Assembly: GCF_001598215.1 (NCBI RefSeq)
Contig: NZ_BCXJ01000004.1
Location: 186,001-250,000, forward strand
Source: Shouchella clausii
Lineage (GTDB): Bacteria; Bacillota; Bacilli; Bacillales; Bacillaceae_D
Length of the DNA stretch: 64,000 nt
Direction of reading: 5' to 3'
Shown here: piece after piece, positions 1 through 64,000 of the stretch
Layout of the letters: each line of letters begins with the position of its first letter
How positions within the stretch are numbered: position 1 is the stretch's first letter
The notes under the pieces: model-generated
The model's input: only the letters and a program-made list of their open reading frames with translations
Databases searched by the model: none
Told to the model about the DNA's origin: nothing
Position numbers and translations under genes: made by a program

Positions 1-564
1 CTTGAATGGCTGGCTAATGAAGGCGTTCTTCTTGAAGGCTTTCGCCAATTGGCAGACCTCCATGTATGGACAACCTTGTTTGGTGCCCCTTTCTCCAAGC
101 GAGCCTGGCAGCATATGGCCAATTTAGAACAGCATGGTTTGAATGATGGCATGTTGTTTTTACTAGCTGGCGCTGTCGATTGCAAACGTCTCGATGTTGC
201 AAGCCATTACGCCCTTACAAAGCAAGAAAAACGCTTAGCTGAAGAAGCAGGCTTGCCAGTTTGGCAACGACTTTCGTCAACAGCCTCAATCGGGGAAGCG
301 CATCGCGACTTAGCGCAAATTTCAAGCGAAATCGTTCGCTTTTATAGCGAGGCCGAACTTCCGCTCAGCCCGCTCTTACGTCGTTATGCCGAAAAACGTA
401 GACAGCTTGAGCCACTTTTGACAGGGGCTGATTTGCTTAAAGTTGGTTACCAACCAGGGCCTGCATTTTCACAATGGTTGCTCGAAATCGAATGCCTACA
501 ACTTGACGAACGTATTGCTACGAAAGACCAAGCGCTTGCTTGGATTGCTGAGAAACATAAATAA
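1..564 (+). CDS. tRNA nucleotidyltransferase/poly(A) polymerase family, C-terminal part
   Basis: The reading frame is open at the window edge, so the start and catalytic head lie outside; 187 residues are visible. The last 60 residues contain LLTGADLLKVGYQPGPAFSQ followed by a segment ending TKDQALAWI. This is the usual tail of class II CCA-adding and poly(A) polymerase-type enzymes (TGxDLxxxGxxPGP...TxxxAL). The preceding helical part fits the RNA-binding body. By family the protein would add nucleotides to tRNA 3' ends. Which subtype it is (plain CCA enzyme, or a DHH/CBS-containing relative) cannot be told from this fragment. It converges on fabF and ends at a shared hairpin terminator. Confidence 0.7.
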   Translation, partial: LEWLANEGVLLEGFRQLADLHVWTTLFGAPFSKRAWQHMANLEQHGLNDGMLFLLAGAVDCKRLDVASHYALTKQEKRLAEEAGLPVWQRLSSTASIGEAHRDLAQISSEIVRFYSEAELPLSPLLRRYAEKRRQLEPLLTGADLLKVGYQPGPAFSQWLLEIECLQLDERIATKDQALAWIAEKHK

Positions 565-590
565 AGAGGCTGGTGATGTCCAGCCTCTTT
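563..590. terminator. intrinsic terminator, bidirectional
   Basis: Perfect 11-bp stem AAAGAGGCTGG/CCAGCCTCTTT with a 6-nt loop, starting at the stop codon of the upstream plus-strand gene. Read on the minus strand it is followed by TTTATTTATG, so it can also stop fabF transcripts that first pass through the repeat next to it. Confidence 0.85.
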
Positions 591-686
591 TAGACTATAG
601 ACAGACGCTCCCATACGTCGTCGTTTGCCTCACTCATATAATCATTCTCAGCTTACTCGTCTAACAAGCGTTTTCTATCAGTCTAA
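591..686 (-). repeat. dispersed ~100-bp repeat, copy A
   Basis: Begins TAGACTATAGACAGACGCT and ends GCGTTTTCTATCAGTCTAA on the plus strand; the ends are imperfect inverted repeats. It lies between the fabF stop codon and the terminator hairpin. Related copies are at 24457, 26641, 47067 and 61094. No coding potential is seen. Confidence 0.75.
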
Positions 687-696
687 TTGGTGTGTT

Positions 697-1938
697 TTAT
701 TCAACCCATTTTTTAAATACGAGAGAGGCGTTGTGGCCGCCAAAGCCGAGTGAGTTGCTTAAAGCAACATGAACAGGTGCTTGTCTCGCTTCGTTTGGTA
801 CATAATCTAAGTCGCACTCTGGGTCTGGCGTTTCCAAGTTAATCGTCGGCGGGATGATCTCTTCATCAATTGCTTTCACCGAGAAAATGGCTTCCACTGC
901 TCCAGCCGCTCCAAGCAAGTGCCCTGTCATTGATTTTGTTGAACTTATTGCCAGTTTATAGGCGTGCTCGCCAAACACGGTTTTAATCGCCTTTGTTTCG
1001 TAAGGATCATTTAACTCCGTACTTGTTCCATGGGCATTAATGTAGCTAACTTCTTCAGGAGCTAGTCCAGCGTCGTCAATTGCTGCTTGCATGCTGCGCG
1101 CTCCTCCTTCTCCTTCGGGAGCAGGGCTGGTGACATGGAAGGCGTCCCCTGTTGAGCCATAGCCGACAATTTCCGCATAAATATGGGCGCCTCGCGCTTT
1201 TGCAGACTCTAAGCTTTCCAGAATTAATATGCCTGCTCCTTCGCCCATGACAAAACCGCTACGGTTGGCATCAAATGGCCTCGAAGCCGTTGTCGGGTCA
1301 TCGCTTGTTGTAATGGCTTTTGCTGATGAGAAACCAGCCACAGCCATATTGGTAATAGGGGCTTCACTTCCGCCTGTAATCATGATGTCAGCATTGCCTC
1401 GCTGTATCACTTTAAAGGCGTCCCCGATTGAATTTGTCCCTGATGCGCACGCCGTTACCGAGCACGAATTCGGGCCTTTTGCTCCTGTAAAGATCGACAC
1501 TTGCCCACTTGCCATATCTGGAATCATCATCGGCACGAAAAATGGGCTAACGCGGCGTTGACCCTTTTCTAAAAAGATGCGGAATTGATTTTCATACGTT
1601 TCCATCCCGCCAATACCTGAGCCAATCCAAACGCCAACACGATCAGCATTTTCAGCTGTAATTTCTAACCCGGCGTCCGCTAATGCTTCTTTGGCTGAAA
1701 CAACCGCAAACTGGGTAAAGCGATCCATTTTCCGAACTTCTTTACGATCAATCGCAACAGTCGGGTCAAAGTCAGCAATTTCTGCCGCCACTTTCATTGG
1801 AAAAGCATTAGCATCGATGCGGGTCAAATAGCCAATGCCCGACTTTCCTGCTTTTGCCTGCTTCCAAGATGTTTTTGCATTGAGCCCGAGCGGTGTAACC
1901 GCCCCAAGGCCTGTTACAACTACACGTCGTTTTTCCAC
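697..1938 (-). CDS. fabF: 3-oxoacyl-[acyl-carrier-protein] synthase II
   Basis: Condensing enzyme of type II fatty-acid elongation, joining malonyl-ACP to a growing acyl-ACP in the cytoplasm. The 413 residues match the family length. The catalytic triad is in place: Cys164 in TACASGTNS, His303 in [12 protein letters not shown], and His340 in [18 protein letters not shown]. The start is GTG, chosen because AAAGGAG lies nine bases upstream. It follows fabH after 49 bases, as in B. subtilis fabHA-fabF, so both should be driven by the FapR-controlled promoter upstream of fabH. A dispersed repeat and then a terminator follow the stop codon. Confidence 0.97.
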
Positions 1939-1987
1939 TTTGTATCGCTCCTTTTCTTCTTCCTACTTTTCCATCATCAGCCTTTCG

Positions 1988-2923
1988 TTATCGGCCCCAG
2001 CGAATAGCCAACGAGCCCCACACTAGGCCTGCGCCAAAGCCGACGAGCACAATGACGTCTCCGTCTTTAATTTTTCCTTGTTCAACCTCTTCCACTAGCG
2101 CAATCGGGATCGAAGCAGCCGAAGTGTTTCCATATTTGTTTACATTTACGGACATTTTCTCACGGGGAAGTTCCAAACGTTCACGAGAGGCTTCCATTAT
2201 ACGAATATTCGCTTGATGGGGGACAAGAAAGTCGACATCTTCTTTTCCTAGGCCTGCTTTGCTTAATACGCGCAAAGAAGCATCTCCCATTTGCCGAACG
2301 GCGAATTTAAACACTTCTCGGCCATTCATTTCAATAAAAGGGCCTTTTTTGTTAATGTGCATGCCACCTGAACCGTCTGCGCCAAGATCAAAAGCGAGAA
2401 TGCCTTTATCCTCTGCTACCGGCCCAACGATCGCGGCTCCAGCCCCATCGCCAAACAAGACGGCGGTATTACGGTCTTCCATATTCACAAATTTTGTAAG
2501 TTTTTCAACACCGACAACAAGCACATGCTTATAGGCGCCTGTTTCAATAAATTGTTGAGCGGTAGCCACGCCATAAATAAAGCCTGCACAAGCTGCGCTA
2601 ATATCCATTGCTGCTGCTTGCTTTGCACCAAGGCGGTCTTGGATCATTGTCGAGACCGTTGGAAAAACCATGTCAGGCGTTACGGTCGCCACCAAAATTA
2701 AATCAATCTCTTCTGCTGAAAGCCTTGCAGCTTTTAAGGCGCTAAGCGCCGATTCATAAGCCATTTCAGATGTTTCCACACCTTCAGCAAAGCGTCTTTC
2801 TTTAATCCCAGTACGGCTTTTAATCCATTCGTCAGATGTATCTAAAAACTTTTCTAGATCATGGTTTGTGACACGTTTCTCCGGCACATAACGACCGAGC
2901 CCTAAAATTCCTGCCTTTGGCAT
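1988..2923 (-). CDS. fabH: 3-oxoacyl-[acyl-carrier-protein] synthase III
   Basis: Initiates fatty-acid synthesis by condensing an acyl-CoA primer with malonyl-ACP; in Bacillus it sets branched-chain starter choice. The protein has 311 residues starting [16 protein letters not shown]. The triad is Cys112 (ISAACAGF), His236 (VPHQANIRI) and Asn266 (KYGNTSAAS). I prefer this ATG over an in-frame one 42 codons upstream, because GGAAGGGG lies just before it and the longer version would run through the promoter and FapR operator. It is first gene of the fabH-fabF pair. Confidence 0.95.
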
Positions 2924-2963
2924 ACGCCTACCCCTTCCTACTTTTAAAAAAGACGAGTTTTTA

Positions 2964-2992
2964 AAATTAGTACCTGATCCTAATATTAGCAA
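2964..2992 (-). promoter_or_regulatory. fabH promoter with FapR operator
   Basis: The 17-bp sequence TTAGTACCTGATCCTAA at 2967-2983 closely matches the FapR operator known from B. subtilis (TTAGTACCTGATACTAA type). On the minus strand it sits in the spacer of a candidate sigma-A promoter, TTGCTA - 17 bp - TAATTT. FapR binding here would block transcription until malonyl-CoA relieves it. The promoter hexamers are an inference; the operator match is direct. Confidence 0.85.
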
Positions 2993-3118
2993 CCATTTTT
3001 GTTGCTGTCCAGAACGTTTTTGTCTAAATGATGGCGAGAACGGGCGCATGCCGTTTCACGATTACGGCGAATGGCTATACACTAATAAAAAACGAAAGGA
3101 ACAGAAGGAGGCGTAAAT

Positions 3119-3370
3119 ATGCGCAATAGCGAGCAAGACTTCTTCTCAACAATGATGTTTGGCCCAAGGCCGCCAAGACAAAGCGAACCAATTAAACAAG
3201 AAGCGGAACCAGCGCCAGAAGCGACAGATGAAGTAGACAACACAAGCCAGCTCGTTCAAATTATTGCCCTGATCCAAGCAATTTCCCCTATTATTGAACA
3301 AGTCAAACCTGTCATTGGCGCGGCTAAAGAATTTTGGCAGAGCAAAAAAGAAACGAAAGAGAGCGATTAG
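3119..3370 (+). CDS. small hypothetical protein (YjzB position)
   Basis: 83 residues, not recognised by sequence. The first 40 residues are proline- and acid-rich and look disordered. The rest forms a hydrophobic or amphipathic helix (LVQIIALIQAISPIIEQVKP) with a charged tail, which could be a weak membrane or protein contact. A strong ribosome site (AGAAGGAGG) precedes the ATG. It lies divergent from fabH and convergent with comZ, in the place where B. subtilis has yjzB; whether it is that gene's homologue is not established. Confidence 0.7.
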   Translation: MRNSEQDFFSTMMFGPRPPRQSEPIKQEAEPAPEATDEVDNTSQLVQIIALIQAISPIIEQVKPVIGAAKEFWQSKKETKESD

Positions 3371-3386
3371 CTCGTGTCCATTTCAT

Positions 3387-3411
3387 CCATCAATGCGTAA
3401 ACCATTGGTGG
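3387..3411 (+). terminator. possible terminator hairpin
   Basis: CCATCAATG and CATTGGTGG pair over 9 bp (one G-U) around a 6-nt loop. They are followed by a weak T-rich stretch (ATCATTTCTTCC) just after the preceding small gene. Confidence 0.45.
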
Positions 3412-3565
3412 ATCATTTCTTCCTTCCAAACTTTCGTTCTGTCTCTGTTTCATCATAGGGGTGACAGCAAGCGCACACATCCTTTATATCAGCCTGCTTT
3501 AGCACTTCGCTCTGTAATGCTTGTACAAACCTGTGTACTAGTTTGCGCTTACCGGTTATACTTTA

Positions 3566-3748
3566 TCATTCCTGCTCGTTTAACCCAAGTTCATACGCTT
3601 CATTCATGGCATTAAGCAACAATGCAAGCAGCGGCTGCAATTCATCCATTGTTACTTCTATGCCTTTGCCTTCTAGCAATTTTCGCGCTTCAGGTACGTG
3701 CTTCATGGCGATTTCCATAAATTTTAAATTTCTTTCGTGCTGTTCCAT
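3566..3748 (-). CDS. comZ: ComG operon repressor ComZ
   Basis: 60 residues. The overall pattern matches B. subtilis ComZ, a small helical protein that represses the comG competence operon: an N-terminal helix with the motif LKFMEIAMKHVPEARKLLE, then GIEVTMDELQPLLALLLNAM and EAYELG. AAGGGG lies eight bases before the ATG. It keeps the neighbourhood of fabH and yjaUV seen in B. subtilis, but the usual upstream partner med is absent and prfC sits there instead. Confidence 0.88.
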   Translation of the reverse strand: MEQHERNLKFMEIAMKHVPEARKLLEGKGIEVTMDELQPLLALLLNAMNEAYELGLNEQE

Positions 3749-3853
3749 TTAAATAACCCCTTTTTATGTATTCTCTTTTAAGATAACTGAACGGTTGCTC
3801 GATGGCAAGGACTGAACGATTTGCTTTTCGAAGATGAAAGCAGGGCTGTTTCT

Positions 3854-3862
3854 TGCTATAAT
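3854..3862 (+). promoter_or_regulatory. prfC promoter, extended -10
   Basis: TGC-TATAAT forms a perfect extended -10 about 30 bp before the prfC start codon; no good -35 hexamer is seen 17 bp upstream, as is common for extended -10 promoters. Confidence 0.6.
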
Positions 3863-3893
3863 GGAAAAATCGATTTGGAAATGAGGTTGATTC

Positions 3894-5501
<1,608 letters not shown>

Positions 5502-5507
5502 ATAGAA

Positions 5508-5546
5508 AGAACGGCAGTTGCCTTTTTCTCAACTGCCGTTTTTCTA
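5508..5546. terminator. intrinsic terminator, bidirectional
   Basis: AACGGCAGTTG pairs with CAACTGCCGTT around a short loop and is followed by TTTTCT. It lies between convergent prfC and yjaV and has T-rich tails on both strands. Confidence 0.85.
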
Positions 5547-5555
5547 TTATTATCG

Positions 5556-6395
5556 TCAATGATTTGTGTTTGGATGCTTAGCTGCCATGCTCTTTGTTTC
5601 ATCGTACATCGCTGTAAGTTTTTTTTGGCTTTGCCATTTTTCGTTGGCGAGTTGGTATTTTTTAATGCCCTCTGCTAAAGAAGTCCGTGGAAAAAAGCCT
5701 AGTAGTTCATGGGCTTTTTGATAATCAAGGCCATTGCTATCCCCTATCTGGTCAAACGGATTGAATGTGCCGCTACCTAAATGAATCGTATGGTGTCCGC
5801 TGTCAATCGCCAGCGCTGCAGCTAAAGCGTTTGTCACATCGTCAATATAGAGAAGATCATGCATGGATTCCGTTTTGCCTGTTCCATCCTCATAAGAAAC
5901 GAACTGTCTACCGAATTTTAAGTCGTAAGGTTGATGCAGTCCGTAAACAGTCGGCAAACGGATAATCACAGCGGCAAACCCCGTTTTTGTACAAGCCGCG
6001 CGAATTTTCTCTTCTTGCGCCAACATCACTTCCCCATATTCAGTCACTGGCTGTATCCGCCATTCACCGCTATTCTCGTAAACATCCGTCGTTGACAAAA
6101 ACACAAATAAACAGTCAGACTGGCACTGGCGTAAAACCGCTTCTAAAGCATCCCGATTTTCATTATTGGCTGCATAAACCACCACATCCGCATCACCAAA
6201 ATCAGCCTGTTCAATCTGTGTTTGCAAAAAGGTGAAGTGGGCATTGCGGCCAAGCTCCATTTCTAACGTAAGTTTCAACTCGCTACGCTTTTCTAATGAA
6301 TCAACAGCCGTTACGAAACAGCCTTCATCAAGCAACTTCCGCGCCAAATGGAAGCCAATAAACCCAAGCCCTCCCGCAATTTTGACATGCTTCAC
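5556..6395 (-). CDS. yjaV: NAD-dependent epimerase/dehydratase (YjaV-like)
   Basis: Extended short-chain dehydrogenase. The N-terminus KIAGGLGFIGFHLARKL is a Rossmann GxxGxxG loop (GGLGFIG), an acidic residue ends strand 2 (TAVDSLE), and a YxxxK-like stretch (YGEVMLAQEEK) follows. About 279 residues with a GTG start, chosen because AAGGGGAGACAAGG precedes it; a longer in-frame ATG version would overlap the end of yjaU. The substrate is unknown. It follows yjaU after 46 bases in the same order as in B. subtilis, so the pair is probably co-transcribed. Confidence 0.75.
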   Translation of the reverse strand: MKHVKIAGGLGFIGFHLARKLLDEGCFVTAVDSLEKRSELKLTLEMELGRNAHFTFLQTQIEQADFGDADVVVYAANNENRDALEAVLRQCQSDCLFVFLSTTDVYENSGEWRIQPVTEYGEVMLAQEEKIRAACTKTGFAAVIIRLPTVYGLHQPYDLKFGRQFVSYEDGTGKTESMHDLLYIDDVTNALAAALAIDSGHHTIHLGSGTFNPFDQIGDSNGLDYQKAHELLGFFPRTSLAEGIKKYQLANEKWQSQKKLTAMYDETKSMAAKHPNTNH

Positions 6396-6441
6396 CGTCC
6401 TTGTCTCCCCTTTCCTAATCGATCTCGTCATCTTCGAACTT

Positions 6442-7134
6442 TCAATGGAAAGAAGCAAAAAAGGAAGCCATTTGCTTGCTTAACTCAACTGGGTTTTGTA
6501 AAGAAGCTAAAAAGTAATAGTCTGCATATTGGGCGCTTGATAGGTTGGTCGGTTGCGCAGTTGCTTCAGAAAATAATTGATAAATACGCGTTGCTGCAAG
6601 TGGGCGGTTGCTATCTATTAAGCGCTGCTGCTGGTCAATAGCCCGCAAGTATGCGACATCGATTTGTCCGTTTATCTTGTATGCTGCTTTGACTTCCTTT
6701 AAAAAGCGTTTGCCAGCTAATTCGTCTTTTTTGATCGCTTGAAAGGCCGCTTCTAATGACAACACTGGCTTGATAAAAGCAGCAGCCCTCACTTCAAGTG
6801 TTGCATCCGCTAATAGTTGTTTGGCAATTAGTGCACTCGCCCCTTCAGCACAAATAAAAATCCGTTTATTCACTGTTTCTTGTTTTAAAAAAAGGGAAAT
6901 GACCTGTCTAGCATGAGCAACCGCTTTTGGCGAACCCCAATGTGCTTTTAGGCGAAAGGCTGTTAATACTGTGTAACCTTTTTCTATCAGGCTGTTTGCA
7001 AGCACACGTGCCTTTTCTTTATAAGGAGAGTCGTCGTCCGCCATCACAAACACCGCATACCCATTTGGACGCTCTGGCAAGCTATAACTGTACGTATATC
7101 CACTAAGGTCAATATAGCGAACATAGACGGGCAT
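6442..7134 (-). CDS. yjaU: putative alpha/beta-hydrolase-like protein (YjaU-like)
   Basis: 230 residues. An alternating strand/helix pattern with FICAEGASALIAKQLL suggests an alpha/beta-hydrolase fold in which the nucleophile elbow is GASAL rather than GxSxG. The segment YAVFVMADDDSPYKEKARVLANSL would be an early strand and helix. Function is unknown. AGGAGAG lies seven bases before the ATG. It sits between the arginine operon and yjaV, the same order as in B. subtilis, which is the main reason for the YjaU label. Confidence 0.6.
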   Translation of the reverse strand: MPVYVRYIDLSGYTYSYSLPERPNGYAVFVMADDDSPYKEKARVLANSLIEKGYTVLTAFRLKAHWGSPKAVAHARQVISLFLKQETVNKRIFICAEGASALIAKQLLADATLEVRAAAFIKPVLSLEAAFQAIKKDELAGKRFLKEVKAAYKINGQIDVAYLRAIDQQQRLIDSNRPLAATRIYQLFSEATAQPTNLSSAQYADYYFLASLQNPVELSKQMASFFASFH

Positions 7135-7208
7135 TCTGTATCTCTCCTGCTTTTATTCGTCGTTATTCTATTCTATGTGCAAGATGGAAAAAAAGAGCAG
7201 GCTGAAAA

Positions 7209-7227
7209 CAAGAAAACACCTTTTCTT
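7209..7227 (-). terminator. weak terminator after argF
   Basis: On the minus strand AAGAAAA-GGTG-TTTTCTT forms a short A/T-rich hairpin followed by GTTTTC. It is a weak candidate for the end of the arginine operon. Confidence 0.35.
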
Positions 7228-7245
7228 ATTCCAAAGCATGTGCGA

Positions 7246-8190
7246 TTAACGGATAAGGGCGGTCAAAATCGCTTTCTGCACATGAAGGCGGTTTTCTGCT
7301 TGGTCATAAATAGCTGAATGTGGGCCATCAATAACGTCAGCGGTTACTTCTTCGCCTCGATGGGCAGGCAAGCAATGCAAGAAAAGATAATTGTCTTTGG
7401 CTCCCTTTGCCAACTTATGATTGACTTGGTAAGGAGCTAGCGCTTCTGCTCTGCTCGTTTGCTCTTGCTCGTAGCCCATGCTTGCCCATACGTCCGTATA
7501 AAGAACGTCAGCGTCTGCCACGGCTGCTTCGGGGTCATTTGTGCTCACCAGCTTGGCACCTGTTTGCAAAGCCGCTTCTTTCGCTTTAGCAAAAATCGCT
7601 TGATCAACTTCATAACCTTTCGGGGTAGCTACTGTGACATCCAAGCCCGTTTTGGCGCCTACAGCAAGAAGGGAATGAGCAACATTGTTGCCGTCGCCAA
7701 TATAGACAAGTTTTTTTCCAGCTAGTGTACCTTTATGTTCAATGATGGTCAATGCGTCTGCCAGCGCCTGACAAGGATGGAAAGCATCTGTTAAGGCGTT
7801 AATAACCGGTACAGAAGAATGCTTTGCAAATTCAGCCACTTTCTTATGGGAGTTCGTGCGGATCATGATCGCATCTACATAACGAGAAAGTACATTGGCC
7901 GTGTCTTTCACAGGTTCTCCTCTGCCTATTTGCAAATCGCGACTGCTAAGAAAGAGGGCATGGCCGCCTAATTGCGTCATTCCAACTTCAAAGGAAACGC
8001 GTGTACGCGTCGATGCATTTTCAAAAATCATCCCAAGTGATTTGCCAGCAAGAAGAGCGTGAGCCTCCCCCTTTTTCAAGGCTGCTTTTAACGCTTTAGC
8101 CTCTTCTAACAGCTGGGCTACTTCCGTTGGCGTAAAGTCAAGTAGCGTAAGCAAGTGTTTCCCCGTCAACTTTGTTTTTACTGTCTCCAT
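7246..8190 (-). CDS. argF: ornithine carbamoyltransferase
   Basis: Joins carbamoyl phosphate to ornithine to give citrulline. 314 residues. The carbamoyl-phosphate motif STRTR is within FENASTRTRVSFEVGM. HPCQALADALT and FLHCLPAHRGEE are the ornithine-side motifs. The ATG with METVKTKL is preferred over a longer in-frame ATG because GGGGAG lies upstream inside the last codons of carB. It starts one base after the carB stop codon, which suggests translational coupling. It is the last gene of the arg operon, taking carbamoyl phosphate from CarAB made beside it. Confidence 0.97.
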   Translation of the reverse strand: METVKTKLTGKHLLTLLDFTPTEVAQLLEEAKALKAALKKGEAHALLAGKSLGMIFENASTRTRVSFEVGMTQLGGHALFLSSRDLQIGRGEPVKDTANVLSRYVDAIMIRTNSHKKVAEFAKHSSVPVINALTDAFHPCQALADALTIIEHKGTLAGKKLVYIGDGNNVAHSLLAVGAKTGLDVTVATPKGYEVDQAIFAKAKEAALQTGAKLVSTNDPEAAVADADVLYTDVWASMGYEQEQTSRAEALAPYQVNHKLAKGAKDNYLFLHCLPAHRGEEVTADVIDGPHSAIYDQAENRLHVQKAILTALIR

Positions 8191-8191
8191 G

Positions 8192-11100
8192 TTAATTCGT
8201 CTCCCCTGCCATTTCCGTTTTTCGCAAGCGATGCCATTCTTGGATTGGCTTGCAGCTTTTTTTCGATTGCTCAAAATAAGCAAGCATTGCTGTGGCTGTC
8301 TCTTTTGCTGAGATCACGGTCAATTGTTTGGCCAGTGCTGCCATTCGCATATTTGCTCCGTCACGCTTGCCAAGAGGCGGCACGCTGATTAGCGCACACG
8401 CATGGGGGCTTTCTACCCACTTGGTAAAATCGTCTTCTACTAACTTACACCCTACTTCTTCTAGTTTCTGCAAAATCTCAGAAAAATCGTGCTTATGCTC
8501 ATCGGCAAGGGCCACAAAAACCGATTTTTCTGTCCTTGGTTTATACAAAGAGATTGGTTCTTCAAAGGGAGCAAACACTTTGGCAAACGCTTCTTCTACA
8601 CTTTCACCTATCATGAGCAGCTCTCCAGTCGACTTCATTTCCGCACCAAGAAGTGGATCGAGCCCCGCTAATTTGCTGTATGAAAACACCGGTGCTTTTA
8701 CGGCAACAAAATCGCCTTGTTTTTTCGGGGGAGCTAGCTCATTGATGGAACAGCCTAGCATGAGCTTCACTGCTTGTTCGACAAATGGCTCTCCGTAAAT
8801 TTTGGCAAGCAGCGGTACTGTCCGTGATGCCCGAGGATTGACTTCAATCACATAATAGCGGTCGCCGGCAACAACAAACTGAATATTAAAGAGGCCACGA
8901 AAGTGAACGCCAGTCGCTATTTTTTTCGCCGCTTCTTCCAATTGTGTCAACATATCTGCCGATAAAGTATGGGGCGGTGTAACGGCCGTACTGTCGCCTG
9001 AATGGACACCCGCTTTTTCGACATGTTCAAACATGCCAGCTATCCGGATTGATTTGCCGTCTGTTAATACATCGACATCGACTTCGATTCCTTCAATGAA
9101 ATGGTCAATCAATAATGGAAACAAACCGCTGTACTCATGGTTTTGTAAATAAGAAGTCAGCTCCCTTTCACTAGAAACAAGCGCCATCCCTTGCCCGCCA
9201 ATAACATAAGAAGGGCGGAGAAGTACTGGATAGCCCGTTGCCTTAGCACGGCAGCAGGCGTCTTCCAAATCATTGGCTGTTTCGCCAGGAATATGGGGGA
9301 CGCCAATGTTGTTCATAAATGCATAAAAACGTTCTCTGTCTTCAAGCATGTCAATCGTATCAGCAGATACGCCAAGAACAGGGAGGCCAGCTTCCTCAAG
9401 CTCCTGCACTAATTTAATTCCTGTTTGCCCGCCTAATGTAACAATGACGCCTTCTGGCTGTTCCAACGCGCAAACGGCGTATACGTCTTCAAAAGAGAGT
9501 GGCTCAAAGTATAGTCTATCTGCGGTGGCATAATCGGTGCTTACTGTTTCAGGATTGTTGTTCATAATGATTGCTTCATAGCCTTGTTTGCGAACCGCTT
9601 TAGCGCCATGGACTGAACAATAATCAAACTCAATCCCTTGGCCGATGCGGATTGGTCCTGAGCCAATAATGAGCACTTTTTTCTGCCCACTCGGCATGGC
9701 TTCGTTTTCTCCGCAATAACTCGAATAAAAGTAAGGAGTTGCCGCTTCAAATTCAGCAGCGCATGTGTCAACCATTTTATAGGCTGGCTTTATTCCCCAA
9801 TCGATCCGTTTTGCTGTCACTTTTTCCTTTGGCGCCCCTAAGTAACAGGCGATTGTTTCATCCGAGAAACCAGCCATTTTTAACCGGTGCAGCGTTTCTT
9901 TTGAAAGGGATTCGAGCGATAGCTGCTTTGTTTCTTTTTCTAAGTGCACCAGCTTTTCGAACTTCTTCAAGAAAAACATATCGATGTTTGTTTTCTCATG
10001 GAGGTTGGCACATGTTTCACCACGGCGCAAAAGCTCAAATAGCGCAAACAACCTAGCGTCGTCCGCTTGGAGGACGTGCTGCCAGAGCTCCTTTTCCCCG
10101 CTGCCGGTGAGCACCGGCATTTCCAAGCCGGCTACATCAATTTCCAAGGAGCGAATCGCTTTTTGGACAGCTGCTTCAAACGAACGTTCAATCGCCATCA
10201 CTTCACCAGTTGCTTTCATTTGCGTACCAAGCTTGCGGTTAGCTGTAAAAAATTTATCAAATGGCCAGCGCGGGAATTTGACAATGCAATAATCTAAGCT
10301 AGGCTCGAAACTGGCATATGTATAGCCAGTCACGGGATTTTTTAATTCATGCAAATAGTAGCCAATCGATAGTTTTGCCGCCATTCGGGCAATCGGATAG
10401 CCTGTTGCTTTTGAAGCAAGGGCCGACGACCTGCTGACACGAGGGTTGACTTCAATTAAATAGTAACGGTCGCTGTTCGGGTCAAGGGCAAATTGAATGT
10501 TGCAGCCGCCAATGATCCCTAAAGCGCGGATAATTTTTAAAGACGCGGCACGCAGCATTTGGTAGTCTTTGTCGGTAAGGGTTTGCGATGGCGCTACGAC
10601 AATGGAATCGCCTGTATGAATGCCGACAGGATCAATGTTTTCCATGTTACAAACTGTAATGCACGTGTCGTTTTCATCACGCATGACTTCATATTCAATT
10701 TCTTTAAAGCCAGCGATGCTTTTTTCAATCAAACATTGGCTTATCGGGCTTTGGGCAAGCCCATTTTCTACGATTGCTTTTAACTCTTTTTCACAATCGG
10801 CGATCCCGCCCCCTGCACCACCAAGCGTATAAGCTGGACGGACAATGATCGGATAGCCAGCTTGTTCAGCAAAGCGAAGCGCTTCAGACGCACTATGGAC
10901 AATTTCACTATTAGGCACCGGCTCGTTTAATTGATGCATTAAAGCACGAAATTGCTCACGGTCTTCCCCTTTTTGGATCGATTCAATCGGCGTGCCAAGC
11001 AGTTCGACGCCATAGGCGGCGAGCAAACCTTGCTCATGAAGCTTCAAGGCGAGATTTAAACCTGTTTGCCCGCCTAGCGTCGCCAACAGCCCATCAGGTT

Positions 11101-11341
11101 TCTCCCTTTCAAAAATGTTGACAACCGTCTCCACCGACAACGGCTCAAAATAAACCGTATCCGCACATGAATCATCGGTCATAACCGTTGCTGGGTTGGG
11201 ATTTAACAGCACAACACGGATGCCTTCTTCTTTTAACGCTAAGCAACCTTGCGTGCCGGAATAATCAAATTCTGCTGCCTGGCCGATGACAATTGGCCCT
11301 GAACCAATGACAAGGACCGTCTTGATGTGTGGTTTACGCAT
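8192..11341 (-). CDS. carB: carbamoyl-phosphate synthase, large subunit (arginine pathway)
   Basis: Makes carbamoyl phosphate from bicarbonate, ammonia from CarA and two ATP. The 1049 residues show the duplicated ATP-grasp plan: [20 protein letters not shown] opens the first half and [20 protein letters not shown] opens the second. The ATP-grasp segments [12 protein letters not shown] and [11 protein letters not shown] follow in the two halves, and both carry EVNPR. The end is a short methylglyoxal-synthase-like allosteric domain. Its place in the arg operon argues for the arginine-regulated isoenzyme rather than the pyrimidine one. It overlaps carA by eight bases. Confidence 0.96.
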   Translation of the reverse strand: [1049 protein letters not shown]

Positions 11342-12416
11342 ATTGGTGATCTCTCCCTTTGCTTAAAAGCGGCGCCAAAAACGCATCAAAGATTTCAGTC
11401 GAATCGACTGGACCTGGGCTTGCTTCCGGATGAAACTGGATGCTCATTACTGGCCGTTTCGGATGAACAAGGCCTTCTATCGATCGATCATTAATGTTGT
11501 AAAAACGAGGCTCAAGGATCGATGAAGCGAGCGATTCTTCCGTCACTACATAACTATGGTTTTGCGAAGTCATACACACACGTCCTGTGCAGCTGTCAAG
11601 CACTGGCTGGTTTGCACCGCGATGGCCGAATCGGAGCTTTTGTGTATCGCCTCCATAGGCCAATGCCAGCAACTGGTGGCCTAAGCAAATGCCTAACGTT
11701 GGAAACGTTTCCGCCACCTTTTTAATGCCTGGCAACAAAGCCTGCAACTGCTTCGGATTTCCAGGTCCATTTGAGAGGAGCACGCCGTCCGGTTTAAGTG
11801 CTTCGAGCACAGCAAAATCTGTGTTGTATGGAAGCTGGGTCACTTTCACGCCTTTCTTAACAAGTGAACGGATGATTGATTGTTTACAGCCATAGTCTAG
11901 TACGGCAATATGGGTTGTGCCTGTGGCGTTGTAAACGACAGGATCTGTAACGCTCACCTCGGCAACAACAAACTTATCAGACAAAAGCCTCGTCTCCTGG
12001 ACATTGGCATTTCGGGAATCAGTCGTTAATACTGCACGCATATCTCCATGTTGGCGAATTCGTTTCACAATTGCCCGTGTATCTACCCCTGACATATAAG
12101 GAATGCGGTGTTCACTTAAATAGTCAACAACGCTTTTTTTCATTTTCCAATGTGATGGGTCACTGGCAGCTTCGCAAACAATGACGCCTTCGACTTGCGG
12201 CTTGCTGCTTTCAAAATCACTTTCATTAACGCCATAATTTCCGATCAACGGGTACGTAAACACGACAATTTGTCCTTTAAATGACGGATCGGTTATCACT
12301 TCTTGATAACCTGTCATGCCAGTAAAAAAGACAATTTCGCCTTCGACTTGCTTAGGTTCACCATGCCAGTTACCTACAAATGTTTCTCCCGTTTCCAATA
12401 CGATCGAGCCTTTCAT
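11334..12416 (-). CDS. carA: carbamoyl-phosphate synthase, small (glutaminase) subunit
   Basis: 360-residue class I glutamine amidotransferase subunit that supplies ammonia to CarB. The C-terminal half has the nucleophile Cys in GICLGHQLLALAYGG and the His-Glu pair in QFHPEASPGP; the N-terminal half is the CarA-specific domain (FTGMTGYQEVITDPSF). The ATG has GGGGTGG upstream. Its 3' end overlaps carB by eight bases, so the two subunits are translationally coupled. It is separated from argD by 79 bases that hold ARG-box-like sequence. Confidence 0.96.
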   Translation of the reverse strand: MKGSIVLETGETFVGNWHGEPKQVEGEIVFFTGMTGYQEVITDPSFKGQIVVFTYPLIGNYGVNESDFESSKPQVEGVIVCEAASDPSHWKMKKSVVDYLSEHRIPYMSGVDTRAIVKRIRQHGDMRAVLTTDSRNANVQETRLLSDKFVVAEVSVTDPVVYNATGTTHIAVLDYGCKQSIIRSLVKKGVKVTQLPYNTDFAVLEALKPDGVLLSNGPGNPKQLQALLPGIKKVAETFPTLGICLGHQLLALAYGGDTQKLRFGHRGANQPVLDSCTGRVCMTSQNHSYVVTEESLASSILEPRFYNINDRSIEGLVHPKRPVMSIQFHPEASPGPVDSTEIFDAFLAPLLSKGRDHQYA

Positions 12417-12430
12417 CCGCTCACCACCCC

Positions 12431-12473
12431 AAAATTCATATTTATTCTATATAAGTTATAAAAATTCATTTAT
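12431..12473 (-). promoter_or_regulatory. ARG-box-like cluster before carA
   Basis: Two A/T-rich boxes read AATGAATTTTTATAAC and AGAATAAATATGAATT on the minus strand. Each resembles the AhrC/ArgR box (TGAAT-A/T-rich-ATTCA). A possible internal promoter TTGCTG - 18 bp - TATAAC overlaps them. This would let arginine control carAB-argF separately from argCJBD. The box match is partial and the promoter is inferred. Confidence 0.5.
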
Positions 12474-12495
12474 GTGCGCAGCAATCCCTCTTTTT

Positions 12496-13665
12496 TTAAG
12501 AGGAAAAGCTGTTCTCTCGTTCATAGATCGTTGCTGCTTGTTTGATGATCGCCACAGCTTGACGCCATTCGCTTTCAGATACGGTAAGCGGCGGCAACAG
12601 CCGTGTCACATGGCTGCCTGCCGGAAGCAGCAGCAAACCTTGTTGCTCACACGCTGCTATTAAATCAAGTGCCGGTATCGCTGTTTCAATGCCAATCAAA
12701 AAACCTTTGTGGCGTATGTCTTTAACGATTGCAATGCCACTTAGCTCCCCTTTTAAGTAAGCGACAAAACGCTCCGCCTTCTCTTCCACTTCTGGCAAGA
12801 AGCCGTCTGCGCTTAATTCGGCTAAGACCGCTATTGCCGTTGCAGCTGCTAAAGGGTTGCCGCCAAACGTAGAACCGTGGCTGCCTATGCCAAACGCTTC
12901 TTTTAAAGACGCTTTTCCAAGCATCGCACCAATTGGAAAGCCGTTGCCTAGCCCTTTCGCAACAGTCACGATATCTGGCTCAAGGGCGTAATGTTCATAG
13001 GCAAACAGTTTGCCGGTACGTCCCATGCCCGTTTGAATCTCATCGACAATGAGCAGCAATTTCTGTTCCTTGCAAAGGGCCACAATTGCTTCGGCAAAAG
13101 ACGCTGTCATGACATGGACGCCTCCTTCGCCTTGAACGATTTCGATCATAATCGCTGCTGTGTCTTCGGTTACCGCTTCATGCAAGGAAGCCATATCGTT
13201 AAACTGAGCATACGAAAAGGACGGCAGCATTGGCCCAAAACCGCTTTTAATCCCGTCTTGCCCTGTCGCGGCCATGCTTCCAAGTGTCCGGCCATGGAAA
13301 GACTGTTTCATCGATACAATATGATTTTTTCCAGTCGCTTTGCGAGCTAGCTTAATCGCCGCTTCGTTCGCTTCTGTGCCGCTGTTTGTGAAAAACACAT
13401 AATCACATACACTTGCCTGTACCAACTGTTTGGCCGCTTCTTCCTGCACCTCATAGTGGAAAAGATTCGATGCGTGCCAAAGGCGGTCAACTTGCTGATG
13501 GAGCGCCGCTACGACTGTAGGGTGGCGGTGCCCCAAATTGCAAACGGCAATGCCGGCCATAAAATCAAGATAGTCTTTTCCGTCCTCTGTTTGCAGCCAT
13601 GCCCCTCGTCCTTCTTTAATACGGAGGCTTTTTTTAGAATAGGTTGGGAATAAATAGCTCACCAT
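12496..13665 (-). CDS. argD: acetylornithine aminotransferase
   Basis: PLP enzyme that turns N-acetylglutamate semialdehyde into N-acetylornithine. 389 residues, class III aminotransferase layout: NSGTEANEAAIKLAR binds the cofactor phosphate, DEIQTGMGRTGK carries the conserved Asp, and VAKGLGNGFPIGAML carries the Schiff-base Lys. A second phosphate contact is HGSTFGGNPLA. AAGGAAGAG precedes the ATG. It begins 14 bases after the argB stop codon in the fourth place of the arg operon. Confidence 0.95.
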   Translation of the reverse strand: MVSYLFPTYSKKSLRIKEGRGAWLQTEDGKDYLDFMAGIAVCNLGHRHPTVVAALHQQVDRLWHASNLFHYEVQEEAAKQLVQASVCDYVFFTNSGTEANEAAIKLARKATGKNHIVSMKQSFHGRTLGSMAATGQDGIKSGFGPMLPSFSYAQFNDMASLHEAVTEDTAAIMIEIVQGEGGVHVMTASFAEAIVALCKEQKLLLIVDEIQTGMGRTGKLFAYEHYALEPDIVTVAKGLGNGFPIGAMLGKASLKEAFGIGSHGSTFGGNPLAAATAIAVLAELSADGFLPEVEEKAERFVAYLKGELSGIAIVKDIRHKGFLIGIETAIPALDLIAACEQQGLLLLPAGSHVTRLLPPLTVSESEWRQAVAIIKQAATIYERENSFSS

Positions 13666-13679
13666 TGCTCTTCCTTTCT

Positions 13680-14452
13680 TTAAGCGCCCGATGTAAGGAC
13701 GTTACTTGGTTTGACAATTGCCGTCCCTGCGGAAGGGTGATACGCCTTTTTGCCGCTGACAATCCGTGCTTTCGTCAATGCCCCGCTTAAACTATCTAAA
13801 CATGCGTTCACTTTTGGCACCATTCCTCCATAGATAACGCCCTCTTCTATATAACGCTTGGCCAAAACCTCATCCATTTCCTCAATGACTTTCCCGTCTT
13901 TTTGGACACCGTCGACATCAGTGACGAATACGAGCTCCTCCGCTTTGCTCGCTTTAGCGACCGCAGCAGCGGCCGTGTCTGCATTAATGTTGTATGATTG
14001 ATAGTTTGCATCCATACCAATCGGCGCAATAACCGGTATGTAGCCAGCTTTAGCAACATTGAAAAGCAAGTCAACGTTCACGGACTCGACCGCTCCGACA
14101 AACCCTAGTTTGTCTGTGTCAATTGGAATAGTTTTTAACAGATGTCCGTCACTGCCAGATAAGCCAACGGCTTTCCCTCCTACCCGATAAAGAGAGCGGA
14201 CGAGCTGTTTGTTGATTTGCCCGGATAAGGCTGCTTCTGCTGCTGTTAACACCCCCGCCGTTGTTTTGCGCAAGCCATCTACAAACTGTGATTCTACCGC
14301 CATTGCTTGTAAGAGATTGTTAATCGCTGGCCCGCCCCGTGAACAATCATGATCTTGTCGCCTTGGCTAGCCCGTTTGACAACACCCTCATAAAATTCTT
14401 CCTCTAACGCTTCAAGGGTGCTTCCCCCTATTTTGATCACCACTGTTGCCAT
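13680..14452 (-). pseudogene. argB: acetylglutamate kinase, frameshifted
   Basis: N-acetylglutamate kinase phosphorylates N-acetylglutamate in arginine synthesis. The first 40-odd residues (MATVVIKIGGSTLEALEEEF...KIMIVHG) are in one frame that stops at 14294. The rest, beginning inside NNLLQAMAVESQF, is in another. Adding one G to the four-base G run (plus-strand CCCC, 14335-14338) restores HGGGPAINNLLQ, exactly the family's GGGP motif. So one base is missing, either in the organism or in the assembly. The rest looks intact (FVTDVDGV, EGVIYGGMVPKV), which argues for a recent loss or a sequencing error. AAGGAGG precedes the ATG. Confidence 0.9.
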
Positions 14453-14462
14453 AGGCGCCTCC

Positions 14463-15689
14463 TTATGTCCGGTATCCTGCATTGATGCGGACGTAATCGT
14501 ATGTTAAGTCACAGCCCCATGCTTTGCCGACACCTTGCCCTTGATGGAGATCGGCTTTGATGACAATGGTTTCGGCTTCCATATACTTGCTAATCGCGGC
14601 ATCGTCTACAACAACAGGTTCACTTTGCACAAGCGTCTCGTAAGGGCCAATCGCGATGTCGATTGTGTCAGGGTTAAGAGCGCAACCGCTATAGCCAATG
14701 GCACAAATGATTCTGCCCCAGTTGCCGTCTTTGCCGTAAGCAGCCGTTTTCACTAGGTCAGATCCAACAATCGCCTTAGCAACTTTGCCTGCTTCTTCAT
14801 CGCTAACAGCCCCAGTTACTTGAACTTCGATTAATTTTGTCGCTCCTTCTCCGTCTTTGGCAATTTTTTTGGCCAAACTTTCTGCGCATGCAGACAAAGC
14901 GCCATAAAAATCAGCCCATTCAGGGTGCGTTTCGTCTAAAGGTTGGTTTTCGGCAAGACCAGAAGCGAGCACAAGAACCATGTCATTTGTTGACGTGTCC
15001 CCGTCCACTGTAATACGGTTGAACGTCTCATCCGTTGCCTTGGCTAGCGCCCGTTTTAATGCAGTAGGATCGACATTCGCATCGGTTGTAATAAAACCAA
15101 GCATTGTCGCCATATTTGGATGAATCATCCCTGATCCTTTGGCAACACCGGCGATCCGTATTGTCTTTTGATCAATCACCACTTCAACGCATACTTCTTT
15201 CGTTCCAGTATCCGTTGTCAAAATCGCTTCTGCAAACGGAGTCGACTCCTTGGACAGGACCAGATCATCAATCCCAGAGCGCACTTTTTCCATCGGCATT
15301 TTTTCCCCGATCACACCTGTAGAAGTAACAGCAACCGTCTCTTCTGGAACCGCAAATTTTGCTGCTGCCAGTGCCCGCATTTCATAGGCATCCATGAGGC
15401 CTGACGATCCTGTGCATGCATTGGCGTTTCCACTGTTGACAAGCACTGCTTGCAGTTTGCCGTTACCAACAGCAAGGCTATCCTTCGTTACTTTAAGCGG
15501 AGCTGCCTGAATTTGGTTTAATGTAAATACACCAGCAGCATTGGCTGGCACGTCACAGAAAATCGCGCCAATGTCTAATCGTTTTCTCTTTAGCCCGCAA
15601 TGGGCCCCTGCTGCCGAGAACCCTTTTACATCGGTAATCGACCCTTTGATTTGCTTCCATGATTGCCCTGCTGTCTGTTTGGTTAACAT
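14463..15689 (-). CDS. argJ: bifunctional ornithine acetyltransferase / N-acetylglutamate synthase
   Basis: Recycles the acetyl group from N-acetylornithine to glutamate and can also use acetyl-CoA. About 408 residues. The self-cleavage site is in KGSGMIHPNMATMLGF, with Thr195 as the new N-terminal nucleophile after splitting into alpha and beta chains. Other marks are VNSGNANACTG and VTSTGVIGEKMP. The ATG giving MLTKQTAGQSW is preferred because GGGGAG lies seven bases upstream; another ATG five codons earlier overlaps the argC stop codon and lacks a ribosome site. argB follows after 10 bases. Confidence 0.95.
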   Translation of the reverse strand: MLTKQTAGQSWKQIKGSITDVKGFSAAGAHCGLKRKRLDIGAIFCDVPANAAGVFTLNQIQAAPLKVTKDSLAVGNGKLQAVLVNSGNANACTGSSGLMDAYEMRALAAAKFAVPEETVAVTSTGVIGEKMPMEKVRSGIDDLVLSKESTPFAEAILTTDTGTKEVCVEVVIDQKTIRIAGVAKGSGMIHPNMATMLGFITTDANVDPTALKRALAKATDETFNRITVDGDTSTNDMVLVLASGLAENQPLDETHPEWADFYGALSACAESLAKKIAKDGEGATKLIEVQVTGAVSDEEAGKVAKAIVGSDLVKTAAYGKDGNWGRIICAIGYSGCALNPDTIDIAIGPYETLVQSEPVVVDDAAISKYMEAETIVIKADLHQGQGVGKAWGCDLTYDYVRINAGYRT

Positions 15690-15703
15690 CTCGCCACTCC
15701 CCA

Positions 15704-16738
15704 TTATGGATACATTGGCACGGCCTCAAGCCCTGCTGTTTCGTTAAATCCGTGCATTAAATTAAAATTTTGAACCGCCTGGCCAGCGGCTCCTTTCATG
15801 AGATTATCAATGACAGAAGCAACAATGACACGTCCCGTTCTTCCGTCATAACAAAAGCCAATATCGCAATAATTGCTGCCAAAGACATGTTTTGTTGCCG
15901 GAAACGTTCCATTTTCCTTCACTCGTACGAAAGGAGCATTTTCATAAGCGCTGTTATAGCAGTCGGCTAACCACTCATTGCTGAGAGGCTTTGCCGCCTT
16001 GGCATAAATGGTCGCCATAATCCCCCTTACCATTGGAACGAGATGAGGCTGAAAAGACAGCGGTGGCTGCGCTCCCCATTTTGCCAATTGCTGCTCAATC
16101 TCTGGCGTATGTTTATGAGATGCAACTTGATAGATCTTAAAATTCTCATTTGTTTCACTAAAATGCGTCATCGAAGTAGGCGATTTGCCGGCTCCCGACG
16201 TCCCTGACTTTGCATCAATAACAATGGAATCACGCTCAATTGCCCCAGCTTGAATAAGCGGTATGAGCGCCAAAAGCGCCGCTGTTGGAAAACAGCCAGG
16301 ATTGGCAATCAATTTCGCGGTTTCAATTGCTGATTTGTTCCACTCGCTTAAACCGTAAATGGCCTCCTCTATAAGCCCTTCCTTTGCAGATGGGCGCTTA
16401 TACCATTTCTCATATATGCTCCGGTCAGTCAAACGCAGATCGCCACTTAAGTCAATAACAGACAGCCCAGCCTCAAGCAACGGACCACTCCACTCTGCGG
16501 ACACACCTGGAGGAGTCGCCAAAAACATCACATCAATTTCAGCAGAAATCTTGTTTAAGTCGATTCCTTTTAACGGTTTCCATTCATCGTTTTGTAAATG
16601 AGGATAAAGGCGACTGATCGTTTCCCCACTTTGTGAAGATGAATACAGCATAATGTTTGTTACTTGAGGATGGTTTTTTAACAGACGAATCAACTCAAGA
16701 CCGCTATAGCCTGTCGCACCTATAATGCCAACTTCCAT
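15704..16738 (-). CDS. argC: N-acetyl-gamma-glutamyl-phosphate reductase
   Basis: NADPH-dependent reduction of acetylglutamyl phosphate to the semialdehyde. 344 residues. The N-terminal Rossmann loop is IIGATGYSGLELIRLL, and the catalytic Cys149 lies in IANPGCFPTAALL. DAKSGTSGAGKSP and the late HLVPMVRG are also family marks. It is the first gene of the arginine operon, directly behind the AhrC-controlled promoter. Confidence 0.96.
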   Translation of the reverse strand: MEVGIIGATGYSGLELIRLLKNHPQVTNIMLYSSSQSGETISRLYPHLQNDEWKPLKGIDLNKISAEIDVMFLATPPGVSAEWSGPLLEAGLSVIDLSGDLRLTDRSIYEKWYKRPSAKEGLIEEAIYGLSEWNKSAIETAKLIANPGCFPTAALLALIPLIQAGAIERDSIVIDAKSGTSGAGKSPTSMTHFSETNENFKIYQVASHKHTPEIEQQLAKWGAQPPLSFQPHLVPMVRGIMATIYAKAAKPLSNEWLADCYNSAYENAPFVRVKENGTFPATKHVFGSNYCDIGFCYDGRTGRVIVASVIDNLMKGAAGQAVQNFNLMHGFNETAGLEAVPMYP

Positions 16739-16786
16739 TGTCTCACTCCCTTTAGCCAGTTCCGTTCTTTTATATGGATGTGTTTC

Positions 16787-16815
16787 ATTATATGATTGAA
16801 TAAAAATAAATTCAA
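16787..16815 (-). promoter_or_regulatory. argC promoter with AhrC operator
   Basis: On the minus strand TTGAAT - 17 bp - TATAAT is a near-consensus sigma-A promoter. The symmetrical ARG box TTGAATAAAAATAAATTCAA (16796-16815) covers the -35 hexamer and most of the spacer. AhrC bound with arginine would block RNA polymerase. This is the main switch for argCJBD-carAB-argF. Confidence 0.88.
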
Positions 16816-16847
16816 CTGTATTTTTATTTTATTTTACTAAAAAGAAA

Positions 16848-16869
16848 AAAACAGCCGTTAAGCTGTTTT
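16848..16869 (-). terminator. terminator after ctaG
   Basis: AAAACAGC pairs with GCTGTTTT around a 6-nt loop. On the minus strand the stem is followed by a TTTTTTCTTTT run. It begins at the ctaG stop codon and lies upstream of the argC promoter, insulating it from read-through. Confidence 0.85.
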
Positions 16870-17752
16870 ATGAATGAGGCACATCGCTAATTGTTAATTC
16901 GCCGTCTTGCAATTTCTCTTTTTTCAGCCACTGTTTAAACACATAGCCAATTGCGATTCCGTAAACGATCTCTTGAAAAATTTTCATCAACACGCCAGCA
17001 AGCTGTTGGTCAATACGCGCTTCAAAAATAGAAAGGGATTCAGGGCTTCCAAATGCCGACAACAATAGCTCTGGTCCTGCCCCGCCAGGCAAACAATAAG
17101 CCATTACATTTGCCCACACGAGAGGGTCTGTGTATGTTGCATACATAGCGGACGGAGCAAAAATGATCAATGCACAAGCCGGTGTGATCAATAAGCCGTT
17201 TGCAAAAATGTAAAAAATCCTCCGCAAATCAGGGAGCTTGTACGAGCTTGGCAACGGCGATAAGATAAACCACCACATCAGGGCAGCAGTGAAAAGCAGT
17301 ACCCATTCATACAAGCTATGCAGCACTGGTGACTGCATGAGCATATCAAACATTGCTGGAACGTGGTAAAATGAAAACAATCCATTAAACAATAGCAGTG
17401 CACAAATCGGATTCCAAACCAGTCGGAGCGGCTTAAAAGCAAGTTTCGAGCGAATCGCCTCGTACCACGCTTGTGGAATGCCTAGCAACAGAAGCGGGAC
17501 GGCGATAAAGTAAGCAAATACCATTTGTAACATATGCAGTGTCATCATCACATGCCCCGTTACATAAAGAGGACTGCCCCATCCTAAGTAAAGCGCTGCC
17601 AATCCGAGGAAAAAGAAGAGTGGCTTTCGTTTTGGTCCAGCGTTTGTCCTCCTGAAAAACCAGCTATATATAAAAGCAACGCCGATGAGAGCAATAATCA
17701 GCTCAGGTGTCCATAAAGCGCGGAATCCAAGTTCCGTCAACAGCATTTCCAT
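16868..17752 (-). CDS. ctaG: cytochrome c oxidase assembly factor CtaG
   Basis: Integral membrane protein of about 294 residues needed in Bacillus for active caa3-type cytochrome oxidase. Seven or so hydrophobic segments are visible, for example LIIALIGVAFIYSWFF, VFAYFIAVPLLLLGIP and VLLFTAALMWWFILSPLP. The HMMTLHMLQ and FYHVPAMFD histidine-containing stretches are typical of the family. I start at MEMLLTELGF, with GAAAGGAG ten bases upstream, rather than at an earlier in-frame ATG. Monocistronic, divergent from the HAD gene. Confidence 0.9.
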   Translation of the reverse strand: MEMLLTELGFRALWTPELIIALIGVAFIYSWFFRRTNAGPKRKPLFFFLGLAALYLGWGSPLYVTGHVMMTLHMLQMVFAYFIAVPLLLLGIPQAWYEAIRSKLAFKPLRLVWNPICALLLFNGLFSFYHVPAMFDMLMQSPVLHSLYEWVLLFTAALMWWFILSPLPSSYKLPDLRRIFYIFANGLLITPACALIIFAPSAMYATYTDPLVWANVMAYCLPGGAGPELLLSAFGSPESLSIFEARIDQQLAGVLMKIFQEIVYGIAIGYVFKQWLKKEKLQDGELTISDVPHS

Positions 17753-17865
17753 ACAAAGCGTTCTCCTTTCGCAATTGTTCGCTTCTATAACTATAGCATA
17801 CGTGACGGGCTGCCGCACTGGGATGAGGACCGCTTTTTGTGACCATTTGTAGAAAGGACTTCAAT

Positions 17866-18675
17866 ATGGCTAAAAGACATTTAATCGCTCTTGATTTAGA
17901 CGGCACATTGCTGCTTAAAAACCAAGAGATTTCGCCACGGACAAAAACAGCGCTTATGAAAGCAAAAGAGAAGGGTCATGTGATCGCGATTGCGACCGGC
18001 CGCCCTTACCGGGCCAGCAAACGTTATTATCAAGAACTACAGCTAACGACGCCGATCATCAATTTTAATGGCGCTTCGGTCCACCACCCCTTAGACGCTT
18101 ATTATCCAAGGATACTAGAATCAATCCCACTTGCTTATAGCAAGGAGTTGATCAAACGATGTGAAACAATAGGCGTCTTTAATATGATGGTGGAAATCGG
18201 CGACACGTTTTATATGAAAAAACAAGCTGGCTTTTTTGCAGAGTTTCTGACCGACGGCATTGAACCTGCCGGGACAGGAGAACTACATGTACTCGTAAAA
18301 GAAGCACCAACTGCTATTCTTATCGAACCAAAGCCCGAAAAGGTCAATGTCCTTCACGACACCTTGCAACAGACAGGAACGGAAACAACACTGCAACGCT
18401 GGTGGAAAGGCGAAACGCGCATCTTAGAAATCGCCCCACGCAATGTGACGAAAGCAACCGCTCTCGAAAAAATCGCTAACGATTACGGAATTGACCAAGG
18501 AAACGTCATTGCCTTTGGCGACGAAGAGAATGACTACGAAATGATTGAATATGCTGGCCACGGCGTCGCAATGGGCAATGCCATCAACGAAATAAAAGCG
18601 GTTGCTGACTACGTGACTGAGACAAACGAAAACGACGGCATCGCCTACTATTTGGAAAAGGTGCTCCATTTATAA
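17866..18675 (+). CDS. Cof-type HAD-superfamily phosphatase (YitU-like)
   Basis: 269 residues. HAD motif I is ALDLDGTLL with the nucleophile Asp; motif II is IATGRPYRAS; motifs III/IV end in GNVIAFGDEENDYEMIEYAG. The cap lies between, as in Cof/IIB enzymes that act on small phosphorylated metabolites. It resembles B. subtilis YitU, one of the enzymes reported to dephosphorylate the riboflavin pathway intermediate; that role is only inferred. AGAAAGGAC precedes the ATG. A GNAT gene follows after 25 bases, probably in one transcript. Confidence 0.82.
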   Translation: MAKRHLIALDLDGTLLLKNQEISPRTKTALMKAKEKGHVIAIATGRPYRASKRYYQELQLTTPIINFNGASVHHPLDAYYPRILESIPLAYSKELIKRCETIGVFNMMVEIGDTFYMKKQAGFFAEFLTDGIEPAGTGELHVLVKEAPTAILIEPKPEKVNVLHDTLQQTGTETTLQRWWKGETRILEIAPRNVTKATALEKIANDYGIDQGNVIAFGDEENDYEMIEYAGHGVAMGNAINEIKAVADYVTETNENDGIAYYLEKVLHL

Positions 18676-18700
18676 ACTTGTTGCCGGGAGGGGATGAGGC

Positions 18701-19159
18701 ATGATCGAAATTTTAGAATTGACTTCAGACACAACAACAGAAACAACGAAGCGGGAGTTGACTAGCCTGTTTGAAAAACAGCTCCATGCGATTGCCGGTA
18801 AACAAGCATTGTCACAAATTGAAAAAATTTTGGAGGAAGCGCTGCAACCCGACTCACACGTCTATTTTTTTATCGCCAGACTAGAAGGGAAAGCAGTAGC
18901 ATTTGCCTTTTTTAACACGTTGACAAGCTTTCAAAAAGGCGGAAAGTACATTTGGTTGAATGAATTGTATGTAGAAGAAGCCTACCGGAACCAAGGTATT
19001 GCTAAAAAACTATTGCTGCGCATCATTTATTGGGCGGAGCAACACAAAATTAAAGGCATTGAACTAGAAACTGGCATGAATAATGAAGCGACCAAAGCAT
19101 TATACAACTCCCTTGGCTTTTACGATGTTGTATCGAAGCGCTACAGCTTTCGCTTCTAA
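18701..19159 (+). CDS. GNAT-family N-acetyltransferase
   Basis: 152 residues. The acetyl-CoA-binding motif is LNELYVEEAYRNQGIAKKLLLRII (Q/RxxGxG/A type: RNQGIAKKL), followed by GIELETGMNNEATKALYNSLGFYDV, the usual C-terminal GNAT pattern. Substrate unknown. A strong ribosome site (GGGAGGGGATGAGGC) precedes the ATG. It is downstream of the HAD phosphatase and ends at a strong terminator. Confidence 0.85.
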   Translation: MIEILELTSDTTTETTKRELTSLFEKQLHAIAGKQALSQIEKILEEALQPDSHVYFFIARLEGKAVAFAFFNTLTSFQKGGKYIWLNELYVEEAYRNQGIAKKLLLRIIYWAEQHKIKGIELETGMNNEATKALYNSLGFYDVVSKRYSFRF

Positions 19160-19165
19160 AGGATC

Positions 19166-19212
19166 GCAAAACGCCTATTTTTTTCGAACCTAGGCGTTTT
19201 GCTTCTTTTTTT
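19166..19212 (+). terminator. intrinsic terminator
   Basis: GCAAAACGCCTA pairs with TAGGCGTTTTGC around a 13-nt loop and is followed by TTCTTTTTTTTTC. It closes the HAD-GNAT unit. Confidence 0.9.
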
Positions 19213-19281
19213 TCGCTTTTTTACATAGGATAAAGCAATCTCGAAAAGTTGCCCTCAGGTCGAAAAAGGAGTGCTTGAATC

Positions 19282-19887
19282 ATGCGTGATTCCTTTACGC
19301 CGATCGAATTTCAAGAACTTTCAATCAATCTGTCCAAAACGGCCCTCCATCAATTTATTAAACGCATGATGGGCCAGCACTATGCACTTTTTTGGCGCTA
19401 TGATGCCAAAACGATTTATTTGACAGTAGAGCTTGGGGAATTGACACACGAACTTCCCTTCATCCGCAATGACGACTTTTTAACGATGCAAGCAAAAGTG
19501 TTGTATGTGTATGATGATGTGCTTTCAGACGCCTTGGAAAGCCTGTTGCAATCAGAAAAAGGAAATGGGATTGTCAAACGAACCAGCAAAGGACCACTCT
19601 ATATTACGTCTTATAACGGCGGGGATGTTGAATCCATGATTGAAATTGACGGGAGTGAGAAAATCATGATGAATAAAAACGGTTCGATGGTTCAATACAA
19701 AGATGATGGCAAAGCGCTTGGCCCGCGTACGCTTTATAATATGCTAAACTTGGAAATTGACTATGTGTTGATGGAGTTGTTTGAAGCGATAGAAGCAAAA
19801 GATGCTCCTCGTATTTCCACCCACAAACAGCGGTTAAAAAAACTCGTAAACCGTCGAACGCAAATTGAGCAGCTCTTAAACAAGTAG
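19282..19887 (+). CDS. hypothetical protein
   Basis: 201 residues, not recognised. Mixed alpha/beta body with a beta-rich middle (ALFWRYDAKTIYLTVELGELTHELPF, GPLYITSYNGGDVESMIEIDG) and a highly charged helical tail (HKQRLKKLVNRRTQIEQLLNK). No signal peptide or membrane segment. AAAAAGGAG lies before the ATG. It is flanked by terminators on both sides and so looks monocistronic, upstream of the SNF2 operon. Confidence 0.7.
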   Translation: MRDSFTPIEFQELSINLSKTALHQFIKRMMGQHYALFWRYDAKTIYLTVELGELTHELPFIRNDDFLTMQAKVLYVYDDVLSDALESLLQSEKGNGIVKRTSKGPLYITSYNGGDVESMIEIDGSEKIMMNKNGSMVQYKDDGKALGPRTLYNMLNLEIDYVLMELFEAIEAKDAPRISTHKQRLKKLVNRRTQIEQLLNK

Positions 19888-19896
19888 CCGCTTTTT

Positions 19897-19926
19897 GCAA
19901 GCACCAACCAACGTGCTTGCTTTTTT
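19897..19926 (+). terminator. intrinsic terminator
   Basis: GCAAGCAC pairs with GTGCTTGC around an 8-nt loop and is followed directly by six T residues. Confidence 0.85.
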
Positions 19927-20057
19927 ACGGGGACAAAATTGAACGTGGACAAGCTTTTTTTCTTGCCTCTTCCCCCACCCATTTGCAGCACCACTTTTTT
20001 TTCTCCGCCAAAAGAAGTAAAATAAAGGGATACTGTTTTTGTGAATGAGGTGACAGC

Positions 20058-21302
20058 GTGAATCAACATCTTCAAGATTCACTTGCTTTGCAACTTAGCC
20101 CTACGCTTTCAACAACATACCGAAAGCTTGTTTCTTCGAGGTATTTTTCACCTGCCCATTTAGAAGTGCTTGCCCTTGAAGCAAAGCGAAGCATTGAAGC
20201 AACAGTTGAACCGCCTTGGCGCGGCTACATGTTGTTTATCAAGACGATCTATGCCGAGGCGCAAACGGAAGGGCGCTTGCAAGCGTGCGAACGGCGCTTA
20301 AACCACTTTTTCGAATCCATTCACGGTTATCTGCTCACCTACTTGAAACAACTGAGCGCCACCAAAGAAGAACGTCTGTATGCGAAAGAAATCGTCAAAC
20401 AACTTAAAGCTAGCTTGAACGATGATCAGTCCCCTTGGCCAAAACTGTTGCGAACCAGTTTGCCTGTTTTTTCTGCTGCTTCCCTTGAAGCAATTGAGCA
20501 GTCTTTTGGAAAAGCATCTTTTGCCGAAGCAGCAAAAGAAGCTCGCTTAGCGGCCAGCTATTTTTATTTGTTTGTTGGCAAGGAATTGCAAGCATTGCAG
20601 TTTTTAGTGGCGACAGAAAACCTCGCTACTTACGATGTGGAAGACCACTTTATGCTGCTAGCCAAACGGGAGCGCCATCGGCAAATTCAACATTGGCTAA
20701 GCCAATTATTCCCGGATCAGAAAAGCCACCTTGGTTCGCTTCAGCGTTATGCGGATGAATCTGAAACCGCTCTGCAGCCGGCTACTTCCGTTCATTACGG
20801 TACATGGGACCGCTGGCTTCAGGCTCCGATGTTTACGCGGTTTGAACAGCTTGTAACAGCAATGGGACAAGAGCAAGTGTCGTCTGTGCTTGCGTATCTA
20901 TTGCCTAAGCTAGAAGAACGCCTTTATAACGAGGCAGCGCGGATCGTTTACGTACAGCTTTTAAATCGTTATCGCTATTTTGATAAAGCGCGGGAGTATT
21001 TTTTGTTGTTCGAAAAAAACCCCCTGTCATTGCAACCGCCAAAAATCGAGCTCCTTGAGACGCTCGCAGCGAACCGTCCAGACCTAGCTCTTCCTGTTTA
21101 TCACCAATTTGTCGTCAGGCTGGTGGAAAAACGGTCTAGAAAGCATTATGTGGCAGCAGCTGAATATGTCATTCGCTTAAAAGAATTGTATCGGGCGCTT
21201 GGCCAGCATGTGCGTTACACGGAGTATATCGAGAAATTGAAAAGAGTGTACAAAACGTACAGGGCATTCATTGAGGAGTTGAATCAACTTGAAAAGCAGT
21301 AG
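20058..21302 (+). CDS. helical protein upstream of SNF2 helicase
   Basis: 414 residues, mostly alpha-helical, with TPR-like stretches (for example YNEAARIVYVQLLNRY and AAEYVIRLKELYRALGQ). In Bacillus a SWIM zinc-finger protein such as YwqB is often encoded before a YwqA-type SNF2 helicase, and this gene holds that place. However, no CxCx(n)CxH SWIM motif is visible, so it may be a shortened relative that has lost the zinc finger, or something unrelated. GTG start with GAGGTGA upstream. Its end overlaps the SNF2 gene by 14 bases, indicating translational coupling. Confidence 0.6.
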   Translation: MNQHLQDSLALQLSPTLSTTYRKLVSSRYFSPAHLEVLALEAKRSIEATVEPPWRGYMLFIKTIYAEAQTEGRLQACERRLNHFFESIHGYLLTYLKQLSATKEERLYAKEIVKQLKASLNDDQSPWPKLLRTSLPVFSAASLEAIEQSFGKASFAEAAKEARLAASYFYLFVGKELQALQFLVATENLATYDVEDHFMLLAKRERHRQIQHWLSQLFPDQKSHLGSLQRYADESETALQPATSVHYGTWDRWLQAPMFTRFEQLVTAMGQEQVSSVLAYLLPKLEERLYNEAARIVYVQLLNRYRYFDKAREYFLLFEKNPLSLQPPKIELLETLAANRPDLALPVYHQFVVRLVEKRSRKHYVAAAEYVIRLKELYRALGQHVRYTEYIEKLKRVYKTYRAFIEELNQLEKQ

Positions 21303-24282
21303 CATTTGGATCCATGGAGGCTGGATCGACAGTCGTTTTTTTCTATGGGGCGAACAGCCGCAAGGAAAAGGAACTGGACAAAATGGGTTTATTTATCCCT
21401 TTTTGGTTCCCCCATTTGAGTTGAAACTGCTTCTTTTTCAAGAAGATCCTGATTCCTTTTACGGCACATTTATTGAAACAGATCGTGCTTTACTGGACGC
21501 CCCACTCCACAATCGCCTGTTTCAGTCACCAGCGGGAGAGGCAACCATTTACCAAGCCAATGAAGGTTGGGATGCCTATCCATTTCCAGTTGAAGGAATC
21601 ACGTTATCCATAAAACAATTTATCGCTTATTTCCCTCTTTTTCAGACATGGAAACAGAAAGAACCGCTTCACCTAGGGGCGGACTTTTCAGCATGGCTCG
21701 CCATTGTAGAAAGCATTTATGGATTTATCCAAGCAGGCCTCGTCGTGCCAGGGCAAGACGGGTTATGGAAATTAACAATCAATGACGCTTGGTACGACGA
21801 CTGTTTTGCCAGTCTGCCTAAAGCAGCTCTCTCTTTGCGCTCAAGTCAAATGGCCAACAGCGATAAGCAAACCGACGAAATCGAGCACCATACAACCGCA
21901 TTGCTGAAAACGATCATTGACGAGACCGTCCGCTCCCTTCTTTCTGCTGACAACGTCTCTGCTGCGTTTGCTGCTTGGAAACAGGCCGTCCCGCAGGAAA
22001 TTGCGCCTTTTTTGCATTCACTGGAAACAGGCCGCTCGAAGGCAGTTTCACCGCCAAGCACGTTGTTTGCAGAACAGCTGGGACTAAAAAAAGCGGAGCC
22101 GTTTCAAACGGCTCTTGTTTTACACGACCCTCCGACCCCAAAGGAAAGCTGGTCTGTCTCTTTATCTGTAGCTGACCGCAACCGCCCGGAAACATTAGTA
22201 GGCATGGAACAGCTGATGGCTGGCAGTCACCCTTGGCGGACAAACCCAGTCTCACGGCTAAAAAGCGATGTTTTGCTAATTTCGAAGCACATTCCCCTAT
22301 TAGCGGGCCTGTCGCTGGGTGCTCCTACAAAAACGATGAGCGCTGAAGAAGCTTACCAACTCTTTACCGCTTACGACAGGCAACTTGCTGAAATGTGCAT
22401 TCAATTGATTGTGCCAAAATGGCTTAAACAGCGAAGTCCATTAAGTGTTCGCCTGATTGGCGATCATCAAACAGCACAAAACGGGGCAGACCCCGTCTTA
22501 AACTGGCAAGATTTAGCGAACTTCCAATACACGGTCTCCATCGGCGGGCAAGCAGTTACAGAAGAAACGTTTAATCGATATGTACAGGAAAACAAACCAT
22601 TTCTTTATGTAAACGGCCAGTGGCTAGCTTGGGACCCAACGTTAGCGAAGCAACTCAAAGCCTATCTCGAAGATATAAATAGCCGTTTTACTTATTTGGA
22701 TGCTTGGAAAATCACGAAAACACAAGACGTCCCCGAAGCTCTTTCCACCGTTCCGTTCCAGTTAGAGTGGACAGACGAGCTGGAAGAGAGGCTGACGGCA
22801 CTCTATAAGCAGCAGCCTGAACCGGTTACAATGCCTTCCGCCTTAGAAGGCACGTTGAGGCATTATCAAAAGCAAGGGCTTGATTGGCTTTCCCATTTGC
22901 GCAAAGTTGGCTTTGGCGGCTGTTTAGCTGACGATATGGGCTTAGGCAAGTCGATTCAAACAATCGCTTATATGTTATATGTCCGCGAACAGCAATTGGA
23001 GCAACAAACAGCGCCATTCCTGCTTATCTGCCCGACTTCGTTGCTTTACAACTGGGCCGATGAATGTAGAAGATTTGCGCCGAGCTTAAAGGTGTTTATC
23101 CACCACGGCTCAGACCGCCTCGAGGAAGGAGACGCAAGGCTGGCCGAAGCAGATCTCGTTCTAACCTCTTATGCTCTCGCTTTAAGAGATGCTCGCTTTT
23201 TCCAAACTGTCCACTGGAATGGTCTGATTTTGGATGAAGCTCAACATATAAAAAACAAAAATACAAAACAGCGGCAAGCAATCCGCCAACTGTCGGCTAC
23301 ACACCGTATTGCTTTAACAGGAACGCCGATTGAAAACAGGCTTCATGAATTGTGGTCATTGATGGACTTGCTCAATCCGTCGTTGCTCGGCTCATTTGCC
23401 GGCTTTCACAAAGCCTATATTCGCCCAATTGAGCGAGACCACGATGAAACAAAACAACAAGCGTTGCAAACGTTAATACGTCCGTTTCTGTTGCGCCGTA
23501 CGAAAAACGACCCTGCTACTGGACTACAACTGCCAAACAAGCGGGAAACGACCGAGTCTGTCCCCCTCTCCCTTGAACAAGCTGCCCTTTACCAAGCTGT
23601 GGTGGAAGATGTGTCAGAACGACTCGCAACGGTGGCTAATTTGGAGCGAAAAGCAATGATCTTGCGCGCCATTACGCGCATGAAACAAATTTGCAACCAC
23701 CCTGCTCAATTTTATAAAGACGGGGATATAGCTGGGCACCAATCAGGGAAATGGGATGCTTTCCTCGATATTGTCGCCAACATTTTCTCAAAAGGCGAGA
23801 GTGTCTTGATCTTTACTCAGTATAAAGAGATGGGCAAGCTGATTAGCCACGAGCTACAGGTACGCTATGGGATGTCTGTGCCTTTTTTACACGGTGGCCT
23901 ATCGCGTAGCCAACGGCGTACGGCAATTGACCAATTTCAGAACGATCCACACGCGGCCGCGTTTGTCTTGTCTTTGAAAGCAGGGGGCGTTGGTTTAAAC
24001 TTAACAAAAGCAACCAACGTGATTCACTATGACCGGTGGTGGAACCCGGCGGTTGAAAACCAAGCAACGGACCGTGCTTACCGGATCGGCCAGACAAAGC
24101 CTGTCCAAGTATACAAACTGCTGACGTCTGGCACCGTCGAAGAACGAATTGATCAGCTCATCAATGGAAAAAAAGCGCTTGCTGAAGGGGTTCTGCAAAC
24201 ACCTGCGTTTTTAACAGAATTAAATGATGATGAATTGCTTTCCCTCATTCAACTAAGCCATACGGAAAGGAGCAACGAATGA
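21289..24282 (+). CDS. SNF2/Swi2-family DNA-dependent ATPase (YwqA-like)
   Basis: 997 residues. Roughly the first 530 form a bacterial SNF2-associated domain. The motor follows: Walker A LADDMGLGKSIQT near residue 547, DEAQH in place of DEAH, TGTPIENRLHELWSLMDLL (motif III), and QATDRAYRIGQTKPVQVYKL (motif VI). This family moves along DNA or remodels protein-DNA complexes, with unclear bacterial roles. TTG start with GAGGAG upstream, inside the previous gene. It ends in ATGA, overlapping the start of a 50-codon gene. Confidence 0.92.
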   Translation: MKSSSIWIHGGWIDSRFFLWGEQPQGKGTGQNGFIYPFLVPPFELKLLLFQEDPDSFYGTFIETDRALLDAPLHNRLFQSPAGEATIYQANEGWDAYPFPVEGITLSIKQFIAYFPLFQTWKQKEPLHLGADFSAWLAIVESIYGFIQAGLVVPGQDGLWKLTINDAWYDDCFASLPKAALSLRSSQMANSDKQTDEIEHHTTALLKTIIDETVRSLLSADNVSAAFAAWKQAVPQEIAPFLHSLETGRSKAVSPPSTLFAEQLGLKKAEPFQTALVLHDPPTPKESWSVSLSVADRNRPETLVGMEQLMAGSHPWRTNPVSRLKSDVLLISKHIPLLAGLSLGAPTKTMSAEEAYQLFTAYDRQLAEMCIQLIVPKWLKQRSPLSVRLIGDHQTAQNGADPVLNWQDLANFQYTVSIGGQAVTEETFNRYVQENKPFLYVNGQWLAWDPTLAKQLKAYLEDINSRFTYLDAWKITKTQDVPEALSTVPFQLEWTDELEERLTALYKQQPEPVTMPSALEGTLRHYQKQGLDWLSHLRKVGFGGCLADDMGLGKSIQTIAYMLYVREQQLEQQTAPFLLICPTSLLYNWADECRRFAPSLKVFIHHGSDRLEEGDARLAEADLVLTSYALALRDARFFQTVHWNGLILDEAQHIKNKNTKQRQAIRQLSATHRIALTGTPIENRLHELWSLMDLLNPSLLGSFAGFHKAYIRPIERDHDETKQQALQTLIRPFLLRRTKNDPATGLQLPNKRETTESVPLSLEQAALYQAVVEDVSERLATVANLERKAMILRAITRMKQICNHPAQFYKDGDIAGHQSGKWDAFLDIVANIFSKGESVLIFTQYKEMGKLISHELQVRYGMSVPFLHGGLSRSQRRTAIDQFQNDPHAAAFVLSLKAGGVGLNLTKATNVIHYDRWWNPAVENQATDRAYRIGQTKPVQVYKLLTSGTVEERIDQLINGKKALAEGVLQTPAFLTELNDDELLSLIQLSHTERSNE

Positions 24283-24431
24283 AACCACTGTTTGAGCATT
24301 TTTGGAACAACGAAAAAACGCGAATTCTGAACGAAAACTACATTTATTCGCCATCTGAACAAGGGAGACCTGAATGGCAAACATTCATAGAAGCCTTGAA
24401 AGCAGAAAGTGAAAAACGCCTAAAGGGATAG
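24279..24431 (+). CDS. 50-residue protein coupled to SNF2 gene
   Basis: Short reading frame, not recognised: MKPLFEHFWNNEKTRILNEN then a tyrosine/proline turn and a charged helix ending AESEKRLKG. AAAGGAG lies upstream, and its ATG overlaps the helicase stop codon as ATGA, so it is well placed for translational coupling. Its last codons and stop form one arm of the operon's terminator. Aromatic residues near the N-terminus and the amphipathic C-terminal helix suggest a binding partner of the helicase; that is inference. Confidence 0.65.
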   Translation: MKPLFEHFWNNEKTRILNENYIYSPSEQGRPEWQTFIEALKAESEKRLKG

Positions 24432-24455
24432 CTTTTGCTATCCCTTTAGGCGTTT
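24414..24455. terminator. 19-bp perfect hairpin terminator
   Basis: AAACGCCTAAAGGGATAGC pairs exactly with its complement across a TTTT loop. The minus-strand reading is followed by TTCAC after five T residues. It serves the SNF2 operon and, with the adjacent repeat fragment, the convergent lipoprotein gene. Confidence 0.88.
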
Positions 24456-24456
24456 C

Positions 24457-24474
24457 AGACTATAGACAGTTACT
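24457..24474 (-). repeat. dispersed repeat fragment, copy B
   Basis: Only the hairpin-proximal end of the repeat is present (AGACTATAGACAGTTAC), squeezed between the terminator stem and the stop codon of the lipoprotein gene. Confidence 0.5.
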
Positions 24475-24478
24475 GGGC

Positions 24479-24970
24479 TTATTCGATTTCCACTTCTACT
24501 GTTTGTACAAATGGATTGTCGTCTCCTTGCGCTTCGATTGTTTCTTTTGATACAGCTAACTCAGCTGTTAATGTATAATGGCCAGCTGGTAAATCACCAA
24601 CTGGAATCCGTTCCTTTTGCAACTCAATTTGTTCTCCTGGTTCAAATTGACGCTCCACAATGACTTGGGCAAACATATGGTTTTCTGAATAACGGAAAAC
24701 CTCTTCCCCTTCCTCATTCTTAAGCACAAGTTCGTATTCTTGTGACGATGGAAAGACAAGTGTTTGCTGCTGATCCGATTCGTTCTTTACATCCATTTCG
24801 ACTTCCAACATCTCGCCTGATTGCTTTGCACGAACGTCAAACGTCCATTCAGTGCTCACTGAGGCATCTCCTCCCGCCGGAATATCCGGATTTTCTTCTT
24901 CTGGCTGTCCGCCACATGCGCAGAGCACCAATATGAAACTAAGCGCTATAAGCACATTCCACTTTTTCAT
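24479..24970 (-). CDS. lipoprotein with BsuPI (proteinase-inhibitor-like) domain
   Basis: 163 residues. A lipoprotein signal peptide (KKWNVLIALSFILVLCACGG) gives a lipobox Cys at residue 19; a Gly/Glu/Pro-rich linker follows. The rest is an all-beta domain with VEMDVKNESDQQQTL, EYELVLKNEEGEEVFRYSE and FEPGEQIEL, as in the intracellular proteinase inhibitor BsuPI family. It should sit on the outer face of the cell membrane. ATG start with GGGAGG seven bases upstream. It lies nine bases after yitT on the same strand and is probably co-transcribed with it. Confidence 0.8.
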   Translation of the reverse strand: MKKWNVLIALSFILVLCACGGQPEEENPDIPAGGDASVSTEWTFDVRAKQSGEMLEVEMDVKNESDQQQTLVFPSSQEYELVLKNEEGEEVFRYSENHMFAQVIVERQFEPGEQIELQKERIPVGDLPAGHYTLTAELAVSKETIEAQGDDNPFVQTVEVEIE

Positions 24971-24982
24971 CAAAAATCCTCC

Positions 24983-25825
24983 CTAATCTTTGCGGAACAA
25001 GCCAAAGATACTGGCTGTCTCGACAATATTCGTAAAGGCTTCCGGATCGACTTCTTCGATGATGTTTTTTAAATCATACAATTCATAGCGAGTGATGACA
25101 ATGACAAGCATTTCCTTTTCCTCAAACGTATACCCGCCTTTTGCTGGAATTCGGGTAATTCCCCTCGTCAGCCGTTCATGAATCGCCTTATTTAATAAAT
25201 CAGGTTTTTTTGTGACAACCATGGCTGTCAGCTTCACGTAGCGTGTATGAATCGCATCAATAAAGCGAGAAGTGACGTATATGGATATTAATGTAAATAA
25301 CGCTTTTTCAGGATCAAGCAATAGCCCGGAAGCAACAACAATAATGGAATTGAGGAGGAAGAAAAAGCTGCCGACTGGCCGATCCGTATAGCGGGCCAGC
25401 ACAAGGGCAATGATGTCTAGCCCGCCAGATGAAGCCCCCCATTTAAGGAGCAGGCCTGCCCCTGTTGCGCCGATAACGCCACCAAAGACAGCATTAAGCA
25501 TAATATCCGACGATAAAGCATGGACAGGAATCAGCTCAAGAAAAAGCGTCGTCATTGCGACACTGGCAAAACTGTACACCGTAAAGCTTTTTCCCACTTT
25601 AAGCCAACCTAAAATCGCAACTGGTATATTTAAAAGCAAAAGCAACGTCCCTGTTGATAAAGGAAGAATATAAGAAAGAAGCTGGGCTACGCCCGTAAAA
25701 CCGCTAGCAAACACGTCAGCGGGGATTAAAAATAAGTTTAACGAACAGGCAAGCAGAAATGAACCAGCAAGAACAATAAAAATTTTACCTGCTTCCCTAA
25801 AAAGATTATGTTGTACGAGAAACAT
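24983..25825 (-). CDS. yitT: YitT-family membrane protein (DUF161/DUF2179)
   Basis: About 280 residues. Five or six membrane segments in the first 190 residues (IFIVLAGSFLLACSLNLFLIP, GTLLLLLNIPVAILGWL, AGLLLKWGASSGGLDIIALVLA and others), then a soluble C-terminal DUF2179 domain (KLTAMVVTKKPDLLNKAIHER...). The GFTGVAQLL and SSGGLDIIA motifs are typical. Function is not settled. I start at MFLVQHNLF, where GGGAAG precedes, since an earlier ATG would read far into yitV. It overlaps the yitV 3' end by 20 bases. Confidence 0.85.
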   Translation of the reverse strand: MFLVQHNLFREAGKIFIVLAGSFLLACSLNLFLIPADVFASGFTGVAQLLSYILPLSTGTLLLLLNIPVAILGWLKVGKSFTVYSFASVAMTTLFLELIPVHALSSDIMLNAVFGGVIGATGAGLLLKWGASSGGLDIIALVLARYTDRPVGSFFFLLNSIIVVASGLLLDPEKALFTLISIYVTSRFIDAIHTRYVKLTAMVVTKKPDLLNKAIHERLTRGITRIPAKGGYTFEEKEMLVIVITRYELYDLKNIIEEVDPEAFTNIVETASIFGLFRKD

Positions 25826-26591
25826 GAGAACTTCCCATTGCTTGGGGGAGAAATTCTGCCGCCGCAAGCATTGCCTTTCTAGAGATTTTATGGCCGGCGC
25901 CTTCCTCTGCGATAAACTGAAAGCGGTCTGTGTTGCCTTTATAAGCATCGAACAACCGATTAGCAAATTGTTCTGCATAGAAAAAAGGCACTGTGTCATC
26001 TTGCTTTCCATGCCAGATAAACAAAGGACGCCCATTTAATCGTTCGATGTCAGCCGCCAAGTCAAATGGGCGGATCTTTGCTAGCACAGCTTCTTTCTGC
26101 GCTTCTTTCACTTCCACTCCCCGTTGTTCCAGCTTTTCAAACATCGCTTTCGAAAATGTCATATATTGGGGGACGCCCATAAAACAACAACCTGAACAAA
26201 GCCATGGATAAGCTGCTAAAGCGCCATAAGCAGTAATCGCCCCCATGGACGTGCCGCCAATCGCTATCCGGTTCTCATCGATCAATCCTTCTTGCAAAAA
26301 AGGCTCGGCGATAGTAGGGACTTCATGAATCGATTGCAAAACAATATCCCAAAAGGATAAATAGCGCTTCTCACCAACGATGCTTTTTTCCCGCTCCCCA
26401 TGGTGAAGGGCATCAGGCAAAAGAACGCGAAACCCTTTCTTTGCAAACGTATAGGCAATATGTAAATTATGCTCTTTTGCACTTGTGATTCCATGATAGA
26501 AAAGAAGCGCTGGCTTTTTCGAAGGGCCGTCATTGTCTGTAATATGTAATAGCGGTACAGAGTGGATTTCTCGTTCTTCAATTAAAAACAT
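25806..26591 (-). CDS. yitV: alpha/beta-hydrolase, YitV-type esterase
   Basis: 261 residues. The hydrolase fold is visible as FYHG (oxyanion strand), nucleophile elbow GGTSMGAITAYG, FIWHGKQDDTVPF with the acid, and EGAGHKIS with the catalytic His. Likely a cytoplasmic esterase of unknown substrate. The start MFLIEEREI follows GGGAGGAAGGG; an in-frame ATG 55 codons upstream would run through the preceding terminator and repeat and is rejected. Co-transcribed with yitT, which it overlaps. Confidence 0.85.
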   Translation of the reverse strand: MFLIEEREIHSVPLLHITDNDGPSKKPALLFYHGITSAKEHNLHIAYTFAKKGFRVLLPDALHHGEREKSIVGEKRYLSFWDIVLQSIHEVPTIAEPFLQEGLIDENRIAIGGTSMGAITAYGALAAYPWLCSGCCFMGVPQYMTFSKAMFEKLEQRGVEVKEAQKEAVLAKIRPFDLAADIERLNGRPLFIWHGKQDDTVPFFYAEQFANRLFDAYKGNTDRFQFIAEEGAGHKISRKAMLAAAEFLPQAMGSSHVSRTT

Positions 26592-26616
26592 TGGTTCCCT
26601 TCCTCCCTTGGTAAAA

Positions 26617-26640
26617 GAAGCTGCCCTTTTAGGCAGCTTC
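26617..26640 (-). terminator. terminator adjoining repeat copy C
   Basis: GAAGCTGCC pairs with GGCAGCTTC; on the minus strand it is followed by TTTTAC. It would end transcripts coming from the small membrane-protein gene after they cross the repeat. Confidence 0.75.
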
Positions 26641-26742
26641 AGACTGTAAACAAATGCGTCGCTTAAGCAGGAAAAACACTGCTCATGAGCGCCTGTTCTA
26701 CTCGCATCTTCCCTCGCCTGACAAGCGTTTTTTATCAGTCTA
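26641..26742 (-). repeat. dispersed ~100-bp repeat, copy C
   Basis: Starts AGACTGTAAACAAATGCGTC and ends AAGCGTTTTTTATCAGTCTA on the plus strand. It shares an inner block, CTCGCATCTTCCCTCGCC, with copy E at 61094 (one base different at its first position). Lies between the stop codon at 26842 and a terminator. Confidence 0.8.
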
Positions 26743-26841
26743 GGCAATGGCAACAAACGCTCATCATTCTTTATAGCTCAACGAATATGTTTTGTCGGCA
26801 CAGAATAATGGTGTCCATTCTAAGTCGGTGCCGGCATGCAC

Positions 26842-27111
26842 TTAAACGCCTTCTTGGTATTTTTCGTTGTAGCGCTTAATGCTATACAAGGAACCTTCAT
26901 CGACCATTTTGCTGTCTGCTGACGATGGCTTAGGATTGCCGAGCTTAAACACGTTTTCATTCGCCGTCGTTTTCTGTCCCCTCCATTTGGCTAACACCGT
27001 TTGCAATTTGTTTTTCATTTGCTGCCTGCGGTTTTCGTCTTTTAAGCAAACGACAGCCATTCCAGCAGCCGCCGCGATTCCAAGCGCAAGTGTCGTTTGT
27101 TTGGCTTTCAT
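26842..27111 (-). CDS. small single-pass membrane protein, hypothetical
   Basis: 89 residues starting MKAKQTTLALGIAAAAGMAVV: one N-terminal hydrophobic segment, then a basic, soluble tail (DENRRQQMKNKLQTVLAKWRGQK) ending with tyrosine- and glutamate-rich residues. It resembles YtxH-type small membrane proteins only in layout. I choose the second ATG because AAGGGG lies nine bases before it and overlaps nothing. Its transcript would pass through the repeat and the terminator downstream. Confidence 0.65.
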   Translation of the reverse strand: MKAKQTTLALGIAAAAGMAVVCLKDENRRQQMKNKLQTVLAKWRGQKTTANENVFKLGNPKPSSADSKMVDEGSLYSIKRYNEKYQEGV

Positions 27112-27183
27112 CTCTTCCATCCCCTTTTATATAGAGTGATCTTCTTACTCTTATGTCTTCCCTAAAAGAGGAGAGATAAACCT

Positions 27184-27218
27184 AAAAAGGCCTCTTGTCG
27201 TAACGGGGAGGCCTTTTT
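27184..27218 (-). terminator. intrinsic terminator
   Basis: AAAAAGGCCTC pairs with GAGGCCTTTTT around a 13-nt loop, with T runs on both strands. It follows the rhodanese gene stop codon. Confidence 0.88.
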
Positions 27219-27224
27219 CGCACC

Positions 27225-27593
27225 TTATTTGTAAAGTTCTTCTACGTCCTTTACGACCCATTCCTGGCCATATTCAAGCTCTCCATCCCAAGCTAACATT
27301 CCGCCTTCATAATTTCGGACGTTCGAAAATCCCTGTTCTTTTAAGTACAGAGCGGTGTTTTGGCTTCTTCTGCCGCTACGGCACACCAATACATAACTTT
27401 TTGATTGGTCCATTTCAGCAACCATACTTGGAATTTCATTCATGGGAATGAGTGGTACACCTGGCAGATGGCCATTCTCGTATTCCTCTACTTCTCGGAC
27501 GTCAATAATAATCGGCTCGTCTGCTTTATTGATCAAAAAGGACTTTATTTCTTCTGTTGACAATTGAACGATACCGTCTTCATTACGGGCCAT
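27225..27593 (-). CDS. rhodanese-domain sulfurtransferase
   Basis: 122 residues forming one rhodanese domain. IIIDVREVEEYENGHLPG is the CH2A-type entry, and VCRSGRRSQNTALYL carries the catalytic Cys loop. It probably carries persulfide sulfur for cofactor or tRNA thiolation; the real partner is unknown. GGAGGTGG precedes the ATG. Single gene closed by a strong terminator. Confidence 0.88.
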   Translation of the reverse strand: MARNEDGIVQLSTEEIKSFLINKADEPIIIDVREVEEYENGHLPGVPLIPMNEIPSMVAEMDQSKSYVLVCRSGRRSQNTALYLKEQGFSNVRNYEGGMLAWDGELEYGQEWVVKDVEELYK

Positions 27594-27654
27594 ATTGCGC
27601 CACCTCCACTACTAGTTTACTGGTCAGTTTGCTTGCAAAGCAAGCAGAACGCAT

Positions 27655-28203
27655 TTATTGGAAATCAAATTGGAGATGCGGGAGATGTTCCCGTAACTGT
27701 GTTAACGTAATCTCCTCGTTGTCTAGCTTTTCAAGCTCAGGGACGGCAACTTGATCGATATAAGCCGCCACATCAATTGACTGGTCATGGCGGACAACTT
27801 CCTCGTTTGCTTTGGCAAATGCGTAAATCGGTTCATATTCATCGATCGAAATATGTACGGTCTTCCCCTGTGCTTCTCGGATCACTGCCCCTGTTTCAAT
27901 ACCGTGGACTTTATAAATCGTCGATAAACTCAAATAGCGAACTCCCTTGTCTTCGACCAGTTTTGCTGTGTTTGGTCCGATGAGTACATCAGAAACATAC
28001 GCACGTGGGAGGGCGAGCGACAATGCAAAATAAATTAACAGCACTGTGACAAATACTAAAAAAGCGCCTGCTTGTTCTTTCGCCTTTGTTATGCCTTTCT
28101 TTCGCTTCAACCAAGAAAAAATGGCCAACAAGCTAATAACGAGCAGCAGAACGCAACTGATAGCCAATAAAAACTGGACCCAGCCTTCAGAAAGGACAAC
28201 CAT
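27655..28203 (-). CDS. two-segment membrane protein, hypothetical
   Basis: About 182 residues when started at MVVLSEGWVQFLLA. Two hydrophobic segments (FLLAISCVLLLVISLLAIF and AGAFLVFVTVLLIYFALSLAL) are separated by a basic loop (KRKKGITKAKEQ). An extracytoplasmic domain of about 100 residues follows. No family recognised. A longer in-frame version overlapping the carboxyltransferase 3' end exists; I prefer the shorter start although its ribosome site is weak. Same strand as and just after the carboxyltransferase gene. Confidence 0.6.
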   Translation of the reverse strand: MVVLSEGWVQFLLAISCVLLLVISLLAIFSWLKRKKGITKAKEQAGAFLVFVTVLLIYFALSLALPRAYVSDVLIGPNTAKLVEDKGVRYLSLSTIYKVHGIETGAVIREAQGKTVHISIDEYEPIYAFAKANEEVVRHDQSIDVAAYIDQVAVPELEKLDNEEITLTQLREHLPHLQFDFQ

Positions 28204-28283
28204 TGGCAACGACTCGCTTTCATACAATAAAATAACGCTTCTATCGTATCGTATCACATACTGAGCGAGTGAAAAAGCATCAA

Positions 28284-29783
28284 TTATAACGGTATGTTGC
28301 CGTGCTTTTTCTTCCAATTAGCGCTTTCGTCTTTGCACGCTAAAATCGAAAATGACTCAATTAATCGCTGCCTCGTCTCGTCAGGCTCAATCACGTCGTC
28401 AATCAGTGCTTCTTTTGCCGCCGAAAAGGGGTCGGCTACCTTCTCCCTGTAGCTTTCTTCAAATTGTAAAAGCGCTTTGGCCGAGTTATTGCTCGCCTGT
28501 ATGTCTTTTTGATGAATGACCGCCGCCGCTCCGGATGGGCCCATCACCGCAATTTCAGCTTCAGGCCAGGCATAAACAAAATCGGCCCCTAAAGCTTTGC
28601 TGTTTAAAGCAACATAGGCGCCACCATATGCTTTGCGGACGATCACGGTGATTTTCGGCACTGTTGCTTCGGCAAAGGCATAAATGATTTTGGCGCCATG
28701 GCGAATCAATCCGCGGCTCTCCTGCTCGACACCTGGAATAAAGCCGCTGACATCTTCAAGAACGAGTAAAGGAATTTGGAAACAATCGCAAAACCGGACA
28801 AAGCGGGCACACTTATCACTCGCGTCCATATCAATGCAGCCCGCAAGATGCTTCGGATTATTGGCGACGACACCAACAGACTGGCCATTTAGGCGGATAA
28901 AGGCAGTAATCAAGTTGCGGGCATACCGTTTCGAACATTCAAAAAAAGAATCTTCATCAGCAAGTCCGCAAATAATCGGCACCATATCATAGACGGTTTT
29001 GCTATCGCGGGGCAAATGGGCGCTGACTTTCTCACTCACACGCTTATGGCATGGTTTTTTGGCTCCGTTATTAGGGAGATAACTTAAAAACTGGCGAACA
29101 AGCACGAATAATTCCGCTTCTGTTTTTGCGCAAAAGTGGGCAACGCCACTTTTTTCGGAATGCATGCGGACACCGCCCAAATCTTCCATTTTCGCTTCTG
29201 CCCCTGTCGCTGCTTTAAGCACTTTTGGGCCAGTAATCGCCATTTGGCTCGTTTGGTCGACCATAAAAATCGCATCAGTCAGCGCCGGAGAGTAAACAGC
29301 CCCGCCTGCACATGGCCCTAGCATAACCGATAGCTGCGGAATGGCGCCTGAATATCGAACATTTCGCTTAAATATTTCTCCGTAGCCAGCAAGGGCTTTT
29401 GCCCCTTCTTGGATTCTTGCCCCTCCTGAATCGATCAGGCCAATAATGGGTGCTTGCATGTGATAGGCCAAGTCCATAATGGCACATATTTTTTGGGCAT
29501 GCATGGCTCCAAGCGATCCACCGCTGACCGTGAAGTCCTGTGCATAGACAACTACAAGGCGGCCGGAGATTGTCCCATAACCGACGATTACGCCATCGCC
29601 TGCCTCACCGTGAGGCCCGCTGGCAAAAGCGAGATGTTCAGTAAAGCTATCGCGATCTAATAACATGTTAATCCGCTCTCTTGCGGTTTGTTTTCCGGCT
29701 TCTTTCTGAGCCTGCTGCTTTTTTGTCCCACCGCCAGACGCCAGCCTTGCTCGTTCAGCGGCTAACCGTTTCTTTCGCTCCAT
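28284..29783 (-). CDS. acyl-CoA carboxylase, carboxyltransferase subunit (MmdA/PccB type)
   Basis: 499 residues, close to the family's ~510. The N-terminal half has TARERINMLLDRDSF, and an oxyanion-forming SGGARIQEG loop; the C-terminal half has DVSGFIPG and RKAYGGAYVALNSK. Such enzymes move CO2 from biotin to propionyl- or methylcrotonyl-type acyl-CoA. No biotin carboxylase, BCCP, mutase or epimerase gene lies nearby, so its partners must be elsewhere. It resembles B. subtilis YqjD. The ATG with MERKKRLAAER has a ribosome site overlapping AGGCGCG and is plausible. Confidence 0.88.
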   Translation of the reverse strand: MERKKRLAAERARLASGGGTKKQQAQKEAGKQTARERINMLLDRDSFTEHLAFASGPHGEAGDGVIVGYGTISGRLVVVYAQDFTVSGGSLGAMHAQKICAIMDLAYHMQAPIIGLIDSGGARIQEGAKALAGYGEIFKRNVRYSGAIPQLSVMLGPCAGGAVYSPALTDAIFMVDQTSQMAITGPKVLKAATGAEAKMEDLGGVRMHSEKSGVAHFCAKTEAELFVLVRQFLSYLPNNGAKKPCHKRVSEKVSAHLPRDSKTVYDMVPIICGLADEDSFFECSKRYARNLITAFIRLNGQSVGVVANNPKHLAGCIDMDASDKCARFVRFCDCFQIPLLVLEDVSGFIPGVEQESRGLIRHGAKIIYAFAEATVPKITVIVRKAYGGAYVALNSKALGADFVYAWPEAEIAVMGPSGAAAVIHQKDIQASNNSAKALLQFEESYREKVADPFSAAKEALIDDVIEPDETRQRLIESFSILACKDESANWKKKHGNIPL

Positions 29784-29844
29784 CTGCTAAAACGCGCCTC
29801 CTATCATTCTGTCGTAATATAACCAAAAGGCGCAGATATATGCG

Positions 29845-30687
29845 TTAATTTGTACGGACTAACGGCATGGTCACGCAGCGGAACGAACCTCCAGACTTAA
29901 TAATTTCTGAGAAATCGACTTCAATAATCGTAAACCCATGTGCTTGCAACTCTGCATTGGTGTTTTCATTCATGGGCAGTGCAATCACCCGTTTGTTGCC
30001 AATCGAGAGGACATTAACACCTAAATGGAACTGTTCCTCTTTGGACACATCGATTAATGAGAAACGCTGTTCCAGCATGTCAACAGCCTTTTTAGAAAGG
30101 GCATCACGGTAAATGAGCGCCAGTGTCTCAGAAACGGGCTGAAACACGCAATCTAAATGCAAATAGTCTGGATCAAGCGAAACCATTTCTATTCTTTTTT
30201 CAGGATGTAGGCGGCGCAGCTCCTCGATGCCTTCCTTATTTGTGCGTCCGCTTGCCCCTATGTACACTTCATCATTGGCGAGTACAACATCTCCGCCTTC
30301 CACTGTGCTTGCACTTGCTTTTGCAAACGGTTTGCCGATTTTGGTCAAGTACTCGCTAAGCACCTTTTCTTCGCCTTTGCGGATATCCCTATCCAAATTG
30401 GCTACATACAAGGACGTTCCGATAACAAAACCGCTGTCCCGCATAAACACTTGCTCTGGCAAATGGTCATAGGCTGGAACGGAATAAACACGGATGCCTT
30501 CTTTCTCCATGGCTGTAACGAGCGCTTGATGTTGTTGGCTCGCGATGTTCCTGTTAATATTTTCATTCACGTATTTGCGCTGCGTTCTATTAATCGGCTC
30601 CTCGATTGCCATAAACGTCGGTTCGCAGACAACGACTTCCTTTAGTAGACCATACTCGTTTTCACATTGAATCGGTTTTTTCGCCAC
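29845..30687 (-). CDS. DDAH/arginine deiminase-like amidinohydrolase (YkgA-like)
   Basis: 280 residues. Guanidino-group modifying fold: VFMRDSGFVIG, TVEGGDVVLANDEVYIG, YLHLDCVFQPV (catalytic His), and the nucleophile Cys271 in GGSFRCVTMPL. The family includes dimethylarginine dimethylaminohydrolase, which releases citrulline. Bacterial members such as YkgA are annotated this way, but substrate is unproven. AGGGAGTAAGGC precedes the ATG. It is not part of the arginine operon and looks monocistronic. Confidence 0.85.
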   Translation of the reverse strand: MAKKPIQCENEYGLLKEVVVCEPTFMAIEEPINRTQRKYVNENINRNIASQQHQALVTAMEKEGIRVYSVPAYDHLPEQVFMRDSGFVIGTSLYVANLDRDIRKGEEKVLSEYLTKIGKPFAKASASTVEGGDVVLANDEVYIGASGRTNKEGIEELRRLHPEKRIEMVSLDPDYLHLDCVFQPVSETLALIYRDALSKKAVDMLEQRFSLIDVSKEEQFHLGVNVLSIGNKRVIALPMNENTNAELQAHGFTIIEVDFSEIIKSGGSFRCVTMPLVRTN

Positions 30688-31019
30688 TAAGCCTTACTCC
30701 CTTTCGTTTAATAACCTGGACATCTTTACAATTACACAGAAATACGCAGAAAGCAAAGTTTTATATATGGATGGGGAAACTTATGCCAGGCATTGGAACA
30801 ACTGACCCTATACAGAAGACGATTATGCCGGTTAGGCGTTTGTTAGCCGACAATTAGAATATGTCCAAAAAAGCTTTTTTTGATGTGATCACCCCAACAA
30901 GTTCGAATATTTTTTTGTTGCAACACGCCCTGTTTCGATAACGAAAAAGGCCATCAATATGACTTGGCAACGCAATATTGAATGGCCTTATGACCGAAAA
31001 CCAGCCCGCTATTGAATTG
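30688..31019. other. 332-bp intergenic stretch
   Basis: A/T-rich non-coding stretch between the start of the DDAH-like gene and the stop of the IDEAL gene (both minus strand). It holds the terminator at 30944-30990 and presumably the DDAH promoter near its left side. Reading frames here are short, lack ribosome sites and have no family look. A palindromic AAAAAAGCTTTTTT run near 30870 is noted; nothing else is seen. Confidence 0.6.
30944..30990 (-). terminator. hairpin terminator of IDEAL gene
   Basis: AAGGCCATTCAATAT pairs with ATATTGATGGCCTT (one bulge) around a 14-nt loop. On the minus strand the stem is followed by TTTCG. It lies 30 bases after the IDEAL-gene stop codon. Confidence 0.75.
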
Positions 31020-31316
31020 TTACTGGAAGGTAAGATGGAGCCTGAAGCCATTTTCATACAGTGTGCGCCCGCCTTTATAGCGATCCCTGTGATCGTTTAA
31101 TGCTTCTGCTAGTAAATAAAAGGCCTGTTCGTCACGTTGCTCCAACGCCTGATCGATTTTTTCTTTTAAATGTTGTTCTCTAAAGTGATAGATGGAATAT
31201 TCCAACACCGCTTTCGCATAAAGGGATTGGACAGTTAAATCGGCCCGCAACTCCAAACGGTTAATAATGCTTAATTGCCTGTACACGTCGCCGTCTAACC
31301 TAAATGGCTTTTCCAC
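31020..31316 (-). CDS. IDEAL-domain-like protein
   Basis: 98 residues. The middle part LKEKIDQALEQRDEQAFYLLAEALN matches the IDEAL pattern: a helix with (I/L)DxALxxRDExxFxxLxxxL. That domain is found in small Firmicutes proteins such as YpiB. The upstream part (NRLELRADLTVQSLYAKAVLEYSIYHF) is a long helix. Function unknown; likely cytoplasmic and a partner-binding adaptor. AGGAGGGGG lies upstream of the ATG. Monocistronic, divergent from asnO. Confidence 0.68.
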   Translation of the reverse strand: MEKPFRLDGDVYRQLSIINRLELRADLTVQSLYAKAVLEYSIYHFREQHLKEKIDQALEQRDEQAFYLLAEALNDHRDRYKGGRTLYENGFRLHLTFQ

Positions 31317-31426
31317 GAAGAATCCCCCTCCTGCTTCAAAATTGGATTTACGTGTTTATACCCTAAACCATAAAAATGAAACATGGTCCTACGTTGTTAG
31401 TCGACTGTTACCCTTTCAGCAAAAAA

Positions 31427-31455
31427 TTGACTTTTATATTTAATTGGAGTAAGAT
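31427..31455 (+). promoter_or_regulatory. asnO promoter (sigma-A type)
   Basis: TTGACT - 17 bp - TAAGAT is a good vegetative promoter, about 30 bp before the start codon with GGAGG between. If real, expression would not be limited to sporulation. Confidence 0.65.
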
Positions 31456-31484
31456 TAGCTCACTAAAAAACTGGAGGAAACATT

Positions 31485-33389
31485 ATGTGTGGTTTTGTCG
31501 GCGATCTGCTTATTCGAAACAGCAGCCATTTACCTGATCAATTGTGGAATCAAACGCTAGAAGCGATTCATCACCGTGGCCCTGACAGCACCGGTAACTA
31601 TAAAGATGAAACAGTCCGTTTTGGATTTAAACGTTTAAGCATTATTGATTTAGAGCACGGCCACCAGCCACTTGCGTATAGCAAAGGGCGCTACCATATT
31701 GTTTTTAATGGCGAAATTTATAACTATATTGAGCTTCGTTCCCAATTAATTCAACGGGGTTACACATTCCGAACCGATTCTGATACCGAAGTACTCCTTG
31801 CCCTTTATGCAGCAGATGGCAAAAATGCGGTTACACAATTACGCGGCATGTATGCGTTTGCAATTTGGGACAAGCACAAAAAGGAATTGTTTTGCGCACG
31901 AGACCGTTTTGGCATTAAGCCGTTTTACTATATGAAAACAGACGAACGTTTTTTCTTTGCCTCTGAACAAAAATCAATCATGCCGTTGCTTGAGCAAATT
32001 TCGATTGAGCAAGAAGCGCTCCAGCATTATGCCACATTCCAGTATGTTCCTGAACCGAACACACTGACAAAAGGCATTCACAAGCTACTACCTGGACATA
32101 CATTAACGATCAATGCAGACTTTTCTTTGCAAATTGAAGCATATGCTGAACGTACTTTTCAGCCTGAATCTGGGCCGACCGTCACAGAACTTGCCAACCA
32201 AACACGAAAATTGTTAATAGATTCTGTAGAAAAACATATGCGCTCTGATGTTCCGGTTGGGGCATTTTTGTCGAGCGGCATCGATTCCACGGCGATTACC
32301 GCCTTAGCGCAGCAAGTACACCCTAATCTGTTGACTTTTACGGTTGGTTTCGAAACAGAGGGCTATAGCGAGATTGCCGTCGCAAAAGACACAGCAAGAG
32401 CGTTAGGCGTCAAAAATATCCATAAAGTCATATCTGCTGAAGAATTTATTGAAGAACTGCCTAACATCGTTTGGCATATGGACGAGCCTGTCGCAGACCC
32501 AGCAGCTGTGCCCCTTTATTTCGTCGCCAAAGAGGCAAGCAAACATGTAAAGGTCGTCTTGTCAGGAGAAGGTGCTGACGAATTGTTCGGAGGGTACAAC
32601 ATTTACCGGGAACCTCTTGACCTTGCCTGGTTTAAAAAGTTGCCGCCTACGTTTCACTCTGGCTTAAAGCGGGTTGTTGCCCATATGCCGTCTACGCTCA
32701 AGGGACGAAACTACATTATCCGTGGAACGACTCCTATCCAAGAGCGGTACATTGGCAATGCCTTTATTTTTTCTGAAGCAGAAAAAACTCGGTTGTTCCG
32801 CGACTATGATCGAACCAAACCTTACACAAATGTAACAGCGCCACTATACGAACAGGCAAAAGGCATGGATGAATCGACGATTATGCAATTTGTCGATATG
32901 CATACGTGGCTTCCTGGCGACATCCTTGTTAAGGCTGACCGAATGACAATGGCACATTCGATTGAATTGAGAGTCCCATTTCTCGATAAAGACGTATTTG
33001 CATTTGCGAGAATGCTTGATCGGGGTATGAAACTTTCCCATAAGACGACTAAATATGTGCTTCGTCAGGCAATGAAGGACCTTATTCCAGCAAACATTGT
33101 GCCCCGTAAAAAATTAGGCTTCCCAGTGCCGATCCGTGTATGGCTCAAAAATGAACTGTACGATTGGGCCAAACAGCTTATCGAGTCCAGCGATACAGCA
33201 GACGTTTTTCATAAGCCTTTTTTGCTGCACATGCTTCAAGAACACCGCGACGGCCACGGCGATTATAGCCGACGTTTATGGACGGTCCTTACGTATATGA
33301 TGTGGCATGACATGCATGTTGCCAAGCGACTGATTAGCACACATCAACAGAAAGACGCCGAGCGCTGTAAAGCGCTCGCCCATTCTTAA
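31485..33389 (+). CDS. asnO: asparagine synthetase (glutamine-hydrolysing)
   Basis: Makes asparagine from aspartate, glutamine and ATP. 634 residues. After Met1 removal Cys2 (MCGFVGD) is the glutaminase nucleophile; HHRGPDSTGNY and NGEIYNYIELR are N-terminal amidotransferase marks. The synthetase half has FLSSGIDSTAITAL (PPi loop) and LSGEGADELFGGYNIYREPL. Detailed matches such as YVPEPNTLTKGIHKL and ERYIGNAFIF are closer to B. subtilis AsnO than AsnB. The neighbouring yisL-like gene supports AsnO by synteny. CTGGAGGAAAC is a strong ribosome site. Confidence 0.93.
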   Translation: MCGFVGDLLIRNSSHLPDQLWNQTLEAIHHRGPDSTGNYKDETVRFGFKRLSIIDLEHGHQPLAYSKGRYHIVFNGEIYNYIELRSQLIQRGYTFRTDSDTEVLLALYAADGKNAVTQLRGMYAFAIWDKHKKELFCARDRFGIKPFYYMKTDERFFFASEQKSIMPLLEQISIEQEALQHYATFQYVPEPNTLTKGIHKLLPGHTLTINADFSLQIEAYAERTFQPESGPTVTELANQTRKLLIDSVEKHMRSDVPVGAFLSSGIDSTAITALAQQVHPNLLTFTVGFETEGYSEIAVAKDTARALGVKNIHKVISAEEFIEELPNIVWHMDEPVADPAAVPLYFVAKEASKHVKVVLSGEGADELFGGYNIYREPLDLAWFKKLPPTFHSGLKRVVAHMPSTLKGRNYIIRGTTPIQERYIGNAFIFSEAEKTRLFRDYDRTKPYTNVTAPLYEQAKGMDESTIMQFVDMHTWLPGDILVKADRMTMAHSIELRVPFLDKDVFAFARMLDRGMKLSHKTTKYVLRQAMKDLIPANIVPRKKLGFPVPIRVWLKNELYDWAKQLIESSDTADVFHKPFLLHMLQEHRDGHGDYSRRLWTVLTYMMWHDMHVAKRLISTHQQKDAERCKALAHS

Positions 33390-33402
33390 TCCCGACATTG
33401 CA

Positions 33403-33438
33403 AGGAGGGCAGTCAAACCTAGGTTGAATTGCCCTCTT
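33403..33438. terminator. intrinsic terminator, bidirectional
   Basis: AGGAGGGCA pairs with TGCCCTCTT around a loop that is itself partly paired (CAAACCTAGGTTG). It lies between convergent asnO and cheW. Confidence 0.75.
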
Positions 33439-33469
33439 CGTGTCTATATACGCTAGCAAGTAAAGTCGT

Positions 33470-33901
33470 TTATTGTTTCTGTACTTGGTGTTCAATTGCC
33501 TTGGCCAACTGGGCCCCGTCGAGGATGGTTACAAGTGTCCCCTCTACTTGGCTTATCCCCTTTTTATAAGAAGCATCAGATAGCTCTTCAATTGAAGCAA
33601 GATCGATTTCCGAGATGTCGCTCGCTTCATTGACGGCAAGCACGAATGATCCAAGTGCTTCCGTGCATACAAGCAATCGGCACGCTTCGGTCACTTCCAT
33701 TTTTTTCTGATATAGCAAATAACAAAGGTCAACTACCGGTAACAAGGAGCCGCGAATATTGACAACGCCCATAATGGCAGGGTCAGCATTTGGGACCATA
33801 CGAATGCCGTCAAGGAGCTCGATTGCGGCAAGTTGCAAAATATCCATTCCATACCATTCCTCTCCTACGGCAAATACGGCAAATTGTTTCATACGTTCCA
33901 C
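33470..33901 (-). CDS. cheW: chemotaxis coupling protein CheW
   Basis: 143 residues, a single CheW domain. It links chemoreceptors to the CheA kinase on the inner membrane face. The N-terminal strand pair FAVFAVGEEWYGMDILQLAAIE and VVNIRGSLLPVVDLCYLL are the family's typical segments. GTG start with AAAGGGGG upstream. It follows cheA after about 45 bases in the same direction, so the two form a cheA-cheW unit. In B. subtilis these genes are inside the fla/che operon, whereas here no flagellar gene is near. Confidence 0.9.
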   Translation of the reverse strand: MERMKQFAVFAVGEEWYGMDILQLAAIELLDGIRMVPNADPAIMGVVNIRGSLLPVVDLCYLLYQKKMEVTEACRLLVCTEALGSFVLAVNEASDISEIDLASIEELSDASYKKGISQVEGTLVTILDGAQLAKAIEHQVQKQ

Positions 33902-33946
33902 GATTGTTTTCCCCCTTTCTTTGAAACGAAGCTATTTTGCTAAGTA

Positions 33947-35893
33947 TTATTTATTAAAAAACAGTGCAATGTCGACAATCAATGCAATTGTGCCGTCCCC
34001 AAGAATCGTTCCGCCTGAAATTCCTTTTGTCCCTTTCAACAATGAACCAAGTGGCTTTAGCACAACTTCTTGTTTGCCAATAAAGCGATCAACTTTTACA
34101 GCCATTAATGTTTGGTTGCGGTAAAGCAAAAGAACGGCAAGCTCTTGCTCGTCTTCGTTTTCTGGCAGGCCAAACTGCTCATTTAATGAAACAAGGGGAA
34201 CAAGTTGTCCTCTCCATTCAAACAAGCTTTGCCCGTCTGCTTGCTTTAACTCGCTTTTTTGCACATAGGCCGTTTCGGCGATATTGGCGATTGGAAAAGC
34301 ATAAATGTCCGAGCCAAGTTCAATCATCATCGCATCGATAATTGATACCGTTAATGGGAGCGAAATGGAAAAACGTGTGCCCACTCCCTCTTTGGAAGAA
34401 ACGGCTATTTCACCGCCAAGAGCAGAAAACGTGCTTTTTACAACGTCAAGTCCGACTCCGCGCCCAGACAAATCAGTCACTTCATTGGCTGTGCTAAACC
34501 CAGGGGCGAACAGCAGTTGGTTGATTTCATCACTTGCCATTTTCTCTGCCTCTGTGGTGGTAATCAATTCATTTTCAATCGCTTTTTTCAAGACTTTCTC
34601 TTGTTTAATTCCTGCGCCATCATCCTCAATTTCAATGACGACATGGCTGCCACTATAAAATGCGCGTAACACGATTAACCCCTCAGGGTCCTTTCCGCTT
34701 TTTTGGCGTACTGCTGGCTCCTCAATGCCATGGTCAATCGAATTGCGCAGCAAATGGAGGAGTGGATCGCCGATTTCATCAATAATGGCCCGGTCTAATT
34801 CTGTCGTCTCCCCTTCAATGACAAAACGAATTTGCTTGCCGATTTCTTTTGAGACTTTACGTACCATCCGTGGAAAGCGGCTAAATACCGGCTCAAGTGG
34901 CATCAGCCGAACTGACAACATCACTTCCTGCAAATGGCTCGTAATGCGGCTTACTTTTTCATATACATTCGTCAGCTCATCTGCTTGCAATGAATTGGCG
35001 ACTAGCTCTAGACGGCCCTTTTCCACAACTAGCTCTTCAAACAAGTACATTAACGAGTCTAGCTTTTCGACATTGACGCGAATCGTTTTTTGCTGCGCTT
35101 GCTCCCCTTTTGAACCGGCCCCTTTTTCGGAAGCAGCTTTTGCCGTTTGCGGCTTGGCCTTATCCGTCTTCTTCTGAGGCTTATAAGGAGTAACCGTTAC
35201 TTGTTTCACTTCAGAAATTCTCTCAAGGCGTTTTTTAATGTCTGAATCTGGGAGCGTCGTAGCTGCCGTCAGCGTAAAACCGCTGGCAAACTTCCCTTCC
35301 TCAAGTTCCTCTCTGCTCGGATCCGTATGGATTAACTCCCCAAACTGTGCGGCTTCACTTGCAACCATAAAAGCGCGCACTCCTTTGAGCGCTGCATTGT
35401 CATCGATTTCGACATGGATCACTTGGACAGGAACGCCGTCTTGTAGTGCTTGATCCATAATGGCGTGCGTATCTGTATCGATGCTAGCTGCAACCTCATT
35501 GTCAGTCGTCCGTTCTTGACCGAGAAGCTGCGCAAACGTATCCCGCAAGCCGTTAGCCTCTTCTAACTCTCCCCCGGTATTCCGTACGTGGCTGACGCTT
35601 GCTTCAAGATATTCAACTGCATCAAACAGCAAATCGATTTCGCCTGCGCCAGCTTCAACGTTTCCGTCCCTCATGGCATCAAGAAGATTTTCTAAAGAAT
35701 GGGTCAACTCAGCCATGGCATTGAAGCCCATCGTCGCCGACATCCCTTTTAACGTATGGGCTGAACGAAAGATTTCAGCAATCGCGTCTTTATCAAAAGG
35801 ATCCTGCTCAAGTTGAAGCAACTTTGCATTCATTGCTTGCAAATGCTCATCTGCCTCTTCTAAAAACATACCTATGTAATCGTATTGAGTCAC
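33947..35893 (-). CDS. cheA: chemotaxis histidine kinase CheA
   Basis: 648 residues in the usual P1-P5 order. P1 carries the phospho-accepting His46 in FRSAHTLKGMSATMGF. A P2-like region and a charged linker (KKTDKAKPQTAKAASEKGAG) follow. The kinase part has HLLRNSIDHGIE (N box), EDDGAGI (G1) and GRGVGLDVVKSTF (G2). The last ~140 residues are a CheW-like P5. I start at the GTG giving MTQYDYIGMFLEEADEHL because GAGG lies eight bases upstream; another GTG is three codons earlier. A strong terminator separates it from the helicase gene upstream, so it likely has its own promoter. Confidence 0.92.
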   Translation of the reverse strand: MTQYDYIGMFLEEADEHLQAMNAKLLQLEQDPFDKDAIAEIFRSAHTLKGMSATMGFNAMAELTHSLENLLDAMRDGNVEAGAGEIDLLFDAVEYLEASVSHVRNTGGELEEANGLRDTFAQLLGQERTTDNEVAASIDTDTHAIMDQALQDGVPVQVIHVEIDDNAALKGVRAFMVASEAAQFGELIHTDPSREELEEGKFASGFTLTAATTLPDSDIKKRLERISEVKQVTVTPYKPQKKTDKAKPQTAKAASEKGAGSKGEQAQQKTIRVNVEKLDSLMYLFEELVVEKGRLELVANSLQADELTNVYEKVSRITSHLQEVMLSVRLMPLEPVFSRFPRMVRKVSKEIGKQIRFVIEGETTELDRAIIDEIGDPLLHLLRNSIDHGIEEPAVRQKSGKDPEGLIVLRAFYSGSHVVIEIEDDGAGIKQEKVLKKAIENELITTTEAEKMASDEINQLLFAPGFSTANEVTDLSGRGVGLDVVKSTFSALGGEIAVSSKEGVGTRFSISLPLTVSIIDAMMIELGSDIYAFPIANIAETAYVQKSELKQADGQSLFEWRGQLVPLVSLNEQFGLPENEDEQELAVLLLYRNQTLMAVKVDRFIGKQEVVLKPLGSLLKGTKGISGGTILGDGTIALIVDIALFFNK

Positions 35894-35911
35894 CTTGCCC
35901 ACCTCGATAAA

Positions 35912-35946
35912 AAAGAATACGAGGAGGGACTCTCCTCGTATTCTTT
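35912..35946 (-). terminator. strong intrinsic terminator
   Basis: AAAGAATACGAGGAG pairs perfectly over 15 bp with CTCCTCGTATTCTTT around a 5-nt loop. It ends the helicase-nuclease unit before cheA. Confidence 0.88.
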
Positions 35947-35961
35947 ATCGGCTTTCCATCT

Positions 35962-38553
35962 TTAAATGTTGAGTACGTTTTCGCCACTCTTTATGGAATC
36001 AACCCAGTTGATCGCAGACAATCGAGATTGCTCATTCGCTGCTCCGATCATTTCTGCCCACGATCGGCCTCCGGACAAGTCTGCAGCTGCAAACAAGCAA
36101 TAGTCTTTGGCACGAGTAAGAGCGACATAAAATAAACGCTTTGACTCTTCGAGCGCTTGCTCGCTTCTTTTTTCTTGTGCCTGGAAAAAGGCAGGCGTGG
36201 AAATGGTTTCACCATCGTCTGATTTCAGTTGGAACACAATGTCCCATTCTTGGTCAAAATAGATCGCATCTGTGTCCGTCCGTCGTTTTTGGTCCATATA
36301 CGGAAGGCAGACAACTGGAAACTCCAATCCTTTTGAGGCGTGAACGGTCATAATCGTGACTGCCTCTCCCTCCAACTGTTCCACTTCTGCTTCAGGGACA
36401 TTTTTGCTTGCTGCTATATAACGATTCATTTGCAAACACATCGTTTCTAAATTAGCGGTATTCAATTGGGCAAACAAATCAATGAGCTTTTCCACATTGC
36501 CGACACGCTGTATGCCGTTCGTATCGCTTAAAACAGCATAGCGCAGACCTGTTTGCTCAAACAGCTGAAGCAGCCCCTCTTTTACACTTTCTGTAAAAGT
36601 GAACGGCAAGAACAAATCGATCCATTCGCCATACTGCTTTAGCGCTTGTTGCAGCCGTGGGTGGCTCGCAACTAAGGAAGACGCTTCTTCTTTCGCTAAA
36701 AAAACGGCCAAGTTCTCCTCTTCCTCTTTATATTCGTTCACTGTCAGCAACTCACTTAGTGTCAGCCCAAAAAGAGGTGAACGAAGCAACGCCACCACGT
36801 AAGCATCCTCAAATGGGCGTCTGAGCCAGTTTAGCACATTTAAAAAATCAATCACTTCTTGTTTCGCAAAAAAACCAACACCACCGTGGACGCGATAAGG
36901 AATGCCCGCTTCAGCAAATGCCTGCTCAAGCTCTGGCAAGTTTGTACGCGAAGGAAGCAGGACAGCGACATCATTCCATTGAGCTTGGCGAACCTTGCCT
37001 TCAGCCTCCACTTCAATGATTCCATCAGCCATTGTTTGTTGCAGCAATGACGCAAACGAGCGGGCTTCGCTGCTTTTTTCAAGCTGATGGAAAGAAGCAA
37101 GTGCTTGCTTGTTTGTATGAGGCTTCCTCCCTGCTTTTAAGGGCACATAATGGGTCGCATACGGGAGAGCGTCCTCCCCTCCTGGTGCCATCACATGGGC
37201 AAACAATTCATTAACCAGTTCTACAATTTGCGGCGCTGTTCTGTAATTTTCTTGCAGATGAATCAATTCTCCTTCATCTAGCTTCGCTGCTTTTTTGGCC
37301 ATCTCGTTCATAATAGCGACGTCAGCTCCGCGAAAACGGTAAATCGATTGTTTTTCATCGCCGACAAAAAATAAATGGGCTGGGTTGATCGCCTGAACAA
37401 TTTGCAATTGGACTTGGTTCGTGTCTTGAAATTCATCGACCATAATATGTGTATAAGCAGACTGACAAGCTGCTGCTACGTTTGGTATTTGTAAAAGCGT
37501 ATACGCTTTTTGTTGCAAGTCGCTAAAGTCAGCGACATGGCGTTGTGCTTTTATATGGGCATAACGTTTGGCAAATGCTTGCAACAGCGTCACAAATGCT
37601 TCAAGCAATGGCAGCCCTTGATCACCGGCAACTTGATTCCGTTCACCCCATTGCTTTTTGAATGGCTTCCATTTATGCTCATAAAAAACGTAAAGAGACG
37701 GCAACGATTCCTGCCATGCTTTTTGCACTCTACGTGGAAGCGCCTCGGTCATCATCGCAACCGCTTCCTCCTCGTTTGCAGCAAGCGCCAAACTTTGTGC
37801 GAGCGTGGCCAGCGACTGTGCATGCTTTTGTTCGGTTTTCGATAACTGATGCAAAGGAGGCAGTTCCTTTGCGGCGTGTTTTACTGCCTTTACGATCATA
37901 GCAACTTGTTGCTGCTGTTCACGAATGGCCCCATTGATTTGCTTGTTCCATATATACGGCGGCGAAAATTGGGAAATGGCGTCATCCCCCGCTCGTTGTT
38001 CTCGAACCGCATCATGAAGGGCAACCAGTGAACGCTTCAATGTAAAAAGGGAAAGCACCCCACGCAGTTGATTTAGTTCATTGGCAAATTGACGATCTTT
38101 ACACAATTGCTCAACAAGCTCCGCTTTTATCATCGCAGCTTCGGTTTCATCGAGAACCGCCATTTCCCCATTTTCTTCAGCGTATCGGCTATAACGACTA
38201 AGCAGTTGTCGGCAAAAACGGTGAAAGGTTGCAATCATTGCCGTCTCTACTTCTTCTTGTTGTGCAAGCCAAAAGCGTTTTTCTTCCCTATTTCCAGCCG
38301 CTTCTGCCTTTTCGCCCATCCGGTTTGCAAGACGTTCTTTCATTTCTCTCGCGGCCTTTTCAGTAAAGGTGATGGCAGCAATTTCATTAATAGGAGCACC
38401 ATAACTTGAGTGCTTGTCATGAAAGTGTTCAGCGATAATCGAGACAATCTTCTCCGTTAGCACCCGGGTTTTGCCAGAACCAGCTCCAGCGGCAACGACG
38501 ACAAGGGGCTGTTTCGACTCAATTGCTTGCTTTTGTGCGCTGTTGAATTGCAT
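35962..38553 (-). CDS. UvrD/AddA-like superfamily 1 helicase without nuclease domain
   Basis: 863 residues. The SF1A motor is complete: Q motif FNSAQKQAI, Walker A AAGAGSGKTRVL (residues 23-29), TFTEKAAREMKERL (Ia), VDEFQDTNQ (II), GDEKQSIYRFRGAD (III), TVHASKGLEFPVV (V) and YVALTRAKDYC (VI). True AddA runs to about 1230 residues with a C-terminal RecB-type nuclease; here the protein stops soon after motif VI. The partner gene upstream carries the only visible nuclease. GGGAGG precedes the ATG, which overlaps the partner's 3' end by 35 bases. Likely acts on DNA ends in repair, or in defence. Confidence 0.85.
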   Translation of the reverse strand: MQFNSAQKQAIESKQPLVVVAAGAGSGKTRVLTEKIVSIIAEHFHDKHSSYGAPINEIAAITFTEKAAREMKERLANRMGEKAEAAGNREEKRFWLAQQEEVETAMIATFHRFCRQLLSRYSRYAEENGEMAVLDETEAAMIKAELVEQLCKDRQFANELNQLRGVLSLFTLKRSLVALHDAVREQRAGDDAISQFSPPYIWNKQINGAIREQQQQVAMIVKAVKHAAKELPPLHQLSKTEQKHAQSLATLAQSLALAANEEEAVAMMTEALPRRVQKAWQESLPSLYVFYEHKWKPFKKQWGERNQVAGDQGLPLLEAFVTLLQAFAKRYAHIKAQRHVADFSDLQQKAYTLLQIPNVAAACQSAYTHIMVDEFQDTNQVQLQIVQAINPAHLFFVGDEKQSIYRFRGADVAIMNEMAKKAAKLDEGELIHLQENYRTAPQIVELVNELFAHVMAPGGEDALPYATHYVPLKAGRKPHTNKQALASFHQLEKSSEARSFASLLQQTMADGIIEVEAEGKVRQAQWNDVAVLLPSRTNLPELEQAFAEAGIPYRVHGGVGFFAKQEVIDFLNVLNWLRRPFEDAYVVALLRSPLFGLTLSELLTVNEYKEEEENLAVFLAKEEASSLVASHPRLQQALKQYGEWIDLFLPFTFTESVKEGLLQLFEQTGLRYAVLSDTNGIQRVGNVEKLIDLFAQLNTANLETMCLQMNRYIAASKNVPEAEVEQLEGEAVTIMTVHASKGLEFPVVCLPYMDQKRRTDTDAIYFDQEWDIVFQLKSDDGETISTPAFFQAQEKRSEQALEESKRLFYVALTRAKDYCLFAAADLSGGRSWAEMIGAANEQSRLSAINWVDSIKSGENVLNI

Positions 38554-41221
38554 GCTGAGCCTCCCTTTTTTGTTCTTCTGTCACTCGGCAAATCGCTTTA
38601 TAAGGGCAGCTGGCCGCGCAATCAAGAGGGGCAACGGGCATGTTTGTCTGCATTCCTTCCCATAGTTCTTGAAGACGCTCATGGATGTGCCATTTTTCCA
38701 TAAAAGCCTCTTCTCCTAAAGCGTCCTCTTTATTACGGCATTGAGCACTTACGCCAAAGATCGATTGCTTGCCAACATGCTCTGGCTTCCAAACACCGTT
38801 GCCTGCCCGTTTGCCTGGATCAAGCAAAGAAATATATGTAGCCCCAGCCACTGACGATTGCTTGCCAACGAAATACGAATACATAGGGAGCTGGAGTTTT
38901 GTGCCGAGTGTGGCTTCCTCAAGTTTCAGTGCCGCCTTGCCAGTCTTGTAATCATAGAGCACCTTCTCACCGTTTGCTACATCGACTCTATCAATTTTTC
39001 CAGTTACTTTTAGCTTCGTTGTGCCCAATTGAAAGTCTTCAAGAACAATAGGCACTTCCAGCCCTTCCATGTAAGCATCCGCCAACTCCTTCCGATCCCA
39101 AAACCGCTCCCGCTCTGCTTCCCACCATAGACGCAGCTTGTTTGCCCACCATGTTTCTTCCTGTTCAAGCTCGAAACGATTCATATAAGGGACAAATGGC
39201 ACAATGTCCTCATTAAAGCGGCGGCGCCATTCTGTGTCAAGCCAATGAGGCACTTCGTCTTTTTCTGCTTCCGAGAGGGTGGAAAAAGGTTTGCCAATGA
39301 CATTCAATTTATGGCGATACAATGTTTCAATGCATTGATGAATAAGGGTTCCAATCTTATTTGCCGGAAGCCCCTCGCTTTGACCTGCTGGCGGCTTGAT
39401 CCCTAAAAGCCATTCCAGTCCATAGCGGAATGGGCAGCGCGCATAAGCTTCAAACGCAGTAACTGCAACAGCGGTTTTAGCTTTCTCTTTCTCCTGTTGG
39501 GCATCCGAGAGCCGCTCTTGCCCTAATTGCAGACGGCGAAGCCTTTTTTGAAAGTGATCCAGTTCGCCGCGGTAAGCTGCCCCGTCTTTGTGTGAATCCA
39601 TGCCGATTCCGTTGTTTAACCTATTTTGGTAATTCCAGAAGCCAACTTGTTGGAAGTCGAGTAGAAATGGAGAAGGTAGCGCGGGACTGTCCTGGTCAAG
39701 ACCGCACACATAGCTGGCATATATGTCCATGCCGCTGTTGATGAGCTGTTGGAATTGCAGCGCTTGGACAGAGCGTGTACGTGATTTTAACGGCATCCCC
39801 CGTTTGTTTATTTCCGCTAAGTCACTTTCTTGAAAATAGCCTAGCAATGAATAAGGGTGTGGATATGTACCTAAAGCAAGCCCAGCAACATATACGGTCG
39901 ATCCTTGAAAGGCAGCGACATCCGCCCAAGAGAGGACGGAAATTCCCTCTTTTGGCTTTGGCTCCTCGGCAATGACAAGTGTGTGCGCAAATGTCTGGAA
40001 CCATTGGCGAAACCCATCTTCAGTTGTTTCCACTTCAGCATAGGAGACGCCTTCCAGGGCTAAAAGCGCTTGTTTTACGGCGTAGGCATACGGGATATCC
40101 GTTCGCTCTTCCATTTTCGCTAGCATGTCGACAAGCAACGCGGCTTTATCTGCTATCGTTTTCCCTTGGGCAAGGGGGCTTTTTCCGATTTTGTTCAGAA
40201 AAAAATCAACCTCGCTGTCGCCAGTGCTATAACCAGCGTACAAAGCCTGCTTCATCCTTAAGCAACGACGCCCAGTTATGCCAAGCACAGCAAAGAGGGA
40301 ATCGACGGTACCAAGTCGCGCTTCTCTTGACGACAAAGGGGTGAGCAGTGCTTCTTTAACCCATAGATAGAAGGGAGTGTCCGCAAAATAACAACGGTCA
40401 CTAACGGCAACAGGCAATCCTTCTTGCTTCGCCTTTGCCATAAAAGCGGCACGTTCATCTGACTTCGTAAACAGCACAGCGATGTTGGAAAGCGGCTTAT
40501 TGCTTGTGAAAATATGTTCAATCAAACCGATGTGCTCTTCTTCTGCGGTCACCGCTTTATACAGAGACAAAGAACCTCTTTTATCCTCCGTGACTGGCTC
40601 TCTTTTAACATCATCCACCGTAAAGCCAATCTTCACTAACTCCGTTACGACTGCTTTCGCCCTCCCATTAAGGTAGATGGTCAGCCTCACGCCGTCTTTG
40701 ACCATTCGCTCTAGTGCCTCTAACTGATTGACAGAGAAATCATGAAACCCTTCTACGACAATGTCATCATAAGGCAAAGCAGCCGGTTTGCGAGCAAAAG
40801 CGTTGTAGTCGTCTTCAATCGTCTTCCAACATCTCTTCTCTTCTAGAGTCTTGACCTTCGCAAATTCAGGTTTTAAAAAGATTAGACTGTCAGGCAATCG
40901 GCATTCGCCAAAACGCTTATATTGTAAATAACTATTCACGATTTGCTCGCTTTTTCTACCCGTGGCATTCATTTCATTTGCGATCGCCCACTTCCATTCG
41001 TGGTGAAATAGTTCAATCCCGTTTACTCGTTCCTGGCACTTGCGGATAAACGAGTCAAATGTCAGGCAGCGAAGTTCTGGCGCCACCAAACGGATTTGCT
41101 CCACCCAATACGTCGTCGGCACAATACAACAACTGGTATCTCGTTGTGTACGCGCCCATTCCCTGTAACGCTTTGGCGAGAACGGTTGCCATCCAGTGAC
41201 CGCCCTAATATGCGCCTTCAT
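38519..41221 (-). CDS. AddB-like protein with PD-(D/E)XK nuclease
   Basis: 900 residues. The N-terminal ~600 look like the degenerate helicase fold of AddB/RecC; no Walker A is seen. The last ~280 form a RecB-type nuclease: GTLIHQCIETLY (His), GKIDRVDVANGEKVLYDYKTGKA (D...DYK core) and QLPMYSYFV. Four cysteines, one in YARCPFRYG and three in CAASCPYKAIC, fit the AddB iron-sulfur staple. B. subtilis AddB has about 1166 residues, so this is a compact form. The inner ATG is preferred because AAGGGGG sits correctly for it. It is coupled to the helicase gene downstream. Confidence 0.82.
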   Translation of the reverse strand: MKAHIRAVTGWQPFSPKRYREWARTQRDTSCCIVPTTYWVEQIRLVAPELRCLTFDSFIRKCQERVNGIELFHHEWKWAIANEMNATGRKSEQIVNSYLQYKRFGECRLPDSLIFLKPEFAKVKTLEEKRCWKTIEDDYNAFARKPAALPYDDIVVEGFHDFSVNQLEALERMVKDGVRLTIYLNGRAKAVVTELVKIGFTVDDVKREPVTEDKRGSLSLYKAVTAEEEHIGLIEHIFTSNKPLSNIAVLFTKSDERAAFMAKAKQEGLPVAVSDRCYFADTPFYLWVKEALLTPLSSREARLGTVDSLFAVLGITGRRCLRMKQALYAGYSTGDSEVDFFLNKIGKSPLAQGKTIADKAALLVDMLAKMEERTDIPYAYAVKQALLALEGVSYAEVETTEDGFRQWFQTFAHTLVIAEEPKPKEGISVLSWADVAAFQGSTVYVAGLALGTYPHPYSLLGYFQESDLAEINKRGMPLKSRTRSVQALQFQQLINSGMDIYASYVCGLDQDSPALPSPFLLDFQQVGFWNYQNRLNNGIGMDSHKDGAAYRGELDHFQKRLRRLQLGQERLSDAQQEKEKAKTAVAVTAFEAYARCPFRYGLEWLLGIKPPAGQSEGLPANKIGTLIHQCIETLYRHKLNVIGKPFSTLSEAEKDEVPHWLDTEWRRRFNEDIVPFVPYMNRFELEQEETWWANKLRLWWEAERERFWDRKELADAYMEGLEVPIVLEDFQLGTTKLKVTGKIDRVDVANGEKVLYDYKTGKAALKLEEATLGTKLQLPMYSYFVGKQSSVAGATYISLLDPGKRAGNGVWKPEHVGKQSIFGVSAQCRNKEDALGEEAFMEKWHIHERLQELWEGMQTNMPVAPLDCAASCPYKAICRVTEEQKREAQHAIQQRTKASN

Positions 41222-41233
41222 GTTCATCCCCCT

Positions 41234-41605
41234 TCATTTCCAATAAACGCCCATCGCCCAAACGACTGCTGCCGTTACGACAAGCAATACGCCATGAGGA
41301 TATAGCTGTCTATATTGTTGTCGCTTTATCGCCAAACGTGTTTTTTCATAGAAATAGAGCATGAGAATCGCAATCGCGCCTTTGACGGCGTAAAAAGCAG
41401 CAAACTCGTACGCATACCACATCAAAAACCCAGACAACAGAAGGACCACTTCTGTTGTTCGCACAAAGGAAGCACAAAGAAAACGGGCGTTTTGCCATCC
41501 TCGCCACGTGAAAAGAAGCCAAACAGCAGCGCCAATAAAAAACAGCGGCCAAACTCCACTATGGAAAGCAGCAATTACTCGGAAAGCTTGTGCGGAAATC
41601 ATCAT
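41234..41605 (-). CDS. yisL: YisL-family membrane protein (DUF1516)
   Basis: 123 residues with four membrane segments: GVWPLFFIGAAVWLLF, TTEVVLLLSGFLMWYAYEF, AVKGAIAILMLYFYEK and GVLLVVTAAVVWAMGVYW. Size and topology match the YisL family, whose function is unknown. YisL lies near asnO in B. subtilis, which supports the label. AAAGG lies nine bases before the ATG. The next gene, AddB-like, starts 12 bases after its stop codon, so they may share a transcript. Confidence 0.65.
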   Translation of the reverse strand: MMISAQAFRVIAAFHSGVWPLFFIGAAVWLLFTWRGWQNARFLCASFVRTTEVVLLLSGFLMWYAYEFAAFYAVKGAIAILMLYFYEKTRLAIKRQQYRQLYPHGVLLVVTAAVVWAMGVYWK

Positions 41606-41670
41606 TAACGCCTGCCTTTTCTCGTCTTAAACGTTTGTCTATTATACCATATGAAAACAGTGCATCGACG

Positions 41671-41702
41671 AAAAAAAGAGAGCTTGCCTAAGGCAGCTCC
41701 CT
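41671..41702 (-). terminator. terminator of pst-phoU operon
   Basis: GGGAGCTGCC pairs with GGCAAGCTCTC (one bulge) around a 3-nt loop; the minus strand continues with seven T residues. It lies 30 bases after phoU. Confidence 0.82.
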
Positions 41703-41732
41703 TCCAATTGATTCCTTGATCGAATCTATCTA

Positions 41733-42383
41733 TCAGTTTAAATCAACATATTGCCCATTTGCTTCATAAAGGATCCATTCGGACAAGTTTGTAGCGTAAT
41801 CAGCAATGCGTTCAATATAGCGGGCAATAAAAGCCAACTGGGTAATCGCTTCTACGTCTTGATCTGTCGTCTCTTGCCTAAACAGCTTTTTAATGAGCTT
41901 ACCAAAGCGTTCATCGATTTCATCGTCGGCTTTTGCCAATTGTTGAGCCGTAAGCACATTTTTTGTTGCATAAGCATGCAGTGCTTTTTCGATCATCCCT
42001 TTGGCATCTAAAGCAAGCTCTATCAGTTCTTGCTTCAGCTCTTCGTTAGGGAAATCATCAATTCGTCTCGAAACTTTAGCAATGTCAACGGCAAAGTCAG
42101 CTACACGTTCAAGATCGCCAGCCATTTTCATGACAACGATCAACCGCCGCAAATCGGTTGCAACCGGCTGCTGCCTAGCAATAATGTCAAACACTTTTTC
42201 GTTGATGTCAAGTTCGCTCTTATTAATGTCTGCATCATTGTCAATAATTTGCTGGACAGCGGCTCGGTTCTTTGTTGACAAGCCAGCAATAGCAGCATCC
42301 AGCTGTTTTAAAACGGCGGTGCCTAGCACTTGAATTCGTTCTGCCACTTCATCAAGCTGTTCTTGAAACATGCTTCTTAACAT
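41733..42383 (-). CDS. phoU: phosphate transport regulator PhoU
   Basis: 216 residues, two three-helix bundles with the repeated metal motif (E/D)xxxD: DLERVADFAVDIA in the first and RYIERIADYATNLSEW in the second. PhoU passes the PstSCAB transport state to the PhoR kinase and limits phosphate uptake. It is last in the pst operon. B. subtilis lacks phoU here, but many other Bacillus relatives have it. AGGAGG lies seven bases before the ATG. Confidence 0.95.
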   Translation of the reverse strand: MLRSMFQEQLDEVAERIQVLGTAVLKQLDAAIAGLSTKNRAAVQQIIDNDADINKSELDINEKVFDIIARQQPVATDLRRLIVVMKMAGDLERVADFAVDIAKVSRRIDDFPNEELKQELIELALDAKGMIEKALHAYATKNVLTAQQLAKADDEIDERFGKLIKKLFRQETTDQDVEAITQLAFIARYIERIADYATNLSEWILYEANGQYVDLN

Positions 42384-42397
42384 AGGATGACCTCCTG

Positions 42398-43180
42398 TTA
42401 GCCAAATTGGCCAGATACGTAGTCTTCTGTACGTTTATGCTCAGGGTTGGAAAAAATTCGCTGTGTCGGACCAATTTCAACCAGTTCGCCCATGTAAAAG
42501 AATGCTGTCTCGTCTGAAATTCGTGCAGCCTGCTGCATGTTGTGTGTAACGATGACGATCGTATAAGAATCACGCAAAGACGTAATCAGTTCTTCTACCT
42601 TCGTCGTGGAAATCGGGTCAAGGGCGCTTGTCGGCTCATCCATTAGCAACACTTCAGGCTTTGTCGCTAGCGCCCGGGCAATGCAAAGCCGTTGCTGCTG
42701 ACCGCCTGATAACGACAGTGCGTTTTTATTCAGTCGGTCTTTGACTTCCTCCCATAAAAACGCGCCTTTCAAGCTTGATTCGACAATTTCATCAAGTTCT
42801 TTTTTCTTGCGAATTCCGTGAATGCGTGGCCCATACGCAACATTTTCATAAATCGACTTTGGAAATGGATTCGGCTTTTGGAAGACCATGCCGACCGCTT
42901 TTCTTAGCTCAGCCAAATCCATCGAAGTTGTCAACAAGTTTTCGCCACGAAAATTCAATTCACCAGCCATGCGGATATCTGGGTTTAAACGCGACATTAA
43001 GTTCAATGTTTTGATAAACGTTGATTTGCCGCAACCAGAAGGGCCGATGATCGCTGTCACATGCTTTTCCTTTAATTGAAGCGAAATGTTTTTTAATGCC
43101 TGGTTGTTGCCATACCAAAGATTAAAATCAAGAACATCATACACGTTTTTTGTTTCCGTTTGTTTGGCTAACGCTTGCAT
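42398..43180 (-). CDS. pstB: phosphate ABC transporter ATP-binding protein, second copy
   Basis: 260 residues, ABC ATPase. Walker [11 protein letters not shown], signature [15 protein letters not shown], Walker [14 protein letters not shown] and the switch [29 protein letters not shown] and [15 protein letters not shown] are PstB-specific. It is the downstream one of two tandem pstB genes, 12 bases after the first. AAGGGGG precedes the start. It pairs with PstA and PstC on the inner membrane face to power phosphate import. Confidence 0.95.
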
Positions 43181-43192
43181 ATGCTTTCCCCC

Positions 43193-44005
43193 TTACCCAA
43201 ATCGTCCTGAAATGTAATCTTCAGTCTGTTTCTTTTCAGGATTTCGAAACAGGACGTCTGTCTTATTGACTTCGATCAGCTCGCCGTTGTAGAAAAACGC
43301 GGTCCGGTCAGATACGCGCGATGCTTGTTGCATATTGTGTGTAACAACAACAACGGTATAATTCTTTTTCAATTCGACCATAAGTTCTTCCACTTTAGCT
43401 GTTGCAATCGGGTCAAGGGCAGAAGCCGGTTCATCAAGAAGAATCACTTCTGGCTTTAAAGCAAGCGTACGGGCGATGCAGAGTCGCTGCTGTTGGCCAC
43501 CGGATAATGACAGCGCCGATTCATGGAGCCTGTCCTTGACCTCATCCCATAAAGCGGCACGCTTTAAAGAATCCTCAACAATGTCAGCCCAATCTTTTTT
43601 CTTGACGTTATGGAAGCGCAAGCCGTGAACAAGGTTCTCGTAAATCGACTTTGGAAATGGGTTCGCTTTTTGGAAAACCATACCGATTTCTTTGCGCAAA
43701 GCAACCACATTTACATCATCACTTAGCAAATTAAGTCCTTCATAGGCAAGCGTGCCCGTAACCCGTGCGCTCGGGATTAAATCGTTCATACGGTTAATGC
43801 TGCGCAAAAATGTCGATTTCCCACAACCAGACGGGCCGATTAACGCCAAAATTTCGTTTTTGTTAATATCAAGTGACAACTGTTTTACTGCATGGTTTTC
43901 TCCATAGTAAATATTGATGTCCTTTGCTTGTAAAATCGCCTCAGCTTGATTGGATTGTTGTCCAAGTGCAGCAGTATCTTTTTTTGGAACGGTCAGAGCA
44001 GTCAT
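43193..44005 (-). CDS. pstB: phosphate ABC transporter ATP-binding protein, first copy
   Basis: 270 residues. Same ABC layout as its neighbour: [43 protein letters not shown] and [13 protein letters not shown], with a longer, serine/glutamine-rich N-terminus before the first strand ([16 protein letters not shown]). The two copies are clearly paralogues by duplication (as with B. subtilis pstBA/pstBB) but differ along their length, so they are kept as separate genes. AAGGGGG lies upstream of the ATG. Confidence 0.95.
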
Positions 44006-44020
44006 GTTGGCTTCCCCCTT

Positions 44021-44908
44021 TTATTTCGATGCCGTAAGTTTCCGGTGCACGTAGCGTCCCAGCAAACGGGCCAACAAATTGAATAACAACACAGCAAAAA
44101 TCAGCACAAGCGCAGCCCCGTCTGCTACTTCCCGCGCGTCTGGAATTAAACCTTGCGTATTGATTTTCCAAATGTGAACAGCGAGTGTTTCAGCGGGCCG
44201 GAATACGTTTAATGGCGATGTTTCCGAGAAAGGATTCAAATTCATCCAATCAAGCCGTGGCGTTGTTACACCTGATGTAAACAACAACGCTGCTGCTTCG
44301 CCAAACACACGCCCAGCCGACAAAATCACGCCAGTCAAAATTCCAGGAAACGCCGCTGGCAAAATAACGGTCCGAATCGTATCCCACTGGGTAATGCCTA
44401 GGGCAAGGCTTGCTTCTTTTTGCTCTCTCGGCACGCTCGTAATCGCGTCCTCGACAACACGGACCATTACTGGCAAGTTAAACACCGTCAGCGCAAGGGC
44501 ACCGCCTAAAATCGAGTAACTCCAGCCAGTTAGCTGTACGAATACAAGCAAACCAAACAAACCGACGACAATAGATGGCAAAGAAGCGAGAACTTCAATA
44601 CAAGTACGAATAAAATCAGTTACACGACCTGGCTTTGCATATTCAGCCATATAGATGCCTCCACCAAGGCCAAGAGGTACAGTAAACAACATCGTTAAAA
44701 ATAAGATGTAAAATGAATTAAACAATTGTGGCCCAATCCCGCCGCCTGCTCTATAGGAGCTTGGCGGGTTTGTAAGAAAGGCCCAATCAATTTGGGCAAG
44801 TCCCCTTACAAAAATATAGCCAATTAAGCCAGCTAAAACAGCAACAATAACTGCAGCAATCACCGTAAACATAGACGTTGCGCATGTATCCGCCCATTTT
44901 TTGTTCAT
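44021..44908 (-). CDS. pstA: phosphate ABC transporter permease PstA
   Basis: 295 residues with six membrane segments, starting SMFTVIAAVIVAVLAGLIGYIFV. The permease EAA loop EQKEASLALGITQWDTIRTVILPAAFPG couples to PstB. Forms the membrane channel with PstC. AGGAGG precedes the ATG, which overlaps the pstC 3' end by four bases. Confidence 0.95.
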   Translation of the reverse strand: MNKKWADTCATSMFTVIAAVIVAVLAGLIGYIFVRGLAQIDWAFLTNPPSSYRAGGGIGPQLFNSFYILFLTMLFTVPLGLGGGIYMAEYAKPGRVTDFIRTCIEVLASLPSIVVGLFGLLVFVQLTGWSYSILGGALALTVFNLPVMVRVVEDAITSVPREQKEASLALGITQWDTIRTVILPAAFPGILTGVILSAGRVFGEAAALLFTSGVTTPRLDWMNLNPFSETSPLNVFRPAETLAVHIWKINTQGLIPDAREVADGAALVLIFAVLLFNLLARLLGRYVHRKLTASK

Positions 44909-45840
44909 GAAAATTTCCTCCTAGATGACAAGAACCGCACAAGAATAATAAACAGATAGGACATAACGAGCAAAATCAAACCAAGTGACCAAAGGACATT
45001 GTTGTCAATGCTCCCTGGCACAGTATGCCCCATATTTAACGTAATGATGGTCGTCAACGTCGCTGTGGAATCAATTAACGACTCGGCAATTGTCCGCGAG
45101 TTGCCAATGACCATCTGTACGGCCAATGCTTCGCCAAATGCACGTGCCATTCCGAGGACGACTGCTGTAAGCAGCATCGGCCCGGCGGCTGGAATGAGTA
45201 CCCGGTAGATCGTCTGCCAGCGGGTCGCACCAAGCGCCAACGACGATTCGCGCAAACCGCCAGGAATCGAACGCAGTGCATCGGTTGATATACTTGTCAC
45301 AGTTGGAAGGATCATGATCGATAATACGATCATTGCTGATAGAAGGCCAAACCCTTGGCCACCGACATGGTCGCGTATAAATGGAACAATGACGGATAGA
45401 CCGATAAAACCATATACAACAGACGGGATGCCAACGAGCAATTCTACAGCAGGCTGCAAAATTTTTCTGCCCCAGCTTGGCGCAATTTCCGTCATATAGA
45501 TCGCTGCGCCAATTCCGAGCGGAGCAGCGATCAATGCAGATAAGATCGTTACAGCAAATGAACCAAAAATAAAGGGTAGTGCGCCATAAGACGGCCCACC
45601 GGCGTCCGCTCCCCTAGTCGGGTTCCAATCTAAGCTAGTCAAAAACTCGATTGGACTGACGCCATCGATTACAAATGCTTGCAGTCCGCGAATAACTAGG
45701 AACAGCGTAATCGCAATGGTTGTTAAAATGATTAGTGCAGCGCAGGCGTAAACGATGATTTTTCCTTTGCGCTCAGCCTTTGCTGCTTGTTTATTGTTTG
45801 CTTTTAACAAACGGTCCGCTACCGATTGAGAAGACGGCAT
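44905..45840 (-). CDS. pstC: phosphate ABC transporter permease PstC
   Basis: 311 residues. Six membrane segments, the first IIVYACAALIILTTIAITLFLVIRG. The EAA-like loop RESSLALGATRWQTIYRVLIPAAGP is clear. It is the partner permease of PstA. It begins 89 bases after pstS, an interval that could hold weak attenuating structure; high PstS relative to PstCAB is usual. Confidence 0.95.
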   Translation of the reverse strand: MPSSQSVADRLLKANNKQAAKAERKGKIIVYACAALIILTTIAITLFLVIRGLQAFVIDGVSPIEFLTSLDWNPTRGADAGGPSYGALPFIFGSFAVTILSALIAAPLGIGAAIYMTEIAPSWGRKILQPAVELLVGIPSVVYGFIGLSVIVPFIRDHVGGQGFGLLSAMIVLSIMILPTVTSISTDALRSIPGGLRESSLALGATRWQTIYRVLIPAAGPMLLTAVVLGMARAFGEALAVQMVIGNSRTIAESLIDSTATLTTIITLNMGHTVPGSIDNNVLWSLGLILLVMSYLFIILVRFLSSRRKFS

Positions 45841-45929
45841 GACAGTTTCCCCCTCATGATTTGCCCTGTTTTTGCCCTACGTGAGAATGGCCTCTACCTT
45901 ACGGCAGCGACCTTCTTCACTTTTCTTTA

Positions 45930-46850
45930 TTATTTTGGTGTATCGTTTCCTTCAGCATCTCGTTCAACTTGCATGTCCGCTTCAGGAATGTAGCCCATTT
46001 CCGGAATCAACGTGCCTTGTACAAAATCAGCTTGCAAGTACTCAATGAACTGAGCCGTTAAGCCTTCAGGCTCGCCTTTTGTGTAAGAATGCATATATGC
46101 CCAAATTGGGTATTCGCCTGAAATGACATTTTCATCTGTTTGTTCAACGCCATCTACTGAAAGGGGCAAAACAGATCCTTGTTCATCATAATAAGAGAAA
46201 GCGAGATAACCGATTGCCCCAGGTGTTTCACTAATGATTTGCATTACGGCATTGGAAGAGTCTTCCGTAATGTCCCCTGGAACAGGTTCGTTGCCTTCAA
46301 GGCCATATTTCACAAATGTATCTCTTGTCCCAGAAGAATCTGGGCGGTTAACAATCACGATTTCTTGGTCAGCGCCACCAAGTTCGCTCCAATTGGTTAC
46401 TTCCCCTGTAAATACAGCAATTAAATCTTCAGTCGAAATATCTTCAACGCCAACTTCAGGATGTGCTGCCGGCCCCATGCCTACAACAGCAATACGATGG
46501 TCGACAAGTTCTTCAGCGGGAATATCTTCTTTTTCTTCAGCAAACACATCGGAGTTGCCAATTTGGACTTGTCCGCTTGCAACAGATGACAGCCCTTGGC
46601 CAGATCCACCTGCTTGCACAGAAATGCTTGCATCCACATTTTCATTCATAAACTCTTCACTTGCAGCTGCAATTAGCGGCTCCATTGCACTTGAGCCTGA
46701 CACTAAGATGCTGCCTGACGCTTCGTTTTCTTCAGTATTATTGCCTTCTGCCGAATCTGTCTCTGCTGGCTCATTTGTGTTTCCGCCTCCGCAAGCGGTG
46801 GCGACAAACAAAAACGACGCAAATACTGCTCCTAATTGGACTTTTTTCAT
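45930..46850 (-). CDS. pstS: phosphate-binding lipoprotein PstS
   Basis: 306 residues. Signal peptide with lipobox ending at Cys20 (ASFLFVATACGGG), an acidic linker, then the binding domain: SGSSAMEPLIAAASEEF, the phosphate-contact loop AGGSGQGL, and VNRPDSSGTRDTFVKY. It captures phosphate outside the membrane and feeds PstC-PstA. The acid-rich mature sequence fits an alkaliphile but is not proof. First gene of the operon, behind a PHO box. Confidence 0.96.
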   Translation of the reverse strand: MKKVQLGAVFASFLFVATACGGGNTNEPAETDSAEGNNTEENEASGSILVSGSSAMEPLIAAASEEFMNENVDASISVQAGGSGQGLSSVASGQVQIGNSDVFAEEKEDIPAEELVDHRIAVVGMGPAAHPEVGVEDISTEDLIAVFTGEVTNWSELGGADQEIVIVNRPDSSGTRDTFVKYGLEGNEPVPGDITEDSSNAVMQIISETPGAIGYLAFSYYDEQGSVLPLSVDGVEQTDENVISGEYPIWAYMHSYTKGEPEGLTAQFIEYLQADFVQGTLIPEMGYIPEADMQVERDAEGNDTPK

Positions 46851-46929
46851 TAACGTTTCTCCCCCTATATAGGTTTACGTCTTACAAGGGTAAGTATAAG
46901 GATCGAGTATTAAGCTTATTTATGCCTAA

Positions 46930-46968
46930 TGTTAAGGTTTTGTAAAGGGGAAATGACAGCTGGTTAAC
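46930..46968 (-). promoter_or_regulatory. PHO box upstream of pstS
   Basis: On the minus strand TTTACA and TTAACA lie exactly 11 bp apart, and a further TTAACC-type repeat lies upstream in near phase, matching the PhoP direct-repeat pattern TT(A/T/C)ACA. A TAATAC -10 candidate follows. PhoP-phosphate would activate the pst operon under phosphate starvation. Confidence 0.72.
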
Positions 46969-47042
46969 AGTTCGGTATCTCGCTTTTAATGCCATTGCTA
47001 AGCAATTGTCAAAACACCGCTATATCTGAAGGCATTAAAAAA

Positions 47043-47065
47043 AAGCAACGGACATTCCGTTGCTT
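47043..47065 (-). terminator. terminator adjoining repeat copy D
   Basis: AAGCAACGG pairs with CCGTTGCTT around a 5-nt loop. The minus strand continues with T8. It ends the DinB-like gene's transcript after the repeat. Confidence 0.88.
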
Positions 47066-47066
47066 C

Positions 47067-47132
47067 AGACTGTAGACAAACCTCGCGTACTTCTGTTTTT
47101 GCTGATCCGTTCGCCTTTCAACATCAGTTTAC
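47067..47132 (-). repeat. dispersed repeat, degenerate copy D
   Basis: Starts AGACTGTAGACAAACCTCGC, directly after the terminator stem, and ends near ACATCAGTTTA. It is shorter and more worn than copies C and E. Lies between the stop codon at 47147 and the terminator. Confidence 0.65.
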
Positions 47133-47146
47133 TGCCTTTATTTCTG

Positions 47147-47623
47147 CTACCCTAGCTGCTGTTCTTTCGTTGGGCCATAAACGCCAGGAACAGTCAAGCC
47201 AGCTTGGCGAAGCAAAACAGTCATTTGCCCGCGGTGATGGATTTGATGGTTCACCAGTTTCCGTAATACCACACCCCGAGCTACTTTAGCACCAAGAAAA
47301 TCAACTTGCTCTCCTAGCGCTTCGTCGCTTAACGTGCTTGCTTGTTTCGCTAATTCAGCGGTGACTGCTTCATAGGTTTCCACTATTTCCTTGATAGATT
47401 GAGGCTCATTTGCCAAATCAGCGCTTGTGTGGAGCTCCAAGCCAACCCCTCCTGCAAAAAACGCCGGTGTTGTCGTCAAATGCCAACTAAGCCACGAAAG
47501 TGTGTTGTGTCCTTCTGCAATCGCTTGGTTTTTCTTTTCATCGGTCACAGCGCTAATCACGGATTTCGTCAATTTTGCTTCTTCCTGCCACTCTTGCAAA
47601 AAATCTTCAACTGTACGGTACAT
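47147..47623 (-). CDS. DinB/YfiT-family putative metalloenzyme
   Basis: 158 residues, four-helix bundle of DinB type. The three metal-binding histidines are in LSWLSWHLTTTP and NHQIHHRGQMTVLLRQAG, followed by the typical VPGVYGP end. Such proteins include bacillithiol-dependent transferases; the substrate here is unknown. GAAAGG lies before the ATG. Single gene; a dispersed repeat and terminator follow. Confidence 0.85.
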   Translation of the reverse strand: MYRTVEDFLQEWQEEAKLTKSVISAVTDEKKNQAIAEGHNTLSWLSWHLTTTPAFFAGGVGLELHTSADLANEPQSIKEIVETYEAVTAELAKQASTLSDEALGEQVDFLGAKVARGVVLRKLVNHQIHHRGQMTVLLRQAGLTVPGVYGPTKEQQLG

Positions 47624-47743
47624 CGAATCATCCTTTCATTTAGCCTATAAGAGAAGTATACAACATTTCCACTTCCGTGCTAAAGCTTGTCCACTGTTTT
47701 TCATCCACTCGTTCTCAAACGGCGCCGTCAGACCGCAAGCCTT

Positions 47744-49219
47744 TTATTGCGGCTGCGTTACTTGCCAAAGTTCACTTTGTTCAAACGCATAAGCAAGTTG
47801 GAGAAGACGGTGCTCCTCTCCCTTTCTTGCCATCGCTTGCACGCCGATGGCAAGCCCTGCTTCATTTTTGTACAACGGCATTGAAATCGCCGGTTGCCCT
47901 GTTAAATTGGCTAGTTGTGTAAAAGGCGTATACGTCAAGCTTGGCAAAAACATTTCATAGACTAGGTCAAGTTGTTCCTTAGGCGGCAACTCCTGGACAA
48001 GCGCTTTTAAAGAACGTTCTTGTGTAAGCGTTGGCGTTAATTCGCCAATGCGTGGCGCTACGCTCGCCGTTGCAGGCGTCAAATAAAGGTCATATGTCTC
48101 ATGGAACATATGGGTGGCTGCAGCAGCATCGTCCCACGCAACAAGGCTGGCCGCATATTCTGCTGCGCGAACGTTGTCTCCGTACTCTGCCAATACCCAT
48201 GATTCCATTTCAAAGTCATCCTCGTTTAGAGAGCGACCAAGCGTCTGGCCTAGTTGTTGACGCAAACGAGACATTTCCCCTGCATTCATCAAATAATAAT
48301 GCCTCATTAGCTCAACGCCATCAATTTGCGGCGCCGCCTCCTCAACACGATGACCTGCCTCTTCCAGCCAACGGACTGCCTGTTGCAATGCTGTAATTGC
48401 TTCTGGTGAAACGGAAGTCCCAACAGGAGACTGGGCGGAAAAGGCAACCCGCAAACGCGGCAATCGCTCTTGAAACGTGTTTTCATAACGATTGGCAAAC
48501 AACGGTGTTTGAAAAGCAGCTTCCCATTGGACTATTTGCAGCACATCCAACGCTCGGGCACTATCGCGGACAGAGCGGCTCAGCACAAAATCGATCGCCG
48601 CTCCTTGCCATTGTCTGCCAACACCTGGCCCGACTGGTGTACGGCCACGAGTCGGCTTTAAACCGACAAGCCCGGTGAACGAAGCAGGGATGCGAATCGA
48701 ACCTCCTCCATCGCTCGCGCCTGCAAAAGGAACAATGCCACTAGCGACAGCAGCTGCAGCCCCACCGCTAGACCCACCTGGCGAATAGTCTAAATCGAGG
48801 GGGTTCCGTGCTGGGCCATGGAGTTTAGGTTCTGTAATATTTTTCAAGCCAAACTCAGGGGCATTGGTATGGCCTGCCATAAGCAACCCCGCTTGCTGCA
48901 ATGTCCTCGTATAGTGGCTTGTGACTTTAGCCCGCTCCTGTTTAAATAAAGCTGAGCCAGAAGTAAGCCGTGCACCTTTTAAAGCGTGGGAGCTATCTTT
49001 AAGCAAAAACGGCACGCCTGAAAATACACCGTTTTTAGCTGCTTCCTTCGCTTCTTGGTACACTTCCTTTTCCCGCTTGGAGACAATCGCGTTCAGCTTT
49101 TCCCATTCGTGGCTAACTTGAAAATGGGCATCGAGCACTTCTTCTGGTGAAACGGTTCCTGCTTGAATAAGCTCAGCCAACGCTACACCATCGAGACGTT
49201 TGTAATCAGATGAATCCAT
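47744..49219 (-). CDS. amidase (amidase-signature family)
   Basis: 491 residues. The Ser-Ser-Lys triad is visible: Lys74 in FLLKDSSH, the Ser pair 150-151 in [16 protein letters not shown], and the nucleophile Ser174 in [23 protein letters not shown] follows as expected. Hydrolyses an amide of unknown identity; not GatA, since the gatCB neighbours and GatA-specific features are absent. AAGGGGGG precedes the ATG. Monocistronic. Confidence 0.92.
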
Positions 49220-49278
49220 GCTTCTCCCCCCTTAACTGCCTCATTATACTTGACAATCGCGAGCTGCGCCAATCTTTG

Positions 49279-49977
49279 TTATTTGCAGGAGGCTATGAAA
49301 GCATGAAACAAACGGGTTGAAAATTCATCTTCTACTAACGTTTCCGGATGCCACTGGACGCCGACTTGAAAAGGGGAGCTAGCGCTGTTTTCAATCGCCT
49401 CAATGACACCATCATTTGTCCAAGCTGAAGCTTTAAAACCAGCGGGAACTTGCCTCACCGCTTGGTGATGGTAACTGTTGACGTAAGCGGTATTTCCTTT
49501 TGCAAGCGTTTCTAATCGTGTGCCTTGCCCAATTGTAATCTGATGGCTTTTATACGAACGAGGTGCATGTTGGCGATGTTGAATGAGTGGCTTCGCAAAT
49601 TGGCTCGGCAAGTCCTGGTACATATCGCCGCCTCCAGCAATCGCCAGTATTTGTACACCCCGGCAAATGGCGAGTAGCGGCTTGTGTCGCGCCAGCAACG
49701 CTTTCGTCAACGCCACTTCAAACTGGTCCCGTTCCGGTGTAATTTCCCCAAGCAACGGATGAGGATCTTCTCCAAATAGCGCTGGGTCGATGTCCCCTCC
49801 ACCTGTTAGCAGCACGCCATCCACCATATCGGCATAATGCTCGGCTTTATCTGCTAGGTTCGGAAGTACAACTGGGAGGACATCCGAATCATTGACAGAC
49901 CAAATATTTGCAAGCGTCGTGCTGAGCAACGTTTCTTCAGCAATAGACGATGTAATGCCGATGATTACCTGTTTCAC
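49279..49977 (-). CDS. class I glutamine amidotransferase-like hydrolase (PuuD type)
   Basis: 232 residues with GTG start, chosen because CAGGAGGAAACG lies just before it. Nucleophile Cys105 in LLAICRGVQILAIAGGG, and the His-Glu pair in GVQWHPETLVEDEF. LLTGGGDIDPALFGEDPHP is typical of gamma-glutamyl-gamma-aminobutyrate hydrolase relatives, which cleave gamma-glutamyl amides. The pathway is unclear, as no other putrescine genes are near. Divergent from the FAD oxidoreductase. Confidence 0.88.
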   Translation of the reverse strand: MKQVIIGITSSIAEETLLSTTLANIWSVNDSDVLPVVLPNLADKAEHYADMVDGVLLTGGGDIDPALFGEDPHPLLGEITPERDQFEVALTKALLARHKPLLAICRGVQILAIAGGGDMYQDLPSQFAKPLIQHRQHAPRSYKSHQITIGQGTRLETLAKGNTAYVNSYHHQAVRQVPAGFKASAWTNDGVIEAIENSASSPFQVGVQWHPETLVEDEFSTRLFHAFIASCK

Positions 49978-50141
49978 ACCGTTTCCTCCTGTCACAGATT
50001 GCTCCTTTAGTTTATGTGTGGACGGCAAAATCTTGAACCTTTCTTTAAAAATCCAACTAAAGATCTCCATTCAGTTGACACGGTTTGCCCCTTTCGTTAC
50101 GCTCAAAAAGGACTATTGACGAACAGAAGGGATTCCTGTTT

Positions 50142-51263
50142 ATGAAAAACATTGTCGTAATTGGGGGAGGCATTTTAGGAAGCTCCACTGCCTACCATCT
50201 TGCTAAACACGGTGCGTCTGTCACGCTTATTGATGACGATCATCACGGGAAGGCGACACAAGCGGCAGCGGGGATTGTTTGCCCCTGGCTTTCAAAACGC
50301 CGCAACCAAAAGTGGTACCGCCTCGTTAAACAAGGCGCCGCTTATTACCCGGATTTGATCAAGCAGTTGGCAGCACTTGGACAAAAACAAACAGGCTATA
50401 AGCAAACGGGCGCATTGTGGCTCCATAAAGATTCGCAAGAACTTACAGCCGCCTATGAGCGTGCCCACAAAAAACAAGGCGATGCACCAGAAATGGGCGA
50501 ATTAACGGTTTTGTCCCCTTCCGAAACGCAGAAACTTTTCCCGCCCCTAAGCAACGATTTTGGTGCCGTTCATGTAAGCGGCGCAGCACGTGTCGACGGC
50601 TCTAGCTTAAATAATGCCCTGCAACAAGCCGCCCAAAATCTTGGCGCTACCCTTATTCCTGCAAAAGCAACGCTTGTTCGTGAATCGTCGCGTAAGCTCA
50701 GCGTTTATGCTGACGGAAAACAATTGCAAGGGGATGAAATTGTCGTTGCTTGCGGCGCTTGGGCAAAAGAATTGCTCGCTCCCGTTGGCATTGCCGTAGA
50801 CGTGCGGGAACAAAAAGCGCAAATTATCCATTTACATCTCGAAACAAACACAGATGAATGGCCAGTAGTCATGCCACCTGGAAATTCCTATTTGCTTGCT
50901 TTTGAGAACGGCCGCATCGTTGCAGGAACAACCCATGAGGATTATCCTCGCTTTAATACAGCCGTGACTGCCGGCGGAATGCACACGATACTGGCCAACG
51001 CCCTTCGTGTTGCCCCAGGGTTACACAGAGCGGAATGGCTTGAAACGCGAGTCGGCTTCCGTCCTGTCGTCCCACATTTCCAACCGGTCTTCGGCTTGCT
51101 TCCTGGCGTAGAAGATGTGTGGTTTGCCAACGGCCTCGGCTCAAGTGGCTTAACGACTGGGCCTTATATCGGCATGCTTCTTGCACAGCAAATGCTCGGG
51201 AATAGGCTGCCTCTTGATCCAGAGGATTACAAAGTGGCTACCATCCTTCAAGAAGATCGATAA
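50142..51263 (+). CDS. FAD-dependent D-amino-acid oxidase/dehydrogenase-like (DAO family)
   Basis: 373 residues. The N-terminal dinucleotide loop is IVVIGGGILGSSTAYHLAKHG, with IDDD ending strand 2; GIVCPWLSKRRNQKW follows. The C-terminal FAD contact is FANGLGSSGLTTGPYIGMLLAQQ. It likely oxidises an amine or D-amino acid. AGAAGGGA precedes the ATG; an in-frame ATG 19 codons earlier lacks a ribosome site. Single gene. Confidence 0.88.
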   Translation: MKNIVVIGGGILGSSTAYHLAKHGASVTLIDDDHHGKATQAAAGIVCPWLSKRRNQKWYRLVKQGAAYYPDLIKQLAALGQKQTGYKQTGALWLHKDSQELTAAYERAHKKQGDAPEMGELTVLSPSETQKLFPPLSNDFGAVHVSGAARVDGSSLNNALQQAAQNLGATLIPAKATLVRESSRKLSVYADGKQLQGDEIVVACGAWAKELLAPVGIAVDVREQKAQIIHLHLETNTDEWPVVMPPGNSYLLAFENGRIVAGTTHEDYPRFNTAVTAGGMHTILANALRVAPGLHRAEWLETRVGFRPVVPHFQPVFGLLPGVEDVWFANGLGSSGLTTGPYIGMLLAQQMLGNRLPLDPEDYKVATILQEDR

Positions 51264-51316
51264 GGGCGTCGAATTCCATCTTTCTAATACGATTGATTAG
51301 ACGGGAAAAACCTCTT

Positions 51317-51961
51317 TCACCCTTGTTCATGTAACCAGTCCAGCACTAACCGCAATTGCCGCATATCGTTTGTAATCTCTGTCGCTAATGTTGGGTTGTA
51401 AAAGACAGATGCAGGATGGAATGTCGGAAATACATGTTGTTCCCGCTCTCCTCGTACTAGTTTGCTAGATTCAAGCGATGGCAATTGCAACAAACGGGTG
51501 CAAAACGGTTTCCCGTGAACATCTTGTAGGTTGACGCTCGGGCCGACAAGGCGTTTAAGAGCAATCGCGCCTAGCGTTACAATGAGCTTTGGGTTCAGTT
51601 GTTTGATCATTTCATCGAGAAGGGGAGCGTGGGCGATGATTTCCTTTTGCGTCGGCGTTCGGTTTCCACGCTCCTCAATTGGCTTTTTGCTACTTTTAAC
51701 ATCATGTTTATAAGGGCGGCTCCTCACGACGCTCGTAATATAAATGTCGTCTCGATTCAAGCCCGCTTCTTTTAAAAAACCATTCAAGTTCGCTCCTGCT
51801 CTGCCAGTAAAAGGCTTGTGCGTTTGCAATTCATCGCGCCCTGGCGCTTCCCCGACAAACAAGACGTCTGCCTCCTCGTTTCCGCCGCCGAGGAGAAAGC
51901 CTTCACACGGGTACGGAGCGATTCGCTTTTTTCCTAGCTCTTGTAACTGTTTGCTAATCAT
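51317..51961 (-). CDS. uracil-DNA glycosylase, family 4-like
   Basis: 214 residues. Motif A is FVGEAPGRDELQTHKPFTGRAG, and motif B is PTFHPASVF. TSVVRSRPYKHD and NRTPTQKEI are marks of the Firmicutes subgroup. The usual N-terminal CxxC of iron-sulfur family-4 enzymes is replaced by APYPCEGFLLGGGN, and no second cysteine pair is seen, so it probably lacks the cluster. Removes uracil from DNA in base-excision repair. Its ATG overlaps the stop codon of a 52-codon gene (ATGATTAG). Confidence 0.85.
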   Translation of the reverse strand: MISKQLQELGKKRIAPYPCEGFLLGGGNEEADVLFVGEAPGRDELQTHKPFTGRAGANLNGFLKEAGLNRDDIYITSVVRSRPYKHDVKSSKKPIEERGNRTPTQKEIIAHAPLLDEMIKQLNPKLIVTLGAIALKRLVGPSVNLQDVHGKPFCTRLLQLPSLESSKLVRGEREQHVFPTFHPASVFYNPTLATEITNDMRQLRLVLDWLHEQG

Positions 51962-52112
51962 GGCTTTTCCCTTGCTCCTTTAACCGGGCTTGTTCAATGG
52001 CCAATGCCATTTCGGTCACGCAACGTTTTCGTTCCTGTTCCGTTTTAGCTTGCATAAACCGTTTATACAAGCCGTCCATATCCGCTTGTTCAAAATCACT
52101 ACAGGCACGCAC
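51954..52112 (-). CDS. 52-residue protein coupled to UDG gene
   Basis: Short frame with GTG start and a near-perfect ribosome site (AAAAGGAGG) eight bases before it. Predicted start is MRACSDFEQADMDGLYKRFM (GTG read as Met), followed by a long charged helix (ERKRCVTEMALAIEQARLKEQ). It overlaps the UDG start by eight bases, so translation of the glycosylase is probably coupled to it. No family recognised; a helical DNA-repair accessory or leader role is possible but unproven. Confidence 0.65.
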   Translation of the reverse strand: MRACSDFEQADMDGLYKRFMQAKTEQERKRCVTEMALAIEQARLKEQGKSHD

Positions 52113-52251
52113 GACTTGTCCCTCCTTTTAACTAAGCAGCTTCTCTTTATCACAGGCCCGCTTCTAGCAGAGAAAACAGACATGCCCATCAAGCTGTCTT
52201 CTTCCCAACTACGCCTTGTTTCCTTCTTAGGAAGCCACTGAATCGGTCTAC

Positions 52252-53397
52252 TTAATTAGTATAGACTGATTCCCCATTTATAAACGTTTCTCTCACAACC
52301 GTGCCCGCTTGCAATGGCGGACCGCTCCAAATGACAAGATCCGCATCTTTGCCGGTTTCAATCGTGCCAAGGCGGTCATCGATATCGAGATGTTCTGCTG
52401 CCCGTACAGTAATTGCTTCCAACATCCGTTGCTCGCTAATTCCGTACTTTAATGCAAAAGCGGCAGTCGTCAACAAATGTTCAATCGGAATAACGGGGTG
52501 GTCTGTCGTTATCGAAAAAGGCACATTTCTTTCGGCAAACACTTGTACCGTCTCCCAACTTTTGTTGGCAAGCTCTTGTTTCGAGCGAGAAGAGAAAGTC
52601 GGACCAATTGTAAAGCGCACACCACTATTCGCTAGCTCTTCAGCAATAAGGTGGCCCTCTGTCACATGCTCAATTGTAAGCCGCAACGAAAACTCATCGG
52701 CAATCCGTAAAACGGTCATTATGTCATCTGCACGGTGGGCATGAACACGCATCGGCAGTTTCCCTTCGATAACAGGCACAAGCTGCTCCATTCCCAAATC
52801 CCGTTTTTCTAATTTTCCAGCACGCTTGCGTTCAGCATAGTCTTGGGCGTTCATTAACGCTTGCCTAAAAACGGCAGCCACTCCCATACGCGTCACTGGC
52901 GCTCGTCCTTTTCCCCCATGGACACGCTTTGGGTTTTCCCCGAGTGCGGCTTTCATTGCCGAAGGTGCTTTAACTGCCATATCAGCAACAGTACGGCCAG
53001 CCGTTTTTAAGATGCATGTTTCGCCGCCAATCACATTGGCGCTTCCTGGTAAAACTTGTACAGTAGTAACCCCAGACTTGCGGGCGTCGTTAAAACCTGG
53101 GTCTAGCGGATTGACGCCATCGATTGCCCGGACTTCAGGTGTACATGCAGCCGTTGTTTCATTGAAATCATGGCCATCATTGCCGAGCCCTTGTGTGTGG
53201 ACACCTAAGTGGGTATGCACGTCAATTAAGCCTGGCGTCACCCAGCCCCCTTTCGCATCAATCTTTTCAATCCCTTCTGGCAAAACCACATCCACCCCGA
53301 CTTCTTTTATCCGGTTGCCTTCCACCAATACCGTTCCCGCAACAGCTGGCTGATTCGCAATTCCTGTCCATATGAGCCCGTTTATTATCGCTTTCAT
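52252..53397 (-). CDS. imidazolonepropionase-like amidohydrolase
   Basis: 381 residues. Metal-dependent hydrolase barrel: TPGLIDVHTHLGVHTQG (HxH), then MRVHAHRADD, LTIEHVTEGH and SITTDHPVIP supply further metal ligands. The composite beta-sandwich is made by both ends (VLVEGNRIKEVG and DADLVIWSGPPL). The natural substrate is unknown; family names such as imidazolonepropionase are often used loosely. No histidine-degradation genes are near. Monocistronic. Confidence 0.88.
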   Translation of the reverse strand: MKAIINGLIWTGIANQPAVAGTVLVEGNRIKEVGVDVVLPEGIEKIDAKGGWVTPGLIDVHTHLGVHTQGLGNDGHDFNETTAACTPEVRAIDGVNPLDPGFNDARKSGVTTVQVLPGSANVIGGETCILKTAGRTVADMAVKAPSAMKAALGENPKRVHGGKGRAPVTRMGVAAVFRQALMNAQDYAERKRAGKLEKRDLGMEQLVPVIEGKLPMRVHAHRADDIMTVLRIADEFSLRLTIEHVTEGHLIAEELANSGVRFTIGPTFSSRSKQELANKSWETVQVFAERNVPFSITTDHPVIPIEHLLTTAAFALKYGISEQRMLEAITVRAAEHLDIDDRLGTIETGKDADLVIWSGPPLQAGTVVRETFINGESVYTN

Positions 53398-53467
53398 TCG
53401 ATCCCCTCTTCCCAGTTCGAGTTCTTTCTAGTATACAATGTATCGGCAATAGAAAAACACCGAAACC

Positions 53468-53758
53468 TTAGCGGCTTGCGGTGCTTTCAAGCTGTTGTTG
53501 CAGTTCTTTAATAATTTGCTCTGCTCCTTCTTTGCTTAAAACAATATTTCCGTTTGCAAGTGTCAAATTTTCATCAGAACTTTCGCCTGTAACCATACAT
53601 GCTTTGTATGGCTGATATTTTTCTAAAACGATTTGGTCTCCATCAATTAGTATCGCAAGCGGAGTTTTAATTTCAATATTCAGCATGCTGCGAAGCTCTT
53701 TCGGGATAACAATTCGACCTAGTTGGTCCAGTTTGCGTACGATACCTGTTGATTTCAT
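53468..53758 (-). CDS. abrB: AbrB-type transition-state regulator
   Basis: 96 residues. The N-terminal swapped-hairpin DNA-binding domain reads STGIVRKLDQLGRIVIPKELR, and the C-terminal multimerisation part reads LTLANGNIVLSKEGAEQIIKELQQ, close to B. subtilis AbrB. In Bacillus AbrB represses post-exponential genes until Spo0A-P shuts it off. Abh is the closest alternative, but the C-terminus is more AbrB-like. The upstream ~200 bases are very A/T-rich, as is common for autoregulated abrB promoters. It lies just downstream of the rpmA terminator, where spo0B and obg are expected. Confidence 0.85.
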   Translation of the reverse strand: MKSTGIVRKLDQLGRIVIPKELRSMLNIEIKTPLAILIDGDQIVLEKYQPYKACMVTGESSDENLTLANGNIVLSKEGAEQIIKELQQQLESTASR

Positions 53759-53940
53759 TCTTCACGTCTCCTTCTTAAGCAGTTCCTATTTCTTCCTTTT
53801 TATGCGTATAAATCTAGTTTACTTCATCTTTTTCGCTTTTAATAGTCTAATAGGAAAAATTAGTGTTAAGACGGAAATCTATTCCAAAAGCTGCTAAAAA
53901 TAATAGTACTTTTTAATCATTTTTTCATATACAACAAATA

Positions 53941-53977
53941 AAAAAAACAGCTCTTTATGAAAAGAACTGTTTTTTTA
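53941..53977 (-). terminator. terminator of rplU-rpmA operon
   Basis: AAAAAAACAGTTCTTT pairs with AAGAGCTGTTTTTTT around a 5-nt loop, T-rich on both strands. It sits directly after rpmA and ends the ribosomal-protein operon. Confidence 0.85.
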
Positions 53978-53983
53978 TTAGCT

Positions 53984-54262
53984 TTATGCTGGGTATACAC
54001 TTACTTTTTTGCGGTCACGACCGACACGCTCATATTTCACAACGCCGTCAATTTTAGCGAACAATGTGTCGTCGCCACCTTTGCCGACATTCGCACCAGG
54101 ATATACGCGTGTGCCGCGTTGGCGCACGAGGATAGAACCGCCCGTTACCGCTTGCCCGTCTGCACGTTTAGCACCAAGGCGTTTTGAGTGGGAGTCACGG
54201 CCGTTCTTTGTGCTACCTACCCCTTTTTTCGATGCGAAAAATTGAAGGTCCATTTTCAACAT
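53984..54262 (-). CDS. rpmA: 50S ribosomal protein L27
   Basis: 92 residues including a short N-terminal leader, [10 protein letters not shown], that Firmicutes remove with the protease Prp at the LQFFA motif; mature L27 then starts [20 protein letters not shown]. The N-terminal tail reaches the peptidyl-transferase centre. AGGAGG lies eight bases before the ATG, just past the prp stop codon; an in-frame GTG three codons earlier is rejected. Last gene of rplU-prp-rpmA. Confidence 0.96.
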
Positions 54263-54267
54263 GGAAA

Positions 54268-54606
54268 TCACCTCCTGTCTATTTCAACCGTAATAAAAGT
54301 TTGATAAGCGTCAGCCATTGACAAAAATGACAATTCCATCCCTTTTAACAACAGCTGTACATCTTCATATGTCCGTACGTCAAGCCCATCAGGAACAGCG
54401 CAGTCAAGATAGCCACCCTCTCCTTTTGAGCTGACAACTAGATCAACTCCACATAAGGACTGGACAGCATTGACCGTTCCGATGGAAACAGCGGAAGCGC
54501 CGGCACAGACAATGTCTTGGCCGTAAGGACCAGCTTCTGCATGTCCGCTCATCGTAAAAGCGATGATATCATCATGCTCATTATGTTGCATGCGAACATA
54601 AATCAT
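54268..54606 (-). CDS. prp: L27-processing cysteine protease Prp
   Basis: 112 residues. The catalytic pair is His22 and Cys34 in [20 protein letters not shown], identical in spacing to the known Prp enzymes. It cleaves the L27 leader encoded by the next gene, an unusual case of a ribosomal protein and its protease sharing an operon. It was long annotated as YsxB/DUF464. The ribosome site is weak, which suggests coupling to rplU, whose stop codon is five bases upstream. Confidence 0.93.
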
Positions 54607-54611
54607 TGGGA

Positions 54612-54920
54612 TTAACCGTTGATTTTTCCGATAACAACTTTTGTGTAAGGTTGGCGATGGCCTTGCTTGCGACGATAGTTCTTTTTCGCTTTCATTTTAT
54701 AGACGATGATTTTCTTGTTACGACCGTGTTTTTCAACCGTTCCCGTAACAGATGCACCTTCTACAAACGGAGCGCCGACTTTCGCCGATTCGCCTCCTAC
54801 AAAAAGAACTTTGTCAAAGCTCACTTCTTCGCCAGCCTCTGCGTCTAATTTTTCAACGTAGATTTCTTGGCCTTCTTCTACTTTGATTTGCTTTCCGCCA
54901 GTTTCAATAATTGCGTACAC
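54612..54920 (-). CDS. rplU: 50S ribosomal protein L21
   Basis: 102 residues starting [18 protein letters not shown], which matches the family N-terminus. The GTG start is chosen because GAGGAGG lies eight bases upstream; a second GTG three codons earlier would overlap that site. The C-terminus [19 protein letters not shown] is the typical RNA-binding tail. First gene of rplU-prp-rpmA, with the L21 leader RNA upstream. Confidence 0.96.
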
Positions 54921-55031
54921 TGTTTGCACCTCCTCATAACATCAGACTCGCCATCATAGGCAGGACATGCCATTTAAACGCCTACTCTGCGCGGTTGTAA
55001 GTTCATTGGGTGCTTCTCCAAATCACCAACA
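54921..55031 (-). ncRNA. L21 leader (ribosomal-protein autoregulatory leader)
   Basis: The 5' untranslated stretch of rplU contains TTGGTGATTTGGAGAAGCAC, CGCAGAGTAGGCG and ATGTCCTGCCTATGATGGCG on the minus strand. These are the conserved blocks of the L21 leader known upstream of Firmicutes rplU, which is thought to let the operon's product control its own synthesis. Identified from recalled conserved sequence, not by covariance search. Confidence 0.8.
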
Positions 55032-55037
55032 AGCTCC

Positions 55038-55066
55038 ATCATAGCATAAATGACTTTTCTAGTCAA
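55038..55066 (-). promoter_or_regulatory. rplU promoter
   Basis: TTGACT - 17 bp - TATGAT on the minus strand, a near-consensus sigma-A promoter. Its -35 overlaps the last codons of rng, so the ribosomal operon can be transcribed apart from rng. Confidence 0.85.
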
Positions 55067-56552
55067 TTGCTTGTGCCATGGCGGCAAAGCGTTTCCGTGC
55101 TTCTTCATAAGAACCAGCAAAATGGATCGAGTAAGGCTTGGCCTGTGGCAATGAGTCGTCTGTTACTAAAAACAAAGTAAGGCCGGCCAATGACTCAAGC
55201 CGCTCCTTATACAGGTCGCCAACCCCGACTAAAAGCGAGCGCAATTCAGCCGTTACGGCGACAACGAGTGCTTCCGCTTGCTCTTCCAATATGAGCCGTT
55301 CAAGCATAAAAGCGTGACCATGGCCTGCCAGCACAGCGCCCGTGCCCGCGCATGCCTTACACTCAACGGTTAAGGTTTTTGCCATCGATAAGCGTGTTTT
55401 CTTCCGTGTCATTTCAAGCAAGCCTAGTTTCGTAAAACCACGGACACTTGTTTTAACCCTGTCTTTTTTTAGCGCCCGTTCCATTGTCTGTTGGACAGCC
55501 AAGCGGTCTAAGTCGCTCTGCATATCAATAAAATCGATCACGATGATGCCGCTGCAGTTGCGGAGGCGAATTTGTTTCGCTGCTTCTACCGCTGCCAATT
55601 TGTTGACAGCGAGTACGGTCTCGCTTTGCGCAAATTTGCCGGTAAACTTGCCTGTATTGACATCAATAACAGTCATGGCCTCCGTTTCGTCAATGACAAG
55701 AAAAGCACCGTTTTTTAGCCAAATACGACGCTTTTGCGCTTTAGCCAATTGGGCGCTAATTCGTGCTGACTGGAACGAAGAACCTTTATGCGCGTACAGT
55801 TTAACCTTGTCCTTATCGTCTGTTTGAACTAGTTGCTTCATCAGGCGGTAATCATCAATGTCATCGACGACCACTTCAGTGACATGCTCATTGAGATAGC
55901 CTAATAGCAACGTCTCCACTAAAGTAGCTGCTCGGTAAATAAGCGCTGGCGCCTGCTCTTGATGACGGAGCGTTTTTTTCCAAAGTGTCCGTAAAAACAC
56001 CAAGTCACGCTCTACCTCTTCAATTGGCGCATCTGCTGCGGCAGTCCGGACAATCGCACCTTCATTGTACTGAAGCTTGTTTTCTAAAGCAGTGTGTAGC
56101 GAAGCTCGAACACGGTCTGATTCAATCCGCCGTGATACTGCCACATACGCCCCTTCTGGCATATAGACAACATATTTTCCCGGAATAGACACAACGCCTG
56201 ATAAACGAGGCCCCTTCTCATTTGTCCCTTCCTTTGTTACTTGTACGGCAATTGTATCGCCTGGCGATACAAACTGGGAAATGCTTTTTGTTTGTTTTTC
56301 CGTTAAGTCGCTTGGATCAAGGTGGAAAGCGAGAAGCTCGTCACGGTGCAAAAATCCGTTCTTGCCCGTGCCAATATCGACAAAAGCAGCCTCCATGCCA
56401 GGAAGGACTCTTTCCACTTTGCCTAAAAACACGCTGCCAACCATTTGGGGGCGGTCATTGCTTTCAAAAAACCATTCAACCACCTCATTATTTTCCAAAA
56501 GGACGGCTTCGCGTTTATTGATCCCTTTCGTAATGACAATCGATTGCTCCAT
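55059..56552 (-). CDS. rng: ribonuclease G (RNase E/G family)
   Basis: 497 residues. An S1 RNA-binding domain opens the protein (MVGSVFLGKVERVLPGMEAA), with RNase H-like and DNase I-like parts after it. The catalytic aspartates are in VIDVNTGKF and VIDFIDM, and the Zn-link cysteines in ECKACAGTG. It makes endonucleolytic cuts in rRNA precursors and mRNAs. B. subtilis lacks this enzyme, while some relatives keep it. AAAAAGGAGC precedes the ATG; a longer in-frame start is rejected. It lies between spoIVFB and rplU. Confidence 0.95.
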   Translation of the reverse strand: MEQSIVITKGINKREAVLLENNEVVEWFFESNDRPQMVGSVFLGKVERVLPGMEAAFVDIGTGKNGFLHRDELLAFHLDPSDLTEKQTKSISQFVSPGDTIAVQVTKEGTNEKGPRLSGVVSIPGKYVVYMPEGAYVAVSRRIESDRVRASLHTALENKLQYNEGAIVRTAAADAPIEEVERDLVFLRTLWKKTLRHQEQAPALIYRAATLVETLLLGYLNEHVTEVVVDDIDDYRLMKQLVQTDDKDKVKLYAHKGSSFQSARISAQLAKAQKRRIWLKNGAFLVIDETEAMTVIDVNTGKFTGKFAQSETVLAVNKLAAVEAAKQIRLRNCSGIIVIDFIDMQSDLDRLAVQQTMERALKKDRVKTSVRGFTKLGLLEMTRKKTRLSMAKTLTVECKACAGTGAVLAGHGHAFMLERLILEEQAEALVVAVTAELRSLLVGVGDLYKERLESLAGLTLFLVTDDSLPQAKPYSIHFAGSYEEARKRFAAMAQAID

Positions 56553-56612
56553 GTTTACGCTCCTTTTTGGCTTGTCTCTTATTTTACGCGAAGCCAAAAG
56601 GAGATACAATTG

Positions 56613-57458
56613 TTACATGGCTGGGGGTACTAATGTTCTTACTGGCGCGTGAAGTTTCGCCTCCGCAAAATAGGTTTGCAAAAGCTCTTTTTCTGCAACT
56701 GTATAACGTTTGCCACTATCCTCTATTACAAACAGCTGGACTTGGCCCCTCCGTAAAAGCGCTAGGGCATCACGAATGGGCAGCTGACCAGAAACTTTTG
56801 TACGTATATATCTCGTTGCACGATCTGTTTGTTTCGCCATTAAAAACCGCATAAATCGATAGTTTCGCTGCTTGAATTCCAATCCATTCGTCAGTGCCAA
56901 GAAAGAAAGAATCACGAACAAATTAAGGTGAAAGGGCAAAAATAGCATGAATGACAGTGCTACGGCCAAAAATCCAACCGAAATCCCAAGGCTAGCTGCC
57001 ATCGCCCGCTTATACGGCCAAACAGCTAAGCAAGCAAGTTGCACCATCCTTCCGCCATCAAGTGGATAAATTGGCAACAAATTAAACAAGACAATCGCGG
57101 CGTTGTGGGCAACAAACAATTCATGGTCGTTCTCAGACCAAAAAGGCTGTCCGACTAAGGCATACGACAATGCCCATAACCATAAGTGCTGAAGCGGTCC
57201 TGCCAAGACAATGGCCATTTCCTCTTTAATTGGCTTTACCCCGTTTTCTTCCATTTCAGCAGCGCCGCCAAAGGGAAGCAGCTCCATTTTTTTAATATCC
57301 CACTTAAGCATATAGGCCGCTACTGAATGCCCCATTTCATGGACAAATACAATGACAAACACCATCAATACTTCTCTAAAATGACCGGTGATGATTCCAG
57401 CGGCAATGACTAGCCAAAATAGGGGATGTACGCGAACTTTTTTGATAAGTTCAATCAA
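56613..57458 (-). CDS. spoIVFB: stage IV sporulation metalloprotease SpoIVFB
   Basis: 281 residues. Site-2-type intramembrane protease: VFVHEMGHSVAAYM (His40, Glu41, His44) and the second motif NLLPIYPLDGGR (Asp133). A CBS-like domain fills the last ~80 residues. It cuts pro-sigma-K in the mother cell, opening late spore gene expression. Its ATG overlaps the spoIVFA stop codon by eight bases. Residues match the catalytic plan of the family. Confidence 0.95.
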   Translation of the reverse strand: MIELIKKVRVHPLFWLVIAAGIITGHFREVLMVFVIVFVHEMGHSVAAYMLKWDIKKMELLPFGGAAEMEENGVKPIKEEMAIVLAGPLQHLWLWALSYALVGQPFWSENDHELFVAHNAAIVLFNLLPIYPLDGGRMVQLACLAVWPYKRAMAASLGISVGFLAVALSFMLFLPFHLNLFVILSFLALTNGLEFKQRNYRFMRFLMAKQTDRATRYIRTKVSGQLPIRDALALLRRGQVQLFVIEDSGKRYTVAEKELLQTYFAEAKLHAPVRTLVPPAM

Positions 57459-58179
57459 AATTCATCACTTCGCTGGGATCAATATAGTCATCTCCTTGCC
57501 GAATAGCAAAATAAAAGATGCCTGCCTGATTTTCATCAGATGATACGGTTCCCAGCACCGCTCCGCTTTCTAAAATATCATATGGATGGACAGAGACATC
57601 ATCAAGCATACCGTATATCGAGGATGTGCCATCAGGATGTTGAAGTTCAATCAGATTGCCCAATTCAGATTCTTCGCTTGTCGTCACGCGAATCACGTGA
57701 CCACCTTTAACTGCCTTTACTTCTTCGCCTAATCCCGTTTCGAGCAAAATGCCTTTGCCGTCTTTATCAAAGCTTTCGCGAATGACACCTGATGCTGGAT
57801 AAGCGTAATCGAGTGGTTCCTTTTCTTCTTCAGAGGCACGTTGCTCTGGAAGCAAATGAAGGGGCGACCCTAAATGCTTTTCAAAAAAAGCAGAAACAGC
57901 AGCAAATTGAAAATGCTGGTCAAATGTCTGTTCAACAAATGCTTGCACAGGCTGTACACGCTCATTGCCTGATTGATAGATAATGCCGATCGTAAAAAAC
58001 AAGCATCCGGAGATGGCCAATTGCATAACGAAACGGCGTATTCCTGACTGGCGCTTTTGTGGCAGCAAATCGTCGCCTTTTTCAGCAGAAAGTGGCGTTT
58101 GATTCAAGCCAATGTTCCGTTTTGGAGCAGCTTGCCTTCTAGCGGCGATCTTTTTTTGGATTTTTTTCCTTCTATCCAT
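57451..58179 (-). CDS. spoIVFA: stage IV sporulation protein SpoIVFA (M23-like)
   Basis: 242 residues. A very basic cytoplasmic head (DRRKKIQKKIAARRQAAPKR), one membrane segment (QLAISGCLFFTIGIIY), then an extracytoplasmic LytM/M23-like domain (GKGILLETGLGEEVKAVKGGHV, LIELQHPDGTSSIYG). Zinc ligands of active M23 enzymes seem incomplete, as expected, since SpoIVFA holds SpoIVFB and BofA in the outer forespore membrane and is not itself a hydrolase. AGAGGGG lies before the ATG. Confidence 0.92.
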   Translation of the reverse strand: MDRRKKIQKKIAARRQAAPKRNIGLNQTPLSAEKGDDLLPQKRQSGIRRFVMQLAISGCLFFTIGIIYQSGNERVQPVQAFVEQTFDQHFQFAAVSAFFEKHLGSPLHLLPEQRASEEEKEPLDYAYPASGVIRESFDKDGKGILLETGLGEEVKAVKGGHVIRVTTSEESELGNLIELQHPDGTSSIYGMLDDVSVHPYDILESGAVLGTVSSDENQAGIFYFAIRQGDDYIDPSEVMNFD

Positions 58180-58207
58180 TCTACAGGCCCCTCTCATCGA
58201 TTTGTAC

Positions 58208-58234
58208 ATCTTATGACTTGTCCCTAACTCGTAT
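58208..58234 (-). promoter_or_regulatory. candidate sigma-E promoter of spoIVFA
   Basis: ATA - 16 bp - CATAAGAT on the minus strand fits the sigma-E consensus, ATA and CATAxxxT, about 30 bp before spoIVFA. Mother-cell expression would agree with SpoIVF function. A motif match only. Confidence 0.5.
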
Positions 58235-58285
58235 TCAGGTTAATAATAAAGAAAAGCGGGAATCACAAAAGTAGGGGTGATAATG

Positions 58286-59203
58286 ATGAACAGACGGCGA
58301 CTAGGAAAATCAGATCTTTACGTAAGCGAGCTCGGCCTTGGGGCGATGTCGCTAGGGACAGATAAACACCGTGCAACAGAAATAATCGCTGAGGCGGCAG
58401 ACCTTGGGGTCAATTATATTGATACTGCCGACTTATACGATTATGGGGAGAATGAAAAAATAATTGGCGCAGCATTAAAAGGAAAACGCTCCGAGTTTAT
58501 CATAGCCACAAAGGCTGGCAATCGTTTTGAAAAGGGGAAACAAGGCTGGGAGTGGGATCCTTCGAAACAATATATTAAAGAGGCGGCAAAAACGAGCTTG
58601 CAGCGACTGCAGACAGATTACATCGACTTGTACCAACTCCACGGCGGAACCATAGACGATCCAATCGATGAAACAATTGAAGCATTTGAGGAACTGAAAC
58701 AGGAAGGGCTTATTCGCGAATACGGCATTTCCTCGATTCGCCCCAATGTGATCCGCACATATGTTGAACAGTCTTCCATTGTGTCGATTATGATGCAATA
58801 CAGCATTTTAGACAGGCGTCCAGAAGAGTGGTTTCCGTATTTACAGGAAAATGGAATTAGTGTTGTTGCCCGTGGCCCAGTAGCTAAAGGGATTTTGAGC
58901 GAACGCCCCTTACATACGGTTGCTGCTGCTTCTGACGGCTATTTGGATTACTCAGTCAAAGAAATCGAACAATTGCGTGACGTCCTTATGCAAACTTACG
59001 GAAAAACATACTCTTTGACAAAAGTGGCTTTCGATTATTGTTTGGCCCATCCGCCAGTAGCAGCAGTTGTAGCTGGTGCAAGCTCTATAGAACAGCTAAG
59101 GCAAAATGCCCGCTCATGCAAGGAAGAGCCACTGTTACAGACAGAAATTGACAACATCGAACGAATCACCAAACAAAGCAAATACACGCAACATCGTTCA
59201 TGA
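58286..59203 (+). CDS. aldo/keto reductase
   Basis: About 305 residues, TIM barrel. Catalytic tetrad positions are visible: YIDTADLYDYGENE (Asp and Tyr), ATKAG (Lys) and YQLHGG (His). An NADP-binding tail reads VAGASSIEQLRQNA. Reduces an aldehyde or ketone of unknown type. The start is chosen at the ATG where AGGGGTG is six bases upstream; two other in-frame starts lie just before. It converges on bioY. Confidence 0.9.
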   Translation: MNRRRLGKSDLYVSELGLGAMSLGTDKHRATEIIAEAADLGVNYIDTADLYDYGENEKIIGAALKGKRSEFIIATKAGNRFEKGKQGWEWDPSKQYIKEAAKTSLQRLQTDYIDLYQLHGGTIDDPIDETIEAFEELKQEGLIREYGISSIRPNVIRTYVEQSSIVSIMMQYSILDRRPEEWFPYLQENGISVVARGPVAKGILSERPLHTVAAASDGYLDYSVKEIEQLRDVLMQTYGKTYSLTKVAFDYCLAHPPVAAVVAGASSIEQLRQNARSCKEEPLLQTEIDNIERITKQSKYTQHRS

Positions 59204-59205
59204 AA

Positions 59206-59242
59206 AAGAAGCTCACGCGCATTCCTCGTGCGTGAGCTTCTT
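59206..59242. terminator. intrinsic terminator, bidirectional
   Basis: AAGAAGCTCACGC pairs perfectly with GCGTGAGCTTCTT around an 11-nt loop, flanked by A and T runs. It lies between the aldo/keto reductase gene and bioY. Confidence 0.92.
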
Positions 59243-59244
59243 TT

Positions 59245-59808
59245 TTAAGCACTTCTTTTTTCTTCCACAACCCGTCCTGTATCTCCTTCACCTAAAGCAT
59301 GACGGACACGGACAGCAATAAAAGCAGCCAGTACTGCTTTTGCCGTATCTCCTGGAATAAAAGCGATATTAAGCATGAGCGCTTCGCTAATAGATGTGGC
59401 TGTCACTTGCGACAAGTACAGCGCCCCGCATCCATAGAGAAGAAACATTCCGACGATGATATTGACAGCCATTAGTTTCCAAACATTTAAGCGCTTGGCG
59501 TAAGTGGCATAGCAGCCGACTAGAAACGCAACCAGTATCCAGCCAAATAAATAACCGCCTGTCGGGCCGAATAAATGGCCGACACCCCCTCGCCCCCCTG
59601 ACAAAAGCGGGACTGAGCAAGCGACAAGGAGAAGAAAAAGCATCATGGATGCTGCCCCCCGTTTAGCTCCCAAAATGCCGCCAGCTAGCATCGGCGCAAT
59701 CGACTGGATCGTTATTGGTACTGGACCTATTGGGATAGATGGAACCACTCCCATAACCCCTGTTAAAGCTGCCATCATGGCAATAGCCATTTGTTGTTTT
59801 AAATTCAT
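59245..59808 (-). CDS. bioY: biotin transporter S component BioY
   Basis: 187 residues with about six membrane segments. IGPVPITIQSIAPMLAGGILG and FGPTGGYLFGWILVAFLVG are BioY-specific. It binds biotin in the membrane, with or without an ECF energising module; no ecf genes are near. BirA operator and promoter lie just upstream, so biotin should repress it. Confidence 0.93.
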   Translation of the reverse strand: MNLKQQMAIAMMAALTGVMGVVPSIPIGPVPITIQSIAPMLAGGILGAKRGAASMMLFLLLVACSVPLLSGGRGGVGHLFGPTGGYLFGWILVAFLVGCYATYAKRLNVWKLMAVNIIVGMFLLYGCGALYLSQVTATSISEALMLNIAFIPGDTAKAVLAAFIAVRVRHALGEGDTGRVVEEKRSA

Positions 59809-59837
59809 GCTTTCCTATTCCCTTTCGTTTTTCTTTT

Positions 59838-59890
59838 ACTATAAGGAGATCCAATCTTTTTGTCAACCTATTAAACGAAATGGTTAACAA
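59838..59890 (-). promoter_or_regulatory. bioY promoter with BirA operator
   Basis: The sigma-A promoter TTGACA - 17 bp - TATAGT is near consensus. The palindromic arms TTGTTAACC and GGTTGACAA, 13 bp apart at 59860-59890, match the B. subtilis BirA operator plan. The inner arm overlaps the -35, so biotinyl-AMP-bound BirA should block transcription. Confidence 0.9.
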
Positions 59891-59906
59891 ACGAACAAAG
59901 GGAAAC

Positions 59907-59936
59907 TTGACTTTGTTAAAAGGCCTCGCTTATGAT
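59907..59936 (+). promoter_or_regulatory. promoter of MoaC-like gene
   Basis: TTGACT - 18 bp - TATGAT, just outside the BirA operator and divergent from bioY. It is 17 bp from the operator edge, so BirA control is possible but not needed. Confidence 0.6.
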
Positions 59937-59973
59937 AAGGATAAATAAGGAACGGAGCGAAAAGAGGGTTGGT

Positions 59974-60420
59974 ATGTGGCGTAAGCAGGAAGGGGCTCAT
60001 ACAGGGCTAACAGAATTGCCAAAAACAAACGCAACATCACAGCAAGCGATTGCGAAGACAAGCGTGCAAATGAACCGCGAACTTTATGAAAGTTTGCAAC
60101 GAGGCGCCTTGCATGAGGCTTCGGTGCTTGAAAACGCAAGGGCAGCGGGCACGCTCGCGGCAAAAAAGACATCTTCTGTTTTGCCATATTGCCATTTTAA
60201 GCCGTTAACGGCGGTAGCTATTTCCTTTGATTGGAAAGTTGGATCAGGGGTTTGGGAGTTGCTGATCGAAGCGGAAGTAAAAGCACGGCATTCTACAACT
60301 GTCGATTCGGAAGCCCTGATGGCTGCCACGGTTACAGCGCTCGCGGTATTTGACTCTTGCAAATCCATTTCTCAAAGCATTGTTCTAGGTCCTTGTTACC
60401 TCTCAAGAAAACGTACATAA
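59974..60420 (+). CDS. MoaC-like protein, catalytic site partly lost
   Basis: 148 residues. It aligns along its length with molybdenum-cofactor enzyme MoaC: ENARAAGTLAAKKTSSVLPYCHFKPLTAV, VDSEALMAATVTALAVFDSCKS and IVLGPCYL. Against E. coli MoaC the histidine (LCH, here YCH) and the DxCK pair are kept. The active-site lysine in HHKGD is replaced by glutamate (LHEAS), the TGxTG turn is gone, and the terminal KSGGKSG is missing. It may therefore have a changed activity or be decaying. Start chosen at MWRKQEG with AGAGGG upstream. No other moa gene is near. Confidence 0.72.
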   Translation: MWRKQEGAHTGLTELPKTNATSQQAIAKTSVQMNRELYESLQRGALHEASVLENARAAGTLAAKKTSSVLPYCHFKPLTAVAISFDWKVGSGVWELLIEAEVKARHSTTVDSEALMAATVTALAVFDSCKSISQSIVLGPCYLSRKRT

Positions 60421-60456
60421 ACAAAGCGAACCGTATATGGAAACGGTTCGCTTTGT
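60421..60456. terminator. perfect hairpin without strong T run
   Basis: CAAAGCGAACCGT pairs with AACGGTTCGCTTTG around a short loop between the MoaC-like gene and the convergent PfpI-type gene. The following bases (TTGGTAGC) are not T-rich, so it may act partly as an RNA end-protecting hairpin. Confidence 0.6.
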
Positions 60457-60464
60457 TGGTAGCT

Positions 60465-60983
60465 TTAATCTGCCAACACGTTTAACGATTCACGGTTGAA
60501 AGCTGGCAAATCATCAGGTGTCCGGCTTGTCACCAAATTATTGTTGCAGACGACGACTTCTTCATCTTTAAATATGGCACCGGCATTTTTTAGATCAGGT
60601 ACGATCGGTTTGACCCCTGTCACAGTCCGTCCTTTCAAGACATCCGCATTGATTAAAAGTTGTGGACCGTGGCAAATCGCCATAATTGGTTTGCCTGCCT
60701 GAGCGAATGCTTTCGTAAATTCGACAAAACGGTCATCCCCGCGAAGCTGGTCTGGCGAAAAGCCTCCAGGAAGCAACAAGGCGTCAAAGTCGCCCACATG
60801 AACATCGTCAATGCTTTTGTCAATTGTTACTTTTGCGTTGCCTTGCTTACCTGTCACCGTTTTGCCTGCTTCTTTTTCAATTGTGACCAACTCATGGCCT
60901 GCTTCCGTTAACGCTTCTTTCGGATCCGTGTATTCCACATCTTCAAAAAGATCCGTAATGAGTACAGCGACTTTCTTACCCAT
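60465..60983 (-). CDS. DJ-1/PfpI-family protein (YfkM-like)
   Basis: 172 residues. LLLPGGFSPDQLRGDDRFVEF holds the Glu/Asp-side turn, and AICHGPQLLINADVL carries the nucleophilic-elbow Cys. General stress relatives such as B. subtilis YfkM are linked to protein or aldehyde damage repair; the activity here is unproven. AAAGGG lies 11 bases before the ATG; a longer in-frame start without a ribosome site is rejected. Confidence 0.9.
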   Translation of the reverse strand: MGKKVAVLITDLFEDVEYTDPKEALTEAGHELVTIEKEAGKTVTGKQGNAKVTIDKSIDDVHVGDFDALLLPGGFSPDQLRGDDRFVEFTKAFAQAGKPIMAICHGPQLLINADVLKGRTVTGVKPIVPDLKNAGAIFKDEEVVVCNNNLVTSRTPDDLPAFNRESLNVLAD

Positions 60984-61071
60984 TTGTCTATTCACCCTTT
61001 CTCTAGCAATGTCTACTTGTGTCATACCCTGGCTGTTTTCCGATTAAACATGGGCACATACCATAAAAAAA

Positions 61072-61092
61072 AGAATCTGCATAGCAGATTCT
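61072..61092 (-). terminator. terminator adjoining repeat copy E (min operon)
   Basis: AGAATCTGC pairs with GCAGATTCT over a 3-nt loop. The minus strand continues with eight T residues. It ends the mre-min transcript after the repeat. Confidence 0.88.
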
Positions 61093-61093
61093 C

Positions 61094-61214
61094 AGCCTGT
61101 AGACAAACGCTCGCATACTTCGCGTTTGTCTCGGGCATATGTTTACGAACTCCCGTTCTATTCGCATCTTCCCTCGCCCGCACTCCTCAGCTGACAAGCG
61201 TTTTTTATAGCCTG
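61094..61214 (-). repeat. dispersed ~120-bp repeat, copy E
   Basis: The longest copy. Begins AGCCTGTAGACAAACGCTCG and ends CTGACAAGCGTTTTTTATAG plus CCTG. Internally AAACGCTCGC...GCGTTTGTC can form an extra short hairpin. Shares the block TCGCATCTTCCCTCGCC with copy C. Lies between the minD stop codon and the terminator. Confidence 0.8.
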
Positions 61215-61263
61215 GGTAAGGTTAGACTTTGTCGACAATCTCAAAGCTGCGCTCTGAGCGCAG

Positions 61264-62058
61264 TTAACGGACTCCAAACAGCCGTTTTATTTTTGAAAAC
61301 ACCGTATTGCTTTCCTCAATCGCCATCAATGGGACTGTTTCCCCTAAAATTCTTCTCCCAATGTTGCGGTAAGCAATTGACGCTTTACTCGATGTATGTA
61401 GGGCAATGGGCTCGCCTTTATTCGAATGTTTAATGACCTGGTCATCATCCACAACGATACCAAGTAAATCAATAGCAAGGATAGAGGTAATTTCTTCCAC
61501 ATCTAGCATCTCACCATTTTTTACCATATGATTGCGTATACGGTTCACAATTAGCCGTGGGCGCTCAATATTCTCTTGTTCAAGCAACCCGATAATTCGA
61601 TCAGCATCGCGGACGGCAGACACTTCCGGCGTAGTGACAACAATTGCTTTATCAGCGCCGGCAACTGCATTACGGAAACCATGCTCGATTCCAGCTGGAC
61701 AATCGATGATGACATAATCATAGTCTTCTTTTAATTCGTTGACCAGGCTTTTTAACTGCTCCGGCAACACATCGGTTTTATCTTTCGTCTGTGCCGCAGG
61801 TAACAAGTATAAATGGTCAAACCGCTTGTCTTTGATGAGCGCCTGCTTTAATTTGCAGCGGCCTTCCACCACGTCTACCAAGTCATAGATAATCCGATTT
61901 TCCAGTCCCATCACAACGTCAAGATTCCTCAGGCCAATGTCTGCGTCGATTAAGCATACCTTTTTGCCTGATAGCGCCAGCGCCGTTCCAATATTCGCTG
62001 AGGTTGTCGTTTTGCCGACTCCGCCCTTGCCGCTTGTTACAACGATCGCTTCACCCAC
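61264..62058 (-). CDS. minD: septum-site determining ATPase MinD
   Basis: 264 residues, deviant Walker A ATPase: VTSGKGGVGKTTTSANIG, then LIDADIGLRNLD and IIDCPAGIEHGF. The amphipathic membrane-binding tail FSKIKRLFGVR ends the protein. It holds MinC at the membrane to block division near the poles. GTG start with AAGGGGG eight bases upstream. Last gene of the mreBCD-minCD cluster, 30 bases after minC. Confidence 0.97.
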   Translation of the reverse strand: MGEAIVVTSGKGGVGKTTTSANIGTALALSGKKVCLIDADIGLRNLDVVMGLENRIIYDLVDVVEGRCKLKQALIKDKRFDHLYLLPAAQTKDKTDVLPEQLKSLVNELKEDYDYVIIDCPAGIEHGFRNAVAGADKAIVVTTPEVSAVRDADRIIGLLEQENIERPRLIVNRIRNHMVKNGEMLDVEEITSILAIDLLGIVVDDDQVIKHSNKGEPIALHTSSKASIAYRNIGRRILGETVPLMAIEESNTVFSKIKRLFGVR

Positions 62059-62087
62059 GCTCTCATCCCCCTTTTTCTTTTGTCAAT

Positions 62088-62771
62088 CTAGGAAACGGCT
62101 TCCTTGTTGATTTCCGCTGCCACATCCAAAAGCCGCTGCACTCGTTCAATGCGAATGCTGCCGTTCGCCTCATCTAAAAAGGCTGCTTTCATATGATCCT
62201 CTACAGCCTCCTCCTTATCGACAAAATACAGCGATTCGTCTGCAATTTGTAACCCAGCAGGAGCCATCATTGCAGCACAAATGCGGGCATCCCGTTTTCC
62301 TTCAAACCCAGCATGAGCACGTCCTTTTAAAGCGCCCATTACATAAATGCTCCCTGTAGCCGTCAGGAGCCCGCCAGGATTAATGTCGCCGACAAGCAAG
62401 ACATTTCCTTTGACATGGACGACTTGACCAGAACGGATCATTCTCGTTAAAGTCGTTGTTTGCGCATGCTCTTTCATCAATTGTGCTTCTTCCCAAGAAA
62501 TCACACCAGAATCATAGTGCTCAATCCGCATATTGCGTCCTTCTGTGACAACCGCTTCTAGCTGCGCTTTGTCTTCCTCATTTAAATACCGGTTGCCCAA
62601 ATCCATTTTAACGTAAACAGGCCGATCTTCTTCTCCACTTTTGTAATAATTGGCCGAAAGTTTGTCTGCAAGCTCATTTATTAATTCATCAAAAGAACAG
62701 CGGTCATCTAAAAGAAACGTCAACCCATCCTTTGTGCCTTTGATGGTGACGAATGATTTTCCACGTGTCAT
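62088..62771 (-). CDS. minC: septum-site determining protein MinC
   Basis: 227 residues. The N-terminal FtsZ-inhibiting domain (FVTIKGTKDGLTFLLDDRCSF) is followed by the C-terminal beta-helix: VVHVKGNVLLVGDINPGGLLTATGSIYVMGALKGRAHAG is typical. It inhibits FtsZ polymerisation with MinD. GAGGTGAT precedes the ATG. Confidence 0.95.
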   Translation of the reverse strand: MTRGKSFVTIKGTKDGLTFLLDDRCSFDELINELADKLSANYYKSGEEDRPVYVKMDLGNRYLNEEDKAQLEAVVTEGRNMRIEHYDSGVISWEEAQLMKEHAQTTTLTRMIRSGQVVHVKGNVLLVGDINPGGLLTATGSIYVMGALKGRAHAGFEGKRDARICAAMMAPAGLQIADESLYFVDKEEAVEDHMKAAFLDEANGSIRIERVQRLLDVAAEINKEAVS

Positions 62772-62851
62772 CCACGATCACCTCGGTACCTATCTCTTTG
62801 TCGTTTCGTTTCTATCAAGACTAGTTCCACACGATCCGCCAAACTCCTGCT

Positions 62852-63376
62852 TTAGCGCTGGCGAATGCGCGCTTGCTCTAAGACATGGGCAGCGAGTTTA
62901 CGCACAGGGAGAACAATGAGGATCGCAAAAGCGCTGTTTAACACAAGTGTTGGCAAAAGCCGGTCCATAAAAAAGGTGCTCCCTTGCATTTCTGTTACGC
63001 CCAAAACATAAAATAGACCGTATTGGTAGTATTCAAATGCAAAAACAGCAACGATAGCGAGCACGACAGCCCAAAGCGCCGATTCCTTTACAGCTTTTAA
63101 AGGAATCGCAAGCGCATAGCCGAGGCAAGCAAAGCCAAACGTATAGATGCCAAGATAGTTTGTATAGACGACATCAAAGATTAGCCCGAATGCAAGCCCG
63201 TACAACAGCCCTACCTGCTTGCCAGAATAAAGGCCAATCAGCACAATAACGATAAGCGCGAAGCGAGAGACGACGATTTGGTCAGAGCCTGTGTAATTAA
63301 GAAGCAAATTAGGCAACAAGGAGCCTTCTACAACGAGTAAAAAGAGGAGAACGAGCGAAAAGTACGTTCTACTCAT
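62852..63376 (-). CDS. mreD: rod-shape determining membrane protein MreD
   Basis: 174 residues with five or six membrane segments (SLVLLFLLVVEGSLLPNLLL, FGLIFDVVYTNYLGIYTFGFACLGYALAIP, and others). It supports lateral wall synthesis with MreB/MreC. It overlaps the mreC stop codon by four bases and lies 80 bases before minC. Confidence 0.93.
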   Translation of the reverse strand: MSRTYFSLVLLFLLVVEGSLLPNLLLNYTGSDQIVVSRFALIVIVLIGLYSGKQVGLLYGLAFGLIFDVVYTNYLGIYTFGFACLGYALAIPLKAVKESALWAVVLAIVAVFAFEYYQYGLFYVLGVTEMQGSTFFMDRLLPTLVLNSAFAILIVLPVRKLAAHVLEQARIRQR

Positions 63377-64000
63377 TCCGACCCACCTTCTTCAAGCAGC
63401 TCCTCATCCATAGACGGTAGATGACGCTGAACGATGAACACATAATCGAGTGCCGAAAAATCTGCTGTTGGGCGAATGTATACATTTTGAGAAAGACCAT
63501 ATTCGTCTGCTTCCGTATGGTCCACTTCTCCTATCAACAGACCAGCCGGATAGACATCGCCAAGGCCTGAAGTCGTTACCGTTTGTCCTTCTTCAATTTC
63601 ACTTTCCACGTCAACTTTGCGCATGATCAATAAATCATTTTCTTCATCATAACCTTCGATGAAACCGACAGCCGTGTCCTCCTCGAGCACCACTTGTGCA
63701 GACACCCGATTTGTCGGATCATTGTCGCTAAGCAGCTGTACGTAGGATGTAAACTTGCTAGTCCGGCTCACTTTGCCGATTAATCCACCTTGCGAATCAA
63801 CAACGGCCATGTCGGCAGTGACTTCGTCTGTTTGTCCGCGGTTTAAGCCAACGTATTGCTCCCAAGCATCTGGAGAACGGTTAATGACAACAGCAGGGAT
63901 TTGATCATAATCGTTTAGCGTTTCGTCAATCCCAAGCATATCGACTAAACGGGCATTTTCTTCTTTTAGGAGGTCCCGTTCCACCGAGATTTGCGTATAC
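63373..64000 (-). CDS. mreC: rod-shape determining protein MreC (5' end outside window)
   Basis: Frame is open at the window edge; only the C-terminal ~209 residues are seen. They begin YTQISVERDLLKEENARLVD, the end of the coiled coil, followed by two beta-barrels (VINRSPDAWEQYVGLNRGQ, GLIGKVSRTSKFTSYVQLLSD). MreC is anchored to the membrane and scaffolds the elongation machinery from outside. A GTG inside the visible part is not the real start. mreB would lie just beyond. Confidence 0.95.
   Translation of the reverse strand, partial: YTQISVERDLLKEENARLVDMLGIDETLNDYDQIPAVVINRSPDAWEQYVGLNRGQTDEVTADMAVVDSQGGLIGKVSRTSKFTSYVQLLSDNDPTNRVSAQVVLEEDTAVGFIEGYDEENDLLIMRKVDVESEIEEGQTVTTSGLGDVYPAGLLIGEVDHTEADEYGLSQNVYIRPTADFSALDYVFIVQRHLPSMDEELLEEGGSE

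Follow-up and report, generated by a model that had tools for sequence, protein, structure and literature searches.

The closest known miniature element appears to be EFAR (Enterococcus faecalis repeats), reportedly described by Venditti et al. in 2007 as sequences of ~170 bp with two independent stem-loops. EFAR are said to be inserted at unrelated stem-loop targets of 24–37 bp, most of which are duplicated, and no transposase is known to have been assigned to them.

Hairpins also serve as targets for larger elements. According to PMC5678879 and PMC4923244, the staphylococcal IS1182-family elements IS1272 and TnSha1 target hairpins of unrelated sequence, several of them confirmed terminators, and delete or replace the hairpin wholly or in part, with no duplication. 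In PMC5678879, duplication of the hairpin appears solely as a hypothetical outcome, drawn as pathway b. For ISPse1, a further member of the IS1182 family, PMC3281130 gives a duplication of 4 bp; taken with the hairpin deletion by IS1272, this entry suggests that hairpin duplication is not a property of the whole IS1182 family, which is mixed in this respect. Among miniature elements, YPAL/RU-2 from Yersinia is described (PMC2229807) as a 168-bp unit with internal inverted repeats; its target duplications vary in length (3–26 bp) and lie at dyad symmetries or beside them. The pneumococcal RUP, BOX, and SPRITE are presented in the parts of PMC10969869 and PMC2229807 used here as small interspersed intergenic repeats, of which RUP is thought to be moved by an IS in trans, has a TA dinucleotide target, and is linked to IS630.

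The repeat examined here occurs in a 64-kb stretch of DNA from Shouchella clausii (the window, meaning that whole stretch). We consider it likely that this repeat is a non-autonomous MITE that is inserted at rho-independent terminator hairpins, with duplication of the hairpin, by a transposase of an IS1182 subgroup acting in trans.

A 154-bp element and its copies in the window

The consensus, built from 49 sequences, is 154 bp long. Among 39 non-orthologous copies, 23 have this length, 12 others measure 142–156 bp, and 4 measure 178–191 bp, for a full range of 142–191 bp. The element begins with CAGACTGTAGACAAAC and ends, in reverse complement, with GAGGTTGTCGACAAAG, which together form imperfect terminal inverted repeats; the last bases on the right are uncertain because the final TC is missing from some copies, L016 and L025 among them. 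The consensus, folded as single-stranded DNA, is predicted to form a single long imperfect stem (CAGACTG...CAGTCTG) followed by a short right-end hairpin. A longer subfamily (L002, L004, L005, L006, and L008) carries an extra palindromic stretch of ~37 bp in mid-element, resembling TTTGAAACTGTCGTTTCATGCGC. The element is short, multicopy, and of defined length, lacks a transposase gene, and has the terminal inverted repeats, target duplications, and empty sites of a MITE. A preliminary description had taken the unit to be ~100 bp; the real element extends ~30 bp further to the right, and the sequence then read as its right end, AAGCGTTTTTTATCAGTCT, is internal, as copies in 30 loci show, with intact copies continuing ...GTCTGAGGGCGGTTATCGACTTTGTCGACAACCTC.

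Five copies had been proposed in the window, all on the + strand, and three of them are clear. Copy A (592–692) is shortened inside and has lost its right end; copy C (26640–26745) is diverged and has also lost its right end; and copy E (61093–61242), matching model positions 1–153 of 154, is the sole near full-length copy within the 64 kb. These three were retrieved by nhmmer at 53.8, 50.1, and 123.4 bits (E-values of 3.5e-16, 4.9e-15, and 1.4e-37, respectively), while 20 Markov-shuffled windows gave no match. Aligned to the family consensus, they scored 43 (over 592–684), 39, and 105, whereas the best of 200 shuffles of each reached 16, 19, and 17, respectively. Place D (47066–47102) is a truncated left end whose first 16 bases equal the consensus exactly; its score of 24 exceeded the highest shuffled score, 16, and it had no nhmmer match at E ≤ 10. 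Place B (24456–24468), a possible 13-bp remnant of the left end, scored 11, below the 14 reached by its shuffles, and its sequence alone is not above chance. Compared with shuffled DNA, the original set of five therefore keeps A, C, E, and, as a fragment, D, but not B.

A hairpin immediately precedes each of the five places: 563–590 for A, 24414–24455 (a long hairpin) for B, 26617–26640 for C, 47043–47065 for D, and 61072–61092 for E. Base 26640 is both the last of its hairpin and the first of the element. Copy E also has a hairpin on its right (61247–61263), which differs in sequence from the left one, such that a duplication is not preserved. None of the five places has a matching flank repeat; hairpin duplication is not visible at the window copies because all are too decayed.

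About 90 copies can be recognised in the host genome (G000). A 20-base internal motif, allowing up to 3 mismatches, occurs at 89 places in 4.66 Mb, versus 1 for the motif read backwards. Querying the same genome with copy C returned at least 56 matches at E ≤ 10, of which 40 fell below 2e-6; in this search, 40 of 92 candidates were scored, and the weaker matches include fragments that belong to one and the same copy. The proposed dispersed family with many more genomic copies is thereby confirmed, although the density of about one copy per 13 kb was off. There are many copies, but given the 89 motif places and 170 loose first-look candidates (40 of them scored), the number is not clearly in the hundreds, as had been suggested.

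A search of relatives places the element in 6 of 13 genus genomes (one of them, G006, with 3 weaker matches) and in none of the 28 genomes from elsewhere in the family. Its core pattern was found in 43 stretches of contigs from Shouchella tritolerans, S. rhizosphaerae, and Bacillus sp. JCM 19041. Plasmid records had no match to the consensus at E 0.01, and the exact 37-base left-end pattern was not found in viral contigs. The earlier impression that no named family matches agrees with Rfam, where no family reached the gathering score on the copies, and no title or abstract among the open-licence PMC matches listed describes the element family. The only Rfam match in the window at the gathering score is a ribosomal protein L21 leader (RF00559, 53.6 bits) at 54934–55006 on the − strand. 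Elsewhere in the host genome, partial element copies lie in tandem at L028 (G000:C4:531241-531533), and at 3193–3260 of L128 (G000:C2) the element's right end forms a tandem repeat.

Duplicated hairpins and single-hairpin empty sites

The telling feature, missed in the preliminary description, is a hairpin that borders intact copies on the left and again on the right. From 105 loci, we retained 51 intact elements, requiring both ends to be recognisable and removing exact duplicates, and 39 after dropping 12 likely orthologues. Matching flanks (score ≥ 12) were present in 35 of these 39, versus 7 of 1,482 cross pairs, and in 35 of 39 the copy's own right flank was the unique best partner; 4 of the 39 lack a matching repeat. 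The flank repeats span 20–34 bp (median 25) and fold as hairpins, with a mean dG of −14.2 versus −3.0 for base-shuffled sequences and 33 of 35 below −8. Their outermost paired bases coincide with the repeat ends exactly in 20 of 35 cases, are no more than 1 nt away in 26, and no more than 3 nt away in 34. Among random windows from the same loci, 3 of 700 were closed within 1 nt with dG < −8. Of the 8 bases preceding the left hairpin copy, 4.2 are A on average, and of the 8 following the right one, 3.8 are T, consistent with terminator tracts kept on the outer sides; the duplicated hairpins are usually terminator-like.

Proximity to gene ends is also what would be expected of a non-mobile structured 3′-UTR RNA or regulatory element that acquired two terminators through ordinary evolution or selection. 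By a crude ORF call, 20 of the 39 copies lie between convergent ORFs, 14 between tandem ORFs, and 3 between divergent ORFs, with 2 unclassed, and the consensus folds better than its dinucleotide shuffles (z −3.9, with 0 of 200 as good). Such an origin is nonetheless very unlikely: every repeat pair has its own sequence, different from the others, the element is patchily distributed within the genus, and orthologous sites free of the element carry one hairpin. To examine such sites, 12 joined sites were constructed, and 7 of them, three from the element and four from the IS described below, were searched in eight genus genomes with junctions aligned. All 3 element sites have a single-hairpin empty orthologue: L015 in G007, L019 in G007 and in the sister species G001, and L042 in G001 and, with lower similarity, in both G000 and its species mate G011. 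Some copies may still have gained a later function.

The element is palindromic, intergenic, and hairpin-targeting, attributes that would equally suit a hairpin repeat of the REP/BIME type, or one derived from IS200/IS605, whose movement as single-stranded DNA depends on an HUH (Y1) transposase. Elements of those types are not known to make target duplications, whereas 20–34 bp are duplicated at the sites of this one, and its ends are inverted repeats common to a DDE element. We regard this origin as the least credible of those considered. The empty sites and the duplications are the reason for preferring a terminator-duplicating MITE to both this origin and the regulatory RNA reading.

A candidate IS1182 partner

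A search for PF13751 across the 13 genus genomes found matches in 8. The sister species G001 carries five copies of an IS of 1536–1537 bp, with transposases that are 96–100% alike and belong to IS1182 (NF033551, 481.6 bits against a cut-off of 270; Pfam PF13751, PF05598, and PF01609). Four of the five are flanked by perfect hairpin repeats of 21–28 bp, and the fifth (L120) has none. Single-hairpin empty orthologues were recovered for 3 of 4 IS sites (L118, L123, and L124) in G000, G011, and G007; the L122 site has no clean empty orthologue, other DNA interrupting it in relatives.

The ends of the element resemble those of this IS1182 subgroup, with 14/16 and 15/18 positions identical to the G001 IS; the chance of each match is about 3e-7 if equal base frequencies are assumed. 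Comparison with the ends swapped gave 14/18 (element left versus IS right) and 10/18, which leaves the right end as the only clearly end-specific one; that end starts with different bases, G for the element and C for the IS. Related IS1182 elements with hairpin repeats, from another genus of the family and from Sutcliffiella and Peribacillus plasmids, have CAG--TGT(A/C)GACAAA-type ends, and the left end of one Peribacillus IS carries the element's first 16 bases.

Hairpin repeats recur among such elements. In a scan of 37 IS1182-matching loci, each split crudely, 8 had a hairpin repeat of at least 20 bp; two of these (L141 and L168) are the IS copies L122 and L118, and the scan missed L123 and L124, whose repeats are among the four described above. 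Many of the remaining loci are fragments or belong to other subgroups. Apart from the G001 copies, IS1182 elements with hairpin repeats were found in two genomes of the same family (G038 and G021) and on Sutcliffiella and Peribacillus plasmids. On plasmids from Peribacillus and Exiguobacterium (L203 and L204), each IS1182 end abuts a hairpin, but the two hairpins differ, as if recombination had swapped ends.

In the host genome and its species mate, the subgroup transposase had 0 matches at E ≤ 0.001, and the element family there consequently looks orphaned. The host does contain the broken remains of an IS1182 element of a different type (L031, G000:C3:193067-193391), but this was rejected as a partner, as it has no element-like ends and scores far below the IS1182 family cut-off. 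A host species now lacking the subgroup transposase, together with ends that are similar but not identical to those of the G001 IS, would accord with the same terminator-duplicating MITE owing its movement to a different, unsampled transposase family, with ends that resemble IS1182 by chance. We judge this improbable, since the IS1182 subgroup agrees with the element on two counts, its ends and its rare habit of hairpin duplication. From these sequence comparisons, an IS1182-type transposase is the most likely mover.

In the mechanism we propose, a DDE transposase of the subgroup would be supplied in trans, the target hairpin would be extruded as a cruciform, and the two 3′ ends of the element would be joined to the 5′ feet of the extruded hairpin. 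Joining at the feet would mean that gap repair copies the hairpin onto both sides, and the length of the duplication would in turn be set by the target. Both neighbouring genes would keep a terminator, comprising the hairpin and its outer A/T tract, with their 3′ ends lengthened by roughly 180 nt. Insertion into a terminator with its duplication looks like a way of spreading without depriving either neighbour of its stop signal.

Comparison with described elements

EFAR, as described above, and the present element share a duplicated stem-loop target; they differ in host and seemingly in sequence, and here an IS with similar ends and the same habit has been found. The enterococcal plasmid ISEfa7 group of IS1182 has a transposase about 59.5% identical, and one copy (L205) bears CAGACTGTAGACAAA, the element's left end, at both of its ends. 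The ISEfa7 elements, however, are autonomous IS, and hairpin duplication was seen at neither of the two copies examined.

IS1272 and TnSha1 resemble the element's candidate partner in having an IS1182-family transposase and hairpin targets, but they remove or replace the hairpin wholly or in part, whereas at the sites of the element it is duplicated. The 35 duplications found here fit the hypothetical pathway b of PMC5678879. YPAL/RU-2, as described in PMC2229807, is similar in miniature size and variable-length duplications, but its inverted repeats are internal rather than terminal and its hosts are different. RUP, BOX, and SPRITE are likewise small, interspersed, and intergenic; the parts of PMC10969869 and PMC2229807 used here do not describe hairpin duplication for them.

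A broader proposal, to which we give an even chance, is that the IS1182 subgroup with CAG--TGT(A/C)GACAAA ends, whose range takes in Shouchella, Peribacillus, and Enterococcus, recognises the structure of DNA and not its sequence, joining at the two feet of terminator cruciforms and making duplications of hairpin length. The subgroup would then drive the terminator-duplicating miniature elements of Bacillota, perhaps with EFAR among them, and its action would mirror the hairpin deletion by IS1272. The 35 duplications of 20–34 bp form a natural series whose length tracks the hairpin rather than a fixed stagger; combined with a candidate transposase group, this series makes structure-directed transposition at terminators testable. 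The element belongs with the known terminator-duplicating miniature elements, to which the candidate transposase group is a useful addition.
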